Shown here in pieces: positions 1-37,511 of a DNA stretch of 37,511 nt. A program made the translations under genes and the position numbers. The DNA comes from a virus, in the IMG/VR virus record IMGVR_UViG_3300045996_003022, positions 1-37,511 of that record. One strand, given 5' to 3'. Position 1 is the stretch's first letter. Each line of letters begins with the position of its first letter. The notes beneath the pieces were generated by a model, which ran no database searches, was not told where the DNA came from, and was given only the letters and a program-made list of their open reading frames with translations.

Positions 1-127
1 AATTAATCCTTTAACTATTTAGATAACGCTGCAAGGGAAATCTTAAAAACTCTTGCAGCGGTTAATTTAGCCAAAGAGGAACCAAGGGCCAAATTGAACA
101 ATTGAATTATAAACAATTTTCAGAGGA
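1..127. repeat. Left copy of exact 127-bp terminal repeat (circle junction)
   Basis: Bases 1-127 are identical to 37385-37511. The length is a common assembler k-mer size, so this is best read as the overlap of a circular assembly rather than a phage terminal repeat. The copy holds the -10 box of a leftward promoter (106-111), a 9-bp hairpin (CGCTGCAAG at 27-35 with CTTGCAGCG at 52-60) and the ribosome-binding site (AAAGG on the minus strand) for the gene that starts at 37383, so joining the ends restores a normal promoter-leader-gene unit. Confidence 0.95.
27..60 (-). promoter_or_regulatory. Leader hairpin upstream of the 37383 operon
   Basis: CGCTGCAAG at 27-35 pairs with CTTGCAGCG at 52-60 (9 bp, 16-nt loop). 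It lies in the leader between the 106-133 promoter and the start at 37383. Its loop is T-rich on the minus strand, but no T-run follows the stem, so a terminator is unlikely. A leader structure or attenuator-like role is only inferred. Confidence 0.4.
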
Positions 128-133
128 AGTCAA
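106..133 (-). promoter_or_regulatory. Leftward promoter crossing the circle junction
   Basis: On the minus strand TTGACT (-35, 128-133), a 16-nt spacer and TATAAT (-10, 106-111). It reads through coordinate 1 into the gene starting at 37383, leaving a leader of about 100 nt that contains the 27-60 hairpin. The spacer ends in CTGAAAATTGTT directly upstream of the -10, a sequence shared with three other leftward promoters. Confidence 0.65.
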
Positions 134-149
134 GGGTTTTGTATAAAAA

Positions 150-428
150 TTAATGGGTTTTTTGATCAAGATCGAAATATTTCTTTTTATCTTTAACTAG
201 TTCAACAAAATTATTAACAACATCATCAAAATTCTTGCCAAACTGCTCTGAAATCAATCTAAAAATATCAAACTGAAAGTGATACAAAGCATCTACCAAA
301 TGAACAGCTGATAAATTATTGACATTCCTATCTATCACTTCTTTAAGCTGCTCCATTACTTGCACTTTCATCAAAAATAAATTTTGGCATTCTTCTTGGT
401 CATTTTTACACATTTGATTTCTGCTCAT
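150..428 (-). CDS. Hypothetical protein, 92 aa
   Basis: Small, mostly helical, charged soluble protein with no recognised family. The ATG at 428 has an AGAAAGG ribosome-binding site just upstream. It overlaps the end of the preceding gene by 23 nt, so it is the last member of the leftward cluster 1729-150 before the promoter at 106-133. Two cysteines near residues 7 and 14 form no evident metal site. Function unknown. Confidence 0.7.
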   Translation of the reverse strand: MSRNQMCKNDQEECQNLFLMKVQVMEQLKEVIDRNVNNLSAVHLVDALYHFQFDIFRLISEQFGKNFDDVVNNFVELVKDKKKYFDLDQKTH

Positions 429-807
429 AACCTTTCTCTTTTAGCCATACGGATAATCCATCACGCATTGAACCGGTCCATATACTTATATCATGACTAC
501 AAAAAATACATTCAATAACAAGATCTCCCTGTAAAGCAATACGTGTTTCTCTGTCGTCAACAAGAAAAAAGATACTAATATAATGTGGTTTATCTCCTAA
601 TCTTTGATAGCATCGTGAATTAGAAAACATTTTTATCTTTTCTATTATTTCATCTTTTGCAACTTTAATCTTGAAATCAAATATTTCTTTCTTTTCTTTT
701 TCAATATCTTCTTTGGTTAATTTAACCTGTGGATAATCTGGTTTATGTGGAACGGTTGGTTTTTGCTCTTCGGAATCTGTTGATAAAAAGTTTTCAAACC
801 ACTTCAT
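406..807 (-). CDS. Hypothetical protein, 133 aa
   Basis: Unrecognised soluble protein. The first 50 residues are Lys/Glu-rich and probably helical; the remainder looks like a mixed alpha/beta domain with one CxxC-like pair (CIFC) around residue 100. The start is set by TAATG coupling to the upstream gene and by AAGAGG on the minus strand. Its end overlaps the next gene by 23 nt. Probably an accessory early protein. Confidence 0.75.
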   Translation of the reverse strand: MKWFENFLSTDSEEQKPTVPHKPDYPQVKLTKEDIEKEKKEIFDFKIKVAKDEIIEKIKMFSNSRCYQRLGDKPHYISIFFLVDDRETRIALQGDLVIECIFCSHDISIWTGSMRDGLSVWLKEKGYEQKSNV

Positions 808-1133
808 TAACTATTACCTCTTTTATTTTTTAAGTCTACTAAAAAAATCTCTTCTATATTATCTAATAAATCAGACAACATATTTTCACTAGAGTTTTCT
901 TTTTCTCTTTCCTCCTCTCTTTTATAATAATTTTCTAACATTCCAACACAAATTTTTAAAATTTTATCAAAACTCCTATTAGACTGTTCAGAAGTTTTTT
1001 TAAGGCATTCATAATAAAAATCATTTATAGCTACAAATTTCTCTATATCACACTTATGATGTGATTCTAAATTTTTATGTAACCCACGTTTTATTTCCCT
1101 AATCTTTTTAAAATCTGTTCCTATTGGTATCAT
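807..1133 (-). CDS. Hypothetical helical protein, 108 aa
   Basis: Predominantly helical, with an acidic Glu/Lys-rich stretch around residues 70-85 that suggests a short coiled coil. No family recognised. The ATG overlaps the stop of the small-terminase gene (ATGA), and its own stop overlaps the next start (TAATG), so it is translationally coupled on both sides. Its position behind the small terminase does not by itself imply a packaging role. Confidence 0.7.
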   Translation of the reverse strand: MIPIGTDFKKIREIKRGLHKNLESHHKCDIEKFVAINDFYYECLKKTSEQSNRSFDKILKICVGMLENYYKREEEREKENSSENMLSDLLDNIEEIFLVDLKNKRGNS

Positions 1134-1729
1134 TTACTTTCTCCTATAATTTCAACAACCTTTCCTTTCCCAGACTGAACTAACATCGCAGCCCTAATGG
1201 CCTCATCACTTAACTGAACAGGCTTTGATTGGTTCTTAGCTTGTTCTAAAGCCTGTTTTTGAAGCTCAAGCTCGGCGATTTTACTCTCTGCTGCAATGCC
1301 TGAAGTGATTTGAGTGTACTCTTGAGTCGTAATTGTACCTTCTTGTAACGATTCGTGGGCAGCTTCTAAACGAGATTGTGTCGTGTTTTCTTTTGCGGGC
1401 TTTAAATTGCCTTTGTAATACTTATAGCGCATTCTCATAATCGTGGCCCAGTAATTATGATTCAACGAAATACCACGTTCTGCTAATGAAAGAGGCTTAT
1501 TTTCCCAAATAGCTGCCCCTTTTGCTAAAGCTATTTCGTATTGTTTTTTGAATTCGGGATGTTTATGACGCCAGGCGTGAAAGCTTTCATCACAAATATT
1601 AGCTTCAGCACAAAAAGCTGCGATTCCCTCGCCAATTCCGATTATTTTGTGTAATAATGGGATGTGAATTGATTCATCATATTGAGGCGAGCCTCTTCCA
1701 TGCCATTCTTTTTCCCGTGAATCACTCAT
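1130..1729 (-). CDS. terS: Terminase small subunit (probable)
   Basis: A 199-aa protein with the layout of a phage small terminase. The N-terminal helix-turn-helix-like segment at about residues 35-65 (AFCAEANICDESFHAWRHKH) would recognise the packaging site. A central helical region (95-165) would form the oligomer, and a short C-terminal tail could contact the large subunit. In the cell it would recruit TerL to concatemeric phage DNA. It is unusual that it lies 8 kb from terL and on the opposite strand. It could instead be a transcriptional regulator, but the length and the 'feed the helix-turn-helix, then long helix' layout favour terminase. Confidence 0.7.
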   Translation of the reverse strand: MSDSREKEWHGRGSPQYDESIHIPLLHKIIGIGEGIAAFCAEANICDESFHAWRHKHPEFKKQYEIALAKGAAIWENKPLSLAERGISLNHNYWATIMRMRYKYYKGNLKPAKENTTQSRLEAAHESLQEGTITTQEYTQITSGIAAESKIAELELQKQALEQAKNQSKPVQLSDEAIRAAMLVQSGKGKVVEIIGESK

Positions 1730-1767
1730 AATTAGTTACCTACCTTTAACTTCATTTATCTGTCATT

Positions 1768-1796
1768 ACGCTAACACATCTATTTTAATATGTCAA
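1768..1796 (-). promoter_or_regulatory. Possible leftward promoter before terS
   Basis: In the 73-bp gap upstream of the start at 1729 the minus strand has a consensus TTGACA (1791-1796) and, after 17 nt, a poor -10 (TAGCGT, 1768-1773). The -35 is good and the -10 weak, so an activator or a different -10 may be involved. Confidence 0.35.
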
Positions 1797-1802
1797 TTAT
1801 CG

Positions 1803-2321
1803 TTAAGAATTCTCAATCGCCGGTGTTTCACAATTTTTAACAGCCCATTGCATCCACCATTCAAGCCAAATTAATCGCGCAAGCTGATAATCATAATTAG
1901 GCTTACATCCTGCCTTGTCACAATCATGCCAGTGTTCATATCCTTCAAAGCCAGGAGGTAAAATAACATTTTCCTTATATTTATTTAAAGCTTCTGTTAC
2001 AAAATCTGCATCTTCTTTAGTAATCCCTATACAACCAGGGTGACCACTTTTTGTAAAAATCCCATCATATTCAACCTCATTTCCATGTTCATCCCATCTA
2101 TATTTCCCATAAAATAGTTTATATAAACCTACTTCTTTACAAAAATTATCCCAAACAGTATAAGATGGCCAGCGATAATTTTTATGATTATTAACATCAT
2201 TAGGAAATGCTGGCGCTTCTGGCAGCTCACTATCTTCAACTTCCCAACCTGCACTTAAATACGGGAAATCTTCCTTACTAAAAACTAGCTTTGCATTGCC
2301 GATTTTAATTGTATATCCCAT
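1803..2321 (-). CDS. Conserved phage hypothetical protein, Trp-rich, 172 aa
   Basis: Tryptophan-rich acidic protein with a HPGC motif around residue 100 and a W-rich C-terminal segment (LEWWMQWAVKNC). Proteins of this general appearance, with a 'GW..E...LP.AP.FP' N-terminus and an HPG motif, occur in many tailed phages and have no assigned function; I recall this rather than having checked it. A GGATT-type ribosome-binding site lies in the overlap with the preceding gene. No lysozyme or amidase motif is visible. Confidence 0.75.
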   Translation of the reverse strand: MGYTIKIGNAKLVFSKEDFPYLSAGWEVEDSELPEAPAFPNDVNNHKNYRWPSYTVWDNFCKEVGLYKLFYGKYRWDEHGNEVEYDGIFTKSGHPGCIGITKEDADFVTEALNKYKENVILPPGFEGYEHWHDCDKAGCKPNYDYQLARLIWLEWWMQWAVKNCETPAIENS

Positions 2322-2322
2322 T

Positions 2323-2505
2323 TTAATCCTTTACCTCTTCATATTTAACAACTGCTTGGCAAAAATAATCTTTTTCAGTCGAAAATGGAAAACCAAATGG
2401 CTGGTATCCTTTTTTAATATATACCATCACCTCCTTATCTAAATGCATAAAACCACCACCAACCAATATATAATCAACAATTTTACCTTTCATTTCATTA
2501 CTCAT
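2323..2505 (-). CDS. DUF1737-like small protein, 60 aa
   Basis: The segment from about residue 25 (VMVYIKKGYQPFGFPF) followed by a Q-A-V strand matches the compact 'long helix, G-W/Y-QP-G' pattern of DUF1737 proteins. It starts at an ATG behind a strong GGGAGGG site. Its stop sits 2 nt before the next start. DUF1737 proteins are common in phages and have no established activity. Confidence 0.65.
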   Translation of the reverse strand: MSNEMKGKIVDYILVGGGFMHLDKEVMVYIKKGYQPFGFPFSTEKDYFCQAVVKYEEVKD

Positions 2506-2628
2506 AATTTACCCTCCCAAAAAAAATACCTATGCTGCAACAGTGTCCAATTAAAAAACCATTACAGCTATCGGTTAAGGCGAACCGTTTGCCGCTCAGG
2601 GCAATTCTCTAGCTTCTACAAATTATCG

Positions 2629-2979
2629 TCATACATCCAGCCTGTGTTTAACAGTGTTTTCTACACTCTCTTCAGACATTAGAGTAGACGAACCATAAAC
2701 CCAACCCATAAATCCCTTATATGCAGGATATATGATAGCGCCTATAGCCATTCCAACAGCTGCACCGGCTACTGCACCGACATTCGCCGCTGCATCTTTA
2801 GCATAAGGAATGATTGAGGGTTCCCATTCACGAATACAATCTTCTGGGTCTGCATTCCCGGCACACATTTGATTCAAGCCTGCATTACCAGCAACAGCTC
2901 CACAAGCAGCGCCCGTGAGCGCGCCAGTTGTTGCACCAAGTGCCGCATTCTTTAAATAAGCCTTAAAATATGGATTCAT
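2629..2979 (-). CDS. Glycine-zipper membrane protein, 116 aa
   Basis: Two Ala/Gly-rich hydrophobic segments (residues about 10-32 and 63-90) carry GxxxG/AxxxA spacing, typical of glycine-zipper membrane or pore-forming proteins. They flank a loop with two cysteines (near residues 39 and 48). AGGAGATAAATAGTT precedes the ATG, and a good promoter lies at 3016-3043, so it is the first gene of its own transcript. A holin-like role is possible but unproven; glycine-zipper proteins also occur in outer membranes. Confidence 0.7.
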   Translation of the reverse strand: MNPYFKAYLKNAALGATTGALTGAACGAVAGNAGLNQMCAGNADPEDCIREWEPSIIPYAKDAAANVGAVAGAAVGMAIGAIIYPAYKGFMGWVYGSSTLMSEESVENTVKHRLDV

Positions 2980-3015
2980 AACTATTTATCTCCTACGTTT
3001 ATAATTGGAGATTGA

Positions 3016-3043
3016 ATATTAGCACAATTTTCAAAGATGTAAA
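3016..3043 (-). promoter_or_regulatory. Leftward promoter for the glycine-zipper gene
   Basis: Minus-strand TTTACA (3038-3043), a 16-nt spacer and TAATAT (3016-3021). The spacer contains TTTGAAAATTGTGC immediately before the -10, the element also found at the ssb, 11.8-kb and junction promoters. The predicted start is near 3009, 30 nt before the ATG. Confidence 0.6.
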
Positions 3044-3063
3044 CATATATTTTTGACCAAATA

Positions 3064-3432
3064 TCAATAACATGATATTTTTTCAATATCCCAAATATGT
3101 TCTTTCCTAAATTTTACTCTATCCCCAAATTTAACCCCTACATCTAAAACTAAATGATTATCTACGATACCCTCTATCGTATCTTCATGAATATGTATAT
3201 CAGTAACTTTTACCCAAAATCTTTCACAACAAGGCGGCTCACACTCACAATTAATACCCTTTGCTTTAATCTTTACAACCATTCCTGGCCATAATGGACC
3301 AGAAATTTTATTAGGATTAGTTATTAATTGTGTTACATTTTGAGCAACAGTTATCTTACAATAACCTATTTCTAAATCACCCCTTTCCTGCATAAGTTTC
3401 TCAATTTCAACTTTTAGTTCTGACAATTTCAA
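3064..3432 (-). CDS. DUF2314-like protein, 122 aa
   Basis: The C-terminal half (about residues 70-118: ERFWVKVTDIHIHEDTIEGI, then 'NHLVLDVG.KFGDRVKF..EHIWDI') resembles the DUF2314 fold, in which a substituted strand-turn-strand ends in 'GD.V.F....I.D'. The N-terminus is helical, and four cysteines cluster near residues 60-68 (CECEPPCC), which could bind metal. The start is a TTG with AAGGAG 7 nt upstream, overlapping the preceding stop by 4 nt. Function unknown. Confidence 0.6.
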   Translation of the reverse strand: MKLSELKVEIEKLMQERGDLEIGYCKITVAQNVTQLITNPNKISGPLWPGMVVKIKAKGINCECEPPCCERFWVKVTDIHIHEDTIEGIVDNHLVLDVGVKFGDRVKFRKEHIWDIEKISCY

Positions 3433-3758
3433 TTTGTTTCTCCTTTTTTATCTTTACCATAGTAAGTTTTATTAATATTCATCCAATAATCTACCTCAAC
3501 AAGTTGAGAATATGGATAATGAATATCAGCAAACTTTAAATACAAGTTATTTGATTTAACCAAATTAACAATTTTTAACGCCATATCATTAGATAGAGAC
3601 CCTCTTGTAGTAATTCTATATTTTCCAGAAATTATCCTATCTAAAGTACAAGGATGAATCTCTAATAAATTTGCCAAAGTAAAACGATTAAACCTAAGAA
3701 TATCAATAAATATATACTTTAAAGGAATTCCGGGATGTATATTGATCTCTGTATTCAC
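3429..3758 (-). CDS. HigA/VapI-like helix-turn-helix regulator, 109 aa
   Basis: It starts IHPGIPLKYIFIDILRFNRF, the HPGxxLxxxxLxxxxx signature of HigA-type antitoxins, followed by a helix-turn-helix (TLANLLEIHPCTLDRIISGK) and a 'DMALKIVNL' helix. The C-terminus has a YW motif like the 'WLNLQ' helix of the family. No HigB-type toxin lies beside it: neighbours are 63- and 122-aa unrelated proteins, so a stand-alone transcription factor is more likely than a toxin-antitoxin pair. The start is a GTG overlapping the upstream stop. It is the only clear DNA-binding repressor candidate in the genome apart from the RHH protein at 11.6 kb. Confidence 0.7.
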   Translation of the reverse strand: MNTEINIHPGIPLKYIFIDILRFNRFTLANLLEIHPCTLDRIISGKYRITTRGSLSNDMALKIVNLVKSNNLYLKFADIHYPYSQLVEVDYWMNINKTYYGKDKKGETN

Positions 3759-3946
3759 TGTAGGTTACCTTTTAACGACACGCGCACTTCAAGCAAAAAC
3801 TTAAGTGCCTCCAAATCACTAGAAAAACATTCTTCTGGCGCATCGAAAATATCAAGAACAAAACTTTTAGTAATCATCTTACGATCATTAATTTCATTAC
3901 CTTCTCTTATTAGCTCATAAAGCTCGTTTATCTCAAAACTTTTCAT
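3755..3946 (-). CDS. Hypothetical protein, 63 aa
   Basis: Small acidic helical protein, unrecognised. I set the start at the ATG at 3946 because AGGTGGGCATC lies directly upstream; an extension to a TTG at 3961 would place the ribosome-binding site inside the gene. It overlaps the yopX-like gene by 14 nt and the regulator gene by 4 nt. Confidence 0.65.
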   Translation of the reverse strand: MKSFEINELYELIREGNEINDRKMITKSFVLDIFDAPEECFSSDLEALKFLLEVRVSLKGNLQ

Positions 3947-4388
3947 GATGCCCACCTGCAAGTAAATCTATATTTTCATAGACGTTCCCAATTACTTCAA
4001 TTTTTCGAATTTTATCTTCCCTGATAATACTATATAGAGAATATACGCCATTATAAAAATCATTAACTTCATCATAAACTTTTATTCCTATGATAGAACT
4101 ATTCTCTATAAATCCCACTTGCCCAATTTTATAAGACAAACCAATGTATTGAAATTTAACAATATCGCCATCATAAATTTCTTTATCTTTTCTATCTTTT
4201 AATCCAATATATTGCATCAATTCTACGCTATTAAATCCAAAAGCCATTAACCCAGGAATATTTACACAAACTTCTTTTACAACAAAATCTATAGAAGATA
4301 CTTGATGAATACGACCATTTTTATTAAACCATTCTCCTGTTAATCCAGTTAAATCTTTAATATAAGCCATAAACTTAATTTCCCGCAT
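3933..4388 (-). CDS. YopX family protein, 151 aa
   Basis: Begins MREIKFMAYIKD and contains 'VELMQYIGLKDRKDKEIYDGDIVKF'-type sequence (residues about 55-80) and the ending 'KIEVIGNVYENIDLL', the hallmarks of the YopX family found in many phages. The function is not established; the fold is a small beta-barrel. I chose the ATG at 4388 because GGGAGTTGATA precedes it and it fits the family N-terminus; an upstream in-frame start adds 18 atypical residues. Confidence 0.85.
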   Translation of the reverse strand: MREIKFMAYIKDLTGLTGEWFNKNGRIHQVSSIDFVVKEVCVNIPGLMAFGFNSVELMQYIGLKDRKDKEIYDGDIVKFQYIGLSYKIGQVGFIENSSIIGIKVYDEVNDFYNGVYSLYSIIREDKIRKIEVIGNVYENIDLLAGGHHEKF

Positions 4389-4665
4389 TATCAACTCCCT
4401 CATTATTTTGCTTATGAATATCTTTAATAACATTTTCTTCAATCGTTTTCTTAGTTCTCAAAATGTTAAAAGTTTCCTTAATGCTTTCTGTAGTGGCCAT
4501 AACTATTTTTTTCTTATCATTCCATGTGCCCGGCCCTTGACAAATAACACTAGCAATCGCCATAGCCATTGCTTGTATACCTATTGCCCCATCTTTACCA
4601 TTTAAAAATTTAGCAAGCTCTGCATAAAAATCACTAAACTCCTGTTGATATTTTAAATTATCCAT
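4375..4665 (-). CDS. Hypothetical protein, 96 aa
   Basis: Unrecognised helical protein. An Ala/Met-rich stretch at residues 27-45 (GIQAMAMAIASVIC) is amphipathic rather than a clear membrane span. It overlaps the YopX gene by 14 nt and is preceded by an 11-nt gap. Part of the leftward accessory operon from the 5168-5196 promoter. Confidence 0.65.
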   Translation of the reverse strand: MDNLKYQQEFSDFYAELAKFLNGKDGAIGIQAMAMAIASVICQGPGTWNDKKKIVMATTESIKETFNILRTKKTIEENVIKDIHKQNNEGVDNAGN

Positions 4666-4676
4666 AGTTAAAACCT

Positions 4677-4916
4677 TTATTTATCCCTATATGTGTCTTT
4701 GTTATATTTAGTTAAAAAATTTTCTAACAACTCTAAAATTTTATCTAATTTATTTTCCAGATTATATACTCTATCTTCTAAACTTTTTTCATATATTTTT
4801 GGTGAAAAAATAGATTTAGCATTATTAATATTAGAAATATAATCAATTTCATTTCTCATTTTCTCAAGCTCTTGACCCAATTTATCATTTATTGCAATTA
4901 AATCTTCTATTGTCAT
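4677..4916 (-). CDS. Coiled-coil protein, 79 aa
   Basis: Nearly all helix with heptad-like Leu/Ile spacing, strongest at residues 47-72 (LEDRVYNLENKLDKILELLE), indicating an oligomeric coiled coil. It overlaps the preceding gene by 4 nt (ATGA). No family assigned. Confidence 0.65.
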   Translation of the reverse strand: MTIEDLIAINDKLGQELEKMRNEIDYISNINNAKSIFSPKIYEKSLEDRVYNLENKLDKILELLENFLTKYNKDTYRDK

Positions 4917-5107
4917 AATACATTCCCCAAACTTAAAAATAACGTATACTGAAACCTCAACACCTCTTCAAGGCACCTTTCAGATAATTTGTCCATAACA
5001 AATATATTTAACTTCTTTTCATTATTCTGTTTTCGCCAAAAATTTATTCTTTTAATTATTTCCCATTTTTTATCAACCATTCCGCCATTTCCTAATGATG
5101 CAGTCAT
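4913..5107 (-). CDS. Hypothetical protein, 64 aa
   Basis: Small basic protein, unrecognised. The ATG at 5107 gives the longest frame; a second ATG nine codons in is also possible. It is the first gene after the duplicated 31-bp element and the promoter at 5168-5196, so it heads the 5107-3064 transcript. Confidence 0.55.
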   Translation of the reverse strand: MTASLGNGGMVDKKWEIIKRINFWRKQNNEKKLNIFVMDKLSERCLEEVLRFQYTLFLSLGNVL

Positions 5108-5123
5108 TTTAAGATCTCCACTT

Positions 5124-5185
5124 TTCAGATAAAATCACTATAGTTAAATTAAAATTCAGATAAAATCACTATAGTTAAATTAAAA
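5124..5185. repeat. Tandem 31-bp duplication in a promoter region
   Basis: Two adjacent identical 31-bp units (5124-5154 and 5155-5185). Each unit contains ACTATA, which is TATAGT on the minus strand and could act as a -10. The upstream unit (5155-5185) supplies the -10 of the promoter at 5168-5196; the downstream copy lacks an obvious -35. The copies may be operators or a recent replication-slippage duplication. Confidence 0.9.
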
Positions 5186-5196
5186 TAACGTAACAA
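5168..5196 (-). promoter_or_regulatory. Leftward promoter for the 5107-3064 operon
   Basis: Minus-strand TTGTTA (5191-5196), a 17-nt spacer and TATAGT (5168-5173). A copy of the CTCACAAA-type motif lies upstream at 5215-5230 in the same orientation relative to transcription as at the 7.7- and 32.2-kb copies. Confidence 0.5.
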
Positions 5197-5214
5197 GTAA
5201 TATTTGCTCTAATA

Positions 5215-5230
5215 TTTGTGAGCATTTGTC
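5215..5230 (-). promoter_or_regulatory. Motif-1 site (GACAAATGCTCACAAA)
   Basis: The minus strand reads GACAAATGCTCACAAA. It differs by one base from the copy at 7661-7676. It lies between the ssb stop and the 5168-5196 promoter, in the position of an activator or repressor site. Confidence 0.6.
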
Positions 5231-5244
5231 CATACTTTATGTAA

Positions 5245-5730
5245 TTAAAACGGAACATCGTCGTCTAATGGTTCGCTTGATGGCAGAGAATTAATATTCT
5301 GAACTAATGGCATCTCTTTTTGTTTATTTGGTGCATTAAAATTTTCTTTAGGCTTAATAAGACATTCAATTTGTGGCCAGGTAACGCCTTCCTTGATTCT
5401 ATTTCCCATAAGCAATATTCCCCCTTCACCAATCAAGGTTTCTAGTTCAAAGTCTTTTCCTTGTTTTTGAAACACATCCGTTAATGCTGGATTATTTATA
5501 CAACTTACAACTTCCTGGATATCCTTTGAACCAAATATAAATTTAGAAGTATCATAATTTTCATTAGTCCCCAGTAAAACTATTTTTAATCTTTGATAAG
5601 TGTTACCTGTCTTTGTTTTCAAATCATAGCCATTACTATCTTTTCTTATTACTCCTGTAATATAAAATTCATACTTACCACTTTTTATTTGTTGTGGTTG
5701 CTTTTGTTGTTGGTTCTCTACATTTTCCAT
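5245..5730 (-). CDS. ssb: Single-stranded DNA-binding protein
   Basis: A 161-aa protein ending SSEPLDDDVPF, the acidic D-D-D-x-P-F tip by which SSB recruits replication and repair partners. The first 25 residues are Gln-rich; residues 20-128 look like an OB-fold with alternating strands, though divergent from E. coli SSB. It would coat single strands during O/P-driven replication and YqaJ/RecT annealing. It starts behind AAAAGGGG, with its own promoter at 5772-5799. A DUF669-like ssDNA-binding protein is an alternative; the acidic tip supports SSB function either way. Confidence 0.75.
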   Translation of the reverse strand: MENVENQQQKQPQQIKSGKYEFYITGVIRKDSNGYDLKTKTGNTYQRLKIVLLGTNENYDTSKFIFGSKDIQEVVSCINNPALTDVFQKQGKDFELETLIGEGGILLMGNRIKEGVTWPQIECLIKPKENFNAPNKQKEMPLVQNINSLPSSEPLDDDVPF

Positions 5731-5771
5731 AACTTACCCCTTTTAAATTAATCAAAAACTATTGTTACTGT

Positions 5772-5799
5772 ATTATAGTGCAATATTCAAATAAAGCAA
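5772..5799 (-). promoter_or_regulatory. Leftward promoter for ssb
   Basis: Minus-strand TTGCTT (5794-5799), a 16-nt spacer and consensus TATAAT (5772-5777). The spacer carries TTTGAATATTGCAC up against the -10, matching the promoter-linked element at 3022-3035, 11839-11852 and 112-124. Confidence 0.6.
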
Positions 5800-5806
5800 C
5801 TATTAT

Positions 5807-5835
5807 TTGACAACTTTTTAAAATGTTACTATCAT
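5807..5835 (+). promoter_or_regulatory. Rightward promoter antisense to the P gene end
   Basis: Consensus TTGACA (5807-5812), a 17-nt spacer and TATCAT (5830-5835) on the plus strand. It faces away from ssb and into the 3' end of the helicase-loader gene. The predicted start at about 5842 is only 60 nt before a strong hairpin and T-run at 5868-5903. Confidence 0.5.
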
Positions 5836-5867
5836 AAACCTGTCAATCTCCATTAGATCAGATGATC

Positions 5868-5903
5868 AGCTAATATTTGAATTTAAATATTAGCTTCTTT
5901 TTT
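5868..5903 (+). terminator. Hairpin plus T-run terminator
   Basis: AGCTAATATTT (5868-5878) and AAATATTAGCT (5885-5895) form a perfect 11-bp stem with a 6-nt loop, followed on the plus strand by TCTTTTTTT. The stem is AT-rich. It contains the stop codon of the leftward gene that ends at 5883 and may also act there, but only the plus strand has a T-run directly after the stem. Confidence 0.6.
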
Positions 5904-6548
5904 TACAGTTTCCACTGTATCTAAGTAGTTAATAGCCTCTTTATATGATTTATAAGTTTTATTCTCTTGTTCTGATCTAATTTTATTTTCTAATTTTTTA
6001 ATTCTTTCCTGTAAAAAACCTTTATAGCTTCTTCCTAACATTTTATAAATATAGTTTGAAGTTTTTATTTGATTCTCAAGTTTTCTCTTCTTAAACCCTT
6101 CTTCATCAAAACCAATTTTTTTAAAATTTTCTATTTTTTTAAATTTTACCTCTGAATGATATGGAACTTTTGGTTTCCTACAGATAGAATAAAACTCCAT
6201 AACAGAATTAGGTGGCCATTTTTGATACTCGGTTTTTAAGTTTAAAATATCTAAAAGTCCATTAATAATTTGCGAAACATTTAGATCACAAAGTCCACTT
6301 AACCAAATTTCTAACATATTCCCTAAATTTTCTTTGGATTTCTCTAAATCTTGTATTGACATATTTTCGGGATTACCTGGCATTTTTCCAAAATATCTAC
6401 CTAAAGAATTTATTACTTCAAAAATTAACATTGCTTGATCGTCTTTTTCGAGGGTATCTAATCGTTTTAGAGAAACCCCTTCATCCGTAAAAATATTTGG
6501 CATCTTATAGAGCCAAGGTATTTTTTTGTAAGTCTCATCCAAGTTCAT
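5883..6548 (-). CDS. Lambda P-like helicase loader (probable)
   Basis: A 221-aa protein immediately downstream of, and overlapping by 14 nt, the initiator gene, just as P follows O in lambdoid phages. A central 'WPPNSVMEFYSICRKP' segment (about residues 113-128) matches the 'PP...EF...C' signature of Replication-P proteins. The N-terminal domain is helical and the C-terminus is a basic coiled coil. It would bring the host DnaB helicase to the origin bound by the initiator. I chose the ATG at 6548 because AAGGAGAAAGTTA precedes it; the frame opens six codons earlier at a TTG that would bury that site. A generic helicase-loading role is likely, exact family less certain. Confidence 0.65.
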   Translation of the reverse strand: MNLDETYKKIPWLYKMPNIFTDEGVSLKRLDTLEKDDQAMLIFEVINSLGRYFGKMPGNPENMSIQDLEKSKENLGNMLEIWLSGLCDLNVSQIINGLLDILNLKTEYQKWPPNSVMEFYSICRKPKVPYHSEVKFKKIENFKKIGFDEEGFKKRKLENQIKTSNYIYKMLGRSYKGFLQERIKKLENKIRSEQENKTYKSYKEAINYLDTVETVKKEANI

Positions 6549-7518
6549 TAACTTTCTCCTTTTCAATATTAGTTTTTTGGCTATCTTTCTTTGAATACCT
6601 AGATCGCAATTCTTCTCCTATTACATCCAGTACTTTTAGTTGATTTTGGCTCTTTTCTAAAAACCCGCTTTTTTGGGCCGTAGCGCCATCTTTATAATCA
6701 TCCCTAGGCGGATTATCAAAAAATGAAATAAACTCCTCTATGCGCTCTGAATTTCGAAATATGAGGTCTATCTTGTCATGAACTTGCTTAGATTTGTTCC
6801 TTCCCATGTGAAATGGTGATTTTTTAATTCCGTCAATCGCCATTTTTAGTTGATCTACTGAAAATCCTAATATCAACGCCCTGACAATCTTTCCGCGTCG
6901 ATGATGGTCAAGTTTTGCACCTGGATGATTCATGACTTTCTGCCAGTGTCTAAAAACCTCTCGAGTCTTCTCTCCCCATTTTTTTTCTAATTTTTGGTCA
7001 TCCGGAGCAAGCGTGAAATCGGCTCCCGATTTCACTCTCTCTTTTGGTAGTTCATGGTTTAAAAACTGTGTATTAGATATAGGTGCACGTGGTGCACCTA
7101 CTCTAGGTGCACGTGGTGCACCTACTTTGGAACCAGGTGCACCTACTTTTTTATCTTTTGTTACTGAAGTAGGTGCACAGAGTGCACCTACTCTAGGTGC
7201 ACGTGGTGCACCTACTTTTTGTAAAATTTTTTCCTTGAGAAGTGAAATATTAATCTCATAACATGACTTATCTCTTGTCCCATGTTTTCTAATAGAACTT
7301 AAAGTGATAACTTCTTTTTTTACTAAAATATTTAGAGCCTTTTTTACAGCCCTTTCACATATTTTAGTTGTTCGCGATAATTCTTTAATTCCCGGATTTA
7401 TATTCTTACCTTCCTTGTTACCAAAAACTGACATCCTAGTTAAAAGACTAGTTTCAATAACGTTCAAAAGGTCTGACGGGGCGTCACCTATCAATCTTAA
7501 GATCTCAAAAGTATTCAT
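6535..7518 (-). CDS. Replication initiator / replisome organizer (lambda O-like)
   Basis: A 327-aa protein in three parts. Residues 1-100 form a winged helix-turn-helix (RTTKICERAVKKALNILVKK) for origin binding. Residues about 103-150 are a low-complexity linker of repeated VGAP/RAP units encoded by the palindromic iterons at 7081-7215. Residues about 185-275 form the 'VFRHWQKVMNHPGAKLDHHRR ... LIFRNSERIEEFI' domain typical of phage replisome organizers, which contacts the helicase loader. The protein thus encodes its own binding sites, as O does in lambda. It is the first gene of the leftward early operon, divergent from yqaJ across a 268-bp control region. The ATG at 7518 has only a weak GGG ribosome site. 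Confidence 0.85.
   Translation of the reverse strand: MNTFEILRLIGDAPSDLLNVIETSLLTRMSVFGNKEGKNINPGIKELSRTTKICERAVKKALNILVKKEVITLSSIRKHGTRDKSCYEINISLLKEKILQKVGAPRAPRVGALCAPTSVTKDKKVGAPGSKVGAPRAPRVGAPRAPISNTQFLNHELPKERVKSGADFTLAPDDQKLEKKWGEKTREVFRHWQKVMNHPGAKLDHHRRGKIVRALILGFSVDQLKMAIDGIKKSPFHMGRNKSKQVHDKIDLIFRNSERIEEFISFFDNPPRDDYKDGATAQKSGFLEKSQNQLKVLDVIGEELRSRYSKKDSQKTNIEKEKVNELG
7081..7215. other. Predicted replication origin: palindromic iterons in the initiator gene
   Basis: Four copies of a palindromic unit with arms AGGTGCAC and GTGCACCT around a 3-nt centre lie at 7081-7101, 7105-7125, 7169-7191 and 7195-7215. A shorter AGGTGCACCTAC at 7135-7146 adds a fifth. Three units have the centre GTG; the one at 7169-7191 has AGA. 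Pairs are spaced by exactly TCT. T/A-rich DNA follows at 7216-7260, suitable for unwinding. The arrangement matches origins embedded in initiator genes (lambda ori in O). Confidence 0.85.
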
Positions 7519-7638
7519 TTTTTACCCAATAATTAATTAACTGAGGTTTTGTTTTAGGATTTTGAACGAAGATTTAAATTTCCTTCAAAGCTTATAGCAT
7601 GAACATTTTTAAAAAAAAACACTGAAAAATTCAAAACT

Positions 7639-7665
7639 ATTCTATCTTACACTATTACAAGTCAA
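7639..7665 (-). promoter_or_regulatory. Possible leftward promoter for the replication operon
   Basis: Minus-strand TTGACT (7660-7665) with TAGAAT (7639-7644) after a short 15-nt spacer. The -35 overlaps the motif-1 site at 7661-7676, so binding there could block this promoter. The rest of the 268-bp gap (7519-7786) is AT-rich with no further gene. Confidence 0.4.
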
Positions 7666-7695
7666 ATGCTCACAAAAAGGACAATATCTCACAAA
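7661..7695 (+). promoter_or_regulatory. Two motif-1 sites in the initiator/yqaJ control region
   Basis: Plus-strand GTCAAATGCTCACAAA (7661-7676) and GACAATATCTCACAAA (7680-7695), 19 bp apart. Related sites lie at 5215-5230 and 32203-32241. The first overlaps the -35 of the leftward promoter. Confidence 0.65.
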
Positions 7696-7759
7696 TAAAA
7701 ACGATTTATTCATACAAAATAAACCACTTGGATCTTACAGACAAACTAATTTATTAATC

Positions 7760-7765
7760 TATAAT
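7760..7765 (+). promoter_or_regulatory. -10 box of the rightward yqaJ-recT-terL promoter
   Basis: TATAAT at 7760-7765, 21 nt before the yqaJ start. No good -35 at standard spacing is visible (ACAGAC at 17 nt), so an activator may be needed. A strong AAAGGAGGA site precedes the ATG. Confidence 0.4.
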
Positions 7766-7786
7766 TCGATAAAAGGAGGAAAATAC

Positions 7787-8812
7787 ATGACTATTACAGA
7801 TGCACAAATTGAAGCAAGGAAAAAAACTATAGGCGGTTCAGATATAGGCGCTATTTTAGGAGAAAATAACTATAAAACTGCTTATGAAGTTTGGGAGGAA
7901 AAAGTTGAAGGAAAAACTACAGATTTAAGCAGGAATAAATCTGTTGTAATTGGACAACTATTAGAAGCCCCATTAATAGCTCTTTACGAAAGCAGATATA
8001 ATAAAATTTGTACAAGCGCCCATACAATGTTTCATAAAGATTATGAATTTTTGTCGGCAAATTTAGATGCAGTCGCCGTTCAAGATTCAAAGGATATGTT
8101 TGTCAATAAAAATATAGTTGAAATAAAAACAGCTTCTGTTTTTAATAAAGATGAATGGGGACCATTTGGATCACAAATAGTTCCAAAACACTATTACGCC
8201 CAAATTGCACACTATATGTTAGTTACCGGCTACAAGCAGGCGGATATATTTGTTGGTTTTGTAGATGAATCTGTTACAGGCGAAATACTGTGTGAAATTA
8301 ATTCTTCTAATAAAAATGGTAATATGCCAGATTATTCTTCAATAGTTGAAAAAATGGAAACTAGGCTCTATACATTTTATAGAGATGAAGAAATAGAAAA
8401 TCTAATTTTGGAGTCAGCAAAATTATTTTATAATAATTATATGAAGCCATGGATAGAAGATGGCGTAAAAGTTCCACCTCCTATGGATTTTTCAAACAAA
8501 CACTTTCAAGATCATTTAAAAAATAAGTATTTGATTTCGGAAAATAGTACAATAAAGCTTGATGATGAGTTTACTAAGATAAAAGATAAATATTTATTGG
8601 CTGTCACACAGTCAAAAATATATGACAGAATAGCTCAAGAGGAAAAGTCAAAAATATTGGCAGCTATGAGTAATAACGAAAAAGCTATATTAACTGATGG
8701 CTCATATTTTTTGAGAAAAACAGTTAAAAGAAAAGAGTATACCGTAAAGGAATCGGAGTATATTAAATTTGAATTTAAACAACCTAAAGAATCTGAAATG
8801 GAGGATTTTTAA
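7787..8812 (+). CDS. YqaJ-family recombination exonuclease
   Basis: A 341-aa protein with the PD-(D/E)XK nuclease layout of YqaJ/lambda-exonuclease-type proteins. GGSDIGAILG lies at residues 16-25, a GxxxEaP motif with the first metal-binding Glu at about 55, the Asp in SANLDAV near 95, VEIKTAS near 110 (the E-x-K pair), and the YYAQIAHYM helix near 145. It would degrade the 5' strand at DNA ends so that RecT can anneal the exposed 3' strand. The recT gene starts immediately after its stop, confirming the pair. The C-terminal 100 residues are helical. All key residues look intact. Confidence 0.9.
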   Translation: MTITDAQIEARKKTIGGSDIGAILGENNYKTAYEVWEEKVEGKTTDLSRNKSVVIGQLLEAPLIALYESRYNKICTSAHTMFHKDYEFLSANLDAVAVQDSKDMFVNKNIVEIKTASVFNKDEWGPFGSQIVPKHYYAQIAHYMLVTGYKQADIFVGFVDESVTGEILCEINSSNKNGNMPDYSSIVEKMETRLYTFYRDEEIENLILESAKLFYNNYMKPWIEDGVKVPPPMDFSNKHFQDHLKNKYLISENSTIKLDDEFTKIKDKYLLAVTQSKIYDRIAQEEKSKILAAMSNNEKAILTDGSYFLRKTVKRKEYTVKESEYIKFEFKQPKESEMEDF

Positions 8813-9640
8813 ATGATTGAAGAATTAATAGGAGTAGAAAATATCTTAACAGATATTCAGGATAGACCTACTGTAAATGGGTATGCTATGCCGGCTAAAG
8901 TCTCAATAGAGCGTCCCTTAGATCGATCTAGCATTAGAAATTTTGAACAACAGTTGCCAAACAATTCAATTAATTTTATGGATTTTTCTAATCTTGAAAG
9001 AGCCTTGAAAACAGCAGAAATGCTCAGTAAAGCAAAGTGCTTACCGCAAGAATTTTGGGGAAATCCGGCTGACATATTAGTAGTGGTTCAATTTGGTGAT
9101 GATCTGGGTATAAAACCAATGACAGCTTTGCAAAACACCATGATTGTTAATAATAGACCTGCTCTCTGGGGAGACCTAATGTTAGCTATTTGTATGCGAA
9201 CAAAAGGAAAAGAAGGTGGATTTATTGACTGTATAGAAACTTTTGATGAAGAAAATCAAATAGCTAAATGTATAGTCAAAAGAGATGGTAGAGAACCGCT
9301 AGAAAGAACATTTAGTAGACAAAAAGCTGAAACTGCTAAATTATGGGGAAAGGTTGGAAAGACTGGAAATGCAAGTTCTTGGGTAACCCATCCTGAAAGG
9401 ATGTTACAATTTAAAGCCAGGGGTTTTGCTTTAAGAGATATGTTTCCAGATATATTAAAAGGCGTTGTATCAATAGAAGAAATGGCTGATGAGTTAATTC
9501 AAGACAAAGAAGATAAAAACAAATATACAGCAAAAAGCATAGTAGATTCTATGAAAAATAATCTAAAAAATAAATTAAACCAAAATTTACCGCCAAATGT
9601 AGGTATTCAATTATGCGAGGTAGTTAATAATGATCAATAA
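8813..9640 (+). CDS. recT: RecT single-strand annealing protein
   Basis: A 275-aa protein with the RecT core (about residues 60-225). It has 'PQEFWGNPADILVVVQFGDD', 'KPMTALQNTMIVNNRPALWG', an 'RTFSRQKAETAKLW' strand-helix and the 'WVTHPERMLQFKARGFALRD' motif characteristic of the family. It anneals complementary single strands generated by the adjacent exonuclease, promoting recombination and concatemer formation. GGAGG lies upstream of the ATG that directly follows the yqaJ stop. The first 55 residues look disordered and family-atypical. Confidence 0.92.
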   Translation: MIEELIGVENILTDIQDRPTVNGYAMPAKVSIERPLDRSSIRNFEQQLPNNSINFMDFSNLERALKTAEMLSKAKCLPQEFWGNPADILVVVQFGDDLGIKPMTALQNTMIVNNRPALWGDLMLAICMRTKGKEGGFIDCIETFDEENQIAKCIVKRDGREPLERTFSRQKAETAKLWGKVGKTGNASSWVTHPERMLQFKARGFALRDMFPDILKGVVSIEEMADELIQDKEDKNKYTAKSIVDSMKNNLKNKLNQNLPPNVGIQLCEVVNNDQ

Positions 9641-9926
9641 GATATCCCTAGAAAATCAGACAAAAATATGTTATAATGATAGATTAGTTAGGTTAAGATC
9701 AACGTTAAGTGCACGCTTAAAACTTTTTAATATTTTTTCATGTATGGTTAATGGAAATCACAAACCATTAAATATGCATAATATAAATATTAATTTAAGT
9801 AATGAGGATGAAATAACTAATTTTATTGTTAATAACAATGAAAAAATGGAATTTTTAGCGATAAAAGTTGAAGATTGGATACGAAAAAATGGTTCATCAT
9901 GGCAAAAGAAGAGAATTCCAAAATAG
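9630..9926 (+). CDS. Hypothetical protein, 98 aa
   Basis: Unrecognised basic, Asn-rich protein overlapping the end of recT by 11 nt, with GAGGTAGTTA before the ATG. The C-terminal half is amphipathic helix. Position between recT and terL suggests a recombination or packaging accessory, but nothing in the sequence shows it. Confidence 0.6.
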   Translation: MINKISLENQTKICYNDRLVRLRSTLSARLKLFNIFSCMVNGNHKPLNMHNININLSNEDEITNFIVNNNEKMEFLAIKVEDWIRKNGSSWQKKRIPK

Positions 9927-9951
9927 ATTTTTAATTTTAAGGAGCTTATAC

Positions 9952-10131
9952 ATGGATTGTGTATTTTATAAAGAAAAAATAAAGCCACGGTTATTGTGTT
10001 TTTGCGAAGATTTTATTACTAAATCAGTAGATGTTTTTGGTTGGTATAAATGCAAAAATTGTAATGGCCATGTGCATTTACGTGATTTAGCCGAAAGAAC
10101 TGCAAATGGTTATCAAGATGCAAGAATCTAA
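9952..10131 (+). CDS. Small possible zinc-ribbon protein, 59 aa
   Basis: Two cysteine pairs (CFC near residues 17-19 and CKNC at 34-37), followed by a His-x-His stretch (HVHL), suggest a small metal-binding domain. The ATG at 9952 is chosen because AAGGAG lies 6 nt upstream; a longer frame from 9868 would overlap the previous gene and ignore that site. It overlaps terL by 26 nt, so its translation is probably coupled to terL. Confidence 0.65.
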   Translation: MDCVFYKEKIKPRLLCFCEDFITKSVDVFGWYKCKNCNGHVHLRDLAERTANGYQDARI

Positions 10132-11521
10132 AATAATAAAATATGACATAGTAGAAGCAGAGTACTATAAAAGATTGCTTTTTTATAAGCCAAATAAAAA
10201 ACAAATTTTATTTCATAAAGCCGGCTTAGAGGCGCAAGAAAGGCTGGTAACTGGTGGGAATAGATCTGGAAAAACTTATGGCGGTTTAATAGAAACCGTA
10301 GCCCATTTATCGGGGATTTATAATGATGATTGGGTTGGTTATAAATATAATAGACCACTTAATGTATGGATTGCTGGAAAAGATTCAAAATTAGTTGGGC
10401 AAAGTTTACAAAAGGCTCTCCTGGGAAATCCAGAACAAAATTTAAAAGGAATATTACATCCATCCTTAATCAAAAATGAAAAAAAAGCAACAAGTGGGGA
10501 AATGTATAGAACTTTTAATGTTCCATATATTTCTGGCGGTTCTTCCGAAGTAACATTTAAAACGTATGAACAGGGAAGAAAAGCGTTTGAAGCATCTAAA
10601 ATTGATTTAATATTGTTAGATGAAGAACCACCCTTTGATATTTATAAAGAATGTCAAATGAGAACTATGAAAACATCTTTAACAGATGATTTCAGAGGGA
10701 TGATAATAACATGCTCAACACCCCTGCAAGGTTATAGTGAATTTTTCAACTATTTTATGGATGATAGACATCCGGAAACCGTTAAAAATTCAGCATGGTA
10801 TACTCATATTGAATGGGATGATGCCGAACATTTACCATTTGAAGAAAAGAAAAGATTACTTGCCAGTATGTCTCCTCATGAAATTGAGGCAAGAACTAAG
10901 GGCATCCCATGGCCCGGAAGCGGACTTGTATATCCTGTACCTGAATCAATGCTTTTATGTGAACCATTTCCAATACCTGACCATTGGGCGCGCGTTTATG
11001 GATGGGATTTTGGATGGCTACATCCAGCATGTTTATTTGGCGCTCATGATAGAGATAATGATACATTATATTTGTATTCAGAATACTCAGTTCCAGAAAG
11101 AACACCTGAAAGTCATGCAAATGCACTTTATGATTCAGGCATTAATTGGATGCCGGGTGTTTATGATCCGGCTGGAAAAGCTTCACAACAAGAACATGGG
11201 AAAAACTTAGTTAAATTATATACAGACGCCGGATTTTTAAATTTAACAAAAGCTGATAACAGTAAAGAAGAAGGTATTCTTAAAACTCTTCAAAGAATGC
11301 AAGCAGGAAAACTAAAAATATTTTCAACACTAGTTAAAACACGATCAGAATTAAGAAAATATGCGCGCAACGAAGATGGTATACCAAACAAAAAAGATGA
11401 TCATTTAATGGATTGTATGAGATATATTGTAATGACTGGTCTATCTGTTGCCATACCTAAAAACTTCATGAGTCAACAATATGAAGGAATGTACCATAAC
11501 GAAGAGCCTGGCTATTATTAA
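10106..11521 (+). CDS. terL: Terminase large subunit
   Basis: A 471-aa packaging motor. The ATPase half has a Walker A P-loop GGNRSGKT at residues 50-57 and a Walker B 'IDLILLDEEPP' near 168-178, followed by a coupling 'ITCSTPL' strand. The RNase H-like nuclease half has catalytic Asp candidates in 'VYGWDFGW' (near 297), 'VYDPAGKAS' (near 355) and 'KKDDHLMDCMRY' (near 430). It cuts concatemers and drives DNA through the portal. The ATG at 10106 has little ribosome-binding sequence; an ATG four codons on is an alternative. Its gene lies in the recombination operon rather than beside terS. Confidence 0.93.
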   Translation: MVIKMQESKIIKYDIVEAEYYKRLLFYKPNKKQILFHKAGLEAQERLVTGGNRSGKTYGGLIETVAHLSGIYNDDWVGYKYNRPLNVWIAGKDSKLVGQSLQKALLGNPEQNLKGILHPSLIKNEKKATSGEMYRTFNVPYISGGSSEVTFKTYEQGRKAFEASKIDLILLDEEPPFDIYKECQMRTMKTSLTDDFRGMIITCSTPLQGYSEFFNYFMDDRHPETVKNSAWYTHIEWDDAEHLPFEEKKRLLASMSPHEIEARTKGIPWPGSGLVYPVPESMLLCEPFPIPDHWARVYGWDFGWLHPACLFGAHDRDNDTLYLYSEYSVPERTPESHANALYDSGINWMPGVYDPAGKASQQEHGKNLVKLYTDAGFLNLTKADNSKEEGILKTLQRMQAGKLKIFSTLVKTRSELRKYARNEDGIPNKKDDHLMDCMRYIVMTGLSVAIPKNFMSQQYEGMYHNEEPGYY

Positions 11522-11535
11522 TTTCTAAAGGAGTA

Positions 11536-11793
11536 TTAAATGTTATTTTTACAAGTTTGTTTTTTCTGGGGTGTTTTATTTTTTGGATTAACAATTTTAA
11601 TTTTTAAATTACTGGGAATAGAAATAGATTGATTTTTATCTTTTTTAGGTAAATTTTTTTTAAAATCATTTAACATTTTTTGAACAGTTTTAAATAAACT
11701 TTTAGGAATTCTTATAGAAACAGTTGATTCCCTATATACTCCCGAACCAACAGGCCTACCAGCCCCCGGTCTTGCTCCACCTTTATTCGACAT
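11536..11793 (-). CDS. Ribbon-helix-helix-type small DNA-binding protein, 85 aa
   Basis: The first 20 residues read MSNKGGARPGAGRPVGSG, a flexible AT-hook-like leader found before many small phage and plasmid regulators. Next come a beta strand STVSIRIPKSLF and a helix, the start of an RHH fold. The C-terminal 35 residues are basic and low-complexity. I chose the ATG at 11793 because AAGGAGATAAAA precedes it; an extension of eight codons would bury that site. It faces terL tail to tail with a 14-nt gap. A repressor or accessory DNA-binding role is inferred. Confidence 0.65.
   Translation of the reverse strand: MSNKGGARPGAGRPVGSGVYRESTVSIRIPKSLFKTVQKMLNDFKKNLPKKDKNQSISIPSNLKIKIVNPKNKTPQKKQTCKNNI
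11540..11632 (+). CDS. Membrane micropeptide antisense to the RHH gene
   Basis: A 30-codon frame beginning 18 nt after terL with a near-ideal AAAGGAG site 7 nt upstream. The peptide is almost one hydrophobic transmembrane helix (CFFWGVLFFGLTILIFKLL) ending in an acidic GIEID tail. It lies entirely antisense to the C-terminal tail of the leftward RHH gene. The strong ribosome site argues for a real gene; the AT-rich antisense strand could also give a hydrophobic frame by chance. Confidence 0.5.
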   Translation: MLFLQVCFFWGVLFFGLTILIFKLLGIEID

Positions 11794-11832
11794 TTTTATC
11801 TCCTTGTGCCTTATCATGAATACATTTTAACA

Positions 11833-11860
11833 TATATTGCACAATATTCAATAATTTTAT
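11833..11860 (-). promoter_or_regulatory. Possible leftward promoter for the RHH gene
   Basis: The minus strand has TTGAATATTGTGC (ending at 11839) next to AATATA (11833-11838), the same element-plus--10 arrangement as at the ssb and 3-kb promoters. The -35 (ATAAAA, 11855-11860) is poor. ATATTG and CAATAT form a small inverted repeat here. Confidence 0.4.
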
Positions 11861-11922
11861 TAGATGTTATTAGTAGCATCCAAGTTTTTTTAAATATTAT
11901 ACTTTAAAATCATAAACTTATA

Positions 11923-14721
11923 TTATTTTAGATCGTCATTTATTAAAACCTTACCAACATTTTGAGAGGTAATCCCAAAGTTTTTGCCAAGGTCTTTAAA
12001 CGTATCTCCTACTAGTTTAAAAGGACCTTCACTGTCCCTTAACCACTTACCAAAATCTTCTTTGTTTTTTAATGAGTCAAAAAAGTCCTTTTTGGTTTTT
12101 AAGTCCTTTTGAAGTAAGAATTTAGCATAATCTGGCTCAAGGAGCGCCTGCTCTAAATATTTTAACTTACCTATGTCTTTTATTTTTTCAATAGACCCTA
12201 GAACGCTTCCAACCCAAGAAGGCATTGTAAACCCAAATAAAGCTTCCGACGCTTTCCCACCACTTTTTTCAGCAATATTTTCAAATAACTTTGGTATTGT
12301 GTCAGAATTAGTACCCTTGCCGGCCCCTTCCATTTTAGCTATATCTTTTAAAACGTCTTTTGACTTTTCTAGCACCTCCATCTGTTCTGGTGTAAATGCC
12401 TGTGAAAGTGCTTTTTTATTTTTAGTTAAATAATCATTTAGTGTAGCAAATGTGAATTTATCAGATTTAAATTTACTTTTTAAATGATTTACTAGTCCAC
12501 GCCTTAAACCTTCAGAAGCATTTCCGGTTTTGTCTTTAGAAAGAAGGTCCATTGCTTCACTCATAACTACTTCAGAGTTTGTACTATCTAAAATCCTGCC
12601 AGCTATTCTGTCTGGATTAATACCGCCAAATTTAGGACCTAAAATTTTATCCATTGATTCTTTGTAAAAATTGGATAATAACTCTTTATTCTGTGTAATA
12701 ACTCTATCAACGTGGGTTTGAGCATTTTTTAGATTTTTTAACTTTGTTTTTAACTCAGGATATAAGATGAATGCTCCTGGGTTACTTTTTGACCAAGTAT
12801 TAAACTTATCTGGATTTATTTTTCCACTAGTTTCGACAAAAGTTGAGAGTATTTCACTGTTTATGTATGACTTAATTGTATTAAGCATTTGCTTATGCTC
12901 TTTAGTTCCCAGACCGGCTGCTTCACTCATTAAAGCTTTTGCGCCCTCTATTGATCTACTACCACTTATAATTCTCTTAGGAATTTCAGCATGAGTTACC
13001 GTAAAAGGCTTCGTATATCCATTTTCCTGATGTATTAATTTACCCAATACTGGGTTTTCTGTAATAACGTTTGCTGGCTTCATTACCTCTTGATAAACTT
13101 TTCTGGCCTCGAAAATTTCAGGAATTGATTCCATATCCTTTTCTAAATTTTCTAATAATCTAACTAATGGTCTTCTTTTATTTCTTTCTGATAAAGGTAT
13201 TTCTTCTAACATTTCAGAAATTGCTTGTTTTGCTTTATCAAGCTTTTTAACACTATAGGTTCCATGTGGAACACCTTCTAACTCTTTTAAAGCAATGGAC
13301 AACATATTAGGATCATCTTTATATCTACTTTTTGTTTCCGCAATAAGTTTTTGTTTATTTGATGCTTCTGTTTTGGATTCTTCTAGCCACTTTTTAACCT
13401 TAGCTAAATTTCTACTAGTATCACTTGTCCTTGGTAAATCTTTCATTTCTTCGTTTATATACTTGAAAGTATTTGGAAGTTCATTGTCTAAATTTTTAGA
13501 TTCAGCAGCTTTATAAAGAGGAGAAGCCTTGTTTTGAGCTTCTTTTTGTATTCCAGAAAAACGATCAACTAAATAATCTTGTGTTGTTCTTCCTGCATCG
13601 TCAATTTTTGCAGTTTTATTAAATTCTTTGGCTGTCCCTTCAGCCGCTTGGCGCGCAGCTATTTCCTCGGCTTCTAATCCAGCCTCATAAGCTGATTTTT
13701 CGGCAGCAGCAAACTCTTGCGAAACCTGCGGAGAAGCTTCTTTAGAGGCTATATTGTCAATTTCCCTTTGGAGTACTTCAGCATTAGTTTGACGTCTTCG
13801 ACCAATTTCTGGAATATTTTCAGCCTTAGCGCGGTGATATTGAGATATCCCTACATCATCTGCAATGTCGGCGGTTAATGGCTTGTAGGCCGCTTCTCCC
13901 TCAGCAGGATTTCCTTTAAATGGAGTTTCGTAGTTTTCAATGTTTTCTACAACTTTAGGAATATTGGCATCCCCTACCTTTTCTTGTAAAAATTTAGCCG
14001 CTTTTTCAACATTTCCAGCTTCTCGATATTCTTTACTTCCAATAGTTGCAATATAGTCGCCTAATTTCTTTAAAACCTTTCCAGGAAGCTTAGCTAATGC
14101 CTTAGCGTTAGGAGCTCCAATTGCTGCGATTAAGTCAGAATAGCTTTCATCTAGTCCTAGCTCGCGTAGCCCAGTAGATACGGCAGCAATGGCAGGCACA
14201 GCTTTTAGACCAGCTGGAATTGAAGCAAATTCTCCAACTTTTTCTTTATATTTATCACCAGTAGTAGTTGGTGTAGTATCATGTCCTGCTAATTCATCAA
14301 CAAATTTAATAGCGCTTGGAACTTTAGATGTCTTATATTCCTGAATTTCCATCTGACTTTTTTTCTTCCATTCCTCAAATTGCTCAGGCGTCATATTTTT
14401 TTGGGCCATTAACTCAGCAGTTTTTTGGATAGAATCTATTGGTAATACTTTTAACCATAAATCTGTAAGGCCACTAATACCTTTAGCTGCACCACGTATA
14501 TAAGGAAAATCAGATTCTGGTATTAAATTAAGTTTTGAAACTTTATTTGGGTTTTCTTGACTAGGGTTTTCTTGCATCGCTATTTGTTGATCAAGTTGCG
14601 CTAGTCTCTCCTCTAATTGTACTTTTCTTTGATCTTTTGATAAAGATTCAGCATTAGAAATCATTGAATCTAGTTCTTTTAACCTACTTTCAAGTTCTAA
14701 TATTCTTGCACCCTTATCCAT
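11923..14721 (-). CDS. Large internal virion / DNA ejection protein, 932 aa
   Basis: The largest of three consecutive proteins at the end of the virion operon. That is where podoviruses encode ejection proteins (P22 gp7, gp20, gp16; T7 gp14-16). It has an N-terminal coiled coil (1-50), then a hydrophobic Ala/Gly/Pro-rich segment around residues 165-190 that could insert in a membrane, and long Lys/Glu/Ala-rich helical regions. No transglycosylase or lysozyme motif is recognised. It would be packaged in the capsid and injected ahead of the DNA. The identification rests on position, size and composition. Confidence 0.65.
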   Translation of the reverse strand: MDKGARILELESRLKELDSMISNAESLSKDQRKVQLEERLAQLDQQIAMQENPSQENPNKVSKLNLIPESDFPYIRGAAKGISGLTDLWLKVLPIDSIQKTAELMAQKNMTPEQFEEWKKKSQMEIQEYKTSKVPSAIKFVDELAGHDTTPTTTGDKYKEKVGEFASIPAGLKAVPAIAAVSTGLRELGLDESYSDLIAAIGAPNAKALAKLPGKVLKKLGDYIATIGSKEYREAGNVEKAAKFLQEKVGDANIPKVVENIENYETPFKGNPAEGEAAYKPLTADIADDVGISQYHRAKAENIPEIGRRRQTNAEVLQREIDNIASKEASPQVSQEFAAAEKSAYEAGLEAEEIAARQAAEGTAKEFNKTAKIDDAGRTTQDYLVDRFSGIQKEAQNKASPLYKAAESKNLDNELPNTFKYINEEMKDLPRTSDTSRNLAKVKKWLEESKTEASNKQKLIAETKSRYKDDPNMLSIALKELEGVPHGTYSVKKLDKAKQAISEMLEEIPLSERNKRRPLVRLLENLEKDMESIPEIFEARKVYQEVMKPANVITENPVLGKLIHQENGYTKPFTVTHAEIPKRIISGSRSIEGAKALMSEAAGLGTKEHKQMLNTIKSYINSEILSTFVETSGKINPDKFNTWSKSNPGAFILYPELKTKLKNLKNAQTHVDRVITQNKELLSNFYKESMDKILGPKFGGINPDRIAGRILDSTNSEVVMSEAMDLLSKDKTGNASEGLRRGLVNHLKSKFKSDKFTFATLNDYLTKNKKALSQAFTPEQMEVLEKSKDVLKDIAKMEGAGKGTNSDTIPKLFENIAEKSGGKASEALFGFTMPSWVGSVLGSIEKIKDIGKLKYLEQALLEPDYAKFLLQKDLKTKKDFFDSLKNKEDFGKWLRDSEGPFKLVGDTFKDLGKNFGITSQNVGKVLINDDLK

Positions 14722-16140
14722 TTAACTATTCCTATTTAATTCTTCTAACTCTCGAACTATAGCATCTCTTTCTTGTTTTATAGCAGCTAGGCCCGGAGTT
14801 GATGCTTGTGATCCAGCCGGTATTTCAACAACTGGTTGATTAGGATTATTTCTTTTTTGATAAGTTGGAACATATCTTTTAATTAAAGCCCTTTCTGCTT
14901 CATCCGAACGTTCTACTTGTTCTATAAATTCTTGTGAATATTGTTCTTGTATAGGAATAAATGCTTCGTAAGTAAAGTTAGAACCAGGATTTGTTTCTTT
15001 AATTAATTTTTTGAGAATATCAGTAGGTCTCATTCCTTTAAACTGTTCTATAGTTCCAATAGCTAGTCTAGCTGCATGTTTTTCTAGCTGAATAAGTGCG
15101 TTCCTTTGATCTTGATCTACCATACTTTTTATCAAATTATCAAAAGGCGTATCACCTTTTGAATTTGCCCATTTTGCTAAGCTTGTAGAAATATTTGGGT
15201 ATTTTTTAAATATTTTACCCATTTCATCTAATGCTTTAAGTCCAGATTTAGCAGCTTTACCCTTATCTGCCTCAGTTTTAATTCTTTCCATGTGAAATTT
15301 TTTCTCGTTTTTATCTAATTCATCAAAAAGAATAGCGCCTTCCGGTATCTCATTTGATTCTATAAGCTGTTTTTTCTTTTCTTGTACCTCTTCTGGTGAT
15401 GCTCCTTCATTTTTTCGTTTATGGCTGTTTATCCTACTTTCAAGAACTCTTTTATTAAGTTCATCCTCTGCTTGTAATTCTGATTCATAGTTTCTAGATT
15501 CATTACTATTGAGATAATAATCAAGTTTCTTTTCTTCTGGGGTTTTAATAAAATCCATTAAATCAATAGAAATTGTTTGCTCGCCATCACTGGCAATTAT
15601 TTTCCAAGGCTCAGAACCTGTCGCATCCACTATTTTATAATCTGTATCAGCTGCTTTATTGTACTCCTCCATGGCATTTTGTAGAAAAACCTTTCTATCG
15701 TTAGGCGTCATAGTTTTATATGAGTCTAAGTATGCCATTATTCTAGGTGTGACAGAACGCCTAGCATTATCTAATTTCTCTTCTTTAAATAATTGAATGT
15801 TTTGTTCTGCAACCATATCCCTTGTTTTTTCTATAAAGTCAGTCATGGTTTTATAACGTTTTTTGTCCTCCATGAAGCTGCCTTCTTGAAGGCCAGATTT
15901 TAAACCACTAACAAAAGCATCTCCCCCACTTCCACCTTTATTTCCTTTCCACTTTTCTGATAGCTCACCAAACATCTGTTGTTGTAATTTTCTTCCTGGT
16001 TCACTCTCTTCTTTTTTGGCATTTAACAAAGCTTCTTCTAATTTTAGTTGCTCTGCAATTCGTGGGCGCTCTGGCTTAGATTTTGCAGCATCCATCCTCA
16101 TTTGTAACTTTTTTAATTTATGTTCAGATAATTTAGACAT
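14722..16140 (-). CDS. Internal virion / ejection protein, 472 aa
   Basis: Highly charged and helical: residues 1-50 are basic coiled coil and the rest is Glu/Lys-rich. A Pro/Gln-rich stretch with a short C-terminal coiled coil ends the protein. GAGGATAAAAA precedes the ATG; the stop abuts the next start. Middle member of the ejection cassette by position and composition. No enzymatic domain seen. Confidence 0.6.
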   Translation of the reverse strand: MSKLSEHKLKKLQMRMDAAKSKPERPRIAEQLKLEEALLNAKKEESEPGRKLQQQMFGELSEKWKGNKGGSGGDAFVSGLKSGLQEGSFMEDKKRYKTMTDFIEKTRDMVAEQNIQLFKEEKLDNARRSVTPRIMAYLDSYKTMTPNDRKVFLQNAMEEYNKAADTDYKIVDATGSEPWKIIASDGEQTISIDLMDFIKTPEEKKLDYYLNSNESRNYESELQAEDELNKRVLESRINSHKRKNEGASPEEVQEKKKQLIESNEIPEGAILFDELDKNEKKFHMERIKTEADKGKAAKSGLKALDEMGKIFKKYPNISTSLAKWANSKGDTPFDNLIKSMVDQDQRNALIQLEKHAARLAIGTIEQFKGMRPTDILKKLIKETNPGSNFTYEAFIPIQEQYSQEFIEQVERSDEAERALIKRYVPTYQKRNNPNQPVVEIPAGSQASTPGLAAIKQERDAIVRELEELNRNS

Positions 16141-16143
16141 TTT

Positions 16144-17214
16144 TTATCCTCGCAATCTCGATCCCATCCCAAAACCAGCAGCAGCGGGCGAACCGCCCAT
16201 AGCTCCACTTAAGCCACCGCCCGCATAAGCACCAGCAGCAGCTAATCCTACATCCCTAATTTGTTGACCAAAAGTTGCTGGTGTTAATCTAAATTTATTA
16301 ACATCCATAGCGTGCTGCGTTTGTATTCTATTAATATCACTGGCAAATCGTTGGTTTTGATTGGCAGCCTGGGCACCAAACATGGCTATTGCACCCTGAT
16401 TACCCGCTAAAGCTAATCTAGCTCTTTCATTATCGGCACCTTGAATGTTTTGACCAACATTTAAAAAGTTAATATTTTCATTGATAGCATTTTGACGGGC
16501 AGCCTCTATATCTTCAATTCTTTGTCTTTCTAAGTTATAACCAGTTTCAGCTTCTTGTAGCCTAGAAGCTCTACCAGCCTCTCTGACCTCATAAAGCCTC
16601 GCCTCTCTCTCTAATTGACGAGCACTTAGCTCTTCACCATAGTTTTGAGCATTAATATCTAATTGTTGTTCTAATAATGCACGATCTTTAGCCATGGCTG
16701 CCCTAAGCTCAGTGGCTTCTGTGCTTCGCGACAATCCACGCCGTGATAATCTTTCCTCAGCCATCTTTTCTCGCGCATCGAATTCTTTTAATGATAACTC
16801 ACGATTAATATTTCTAAATTTTTCAATTTTTTCTGCAATATCTTTAAAGTCACCAATTTGCGATAAGTCCGCAACCCTTTCATTATTAATTTTTGTAAAT
16901 GCATCAATAAAAGGCTTATAGTTTGCAACATTATCTGGACTATATTCGTAAAGTTTTTTAATATTATTTACTGCTGTATTAATAAGATTTTTAGCTACAG
17001 ATAATGTTTCTTCTTCTTCTTTAGTTAGAGGAAGTCTTTGTGTAACCCTTCTTTTTTTACCGTCTGGTCCTGTTACAGTTATAGTTTCAATACCTGCTAT
17101 TTGATCTATAACATCTAGTAATTCTGGGGCAGGTGGTTGAGCCGGTAAGGAAGGAACGCCTGGTGGTTTATTACTCCTAAAAATACTTCCAACAGCTTTA
17201 AAAGCATTACTCAT
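16144..17214 (-). CDS. Internal virion / ejection protein, 356 aa
   Basis: The N-terminal 30 residues are Pro-rich, residues 65-240 are a long coiled coil, and the end is Gly/Ala-rich (AAAGAYAGGGLSGAMGG), like the membrane-active tails of T7 gp14-type and P22 gp20-type ejection proteins. I chose the ATG at 17214, with GAGGTATCAG upstream; it overlaps the preceding stop by 8 nt. First member of the ejection cassette. Confidence 0.65.
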   Translation of the reverse strand: MSNAFKAVGSIFRSNKPPGVPSLPAQPPAPELLDVIDQIAGIETITVTGPDGKKRRVTQRLPLTKEEEETLSVAKNLINTAVNNIKKLYEYSPDNVANYKPFIDAFTKINNERVADLSQIGDFKDIAEKIEKFRNINRELSLKEFDAREKMAEERLSRRGLSRSTEATELRAAMAKDRALLEQQLDINAQNYGEELSARQLEREARLYEVREAGRASRLQEAETGYNLERQRIEDIEAARQNAINENINFLNVGQNIQGADNERARLALAGNQGAIAMFGAQAANQNQRFASDINRIQTQHAMDVNKFRLTPATFGQQIRDVGLAAAGAYAGGGLSGAMGGSPAAAGFGMGSRLRG

Positions 17215-17575
17215 CTGATACCTCAAATAAATATAAATTATTGTGTTTAAACAAATACTTTACACCATACTTAGCTAATTTACAAAGAAATCTCCTCATT
17301 TTTTCTAATTCTGTTGTTATTATTATTTTTTTAAAGCCTAAAGAAAAAGGAAAGCTCAAACACTTTAAAGTTATTTGCTTTGTAAGTTTTCCCCGAAATT
17401 TTTCGTAAATATGAAGTGAAATCTCACATACACTTTCTGTAATTGTTTTAATTCCATAAAATCCAATAGCAATATTGTTTGATATTATTTCAAAAAATAT
17501 AAAATTTTTACAATAAAAATCATAAAAAACATTTTTAATATATTTATCTTCAATTTGCTCGAAAAAAATTCTCAT
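17207..17575 (-). CDS. GNAT-like acetyltransferase-fold protein, 122 aa
   Basis: Reads like a GNAT domain: a strand 'NIAIGFYGIKTI' then 'VCEISLHIYEKFRGK' (the beta4 strand with the acceptor-loop position), a helix, and 'FKKIIITTELE' then 'LCKLAKYGVKYLF'. The acetyl-CoA P-loop is degenerate (FRGKLTKQ rather than Q-x-x-G-x-G/A), so enzymatic activity is doubtful. GNAT-fold proteins next to ejection genes are common in podoviruses, and T7 gp13 is one comparison. Probably a virion-assembly factor. Overlaps the next gene by 8 nt. Confidence 0.6.
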   Translation of the reverse strand: MRIFFEQIEDKYIKNVFYDFYCKNFIFFEIISNNIAIGFYGIKTITESVCEISLHIYEKFRGKLTKQITLKCLSFPFSLGFKKIIITTELEKMRRFLCKLAKYGVKYLFKHNNLYLFEVSDE

Positions 17576-17738
17576 TCTTTATATCCGGAACTTTAAAATC
17601 AACAATAAAGTTTTCGTTATTAGTTTCTAAATTAGATAATTTTTTTAAAGAATCATGCAATAAAGGGTAATCATCCTTATTTATTTCCTTTTGGCCAAAA
17701 AGGTAACCCCTCTCTTTAAACAACTTGATAAGATTCAT
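17550..17738 (-). CDS. Hypothetical protein, 62 aa
   Basis: Small unrecognised protein between the tail-collar fibre and the GNAT-like gene. AAGGGTGATTT precedes the ATG, and the gene overlaps the next by 26 nt. No motif. Confidence 0.55.
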   Translation of the reverse strand: MNLIKLFKERGYLFGQKEINKDDYPLLHDSLKKLSNLETNNENFIVDFKVPDIKNENFFRAN

Positions 17739-17780
17739 AAATCACCCTTAAATAACAAAAAACCCATTATAAAACAATGA

Positions 17781-18881
17781 TTAAATGATATAAACCCCTG
17801 TATAAATTATTTGCGGGAATAAACCATAAGGAGGCATATTATTATGAGGCTGCCCTCCTCCAGCTGATTCAGTTTGCGCGTTTGTTTCTGCACGCGTCCT
17901 GCTATTACTGCCACCTTGTAAAACTTCATCTGAAAATGGATAACTATTATACCCGTGAGTATGTGCGGGAACCTCATTAATATTTAAGGTATGAGTCTCT
18001 GAGCCTCCATAACTTCCCAGAGTAGTATTAGTAATTCTTCCCCCAGTAGGTTGCCCGGAAGTTGGATCAACGCCAAATATAGCCCTTCCCCTTGTATCTG
18101 GTATCCCAAACGTAGTTGTTCCATTCCCTCCGTAAAAAGTTCCATAAATAGCAAATAACTCAGCATATACCTTGGGATCGAGTAATTGGCCGCTGCCCCT
18201 AATCCAGCCGGGAGGAGCCGCTATATTACCAGGGGCAGTCCAAGGTATCATTGCACCCACAGGCATTCTAACTAATGGTGATAATTGCGTATTAGTAATA
18301 CTTCCATTAACTATTTTATCGGCTGGCAAACTATTATCTTTTATAGAAGAAGAAGGAAGGCTGTTATCCTGAATTTTTTTACCATCTAAAGTATTGTTAG
18401 TTTGTGCATTAAAAAATTCTTGAAAATGTTTATTATCTTGTACTGTAATTTTATTAAAAGATAAATTGTTATTTTCAATACTATTATTATCAACTTCACC
18501 TTCACCTATTTTATCATTTGTTACAGAACCATCAGCTAATTGATCTGTATCTACACAACCTGGCTGAAGAGCTTCTGTAGGAATGCATTCAGCTGAAAAA
18601 TAATCTTCAGTAATTTTTGTCCATGATATAACGTTTGCACCATCTGTAACAGGAAATTTACCAATATTTTCTGGATCATTTGCCCCATCTAAGATACCAG
18701 CATTTATATCTTGAACTACTTCATATAAATTATTTAAAGAATCAATAAGGTAATTAATATCTCCATCTAAATCGTCAGCACTTATCGACTTTTTCATGGA
18801 AGTTATTAATGAATACCTTGCATTATTTATTAAAGGCTGAGCTGCATAAGGTATTCTAGGTCTTTGGTATTGATTAGGCAT
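17781..18881 (-). CDS. Tail-collar domain fibre / tail tip protein, 366 aa
   Basis: Residues 1-90 would attach to the tail. Residues 100-205 contain irregular 'D..S..NDKIG' repeats like a beta-helical shaft. Residues about 207-275 are a phage tail-collar domain ('PVGAMIPWTAPGN..PPGWIRGSGQ...YAELFAIYGT.YGG.G.TTFGIPDTRGRA'). The end (HTHGY near residue 310, then GGGQPHNNMPPY) is the metal-binding H-x-H tip seen in short tail fibres. It would contact the host surface. Overlaps the hub gene by 8 nt. Confidence 0.85.
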   Translation of the reverse strand: MPNQYQRPRIPYAAQPLINNARYSLITSMKKSISADDLDGDINYLIDSLNNLYEVVQDINAGILDGANDPENIGKFPVTDGANVISWTKITEDYFSAECIPTEALQPGCVDTDQLADGSVTNDKIGEGEVDNNSIENNNLSFNKITVQDNKHFQEFFNAQTNNTLDGKKIQDNSLPSSSIKDNSLPADKIVNGSITNTQLSPLVRMPVGAMIPWTAPGNIAAPPGWIRGSGQLLDPKVYAELFAIYGTFYGGNGTTTFGIPDTRGRAIFGVDPTSGQPTGGRITNTTLGSYGGSETHTLNINEVPAHTHGYNSYPFSDEVLQGGSNSRTRAETNAQTESAGGGQPHNNMPPYGLFPQIIYTGVYII

Positions 18882-21018
18882 TTCTTTCCCCTACTCCAAA
18901 AAGTCTAATTCTCCTAAAAGTTATTGGTCCATTCATGACGTATCCTGAAATAGATAACCAAAAACTTGAAGCAGAAAATTTCAAACGTTTATTAACAATT
19001 TCATATTCATTTCTTGGACGAAATCCAATACTTGTAGATGGAGATGGATGTAATGATAAAGGTTCTTGGCCTAATACATCTCCTCTTTGTTCAAAGGTGC
19101 ATTTATCATTTAAGTAAAAATTTATCGGGACATCACCAAATACAGAAATTTCTATTGAATTTTTTTTGTTTATAGTAAAAGACGAAGGATAATCCAATAT
19201 TAGCTCGTATCGTTTATTAGCGTATCCTTTTCTTCCCTTAAATTTTAATAAACCCGGGACCCATACTATAGGGATTAAGCCTTCTCCACCTTGATCACCA
19301 TATAACTTTTTAGTTCCATCGTTACCATCTGAATATTTGAATATTTTATTTCCAATAAACATGTAAAATTGTTTATCTATATCCATAAAACAACTGGATA
19401 AGCTAAAGTCACCCGATAAAAATACCCATGAATACAGAGTAGTAGAAAAAAGAGAAGCAATTATTTTATTATTTGCTATTTTAAATCCTGCTATTTGACC
19501 TTCATTGTATTTAAATGATCGACAAATTCTATAATTAGCGTTTGAAGATGTTGCTTGAGAATTAAAGTTTTTAACAATAGTATCAACTGCATTATCAGGC
19601 GTAGCTGAAAGTTGACGTGCTATGTTTAATGTACTAAATGATTTTATACCAGTTTGAGAAACAAAATAGACATCATTATCTAACTCTACTAATAAATCAC
19701 CATGTAAAATTCCTGCTGGTAAATTTGAATTCCAAGTAAAGTTTCCACCCTGTCCAGGGGTATCTCCTACCCAGACTTGAGTATGTTTTCTGCCAATAAA
19801 AACCATAAGTCCATTTACCTGGCAAATTGCTTCGAAATTATCCTGTTTGTCATACTTATCTGACATATCAATAAATGGTACTTTTTTAGTATTTTCATTG
19901 AACCAACCTGGACCGTCTACAACGTTCGGGGCATATGGATAATAAACCCTTAATTGCTCTTGTGTGTCCCTATATTCAAGGCTAACCGGACCTGGACCCA
20001 AAGCCCATATTCTATCTTTTGCAGCGTAAATATAACTAAAAGCAGGTGGTTTAACTTGATAAAAAAGTACTACTTGATTTTCCACAAAATCAGGTAATTC
20101 TTCATCTGTAGTTATTGTTACTAAATCAAGTTCGTCAAAGCTAATATCTTGAATTTCAAAATTACTGTAAACGCCATTGATCCTTAGTCTTATTAAGTTT
20201 CCAATAAAATAATTGGAAGCATCAAATATACCAAAGGAAATAAATGAAAAATTGTTATCGTCAATTCTTATAAATGTATTTACTTGGTTTTCAAGCAAAA
20301 ATTCTGATATGTCTTTTAATTCCTCCCCATCCCAATAAACGACATTATCAACACCATTACATATAACCATTAATTGTTCAAAATATGTTGCTCTTGGGAC
20401 ACAAGCGATAGAAAGTTCTTCTCTAAGTGGATCACTATCCAATGAGTTTGTACTAAAATCATAAAGGTATATAGAGCCAAATTGTGCCCATATTTCTTGT
20501 ATAACCGTCAATCCAAAATCTGGATTTGGCAATAAGTTATTATCTAAAGTTATTGAAATTAAACCAACTTCTTCTACTTCAACATTTTTAATGTCAGAGT
20601 ATAATGTGTTAAAAGATCCATTATATGTATAAACTATTTTAATTTTAGTGTCTTTAATATAATAATGAGTATTATCAGAATTAAAAGTTATTTGTGATTC
20701 ACTACCATGAATAATATTATCTGCTGATAAATCTTGTTTATAATAGCCAATATATAACAAAGCCTGTTTAATTGAACCATTTTGAATAAAAGGAAAAGCT
20801 TTAACTATGCTAAATTCTGGGTTAGGGAATTCTGTATTTGGTAGTGTATTTATTAAATCTGTTCCATATCTAACGTTTCCTTCACCTAAAGGAGTAGGTA
20901 ATATATTTTCAAGTAAATAACAAAAATTAGGTGGCAAAACATCTGGGGAAATGAATTGATTCATCCCATTAGGAGCTATTGAAAAGTCTGGCGTATCGTA
21001 ATTGGCTTCTTTAAACAT
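18874..21018 (-). CDS. Tail hub protein (P22 gp10-like), 714 aa
   Basis: Large beta-rich protein directly after the head-tail adaptor and before the collar fibre, where P22 gene 10 (the tail hub that seals packaged DNA) sits. Recognisable stretches are 'VPRATYFEQLMVICNGVDNV.YWDG' (about 205-230), 'FSYIYAAKDRIWALGPG' (about 325-342) and 'FIGRKHTQVWVGDTPGQGG' (about 415-433), then an NxPAGI region, all consistent with a beta-propeller hub. The C-terminal 100 residues are beta-rich. Stop and next start overlap. Confidence 0.7.
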   Translation of the reverse strand: MFKEANYDTPDFSIAPNGMNQFISPDVLPPNFCYLLENILPTPLGEGNVRYGTDLINTLPNTEFPNPEFSIVKAFPFIQNGSIKQALLYIGYYKQDLSADNIIHGSESQITFNSDNTHYYIKDTKIKIVYTYNGSFNTLYSDIKNVEVEEVGLISITLDNNLLPNPDFGLTVIQEIWAQFGSIYLYDFSTNSLDSDPLREELSIACVPRATYFEQLMVICNGVDNVVYWDGEELKDISEFLLENQVNTFIRIDDNNFSFISFGIFDASNYFIGNLIRLRINGVYSNFEIQDISFDELDLVTITTDEELPDFVENQVVLFYQVKPPAFSYIYAAKDRIWALGPGPVSLEYRDTQEQLRVYYPYAPNVVDGPGWFNENTKKVPFIDMSDKYDKQDNFEAICQVNGLMVFIGRKHTQVWVGDTPGQGGNFTWNSNLPAGILHGDLLVELDNDVYFVSQTGIKSFSTLNIARQLSATPDNAVDTIVKNFNSQATSSNANYRICRSFKYNEGQIAGFKIANNKIIASLFSTTLYSWVFLSGDFSLSSCFMDIDKQFYMFIGNKIFKYSDGNDGTKKLYGDQGGEGLIPIVWVPGLLKFKGRKGYANKRYELILDYPSSFTINKKNSIEISVFGDVPINFYLNDKCTFEQRGDVLGQEPLSLHPSPSTSIGFRPRNEYEIVNKRLKFSASSFWLSISGYVMNGPITFRRIRLFGVGERNA

Positions 21019-21019
21019 A

Positions 21020-21664
21020 TTAATTGTTACTGTAAGTAGAAATTGATTGTTTGCTTCTTCCTATTAAATAGTTTATTAAATCTAACTTTCCTTCTTCCCA
21101 TTTTTTATTTGCTTCATTTTCTTTTATTTGGTTTTTAAACCCTGATTCATCCTGAAACATATAATAAAGCGCACCATTTACTAAAACCCTATGGTAAGAA
21201 ACAGGGTAAGGAATACTAGATTCTGGCGTATTTAAATTAAATGAAGTTTTTTCTGGTTTATATCTAACCTTGAAAGTATAAGAAACATTAGAAGATATAG
21301 GGTAAAACTCAACAACAGAACCAATGTTTGTATAAATTACTGGGTCACCATTATAAATATTGCGTTCTTGGTATTCATCAAAATTATCAACTGATTTTCC
21401 TTCAAGAGGACATCTTTGACCAGAACGGTAAATAGTTGAAATTAAAAATGGTGTATTATTTAATATAAAACTAGTATCATTAAAATTTGTAATATATATC
21501 TCTCTAGGTAAATATAAGTCATCATTTACACCCGCAGTTACACTATACAATTCTTCATGTGCTAAATTTAAATATTGTAAAGCAATAGTATCAGATACAT
21601 TGTCTTTATAAACTTCCCCAATTCCTAAAGTCCTCATTAGGGAAATCATTTCTTTTACATCCAT
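21020..21664 (-). CDS. Head-tail / tail adaptor protein (P22 gp4-like), 214 aa
   Basis: Helical N-terminus (DTIALQYLNLAHEELYSVTAG), a central beta domain and a helical C-terminus ('YHRVLVNGALYYMFQDES ...') match the adaptor that docks on the portal and receives the hub (gp4 of P22, gp11 of T7). It sits between the coat cluster and the hub, 2 nt before the latter. A terminator hairpin at 21686-21715 lies just upstream. Confidence 0.65.
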   Translation of the reverse strand: MDVKEMISLMRTLGIGEVYKDNVSDTIALQYLNLAHEELYSVTAGVNDDLYLPREIYITNFNDTSFILNNTPFLISTIYRSGQRCPLEGKSVDNFDEYQERNIYNGDPVIYTNIGSVVEFYPISSNVSYTFKVRYKPEKTSFNLNTPESSIPYPVSYHRVLVNGALYYMFQDESGFKNQIKENEANKKWEEGKLDLINYLIGRSKQSISTYSNN

Positions 21665-21685
21665 TTAAACCCCCGTTCAAATAAA

Positions 21686-21715
21686 ACGGCTTAAACAATT
21701 TCTTATTTAAGCCGT
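21686..21715 (-). terminator. Rho-independent terminator after the coat cluster
   Basis: A perfect 10-bp stem (ACGGCTTAAA at 21686-21695, TTTAAGCCGT at 21706-21715) with a 10-nt loop. On the minus strand it is followed by TTTTATTTG. Located between the small virion gene (stop 21740) and the adaptor gene (start 21664), it could partly terminate and lower tail-gene expression relative to coat. Confidence 0.75.
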
Positions 21716-21739
21716 CATAATAAATTACCTAAATAATAA

Positions 21740-22249
21740 TTAAGGGTAATTAATTAAGTCTAAAGGATCTTCTGCTTGTCCAAGAAATATGTCAGCAATA
21801 ATAACGTCACCCTCTTCTAGTTTAACACCTACTACTGCGCTATTAGGGTCTTTATCTATAACCCTAATACTATTGTCTGATGGCATAACACCATGTACTA
21901 CAAGTGTTTCACCTGTTACTGCTCCACCACTATGAAACATTTGATTCTGTACAAGATCATATGTATACATACCAGTTGTACCAACATCAGAAGAAGATTT
22001 TCTCCAGACTAAAAGTTGAACAAATAAAATGTTATAAGTTTTTGGTATAACATCTACAATCAAGCCATTTGCGTGACCTACCTGACCTTCATCTGTTCCT
22101 ATATCCGCAGCTGTTAAAATACGTCTAACAACTTTTCGTTGTTTTCCGTCACCATCAGAAGATGTATTTTCCGCTACAAAAGCGGTAGCTGTTTCAATAG
22201 CTGCACCAGTTGTATTTTTCGTAAATTTATATCTGATATCGGTTGGCAT
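21740..22249 (-). CDS. Small virion protein after the coat, 169 aa
   Basis: Beta-rich, hydrophilic protein with AAGGAGATAAAA before the ATG, immediately downstream of the coat gene (10 nt) and upstream of the strong hairpin. The size and position fit a head decoration or head-fibre protein. The Ala/Thr-rich N-terminal half and 'VGVKLEEGDVIIADIFL' end show no catalytic motif. No family recognised. Confidence 0.6.
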   Translation of the reverse strand: MPTDIRYKFTKNTTGAAIETATAFVAENTSSDGDGKQRKVVRRILTAADIGTDEGQVGHANGLIVDVIPKTYNILFVQLLVWRKSSSDVGTTGMYTYDLVQNQMFHSGGAVTGETLVVHGVMPSDNSIRVIDKDPNSAVVGVKLEEGDVIIADIFLGQAEDPLDLINYP

Positions 22250-22259
22250 TTTTATCTCC

Positions 22260-23486
22260 TTAATCTAATCTTACAAATGAATGAATGATTCCTTGTTCAA
22301 CAAGGATGCCTTTGTCTATAGTACGCGGTTGTTTTGCTTTAAATTTTAAAGCTCTTTCACCACGTATTTCATGTGAAGTAAATTCTTCAAGGCTATTGGT
22401 TACGTCATTCTTATAAGTTATATAAGGTTCTTTAAACCAACCTGCTGACCATGCGCCTGCACCAATAAATAATTCCCACGCAATCCTATAGTTTCCATTC
22501 GCACTATATGAAATATAACGTGATAAATCACGTACTTCATAAATATGAATACCATAGAACTTACCGATATAATCAGCACCAGAAATAGCTTCTGGTTGAT
22601 CTGCCGAAATTACCGTACCTCTTGAAATAGTACTTTGATTGAATTGTGGATCTTTATAAAGCTGCGCCAAACTCGCTGTATTGGCTAAATAAATGTATTC
22701 ATTTATTGGCCATCCACCACGGGATTTTAAGTATGCAGGTCTAATCGCATCCTCAATAGTTCCCTTATTATAAACAGCTCCACCTGCATAGCCACCATCG
22801 CCTGCTAGAGCCTTTAACTTAAGCAAGTGATCTGCTGATAGTCCATTTTGATTATAAGCTGTACCAGTAGACATATTATTCCAAGCGGTTTTTATGCCTG
22901 CAAATAAGTAATAATCTTGCCTGTCAGTATCATCTTGTGTAGCCGATCCACCAGGATGAATCCCAGCTAAAGCAACTCTATCATAAGAAGGTTTTTGCGT
23001 AGCAGGATTATAACCACTAGCTGTATTTGTAGGATCCATGTAGTCAAACATGGCTGAGTCTAAGATACATTTGTTGAAATTTCTTTGGCAAACTTCAATT
23101 AATTGGGGGCGAATCGTATCTGGAATATTGAGGGGCGTACCGAGTTCTAATAAGTCACGACCGACCATGTCTCGTAAGAAGCTTATTTTGTTACATTGAA
23201 CAGGGCAAGATTCCACATTTGGTCGTTGACCAGAACCTGAAACCTGGTCGAAATTAAGAACTGGTTTAGTGAAATCTAAAGCATCTAATTTACCAACAGT
23301 ATATTGCCAACCTTCACCAGCTTTCATTTTATGACGAACAATAGGACGGTTAAATTCTTCCCCCATGAGGTTCCATAAAGGGGTTAATTGAATATATTGT
23401 CTGAAAAATTCAGCGTTTACTGCTGCTGGAAATAGACCCTGGTTAATACCTTGAACCGGGGCAGTCGGTGGATAAAGTTCAGCCAT
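22260..23486 (-). CDS. Major capsid protein (N4-gp56 type), 408 aa
   Basis: The N-terminal part (about residues 10-130) has 'FRQYIQLTPLWNLMGEEFNRPIV..KMK.GEGWQYTVGKLDALDF ... ISFLRDMVGRDLLELGTPL', the pattern of the N4-gp56 family of HK97-fold coat proteins. The middle holds the insertion domain and the end has 'GERALKFKAKQPRTIDKGILVEQGIIHSF'. I chose the ATG at 23486 because AAGGAG lies 9 nt upstream; the frame is open 15 codons further. The scaffold gene precedes it, separated by 199 bp. Confidence 0.85.
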   Translation of the reverse strand: MAELYPPTAPVQGINQGLFPAAVNAEFFRQYIQLTPLWNLMGEEFNRPIVRHKMKAGEGWQYTVGKLDALDFTKPVLNFDQVSGSGQRPNVESCPVQCNKISFLRDMVGRDLLELGTPLNIPDTIRPQLIEVCQRNFNKCILDSAMFDYMDPTNTASGYNPATQKPSYDRVALAGIHPGGSATQDDTDRQDYYLFAGIKTAWNNMSTGTAYNQNGLSADHLLKLKALAGDGGYAGGAVYNKGTIEDAIRPAYLKSRGGWPINEYIYLANTASLAQLYKDPQFNQSTISRGTVISADQPEAISGADYIGKFYGIHIYEVRDLSRYISYSANGNYRIAWELFIGAGAWSAGWFKEPYITYKNDVTNSLEEFTSHEIRGERALKFKAKQPRTIDKGILVEQGIIHSFVRLD

Positions 23487-23526
23487 TTTAAAAGACTCCT
23501 TAGTTTTTGAAAAACGAAAATAAATC

Positions 23527-23541
23527 TGCACAAAATGTGCA
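23527..23541. other. Small hairpin in the scaffold-coat gap
   Basis: TGCACA and TGTGCA form a 6-bp stem with a 3-nt loop, followed on the minus strand by GATTTATTTT. It lies in the 199-bp gap between scaffold (stop 23686) and coat (start 23486), an unusually long gap in this operon. No other feature was recognised in that gap. It may be an mRNA processing or control element for coat translation, or a weak terminator. Confidence 0.4.
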
Positions 23542-23685
23542 AATCAACTTATAGTCTTCTCAAAAAGCTAAGGATTTATCAGGCTTCAAAGATAATAGAC
23601 TCTGTCTGTCTTATCTGCCTGTAAATACGTCTTTCATCAAAGTTTAGGGATGTAGGAGACTCTTGAAAATCAAGTTAATAACCTA

Positions 23686-24660
23686 TTACCCTTTTTTACG
23701 ATCTCTTTCCTTAAATAGACTTCCTAGAACATCACCGGGCTTATCCGTAGATTTTACACCCTCAGTTTCGCCTAATTCGTCTATTTTATAGGTAGACTTT
23801 TTATCGTAATCTGCATATTGTAAAAGCTCTTTTTCTAGCTTGTCAATCTTTTTTTGCTTTTTTTCTAGCTCTGCATTTTTTTTGGCTATAATTTCTTTCA
23901 TCCCGCCGGCTTCTTCTATCTCTTTCAGGTGATCGTTATAAAATTTTTCACCAATTTGATACATACGTTTAGCAAGCCTTAACGGGTTATCTTGTAACTT
24001 TTCAAATTCTTCTTCTAAATCATCCAACTCTTCTGGCGTAGCCTCAAAAACAAATTTATCGAAGGCACCTATTTTTTTGTTAAATAATGGTATATTGTCC
24101 GGATCATATATTTCCGCTAAATCAGCAACTTTGTTATTTGCTATTTTCATAAATTTACCTAAAGGAGCGTTACTAGTCGTTTCAATCTTTTCTGGTTCTT
24201 CTTCTTGATCAGATTGCAGCATCTCATTTAGCTCAGAAAACTCACTTTCTGTTATAACCCCTGATTCTTTCATTGAATTTATTTTTTTAGCCACACTTTT
24301 TAGACGTTTATTGTTAGTATGACCCCATTTTTGATTGTCATTTAAAGCTTTCTTGAGCTTTTCTATTTCACGATCTTTAGGGTCATCCTCGTCCTCATCT
24401 TCTGATTGTGGCTTTTTAATATCCTCTTTCTTTTCAATGGCTGGATCTGATTTAGTTTCAGACTGTTTATTTTCTTTGGTTTTATTTGGCTCAGAAACCT
24501 CTTTAACCTTTTTTTCAGTAGATACAGGATCCTCTTGTTTAATTTCTGGCTCAGGTTTTTTGTTATCCCTATCCTTGAATAGATCATCTAAAACACTACT
24601 ACTATTTTTAACGGCTTCTGGTTGTACAGCATTTTCAACGACTTCTTTTGTAATAGACAT
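23686..24660 (-). CDS. Scaffolding protein, 324 aa
   Basis: Strongly charged (Lys/Glu/Asp), with a repetitive disordered N-terminus (residues 30-110 rich in KPEPE and DEDEDD runs). A helical core at 110-190 and a coiled coil at 225-285 follow, with a basic C-terminal tip 'SLFKERDRKKG', typical of a coat-binding end. The gene order portal-scaffold-coat is the P22 order. ATAGGAGATAAAA precedes the ATG. It would template procapsid assembly and leave before packaging. Confidence 0.75.
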   Translation of the reverse strand: MSITKEVVENAVQPEAVKNSSSVLDDLFKDRDNKKPEPEIKQEDPVSTEKKVKEVSEPNKTKENKQSETKSDPAIEKKEDIKKPQSEDEDEDDPKDREIEKLKKALNDNQKWGHTNNKRLKSVAKKINSMKESGVITESEFSELNEMLQSDQEEEPEKIETTSNAPLGKFMKIANNKVADLAEIYDPDNIPLFNKKIGAFDKFVFEATPEELDDLEEEFEKLQDNPLRLAKRMYQIGEKFYNDHLKEIEEAGGMKEIIAKKNAELEKKQKKIDKLEKELLQYADYDKKSTYKIDELGETEGVKSTDKPGDVLGSLFKERDRKKG

Positions 24661-24684
24661 TTTTATCTCCTATAAAATTCGTGT

Positions 24685-25029
24685 TTAAGCTACTTCTAAA
24701 AATACCCGACCTTCAATGTTTATATTGAATAAATTTTGAGAAGAGTCAGAATTAGCCAATAAGGTTTCTCCTGTCTCCAAGCAAAAATAAGACTCTTTTA
24801 AAAGTTGTAGAATAGATTTTGGTTCTATTTTAACAGTAGGTATAATAAGAAAATTATTGGTAGAAACATAAACAGAAACAAATATAGGAATTTCCATAAG
24901 ATTGACAGCCAATATACTATCTATCATCGCAAATTTTTCTTGAGCGGATAATACTTCAGTCGCTGGACTACTAATAGATGACGTGCGCTGAATAATAGGT
25001 TGAATAAATAGTGATAATGGTACTGACAT
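24685..25029 (-). CDS. Hypothetical head-region protein, 114 aa
   Basis: Unrecognised protein coupled to the portal gene by TAATG, between portal and scaffold. Mixed alpha/beta with hydrophobic strands; no signal peptide or membrane span. Position suggests a head assembly role only. Confidence 0.6.
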   Translation of the reverse strand: MSVPLSLFIQPIIQRTSSISSPATEVLSAQEKFAMIDSILAVNLMEIPIFVSVYVSTNNFLIIPTVKIEPKSILQLLKESYFCLETGETLLANSDSSQNLFNINIEGRVFLEVA

Positions 25030-26831
25030 TATAATCCAGGATAAGCCATGTTTTGTTCTGGGGATTGAGCGGTAGGATTACCTCGTGAAATAGGTTGGGC
25101 TTGCCCTTGCTGTTGGGCCATCATAGCTGCTCTTACTTCCTGAGATACTTTCTCGTAATCACGAATACCGAATATTTTCATTAAGGTAGGTGATTGAATA
25201 ATAATTGGTGCATTTGGGTTTGAAAATAAGTTTTCTAAGGCAATTCTGTTTTCTTCCATTGAATTCTTGTAGTCTGGTACTTCTTCAATTTCTAAAGAAA
25301 CAGGCAATGTTCTTACGTCATTAAATACAACCTTTTTACCTTTAATGGTTCTAACAAGGTTTAAAATGATAGTTTCTTTTTGGTCTTCAGTAACTATCTG
25401 GGATAGCATATTCTCTACATCACCACCCTGGAATAGAGCAAGCATAAACCTAGCTTCACGCTCTTTCATATCGGCAAAATTATCAAAAGCGAACACATTA
25501 TTTCTAACACTGCTTATTTGTCTTTGTTTTTGTGCAACACCACTTTCAGCATTAGTTTGTTTACCTAGTAAATCATCATATAAACCAGTTACACGTTGCA
25601 TTAAGCCATCATATTTATCAACCATGGCAATTTGAGAATTAGAAAGCGGATCATTATGTTTTATTTCAATTTCACAATCTGGCGGTAGCATAACAGCTGA
25701 GGCTGGGTCTTTAATTTGTCTATTAATTTCTTTTACGGTCATGCCAGCGGGTAGTTTACCCTTTATAAATACCTTGCTTGAATTTATTAAGTATAAAGCT
25801 TTTGTAATACGAGTATTGGAGTCAATCTGTATAGATTTCATGCAATCAACTAAACCATAAGGAACCCCAGTTCTAGTTCTCCTCTTCCATACACAAGGAA
25901 TATAAGAAAAATCTTTTAATCCTGGAATATTTGGATTTAATGGTGCAGTTTCTAGTAAGAAATTATCTAAAAAAAGTGTTCTTATGACTTGTGTAGAATC
26001 TTTTTCCGCTATATCTCTAGAAGAATTAGCCATTTCTTCTGCTTTTTCTTCATCGAAAGTTTCAAAATAAAAACCCTGAGTATCTAAACCATAAAAAGCT
26101 TTCCTTGGTATTTTATGTTGAACTTCTATAACTAAAACTCTACTTTGAGAATAACCAGTATAATTAGTTGAATTGGTGTAGTTAGAGCTTCTATCCATCA
26201 ATTCTGGTGAATATACGGTAGTACATAAAGTTGGGTCTGAAAAATCTATGTAACCAGAAACTTTAGGCCATGTTTTTCGAACAACATCAGGTTCAACCCA
26301 GCGTTTTCTGCAAACAAACTTCATACTATCGAATTGAGGGCTTAGATCATCAAAATCCGGTATGATGTTATAAGGATGAACGTAATCATAGAAAAAACAA
26401 CCATTTTCTTGATATTGTCCACTCCAACCAATACCACAAACTATTTCATCTCTAAACTTTAATGAACCTTTATAAGGCATTTTTTGGTCTTTTTGAACAA
26501 AATATAGCCAATTGGTTAAACCAAGCGCTAATTTATCATTTTCTGGATTTTCAGAGCCATTCTGAACAGCATTTCTGTAGCGAGATTGAATTTCAACGCC
26601 GGATAAAGAGTCTACACGTCCTTGAATCACATTAACAGTCAATGGAACTTGATTCAAAGCTCTTACTCTGGCAATTTCTGTTTCACTCCATTGACCTGAA
26701 CCATCATAAAAACCAAAATTCTCTATCGCCTCAGATCTCCATTCTAAATATGAAGGATGAAGATTAGCTCTCCTAAAATAATTTTGAGCTATTTCTAAGG
26801 CTTTTCGTCTTGGTTCTGATAATGGTTGCAT
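25029..26831 (-). CDS. Portal protein (P22-like), 600 aa
   Basis: The sequence begins with the P22-like portal pattern: helix 1-20, then 'HPSYLEWRSEAIENFGFYDGSGQWSETEIARVRALNQVPLTVNVIQGRVDSLSGVE' (about residues 23-78), which typifies the N-terminus of these 12-mer portals. 'GIGWSGQYQENG' (about 133-144) and a long helix-rich region 330-440 ('DSNTRITKALYLINSSKVFIKGKLPAG ... MLPPDCEIEIKHN') follow. It forms the capsid vertex through which TerL packs DNA and to which the tail attaches. The final 35 residues are Gln/Pro-rich and probably disordered. Confidence 0.9.
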   Translation of the reverse strand: MQPLSEPRRKALEIAQNYFRRANLHPSYLEWRSEAIENFGFYDGSGQWSETEIARVRALNQVPLTVNVIQGRVDSLSGVEIQSRYRNAVQNGSENPENDKLALGLTNWLYFVQKDQKMPYKGSLKFRDEIVCGIGWSGQYQENGCFFYDYVHPYNIIPDFDDLSPQFDSMKFVCRKRWVEPDVVRKTWPKVSGYIDFSDPTLCTTVYSPELMDRSSNYTNSTNYTGYSQSRVLVIEVQHKIPRKAFYGLDTQGFYFETFDEEKAEEMANSSRDIAEKDSTQVIRTLFLDNFLLETAPLNPNIPGLKDFSYIPCVWKRRTRTGVPYGLVDCMKSIQIDSNTRITKALYLINSSKVFIKGKLPAGMTVKEINRQIKDPASAVMLPPDCEIEIKHNDPLSNSQIAMVDKYDGLMQRVTGLYDDLLGKQTNAESGVAQKQRQISSVRNNVFAFDNFADMKEREARFMLALFQGGDVENMLSQIVTEDQKETIILNLVRTIKGKKVVFNDVRTLPVSLEIEEVPDYKNSMEENRIALENLFSNPNAPIIIQSPTLMKIFGIRDYEKVSQEVRAAMMAQQQGQAQPISRGNPTAQSPEQNMAYPGL

Positions 26832-27086
26832 TTATTTAAGCTTTCTATCTTTAATTTCTTGCTCGATCATCTCAATAAATTCTTTAACACCCTGAATATT
26901 CTTTTTAAGAACTTCTACATGTTCAGGGGTTGCTGTTCCACTTAATAATTGTATGCTTAAATCCTTTGTAAATGTAATATCCGTCACAAAATTATTCAAT
27001 TTTTTGGATTTTTCATATGATTTCATATAATCAGAGCCAGAAGCAGGTTTAGGGGTTTCTTGACTTGGTTTTTTAGATTTTGACAT
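26832..27086 (-). CDS. Small hypothetical protein, 84 aa
   Basis: Lys-rich protein with a disordered N-terminus (SKKPSQETPKPASGS) and a helical remainder. It immediately precedes the portal. No match recognised. Position suggests a head or tail assembly cofactor. Confidence 0.55.
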   Translation of the reverse strand: MSKSKKPSQETPKPASGSDYMKSYEKSKKLNNFVTDITFTKDLSIQLLSGTATPEHVEVLKKNIQGVKEFIEMIEQEIKDRKLK

Positions 27087-27152
27087 TAAAATTCTCCAAT
27101 AAAATAAATAATTTAACTGATTTTTACATGAAAAACAATAAAAATCAAACTT

Positions 27153-29969
27153 TTAGGCTGCTTTTTTAAGTTCATTTATCTCTTTCTTTAGTTCCTTAAC
27201 AGCATTTACTAACGCATAAGTAATAGGCGTTATATCCAATGATTTTATTTTACCAAATTTCTTATTTGGAATTTCTCCAACACATTCTGGCATAACTTCT
27301 AAGACTTCATCAGCGATAAATCCGATGTTTTCCTTATCTCTTATTTTTTTGTTAAAACCTGAGTATTCATTAAATTTAAAATAAACAACATTTAATCCTA
27401 ATATTTCTTTTAAACCGCTATTATATTTTCTGATATCCCTCTTAATTCTGACATCACTAGATGATAGCCAAGATCCTGCTGTCGGTTTATAAACTGAGTC
27501 TGTACTACTCGTAAAACTTGTTACTGGGTTAATTGTTACAGTTGTTCCTTCAATAAATAAAGGTCTATACGCACTATTATCGGTCGATACAGAGGCAATT
27601 GCAGCAGCCGATGTAGAGGCAACAGATATTCTTAGAGAGCAATTAGTTGAGTTAAATGCATGGGTACTGTCCATAAAACCTATACCTCTATTATTTGCCC
27701 TATTAAGTGCCAATACCATGCACATACCTTCATTACTTAAATTACTACTACTGACAACCTCCTGACCAGTTAAAGCAATTCTTGCTGAGTTTTGAACTGT
27801 ATTATATAAGTTTACTAATGAAGTAACGGTTGTAGCTGCTGAAGGATTTCCGACAGAAAATTTGGCTCTAGGGATACTTGTTCCTATACCAACATTACAA
27901 CCATTACCTAAAACTAAGGAATTACTTGCCCCTACTGATGCTCCGTTACCAATAGCTATTGCATTTGTTAAATTATTTGAAGAACAATCCGCAGAGTGCC
28001 CTATTAAAACACAACTTGAATATCCAGAAAAAGATGTGCCCGTAGCATTCCCAAGGAAAACATTACTTCCATTTGTCGTTATAAATGCACCACACGACGT
28101 TCCTATCAAAATATTTCCTACGCCACTTGTAATAGCATTCCCACAACTCACACCTAGCAAAATATTATCCGTCCCTGTTGTTAACGCTGACCCACAACCA
28201 AAGGCCATAAGAACGTTGTTCGATCCAGTTGTTATGGCAGCTCCAGAACCATTGCCAACTACAGTATTGAAACCTGGACCACCTGATGTAGATAATGACG
28301 CGAGACAACCTATCCCAATCCCAGTATTACCAGGATTTCCTGTTATACCTGTTTTTCCACATCCAGTCCCGATAAAAAGATTGCCTAATCCTCCTGTAAA
28401 ACCGGCTCCATAGTCTATAATTCTCGAAGTCCAAGACGGTGCACCGGCACCTCCTGAAATAAGTAACTGATTAGATGAGGCAGAAGCAGCTAAAATAGCA
28501 AGGGCTGAAGCAGCAGAATAAACAATTCCACCATTTGAGGCGGTTAAGTTTGCATTTGTACCGCCCCTACTTAACGCGAGTTGGCCAGTCCATCCCAATG
28601 TTAAAGATGCAGCTCTTAATAAAGCAGTTCCCGGAGTACCGCCCAAAGTTAAAGTAACATTTGTATCGTCGGATCTTGTAAGCGCTTCCCCTGTTATATC
28701 AGTGCCCGGAATTACAGCCCAAGTCGGCGCAGCAGATATCGTACCATTTCCATTTTGTGATAAATATTTAGTCGTAGTTGCCGTGTTTCCAGAAAGTTTA
28801 GCTAATGTATTTGTAGCTGAAGCATAAAGCAAATCACCTAGTGTATAAGTTGATTGATTAGTCCCGCCATAAGCTTCAGTAATTTTAGTGCCATTCCAGG
28901 CACCAGACGTAATAGTTCCTAGTGTCGTAATGGAAGACTGACCAATATAAGTTGGATCAATATCAATTATGGGAGTTGTTCCACCAGAAGATGTAATCCT
29001 GCCAGCGGTGCCAGAAACACTAGTTACTGTTCCACCCGATCCTGTTGCAGAAATAGTGATTGTTCCTGCCCCATTTACTATGCTAACGCCAGATCCAGCC
29101 GTTAAAGTGGCTGCAACAGGTCCCACCCCTGTACTACCTATAATCAATTGCCCATTCGTCATGGTACTTAAAAACGCAAGTGAGTCATATATTGCCTGGC
29201 ATTCATCTCTATAACCTTCGGCATCCGAAGCGCTACTACTTGCGCTAGCAGCTGAAAGGGCAGCAGCAGCAGCAGAGGCTATGGCAGCTGCTTCGGATAA
29301 GGCAGCAGCGGAAGCGCTTGCAGCAGCAGCGGTGGCAGAGCCAGCAGCAGCAGCAGCGGAAGCGCTTGCTTCAGACGCGGCAGCCTCGGCAGCAGCCTGA
29401 GCTTCTTCAGCAGCCTCGGCAGCAGCTTCAGCTTGCTCTACTAACTCTTCAAGGTCTGGCATTGAATATCCACTATCTTTTATAAATTTACCGCCCGTTG
29501 TAGAGGCCCATATTGCAATATTGTCGGTTGTATATGATGTACCTTCGAATTGGACAAAATCATCAGAAGTACTAATTTCACCTTCTGTATTAATCATAAC
29601 ACCGTCATCTAATTCATCTAATGCCTGGGAATTTGGCAAGCTTTCTTCAGCAGTTTTTAATACAAAGGTGGCAGTATTAACAAATGGAACATAACTAGAC
29701 TCTACGGGCTTATTTTCACTATTACCAATCCAAATTTTACCGCTAGTTAAAGACGCTTTTAGATAAGTAGCTGCGATAATATCAACTTGATTTTGTATTC
29801 TGGCAGCGTCAAGCCTTATATCTATAAGAACTGGACTAGGAATCGGCCTGTTAAGAACATCACCTTCCCATACATAGTCCTCTTCTAACGCTGGTAATAA
29901 ACTATGCGATGATAATTTTCCAGTTATTGGAGAAATAAAATACCATAAATAATCTGGTAGTAACTTCAT
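27153..29969 (-). CDS. Tail fibre with YadA-like head and S74 intramolecular chaperone, 938 aa
   Basis: Residues 1-170 form the virion-attachment region. Residues about 175-265 are an Ala/Ser-rich coiled coil (runs such as AEAAAEAAEEAQ) for trimerisation. A shaft with 'GGTNQSTYTLGDLLYAS'-type repeats follows to about 500. Residues about 520-690 are G-x-x-A/G-type repeats ('GNILIGTSCGAFITT', 'NAIAIGNGASVGASNSLVLGNG') like the beta-roll head of YadA-type adhesins. The C-terminus (about 830-938) is the peptidase S74 chaperone of endosialidase, with the S-D-V-R-I-K catalytic Ser/Lys pattern, which trimerises the fibre and is then cleaved off. It is the main host-recognition protein; such genes evolve fast. 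Confidence 0.9.
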   Translation of the reverse strand: MKLLPDYLWYFISPITGKLSSHSLLPALEEDYVWEGDVLNRPIPSPVLIDIRLDAARIQNQVDIIAATYLKASLTSGKIWIGNSENKPVESSYVPFVNTATFVLKTAEESLPNSQALDELDDGVMINTEGEISTSDDFVQFEGTSYTTDNIAIWASTTGGKFIKDSGYSMPDLEELVEQAEAAAEAAEEAQAAAEAAASEASASAAAAAGSATAAAASASAAALSEAAAIASAAAAALSAASASSSASDAEGYRDECQAIYDSLAFLSTMTNGQLIIGSTGVGPVAATLTAGSGVSIVNGAGTITISATGSGGTVTSVSGTAGRITSSGGTTPIIDIDPTYIGQSSITTLGTITSGAWNGTKITEAYGGTNQSTYTLGDLLYASATNTLAKLSGNTATTTKYLSQNGNGTISAAPTWAVIPGTDITGEALTRSDDTNVTLTLGGTPGTALLRAASLTLGWTGQLALSRGGTNANLTASNGGIVYSAASALAILAASASSNQLLISGGAGAPSWTSRIIDYGAGFTGGLGNLFIGTGCGKTGITGNPGNTGIGIGCLASLSTSGGPGFNTVVGNGSGAAITTGSNNVLMAFGCGSALTTGTDNILLGVSCGNAITSGVGNILIGTSCGAFITTNGSNVFLGNATGTSFSGYSSCVLIGHSADCSSNNLTNAIAIGNGASVGASNSLVLGNGCNVGIGTSIPRAKFSVGNPSAATTVTSLVNLYNTVQNSARIALTGQEVVSSSNLSNEGMCMVLALNRANNRGIGFMDSTHAFNSTNCSLRISVASTSAAAIASVSTDNSAYRPLFIEGTTVTINPVTSFTSSTDSVYKPTAGSWLSSSDVRIKRDIRKYNSGLKEILGLNVVYFKFNEYSGFNKKIRDKENIGFIADEVLEVMPECVGEIPNKKFGKIKSLDITPITYALVNAVKELKKEINELKKAA

Positions 29970-30175
29970 TAATTAACTCTTTTAACAACCTTTTTATGGG
30001 ATTCTTCTTTTTTAATAAAATATTCTACAGCTTCATCAGCTTCTTCAACGCCTTCCGCTATTAATTCAGCCTCTTTTAGTTGTACTGGTGTACATCCAAC
30101 TAAAAATACATTAGCAATAATGATTATAGGTATAAGAGTCCATATAATAAAAAGTAAATAATCTCTAATTTTCAT
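29969..30175 (-). CDS. Small lipoprotein, 68 aa
   Basis: Residues 1-27 are a basic start and a long hydrophobic stretch (LLFIIWTLIPIIIIANVF) ending in the lipobox LVGC, so Cys28 would be lipidated. The mature part is a 41-residue charged helix. It is coupled by ATGA to the patatin gene and by TAATG to the fibre gene. It could be an outer-membrane spanin subunit, a superinfection-exclusion lipoprotein, or an escort for the patatin. No Pro-rich o-spanin signature is visible. Confidence 0.65.
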   Translation of the reverse strand: MKIRDYLLFIIWTLIPIIIIANVFLVGCTPVQLKEAELIAEGVEEADEAVEYFIKKEESHKKVVKRVN

Positions 30176-31260
30176 GCTGTTAAATGTCCTAAAAAATTAG
30201 TTATGTTGAAAATATCTGCATCAAACAAAGTATTTGCGGTTGTAGAATAATAAGTCATTGTGTCTGACGAGGTGCTGTCTAATTCTGTATCTTGTGCGGT
30301 ATCTAAAGTTGTATTAAATCTGTAAGTATAAGTAGGCCGAATGGTATATAGCGATTCCTGCCTATAAGCCTCGGCTACAGATTCTTGACCGCCTACTGAA
30401 GCCAACGTAAATAAACCAAATATTTGTGAAATAGTAGAAAAAGCATTAGAAGCTATGAATTCTGGACTTTGGCTTAGATAATAAGCTTCCCATATTTTCG
30501 GATCCGTACAATCTGCTGGTGGATCGGGATTTCCTGACGGATCAAATCCATATTCCCCACGACCAGTACCAATAGATAATAAACAAATTCTTTTAGCCGT
30601 AGGCTTTAATATTTTTCCTAAAGATACACCAAATTGGGAAGGGTTATTATTGTAAACACCCCCGTCTAAATAAGTATGGGATCCGATTGTCCAAGCTGGA
30701 AGATAAACCGGGGCTGCGGAAGTAGCCAGCGCGACATCACTAGCTAACGTATTTTGACCTATATATCCACTTACATTAGCATTAGAAAAAAGCCTAAACG
30801 TCGATGTGTCTTGCTCATAAGAAGTAATTACTACGTTTGTGTTTAAATCTTGTAATGTTTTAGCCCCGAATGTACTTTGAACAGTAGCCTTTAGGAGGCC
30901 CGCACCATAACTAGCCTCAGTTGGCCCGGATGATTGATAGAAAGGCGTATCCGTAGCCACTAGCGCAGTTTTAAATACCGCATTCGGTCTATATGATGCA
31001 AAAAGAGACGATAGACTAAATATGTAGGGGCCTTGCGTCTCAAAGAATGGGTACATTTCCGCAGGAGTCATGCCAGAGGCAAGAGAGAGAGCCATAATTC
31101 CGCCGACTGATGTGCCACAAATCACATCAAATTGATTTGCGATCGTGGCCGGATCAATTCCCCACAATTGAATAAATCTATCTAGCCAATTTAAAGAGAA
31201 ATAACCCCTTTGACCACCGCCATCTATCTCTAAAATTCTTATTGTATTTGGATCTGCCAT
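30172..31260 (-). CDS. Patatin-like phospholipase, 362 aa
   Basis: All patatin motifs are in place: the oxyanion-hole loop DGGGQRG at residues 13-19, the nucleophile elbow GTSVGG with Ser51, the 'DVALATSAAPVYLP' helix (175-188) and the Asp of LDGGVYNNNP at residue 199, which completes the Ser/Asp dyad. Such proteins hydrolyse phospholipid acyl chains. No signal peptide is visible, so it acts in the cytoplasm or inside the virion. It heads the virion operon, before the lipoprotein and fibre. Roles could include membrane damage at lysis or entry; cellular patatins also serve as CBASS effectors, so origin from a defence gene is conceivable. Confidence 0.9.
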   Translation of the reverse strand: MADPNTIRILEIDGGGQRGYFSLNWLDRFIQLWGIDPATIANQFDVICGTSVGGIMALSLASGMTPAEMYPFFETQGPYIFSLSSLFASYRPNAVFKTALVATDTPFYQSSGPTEASYGAGLLKATVQSTFGAKTLQDLNTNVVITSYEQDTSTFRLFSNANVSGYIGQNTLASDVALATSAAPVYLPAWTIGSHTYLDGGVYNNNPSQFGVSLGKILKPTAKRICLLSIGTGRGEYGFDPSGNPDPPADCTDPKIWEAYYLSQSPEFIASNAFSTISQIFGLFTLASVGGQESVAEAYRQESLYTIRPTYTYRFNTTLDTAQDTELDSTSSDTMTYYSTTANTLFDADIFNITNFLGHLTA

Positions 31261-31370
31261 TTTATACCAAGTTTGTAAACAAGCTTTTATTAACTAATTC
31301 GACTTAATATATGATAGCATATCGTTATTCTTATATATCGCTTAAGTACACAATTTTTAAGGATTTTTCA

Positions 31371-32084
31371 ATGATTTTTAATAAAAATAGGCAAAACTTT
31401 ATTGCTAGCGTGCTCTTTGTTTCCATCGCTAGTATACCGAATGAACTATGTTCTTTTGAGGCTTACCCTTACATAGGGTTTGATCATCAATTAAACAGAA
31501 TGAAGTTTAAAGAAGGCTACGGACATAATATGTTCCCTAAGCATTTTAAACAATTAAATTTATATGGTGGATTTAAATTCAATAACCAAAATGCACTTGA
31601 GTTTGGATATGTTTCGACTTTATCGAAAAATAAGTATTCAATTTTGCATACCGGCGATAAAGCATTAGGGGCTACGATTTCTCATTCCGCTTCGCCAGCT
31701 AAATTTATAAGTTATATAAAAGTAAAAGGTTATCATCTAGGAATGACAAATATATATTTTCCTTCTATATCAGATAGTTTCAGAATATTAGGAGGGGTTG
31801 GTTTAAGTTTTCTCACAGCGGAAGCTGAAAGAAACTGTATTGCGCTTGGATGTCCTCCAGCGCCGGGTACAATCAGAAAGTTTAAAAAGAGACGAACTGT
31901 TTTACGTTTTATGGCTGCATCTGAATATAAATTTAAAAATGATTTAGGATTAAGGCTGTCTTTTTGCTTTATTCAAACAAGTAAGATGGTAATTAGAGCA
32001 TATCCTCGGGATAACGCATTTACTCCAATAATCAAGCCAAAGGATAGTTTTATTTATGGTCTTGGAATATTTTATGAGTTTTGA
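31371..32084 (+). CDS. Outer-membrane beta-barrel protein, 237 aa
   Basis: Residues 1-31 are a basic start and a hydrophobic core typical of a signal peptide. Then AYPYIGFDHQLNRMKFKEGY opens alternating strands ('LNLYGGFKF', 'ALEFGYVSTL', 'GLRLSFCFI', 'FIYGLGIFYEF'). The last residue is Phe, the beta-barrel assembly C-terminal signal. I chose the ATG at 31371 (AAGGA upstream); an upstream extension adds 20 residues before the signal. A barrel made during infection would alter the host surface, for example receptor masking like lambda Lom, but the role is unknown. It is an accessory gene opposite to the virion block. Confidence 0.8.
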   Translation: MIFNKNRQNFIASVLFVSIASIPNELCSFEAYPYIGFDHQLNRMKFKEGYGHNMFPKHFKQLNLYGGFKFNNQNALEFGYVSTLSKNKYSILHTGDKALGATISHSASPAKFISYIKVKGYHLGMTNIYFPSISDSFRILGGVGLSFLTAEAERNCIALGCPPAPGTIRKFKKRRTVLRFMAASEYKFKNDLGLRLSFCFIQTSKMVIRAYPRDNAFTPIIKPKDSFIYGLGIFYEF

Positions 32085-32098
32085 CAGAAGATGAATCA

Positions 32099-32125
32099 GG
32101 GGATTGAAGGAATAAAACAATCCCC
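32099..32125. terminator. Possible terminator after the outer-membrane gene
   Basis: GGGGATTG (32099-32106) and CAATCCCC (32118-32125) form a perfect 8-bp stem with an 11-nt A-rich loop, 15 nt after the stop. The following sequence (TTATCATCG) is not a clean T-run on the plus strand, so termination efficiency is uncertain. Confidence 0.55.
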
Positions 32126-32202
32126 TTATCATCGTTCCCAAGCATATGAACAAATAAATTATAACAATAATTAAATAAAAATCAACACAATTAATTAATC
32201 GA

Positions 32203-32241
32203 GCAAATGTCTCACAAAATTGATAGCAAATTTCTCAAAAT
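32203..32241 (+). promoter_or_regulatory. Two motif-1 sites upstream of the accessory promoter
   Basis: GCAAATGTCTCACAAA (32203-32218) and GCAAATTTCTCAAAAT (32226-32241), 23 bp apart. The second ends 5 nt before the -35 of the promoter at 32247. The orientation relative to transcription matches the sites at 7.7 kb. Confidence 0.6.
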
Positions 32242-32246
32242 AATTC

Positions 32247-32275
32247 TTGATAATTTTTGCGCAATAATCTATTAT
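32247..32275 (+). promoter_or_regulatory. Strong rightward promoter for the accessory block
   Basis: TTGATA (32247-32252), a 17-nt spacer and TATTAT (32270-32275). It lies 31 nt before the first micropeptide gene, which has an AAGGAGGT site. Confidence 0.75.
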
Positions 32276-32306
32276 GAATTTAAGTAATGAAAAAGGAGGT
32301 AAATAA

Positions 32307-32369
32307 ATGATTAACTTATTTGTATACATAGTCTACATTACAGCAGCATTGGTATTGGCTTTTGGGTAA
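32307..32369 (+). CDS. Membrane micropeptide, 20 aa
   Basis: A 20-codon frame (MINLFVYIVYITAALVLAFG) with an ideal AAGGAGGT site, 31 nt after the promoter. The peptide is one hydrophobic helix. It is first in the accessory operon. Its context supports translation, but no homologue is recognised. It could be a leader peptide for translation of the next gene, or a membrane effector. Confidence 0.5.
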   Translation: MINLFVYIVYITAALVLAFG

Positions 32370-32383
32370 AAAGGAGAGTAAAT

Positions 32384-32596
32384 ATGTTAAGTATATTACA
32401 GCAAAAAGCAAACGAAGTAGATGCATCACTATTTGACGCATTTACAAACGATATTAATAATATTATTAACTCACTTAGAATAAAATTAATATCAACCTGT
32501 GAAACTTTTAAAATTCAGCCTAAACACATTAAACATCATTTAGATAAATTGTATCAAGAAGTTCAAGAAAATGTTAATGAGGTGAGCCATGAATAA
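32384..32596 (+). CDS. Hypothetical helical protein, 70 aa
   Basis: Helical protein starting behind AAAAAGGAGAG. The charged, amphipathic sequence suggests a soluble helix bundle. Overlaps the next micropeptide by 8 nt. No recognised family. Confidence 0.6.
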   Translation: MLSILQQKANEVDASLFDAFTNDINNIINSLRIKLISTCETFKIQPKHIKHHLDKLYQEVQENVNEVSHE

Positions 32597-32684
32597 TGAA
32601 TATGAATTAGGAGAAGGTGTAATTTATGTTATTTTCGCTATTTTTTGTGTATGTTCGATAGCATATAGATTAATTGTAAATTAA
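32589..32684 (+). CDS. Membrane micropeptide, 31 aa
   Basis: A 31-residue frame (polar start, then VIYVIFAIFCVCSIAYRLIV) with GAGGTG 4 nt before the ATG that overlaps the preceding gene. One predicted transmembrane helix with two cysteines. No homologue recognised. Confidence 0.45.
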   Translation: MNNEYELGEGVIYVIFAIFCVCSIAYRLIVN

Positions 32685-32704
32685 AAATTTCAAGGAGTAA
32701 TAAA

Positions 32705-32809
32705 ATGGACATTAACCAAATAGAGGCAAGTATATTTGAAAATGAATTTGTAATAGAACTAATTTTATTGGAACCAGAAGTTAAATATGCGCAAGAAAAG
32801 TATTTTTAA
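32705..32809 (+). CDS. Hypothetical small acidic protein, 34 aa
   Basis: A 34-residue acidic peptide with AAGGAG 7 nt before the ATG and just upstream of the tandem paralogues. Helical and charged, not membrane-spanning. Confidence 0.45.
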   Translation: MDINQIEASIFENEFVIELILLEPEVKYAQEKYF

Positions 32810-32821
32810 AAGGGGTTTATC

Positions 32822-33211
32822 ATGGCTAATTTACTGGAAGAAACTTTAGAAGTATTAGAAGATAATGGGAAAAAATCAGACGATGTTAAATGGATTGGAT
32901 GTGATGATATATGGTTTAGCTTCTCCGAATTTTCTGAATTGGCAAATTTTGATTACGATAATGGCTATGGGGGCCAAATTATTAATTATTCTTTAGTAGT
33001 AGTTGGAGATGATTGGTGGTTAGAGCGCCATGAATATGATGGGGCAGAAGGCTGGGAATTCAAACAATTACCAAAGAAACCTGAACGAGAAGACAAATCA
33101 GAAACTTATATTCAACAAATAAGCAGGCGTGAATTGCTTAACGATGGGTACAAAGATTGTTTACCCGAAGAATTACTAGATGCTGTTTATAGGAGACGTT
33201 ATAATGAGTAA
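32822..33211 (+). CDS. Hypothetical GDDWW-motif protein, copy 1, 129 aa
   Basis: Small acidic protein with a conserved stretch 'SLVVVGDDWWLERHEYDGAEGWEFKQLP' (about residues 58-86) of unknown function. Copy 2 follows immediately, and the two overlap by 8 nt. Shared elements are an N-terminal 'LLEETLEVLE' helix, a 'FDYD' segment and the GDxWW strand pair, so they arose by tandem duplication. The compact WW/aromatic core suggests a binding domain. Confidence 0.75.
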   Translation: MANLLEETLEVLEDNGKKSDDVKWIGCDDIWFSFSEFSELANFDYDNGYGGQIINYSLVVVGDDWWLERHEYDGAEGWEFKQLPKKPEREDKSETYIQQISRRELLNDGYKDCLPEELLDAVYRRRYNE

Positions 33212-33641
33212 TTTTTTAGAAGACACAATTAGCGCCTTAGAACAGGAAGAAAAGGAACCGAAAGATGTTGTTTTTGTTGCGAATATGAATATAAACAATA
33301 GATTTCGGTGTACATGGGAAGATTTTGCCAAAAATGCCAACTTTGGTTACGATCCACATGCTAGCTTTACAGACATTGACGAAGATTTAATTATTGTCGG
33401 TGATAATTGGTGGTTTGAATGGGAAAGACATAAAACAGGATTCCACTGCTGGGAATTTAAAACTATGCCCGTTAAAGAAGAGCTTAAACATAGGAAAAAA
33501 TTAACAGAATACGATTTTTTAAATATGTATAAACATGTGAAACCTTATCAACCTGGAACTGGAATTAAAGCCAAAGATATTAAAGATGAGTCGGATCTGC
33601 TTGGTGACCTGATAAGAGAAAGAGACAGTAAAAATGAATAA
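33204..33641 (+). CDS. Hypothetical GDNWW-motif protein, copy 2, 145 aa
   Basis: Paralogue of the preceding gene: 'SNFLEDTISALEQ', 'FGYD' and 'DLIIVGDNWWFEWERHKTGFHCWEFKTMP' align with it. A longer C-terminal tail is present (ends GDLIRERDSKNE). I set the start at the ATG at 33204, behind AGGAGA, overlapping the previous stop; an upstream frame opening at 33180 ignores that site. Function unknown. Confidence 0.75.
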   Translation: MSNFLEDTISALEQEEKEPKDVVFVANMNINNRFRCTWEDFAKNANFGYDPHASFTDIDEDLIIVGDNWWFEWERHKTGFHCWEFKTMPVKEELKHRKKLTEYDFLNMYKHVKPYQPGTGIKAKDIKDESDLLGDLIRERDSKNE

Positions 33642-34047
33642 AAAACGCTCAAAACTAGATGAATTAAATGAATTATACGAAAAACAAACTTATACAGAAA
33701 AACAACTATCAAAATTCAGAAAACTTAGAGAAAAATGGATAGAAGAATTTAATAATCTTGATGAAAAAACTAAAGAAGAAACAAATAATGAAACAAATAA
33801 GGAAACAAAAATAATAGAAGAAAGTAAAAGTGGTCCAGATCCAATCTTATGGTTTGAAAGTATAGAGTCTGACATACCTATTATTGAGTATGGAAAATTA
33901 ATTGGATTTACTAAAATTTACGGAAAAAGAACAGCTATCAGAGAAAGCGATTTTGAAAATGGGTATGATTGGAAGGTGGTACATAAAAATGGTAAACCAC
34001 ATTCAATGAAGAAAGTAAAATATTCTAAAGTAATAAACAATGAGTGA
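33634..34047 (+). CDS. Hypothetical protein, 137 aa
   Basis: N-terminal 60 residues are a charged coiled coil with low-complexity Asn/Glu/Thr repeats (KEETNNETNKETK); the C-terminal 70 residues form an alpha/beta domain with a 'GYDWKVVHKNGKPHSMK' end. Overlaps the previous gene by 8 nt and the next by 8 nt. No family recognised. Confidence 0.65.
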   Translation: MNKKRSKLDELNELYEKQTYTEKQLSKFRKLREKWIEEFNNLDEKTKEETNNETNKETKIIEESKSGPDPILWFESIESDIPIIEYGKLIGFTKIYGKRTAIRESDFENGYDWKVVHKNGKPHSMKKVKYSKVINNE

Positions 34048-34207
34048 CTCAAAAGACCTATCTACAGAAGTAAAGACTGTTTTGCATGGTGAAATTTTAG
34101 ATAACAATAAAATATGTGAACCTCATTCAATGCTTTATGGAAAAACTACTACTAAAAAAGATTGTTCATTATGTAATGCATTATATAATTATTGGTTGAG
34201 AGGATAG
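34040..34207 (+). CDS. Small putative zinc-binding protein, 55 aa
   Basis: ATG overlaps the preceding stop (ATGAGTGA). Cys/His spacing C-x2-H (CEPH, residues 26-29) and C-x2-C (CSLC, 42-45) suggests one metal site. The last 15 nt are antisense to the 3' end of tRNA-Tyr (34193-34277), so the two convergent transcripts collide here. The frame is short and has no clear ribosome site beyond coupling. Confidence 0.5.
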   Translation: MSDSKDLSTEVKTVLHGEILDNNKICEPHSMLYGKTTTKKDCSLCNALYNYWLRG

Positions 34208-34277
34208 GATTTGAACCTATGAAGCCAGAGGCACCGAATTTACAGTCCGGCCGTTTTAGCCACTCACGCACCTCTCA
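34193..34277 (-). tRNA. tRNA-Tyr(GTA)
   Basis: A complete 85-nt tRNA with all arms: acceptor TGAGAGG/CCTCTCA, D stem CGT/ACG, anticodon stem CCGGA/TTCGG around loop CTGTAAA (anticodon GTA), a long variable arm (GCC/GGC) and a T arm ATAGG/CCTAT with loop TTCAAAT. A discriminator A and encoded CCA (ACCA) follow. The arms match bacterial type-II tRNA-Tyr. It is the last gene of the leftward RNA cluster; its 3' end overlaps the antisense zinc-ribbon gene. Confidence 0.9.
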
Positions 34278-34335
34278 ATACATCTCTTACTTTATAAACT
34301 AATACGCCTACTTTATAAAGTAAGCCCATAATAAG

Positions 34336-34498
34336 TCGGAACGGGCAGGAATTGCACCTGCTTGGTATTGATTGATAGCTTAATACCGGGCCCTTACTGT
34401 CCTAGGATACACAAGCTATAACTTTATGACTGTGCTTTCTACCCAGCTTATCATTTCGTATAGATGCCCTACACTTCACTGTCAGTGCTGCCGTTCCG
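34336..34498 (-). ncRNA. Long tRNA-like RNA A, about 163 nt
   Basis: On the minus strand an 8-bp acceptor-like helix CGGAACGG/CCGTTCCG closes the whole RNA, with ACTT after it. Next to the 5' strand a 5-bp arm GCACT/AGTGT carries loop GACAGTGA (D-like). Before the 3' strand is a 5-bp arm GCAGG/CCTGC with loop TGCAATT (T-like). In between are a GGTATT/AATACC hairpin and a central arm AAGCT/AGCTT with a 27-nt loop containing ACAGTCATAAAGTT. RNA B at 34509-34673 shares this plan with covarying stems. The loop and size exclude an ordinary tRNA; a new tRNA-like RNA class is inferred. Confidence 0.7.
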
Positions 34499-34508
34499 TA
34501 AAATCAAG

Positions 34509-34673
34509 TGACAACAGGCCAGAATTGCACTGACTCGCGGAAATCACATCAGTACTCCACTGCTTCTTACCTAAATAAATAGAGCCTGGGATTTCGCTTG
34601 AGAATTTAAACCTTCTGACTGCGGCTTCTCAAGGCCAGGTTACATGTGCTTCGCTGTCAGCACCGCTGTTGTC
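34509..34673 (-). ncRNA. Long tRNA-like RNA B, about 165 nt
   Basis: An 8-bp acceptor-like helix GACAACAG/CTGTTGTC is followed by ACTT. The D-like arm GTGCT/AGCAC has loop GACAGCGA and the T-like arm GTCAG/CTGGC has loop TGCAATT. The central arm is CCTGG/CCAGG plus 8 bp CTTGAGAA/TTCTCAAG around a 21-nt loop with GCAGTCAGAAGGTT. A small hairpin (CAGT/ACTG) lies before the T arm. Compared with RNA A, loops are conserved while stems differ but still pair, which supports a real RNA. The central loop replaces an anticodon; its function is unknown. Confidence 0.7.
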
Positions 34674-34683
34674 GTCAAACTAG

Positions 34684-34757
34684 TGGGGCATGGACAGGAC
34701 TCGAACCTGCGCCGGTGGATTAAATGTCCAATGCTCTACCAACTGAGCTACCTTGCC
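34684..34757 (-). tRNA. Aberrant tRNA-Lys-like gene (anticodon TTT)
   Basis: D-arm and T-arm are canonical (GGTAGCTCAGTTGGTAGAGC; GCAGG TTCGAGT CCTGT). The anticodon loop is CATTTAA, giving TTT for lysine, but position 33 is A instead of the nearly universal T, and the top pair of the anticodon stem (T-C) is mismatched. The acceptor GGCAAGG/CCATGCC has one A-A mismatch, and two extra G-C pairs extend it outward (GGGGCAAGG/CCATGCCCC, to 34759). No encoded CCA (ACTA instead). It may be a decaying tRNA or a specialised one; function doubtful. Confidence 0.65.
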
Positions 34758-34769
34758 CCATAAACAAGC

Positions 34770-34896
34770 GGCCAATAAAAATCTGATGCATGAATTTAGG
34801 CTTCATGCTGCCGTATAGGAACCCCGTTACAGCACCCTCAGTTACACCACGGGACCAAAGCAAGCAACTTCAAAGGGTGTGAAAGCTTTATTGGCC
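34770..34896 (-). ncRNA. Structured RNA C, about 127 nt
   Basis: A perfect 10-bp closing helix (GGCCAATAAA at the 5' end, TTTATTGGCC at the 3' end, 34770-34779 with 34887-34896) encloses two arms: a 6-bp TCCCGT/ACGGGG stem with a 21-nt loop, and a 7-bp GCATGAA/TTCATGC hairpin with 7-nt loop GCCTAAA. It begins exactly where the upstream promoter should start transcription. It resembles RNAs A and B in a long closing helix followed by GCTT and a central 21-nt loop, but lacks a T-like arm, so kinship is uncertain. Confidence 0.55.
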
Positions 34897-34902
34897 AATT
34901 TG

Positions 34903-34930
34903 ATTATAACAGAAATTGATTATTATTCAA
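34903..34930 (-). promoter_or_regulatory. Promoter of the RNA cluster
   Basis: Minus-strand TTGAAT (34925-34930), a 16-nt spacer and consensus TATAAT (34903-34908). The expected start is about 34896, the first base of RNA C. It drives all RNAs from 34896 to 34193. Confidence 0.7.
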
Positions 34931-34959
34931 TAATTATTTTTATAATAGAGATCTTTATA

Positions 34960-35286
34960 TTATCGGGCCAATAAGCTTTCATCAAAATTAACATTATATT
35001 TTCTATTAGCTATTTCAACAGCTTCATCTACTGTTTTTCCTTCATTTATATAATTAATAGCCGTATGTTGCCACATCCATTTTTTTTCATAATTGATAGG
35101 CTCTGTTTGAAAACTAATATGTTCTAACTCTTTCAAAGGATAGTTAAAATCGTTATAACCAGCTTCATGAAATACAAAGTTAGAAAATGATATATTATCT
35201 TCTGTCACAAGAGCTTCATCAAAATTAATATCGCCAGATATTTTTTTTATTTTAATTAATGATTCTATTAGTTTACTAATCTTCAT
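34960..35286 (-). CDS. Hypothetical protein, 108 aa
   Basis: Unrecognised acidic protein with a helical N-terminus (KISKLIESLIKIKK), a central beta-rich part and an 'EGKTVDEAVEIANRKYNV' helix near the end. Last gene of the leftward accessory block. Overlaps the upstream gene by 11 nt; the RNA-cluster promoter lies 30 bp after its stop. Confidence 0.65.
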   Translation of the reverse strand: MKISKLIESLIKIKKISGDINFDEALVTEDNISFSNFVFHEAGYNDFNYPLKELEHISFQTEPINYEKKWMWQHTAINYINEGKTVDEAVEIANRKYNVNFDESLLAR

Positions 35287-35527
35287 TGTTCAATACCTTT
35301 TCTACTTGGCTTTTCATAAACTCAAGCGCCCCAATCATTTCCAAACCAGTATTTTTCTTAAACGCAAAAATCCTTTCGATACTATCTCCATTACTATCTT
35401 TTTTTATGAAAAAAGCCGCAAAACCAGATTTATTAGATTTTTTAAATTTTTCAACCCACTCTTCTAGCTGTTTTAAGTCTTCAGCATCGTTCTCTTTTGA
35501 GGGTTTACCAAAATCTATCAATTTCAC
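35276..35527 (-). CDS. Hypothetical protein, 83 aa
   Basis: Small alpha/beta protein with pattern KSGFAAFFIKKDSNGDSIER, then an 'FAFKKNTGLEMIGALEFMK' helix. No family recognised. The start is a GTG overlapping the upstream stop (GTGA), with AAGTGGG upstream. Confidence 0.6.
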   Translation of the reverse strand: MKLIDFGKPSKENDAEDLKQLEEWVEKFKKSNKSGFAAFFIKKDSNGDSIERIFAFKKNTGLEMIGALEFMKSQVEKVLNNED

Positions 35528-35640
35528 GGCTTATTAACCCACTTTTTCAATAACAAATACCCACAAAAAGAAACTGAAAGTATAAATCCTACCAGCAGCA
35601 AGATACAGCCAATTTGTGTGAAAGTGACCTCATTTGTCAT
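35524..35640 (-). CDS. Small membrane protein, 38 aa
   Basis: ATG at 35640 begins MTNEVTFTQIGCILLLVGFI, one hydrophobic helix followed by a short Lys-rich end (LLLKKWVNKP). It overlaps the preceding 49-aa membrane gene by 11 nt and the next gene by 4 nt, so it sits in a compact coupled string. A spanin, holin-like or accessory role is possible; no signature. Confidence 0.55.
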   Translation of the reverse strand: MTNEVTFTQIGCILLLVGFILSVSFCGYLLLKKWVNKP

Positions 35641-35779
35641 TTTCTACACCACAAGCCTGGGGTAATAATAAATCTAATTTTTTATTGATTTCTTTTAAAT
35701 TAGAACTCATAGAGAAAATAATAATAAGAAAAAAACCTATTACACTTCCCCAAATAATTCCGATTATGTGTTCTTTCAT
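35630..35779 (-). CDS. Small membrane protein, 49 aa
   Basis: MKEHIIGIIWGSVIGFFLII opens a single transmembrane helix (about residues 5-24), followed by a short charged helical tail (KEINKKLDLLLPQACGVEN). AAGGGATTACCGG precedes the ATG, which overlaps the Acb2-like stop (ATGA). N-in topology and a charged periplasmic or cytoplasmic tail are compatible with an i-spanin-like or holin-like role, but it is short for either. Confidence 0.55.
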   Translation of the reverse strand: MKEHIIGIIWGSVIGFFLIIIFSMSSNLKEINKKLDLLLPQACGVENDK

Positions 35780-36093
35780 CCGGTAATCCCTTTAACCGCC
35801 CACATAACTGCTTCTTCAATCTTCGTTTTTGCTAAAGATAATTCTCGGTTACTTCCTAATTTATCAACAAAATTATAAAAATCTCTACCAGTTTGTTTTA
35901 TTAAATCCATATTATCCCGCTCCGCTGCGGATAATGGTCTTGGAGTTAATCGCATAATATCTTTTTGTTTATTTTGTTCGGCCGGTATATTTTCGTTTAA
36001 ATCTTTCATTTTAACTCCTATTCCTATACTTTTGAGTAAACATTCAAGCTGTTTATCTGGATTCCAATAATCAAAAAACTTTGGCTTATCCAT
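35776..36093 (-). CDS. Acb2/Tad1-like cyclic-nucleotide sponge (anti-CBASS)
   Basis: The C-terminal 45 residues (about 61-105: 'MDLIKQTGRDFYNFVDKLGSNRELSLAKTKIEEAVMWAVKGITG') match the Acb2/Tad1 helical-hairpin domain, marked by 'R.LSLA.TK.EEA.MWA...I'. Acb2 proteins form hexamers that sequester cyclic oligonucleotides made by CBASS, and some bind Thoeris signals. The N-terminal 55 residues (WNPDKQLECLLKSIGI...) are variable in the family. It lies among tiny membrane-protein genes. I infer protection against a nucleotide-signalling defence; which signal it binds cannot be told from sequence. A related hairpin protein of other function is the main alternative. Confidence 0.75.
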   Translation of the reverse strand: MDKPKFFDYWNPDKQLECLLKSIGIGVKMKDLNENIPAEQNKQKDIMRLTPRPLSAAERDNMDLIKQTGRDFYNFVDKLGSNRELSLAKTKIEEAVMWAVKGITG

Positions 36094-36102
36094 TAATTAT
36101 AC

Positions 36103-36177
36103 TCAATGCAACATAAAGATTGATAAAATCATTAATAAAATAAATGCTATAGCAATAAATGGTGCCATTATTTCCAT
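36103..36177 (-). CDS. Membrane micropeptide, 24 aa
   Basis: MEIMAPFIAIAFILLMILSI then FMLH: one hydrophobic helix. The start shares TAATG with the preceding stop, and GAGGG lies 7 nt upstream. It ends 9 nt before the Acb2-like start. Could be a small holin or a leader peptide; no homologue recognised. Confidence 0.45.
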   Translation of the reverse strand: MEIMAPFIAIAFILLMILSIFMLH

Positions 36178-36338
36178 TAATTACCCTCTTTTTCCAGCTC
36201 CACCATATGATCTAGCATCTTCTGGTACTTCTTAAGCTTGGCTTTTTGAGCACTGATATCGGCCTTATTAGATTCCAACCAATCGTTAATATCACGAATG
36301 TTTTGCTCTAACTTTTGTTTATGGTTAATGTCGCTCAT
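36177..36338 (-). CDS. Small coiled-coil protein, 53 aa
   Basis: A 53-residue helix-rich frame (residues 5-48 with heptad-like Leu/Ile spacing, e.g. LEQNIRDINDWLESN and KLKKYQKMLDHMVELEKE) with AAGGGAGAAATCAA before the ATG, which overlaps the stop of the preceding gene (ATGA). It probably forms a coiled-coil oligomer. Confidence 0.6.
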   Translation of the reverse strand: MSDINHKQKLEQNIRDINDWLESNKADISAQKAKLKKYQKMLDHMVELEKEGN

Positions 36339-36898
36339 TTGATTTCTCCCTTAAAATGATGTGAGGCCCCAGTTAAAAAATCGTAAATCTTTTTGGCAGC
36401 TTCTAAATATTTATCGGTATCTACATTCTCGCCAAAAGCAAATGTGTCACATGCTATTTTAATAGACTTCTCTGCTATTTCTGGATTAAATACAAAAAAT
36501 GATGGATCAACGACTTCTGACTCATCTTCTGGAATTTCGGCCGATTCTTTTTTAAGTTTTTCAAATTGTTCGTTTTTAATTTTTTGAATTTCTTTAAATT
36601 CTTCTGTTGTTCCGAATGAAAGATAGCCCCTGATTTTTCTTTTTAATCCAGAAAGGGCCAATATTACTGGATCTTCGATAATATCGAACTGGGTAAATTC
36701 ACTATTAGGACTAGCTGGAAGCCCGCTAAGGTCTCGAATAATCTGAGTGCATACTTCAGAAAACGGATAAGCTTTATGCTTTACTACAGCAGTGTGGTAT
36801 CCGAATTTTTTGCAACAGTAACAAATATTGAACAGGTTATCGCATTCATCTGACCCCACCTTAACGGTAATACCTTCTAGTGATTTGTCGTATATCAT
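36335..36898 (-). CDS. Hypothetical protein with Cys/His N-terminus, 187 aa
   Basis: Residues about 28-55 ('ICYCCKKFGYHTAVVKHKAYPFSEVC') resemble the N-terminal part of the adjacent 162-aa protein ('CSCPSCEQYGHHKVRIEHKPTGIIVEHS'): C-x-C-C, G-Y/H-H, then V-x-H-K. The remaining two-thirds is helical and acidic (KKESAEIPEDESEV). ATGA overlap with the preceding gene. Unknown function; a metal-binding N-terminal domain shared by both is inferred. Confidence 0.65.
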   Translation of the reverse strand: MIYDKSLEGITVKVGSDECDNLFNICYCCKKFGYHTAVVKHKAYPFSEVCTQIIRDLSGLPASPNSEFTQFDIIEDPVILALSGLKRKIRGYLSFGTTEEFKEIQKIKNEQFEKLKKESAEIPEDESEVVDPSFFVFNPEIAEKSIKIACDTFAFGENVDTDKYLEAAKKIYDFLTGASHHFKGEIK

Positions 36899-37383
36899 TC
36901 TAAATCCCCATATCTAAACAGAATAGACTCGATAGCTGCCATAACGCATTCTTTGAGTTTATCCTTTGCATTTTTATAAAGTTCATCATTTGTACAAACT
37001 TTTAATATAGGAAACATGGCTTCCCATTCTCTAATTTGATTGATTAGGAATATTTCAGTATCTCTTAGATAATTTTCGCAACTTGGCGGTTGGGGAAGTG
37101 GTTGTGATTGTTGCATATTTTCTTCTCCCGGAAATTGTTTTCTTAAAATATCTTTAAGTTTTCGCATACCGCCTTCGCTAGGTCGTTCGACAGCAGGATC
37201 TTGTAAAAAAGTACTATGCTCTACAATTATTCCTGTTGGTTTGTGTTCAATTCTAACTTTGTGATGTCCATATTGTTCGCATGAAGGACAACTACAAGTT
37301 TTTGGTCCATATAGCCTTTGAGTATAATGATATTCAACTACAATATCGTCACATAAAGTCAAAAAATAGTCTTCAGCTTTCAT
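36895..37383 (-). CDS. Hypothetical protein with CxCxxC motif, 162 aa
   Basis: The first gene after the junction promoter: SD AAAGG and ATG follow the leader hairpin when the circle is closed. Residues about 29-35 (KTCSCPSC) and a following GHH suggest a zinc site, and the strand pair VRIEHKPTGIIVEH resembles a release-factor-like 'VRITHIPTG' strand only superficially (no GGQ). A Pro/Gln-rich linker (QQSQPLPQPPS) separates a C-terminal helical part. Shares its N-terminal Cys/His pattern with the next gene. Confidence 0.65.
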   Translation of the reverse strand: MKAEDYFLTLCDDIVVEYHYTQRLYGPKTCSCPSCEQYGHHKVRIEHKPTGIIVEHSTFLQDPAVERPSEGGMRKLKDILRKQFPGEENMQQSQPLPQPPSCENYLRDTEIFLINQIREWEAMFPILKVCTNDELYKNAKDKLKECVMAAIESILFRYGDLE

Positions 37384-37384
37384 T

Positions 37385-37511
37385 AATTAATCCTTTAACT
37401 ATTTAGATAACGCTGCAAGGGAAATCTTAAAAACTCTTGCAGCGGTTAATTTAGCCAAAGAGGAACCAAGGGCCAAATTGAACAATTGAATTATAAACAA
37501 TTTTCAGAGGA
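37385..37511. repeat. Right copy of exact 127-bp terminal repeat
   Basis: Identical to bases 1-127. Removing one copy gives a 37,384-bp circle. The hairpin of the left copy appears here at 37411-37444. Confidence 0.95.

What the first reader, a model, noticed from the sequence alone, without database searches (positions are those of the whole stretch)
34193..34930. A five-RNA cluster with its own promoter, convergent with protein genes
One promoter (34903-34930) can drive RNA C, tRNA-Lys-like, RNA B, RNA A and tRNA-Tyr in that order. The downstream end meets the rightward gene at 34040-34207, whose last 15 nt are antisense to tRNA-Tyr. Mixing one standard tRNA with tRNA-like RNAs suggests processing by host RNase P and RNase Z, and a shared purpose such as resisting tRNA cleavage.
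Basis: inference. Interest (0 to 1): 0.7.

Follow-up and report, generated by a model that had tools for sequence, protein, structure and literature searches.

The report
Undescribed tRNA-like RNA family in phages
Two of the five small RNAs in this phage cluster belong to a previously undescribed, widespread family of phage RNAs that copy the top half of a tRNA but carry an interchangeable, highly variable domain where the anticodon arm should be.

Summary
On the minus strand, in order: a predicted extended -10 promoter (34930-34903), RNA C, a deviant tRNA-Lys(UUU)-like RNA, RNA B, RNA A and a normal tRNA-Tyr(GUA) with encoded CCA, ending 15 nt antisense to a 55-codon ORF. RNA A (34336-34498) and RNA B (34509-34673) are members of one undescribed RNA family. 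Its parts are an 8-bp acceptor, a linker (mostly CG), a 5-bp D-arm with loop GACAGYGA, a variable insert (32-192 nt), an invariant A, and a 5-bp T-arm with loop UGCAAUU. I found 92 distinct members in 87 contigs, in podo-, myo- and siphovirus-type phages. A covariance model built without the window finds A and B at E about 1e-20 and nothing else in the window. No Rfam family matches, and no copy was found in the isolate phages, plasmids or bacterial genomes searched. Inserts behave as cargo: related phages carry unrelated inserts at the same locus, and the same insert appears in unrelated loci. Several members lie 7-12 nt from same-strand tRNAs. Processing by tRNA enzymes is likely; an anti-host role is plausible but unproven.

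The parts
34903..34930 (-). Predicted sigma-70 extended -10 promoter TTGAAT-16-TATAAT with TG
   Evidence: prediction only
34770..34896 (-). RNA C: structured 5' leader or RNA closed by GGCCAAUAAA/UUUUUAUUGGCC; unclassified
   Evidence: fold z -2.46; no Rfam match; not a member of the R1 family
34684..34759 (-). tRNA-Lys(UUU)-like RNA with a 9-bp acceptor (GGGGCAAGG/CCAUGCCCC, one A.A mismatch), A33 instead of U33, and a U27.C43 mismatch
   Evidence: ARAGORN and Rfam call 34685-34757; deviations read from the sequence
34509..34673 (-). RNA B: member of the GACAG/UGCAAUU tRNA-like family; insert 111 nt
   Evidence: R1 model excluding the window: 71.6 bits, E 1.1e-20; 8/8 acceptor, 5/5 D, 5/5 T pairs
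34535..34645 (-). Variable insert of RNA B
   Evidence: no significant relative among the other inserts
34336..34498 (-). RNA A: member of the same family; insert 109 nt
   Evidence: R1 model excluding the window: 70.2 bits, E 3.1e-20
34362..34470 (-). Variable insert of RNA A, with a possible pseudoknot AUAGCUU/AAGCUAU with GGUAUU/AAUACC
   Evidence: 4/40 shuffles as good; not significant alone
34286..34324 (-). Inverted repeat between RNA A and tRNA-Tyr; weak terminator-like or processing hairpin
34193..34277 (-). tRNA-Tyr(GUA), canonical, with encoded CCA
34040..34207 (+). 55-codon ORF convergent with the cluster; last 15 nt antisense to tRNA-Tyr; its start overlaps the preceding ORF
   Evidence: no Pfam or PHROG match

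Best explanation
RNA A and RNA B are two members of an undescribed phage family of tRNA-like noncoding RNAs. Shown by comparison: the ends form an 8-bp acceptor next to a 5-bp T-arm (loop UGCAAUU), joined to a 5-bp D-arm (loop GACAGYGA), and a variable insert replaces the anticodon arm. Inferred: the D- and T-loops form a tRNA-type elbow; the RNAs are cut out of a precursor shared with tRNAs by host RNase P and 3' tRNA nucleases; the tRNA-like end makes them stable. Most speculative: the exposed insert is an exchangeable effector or decoy that acts in trans on host machinery, most likely a defence or RNA-handling function.
For: Motif-only matches outside the window: 75 of 110 have an 8/8 acceptor in the expected register, 0 in any of eight shifted registers; the unimposed outer T- and D-stem pairs behave the same way. 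Compensatory changes occur at every acceptor and D-stem pair and at T pairs 1-4. Reciprocal baits agree: a D-arm-only bait gives UGCAAUU in 11 of 11 structured hits; a T-arm-only bait gives GACAGYGA in 31 of 36 full folds and near variants in 5, with A before the T-stem in 36/36. Model R1, built without the window, finds A and B at E about 1e-20. Members occur in unrelated phages: podovirus-type, tail-sheath and tape-measure lineages. Cargo behaviour: homologous flanks with unrelated inserts (L005, L033, L106) and the same insert with unrelated flanks (insert subfamilies). Neighbouring genes are mostly on the same strand; AAA_24 near 18 loci, DUF669-like near 13, Tad2-like anti-defence near 7. 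tRNAs within 1 kb of 19/92 members against 7.9 expected, all same-strand, seven at 7-12 nt.
Against: No transcription or processing data exist, and the host is unknown. Most members were fetched with one or both loop motifs fixed, so loop invariance rests on the two smaller reciprocal tests. Inserts show only weak excess structure (mean z -0.73 for a pseudoknot score), and 66 of 92 have no sequence relative, so a defined effector function is not shown. Inserts show no unusual complementarity to their own phage genomes, which argues against antisense action on the phage itself.
Confidence: 0.6

Rival explanations
1. The cluster as a whole is a tRNA-replacement kit: the RNAs resupply or shield tRNAs cut by host anticodon nucleases, and A and B are nuclease-resistant decoys.
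For: tRNA-Tyr and tRNA-Lys(UUU) are known targets of retron-Eco7 and PrrC, and a tRNA-Lys variant counters PARIS (PMC11555353, PMC10264068). The Lys-like RNA has A33 beside the PrrC cut (from memory). All three tRNA-Tyr genes near family members lie beside loci with two copies (window, L093, L183).
Against: A and B have no anticodon arm, so they cannot bait an anticodon nuclease through it. Neighbouring tRNAs elsewhere are varied (Asn, Gln, Phe, Met and others), and most members have no tRNA nearby. In PMC11555353 rescue needed an intact anticodon and stem-loops.
Confidence: 0.2
2. A tmRNA-like or aminoacylated RNA that enters the ribosome with the insert as a coding or ribosome-binding part.
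For: The overall plan (acceptor, D-arm and T-arm with a replaced anticodon arm) is that of the tRNA-like part of tmRNA.
Against: ARAGORN finds no tmRNA in these contigs, and the three member loci scanned with Rfam gave no tmRNA match. All acceptor pairs vary and the discriminator is A in only 60 of 92, so no single synthetase identity is kept. Inserts can be as short as 32 nt.
Confidence: 0.1
3. A cis-acting element: the fold only separates transcripts or regulates the next gene.
For: Most members sit inside same-strand gene runs (52 of 92 with both neighbours on the same strand). RNA C starts at the predicted transcription start.
Against: No constant gene lies downstream. The insert, which would be the sensing part, is the least conserved part. 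Two copies can occur in one cluster.
Confidence: 0.15
4. A small mobile or selfish RNA element that uses the tRNA-like ends for its own spread.
For: Found in unrelated phages; the same insert occurs with unrelated flanks.
Against: No encoded protein; acceptors differ among copies that share one insert, and exchange of cargo explains the same facts. Insertion boundaries were not examined.
Confidence: 0.1

Closest known systems
YrlA (Y RNA-like A, Rfam RF02553)
   Same: A noncoding RNA with a tRNA-like acceptor/D/T module and another domain (family knowledge, from memory)
   Different: No RF02553 match in the window, nor in an Rfam scan of three member loci at E up to 10; here a hypervariable insert lies between D- and T-arms
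tmRNA (Rfam RF00023)
   Same: tRNA-like ends with the anticodon arm replaced by a long domain
   Different: No tmRNA call in the contigs; variable acceptor and discriminator; inserts as short as 32 nt; unrelated inserts
Phage tRNA clusters (T5-like tRNA-rich regions)
   Same: tRNA-Tyr and tRNA-Lys(UUU)-like co-oriented in a short-spaced cluster behind a predicted promoter
   Different: Two of the members are not tRNAs but the new tRNA-like RNAs; the Lys-like RNA deviates at position 33 and in the acceptor
ROOL and GOLLD (large structured RNAs)
   Same: Large structured RNAs of unknown function, often linked with phages (PMC12286853; phage link partly from memory)
   Different: Window RNAs are about 165 nt, with tRNA-like ends and no Rfam match

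Membership tests
New GACAG/UGCAAUU tRNA-like phage RNA family (this work) | 8-bp acceptor, linker 2, 5-bp D-arm with GACAGYGA, A before a 5-bp T-arm with UGCAAUU | tested here: met
   RNA A and B: all pairs present; model E 3.1e-20 and 1.1e-20
New GACAG/UGCAAUU tRNA-like phage RNA family (this work) | RNA C belongs to it | tested here: not met
   No R1 match to RNA C at E up to 10
tRNA (Rfam RF00005) | tRNA-Tyr and the tRNA-Lys-like RNA score as tRNA | tested here: met
   55.3 and 58.2 bits, cut-off 29
tRNA (Rfam RF00005) | RNA A and B score as tRNA or have an anticodon arm | tested here: not met
   No Rfam match at E up to 1; 109-111-nt insert in place of the anticodon arm
tRNA (conventional elongator) | tRNA-Lys-like RNA keeps U33 and a 7-bp paired acceptor | tested here: not met
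   A33, A.A mismatch, extendable to a 9-bp acceptor
YrlA (RF02553) | Match to the covariance model | tested here: not met
YrlA (RF02553) | Binds a Ro60/Rsr protein | not testable with these tools
   needs biochemistry
tmRNA (RF00023) | Match to the model or an ARAGORN tmRNA call with tag peptide | tested here: not met
tmRNA (RF00023) | Aminoacylation | not testable with these tools
   needs biochemistry
tRNA operon-type processing | Cleavage by RNase P and 3' tRNase at the acceptor ends | not testable with these tools
   leader and spacer anatomy fits only

The most novel reading that the evidence does not exclude
Phages carry a general-purpose RNA delivery format: a fixed tRNA-mimicking end that recruits host tRNA maturation for stability, and an exchangeable RNA cargo that acts against different host targets, evolving by cargo swapping like anti-defence genes.
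Probability: 0.35. Interest if true: 0.9.

Novelty: new variant of a known kind. Interest (0 to 1): 0.75.

Why it matters
A structured RNA family with over 90 members, unknown to Rfam and to the literature searched, spans phages of different tail types and is absent from the isolate collections searched. If the inserts are exchangeable effectors, it would be an RNA counterpart of anti-defence gene islands, and it gives a simple bait (GACAGYGA plus UGCAAUU) to find many more. It also makes the question of what non-tRNA RNAs in phage tRNA clusters do directly testable.

Tried and rejected
RNA C as a third family member: no R1 match. Rfam match for A, B or C: none. YrlA: none. Inserts as antisense to the own phage genome: longest matches equal to shuffles. 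A common H-type pseudoknot in all inserts: suggestive in some (L005/L006, L152 group, RNA A) but only a weak average excess. Host copies: three genome-contig hits fail the fold; 0 of 385 alphaproteobacterial genomes, none in E. coli; only chance-level partial hits in isolate phages and plasmids. Gene content shared by all carriers: rejected, since the lineages are unrelated. Canonical T-arms inside inserts as a general feature: only 2 of 92.

Full report
The observation. The window is an IMG/VR virus record of 37,511 bases. ARAGORN and Rfam see only the two tRNAs. tRNA-Tyr is canonical, with anticodon GUA and an encoded CCA. The ORF 34040-34207 overlaps it by exactly 15 nt. The region is 43-49% G+C in a setting of 23-33%, as expected for structured RNAs in an AT-rich genome. 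The promoter is the best in its 4.5 kb, and one that good with TG is rare in shuffles of the intergenic stretch (0.65%), but it remains a prediction.

The tRNA-Lys-like RNA is odd. It scores well as a tRNA (58.2 bits), but position 33 is A instead of the near-universal U, pair 27-43 is U.C, and pair 5-68 is A.A. The acceptor can be extended to nine pairs (GGGGCAAGG/CCAUGCCCC), which leaves an A discriminator. These points are read directly from the sequence. It may be a poor decoder or a decoy; nothing here tests that.

RNA A and RNA B are one family. Aligned, they share CTGACAGYGAAG near the 5' end and GTGCAATTC near the 3' end, with different stems around them. Searching viral contigs for that pair of motifs gave further contigs. 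The genuine ones had the same fold: an 8-bp acceptor (one with an indel), linker 2, a 5-bp D-arm with loop GACAGYGA, an insert, a 5-bp T-arm with loop UGCAAUU, then the 3' acceptor strand; one viral hit (L018) was a chance match without the fold. A G-C closed variant of the D-arm proved commoner, at 90 stretches. In all, 92 distinct RNAs in 87 contigs were collected, with more in later scans.

This is not an artefact of selection. Of 110 distinct motif-only matches outside the window, where pairing was not required, 75 have a perfect 8-bp acceptor in the expected register and none in any of eight shifted registers. The unimposed outer pairs of the T- and D-stems behave the same way. All acceptor and D-stem pairs, and T-stem pairs 1-4, show compensatory changes (those rows were chosen for pairing, so one search is the control). 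Because most searches fixed both loops, two reciprocal tests matter. With the D-arm alone as bait, the T-loop is UGCAAUU in 11 of 11 structured hits. With the T-arm alone as bait, 36 hits have the full fold: 31 have GACAGYGA and 5 a near variant, and all 36 have A immediately before the T-stem. A covariance model from 50 non-window RNAs finds exactly A and B in the window, at E 3.1e-20 and 1.1e-20 (E-values are rough).

Where it occurs. Carriers are unrelated phages: the window's podovirus-type lineage, a group with a different terminase, a phage with a tail sheath, and one with a long tape-measure protein. The portal protein of the window is closest, at 25% identity, to a phage of the Rickettsiales endosymbiont Megaira among isolates, so the host may be an uncultured alphaproteobacterium; this is a weak lead. 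The RNA was not found in 50,697 isolate phage records, in plasmids, in E. coli, or in 385 genomes of the class drawn around a Rhizobium. The three hits among 84,980 species genomes lack the fold; that scan used only the minority D-arm type with 90-120 nt between the motifs, so absence from bacteria is not proven.

The insert behaves as cargo. Nine small groups of inserts are alike; 66 of 92 have no relative. Within groups, sequence is well conserved while acceptors often differ. Three phages with homologous flanks (L005, L033, L106) carry unrelated inserts, while insert groups such as L005/L006/L139/L149/L175 sit between unrelated genes. The two copies in one phage, as in the window, are also unrelated. 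The L005/L006 pair shows compensatory changes compatible with a pseudoknot next to the T-arm, but a general pseudoknot is only weakly supported.

Setting. Neighbours are usually on the same strand, and recurrent families are early or recombination functions: an AAA_24 protein (18 loci), a DUF669-like protein (13), and a Tad2-like Thoeris anti-defence protein (7). tRNAs lie within 1 kb of 19 of 92 members, against 7.9 expected, always on the same strand; seven lie 7-12 nt away. That spacing, and AU-rich leaders usually ending in U, suggest shared tRNA-type processing. In L200 the neighbour is another deviant tRNA-like RNA with an 8-bp acceptor.

Mechanism. The fixed part mimics the elbow and acceptor of a tRNA, so maturation by RNase P and 3' tRNases, and resistance to other nucleases, are the natural inference. 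Variable acceptor pairs and discriminators argue against one aminoacylated species, and the lack of an anticodon arm argues against decoding. Exchange of inserts at a fixed locus and their spread between loci suggest conflict-driven effectors, hence the proposal of trans-acting decoys or inhibitors; this last step is inference.

Comparison with the known. No Rfam 15 family matches. YrlA and tmRNA are the nearest in plan, and both fail as memberships. Literature searches found no description, within a library that lacks most subscription papers. I therefore file it as a new family of the known kind of tRNA-mimicking noncoding RNAs.

Noticed in passing
window 34880-34899 and 34962-34981; also 34770-34779: GGCCAATAA occurs three times around the promoter; one pair forms a 20-nt inverted repeat (75%) flanking the promoter, and ATTGGCCAAT is a palindrome at the predicted start, possibly an operator or alternative pairing for RNA C.
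   Followed up: partly
L200:6367-6449(-): A tRNA-like gene 7 nt from a family member, with an 8-bp acceptor GACAACAG/CTGTTGTC identical to that of RNA B and an abnormal anticodon loop.
   Followed up: partly
L246:690-761(-): A tRNA scored by Rfam (55.6 bits) carries the UGCAAUU T-loop, so this T-loop is not unique to the new family.
   Followed up: no
L230:2023-2039, L233:3317-3333, L238:7377-7393, L248:6318-6334: Other T-arms with UGCAAUU, some in tRNA clusters, that lack the D-arm of the family; possibly further tRNA-like RNAs. L248 has an isolate-style contig id.
   Followed up: partly
L007 insert (locus 1716-1874) and L153 insert (locus 2646-2771): Inserts containing a canonical tRNA T-arm (GTTGGTTCAATCCTAAC, GTTGGTTCGACTCCAAC).
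   Followed up: no
L220:5702-5829, L179:1663-1820, L195:1640-1775: Second copies of the family RNA with D-loop variants GACAGAGA, GACAGGGA and GACAGTGG.
   Followed up: partly
window 30172-31260(-): Patatin-like phospholipase gene (Pfam PF01734, E 9e-26) next to a tail fibre-like gene with a Peptidase_S74 chaperone domain (27153-29969).
   Followed up: no
window 32822-33641(+): Two adjacent ORFs matching the same unknown PHROG (phrog_3972), suggesting a gene duplication.
   Followed up: no
L133:545-979(-) and six other loci: Tad2-like (Thoeris anti-defence) genes near family members, median offset -167 nt.
   Followed up: partly
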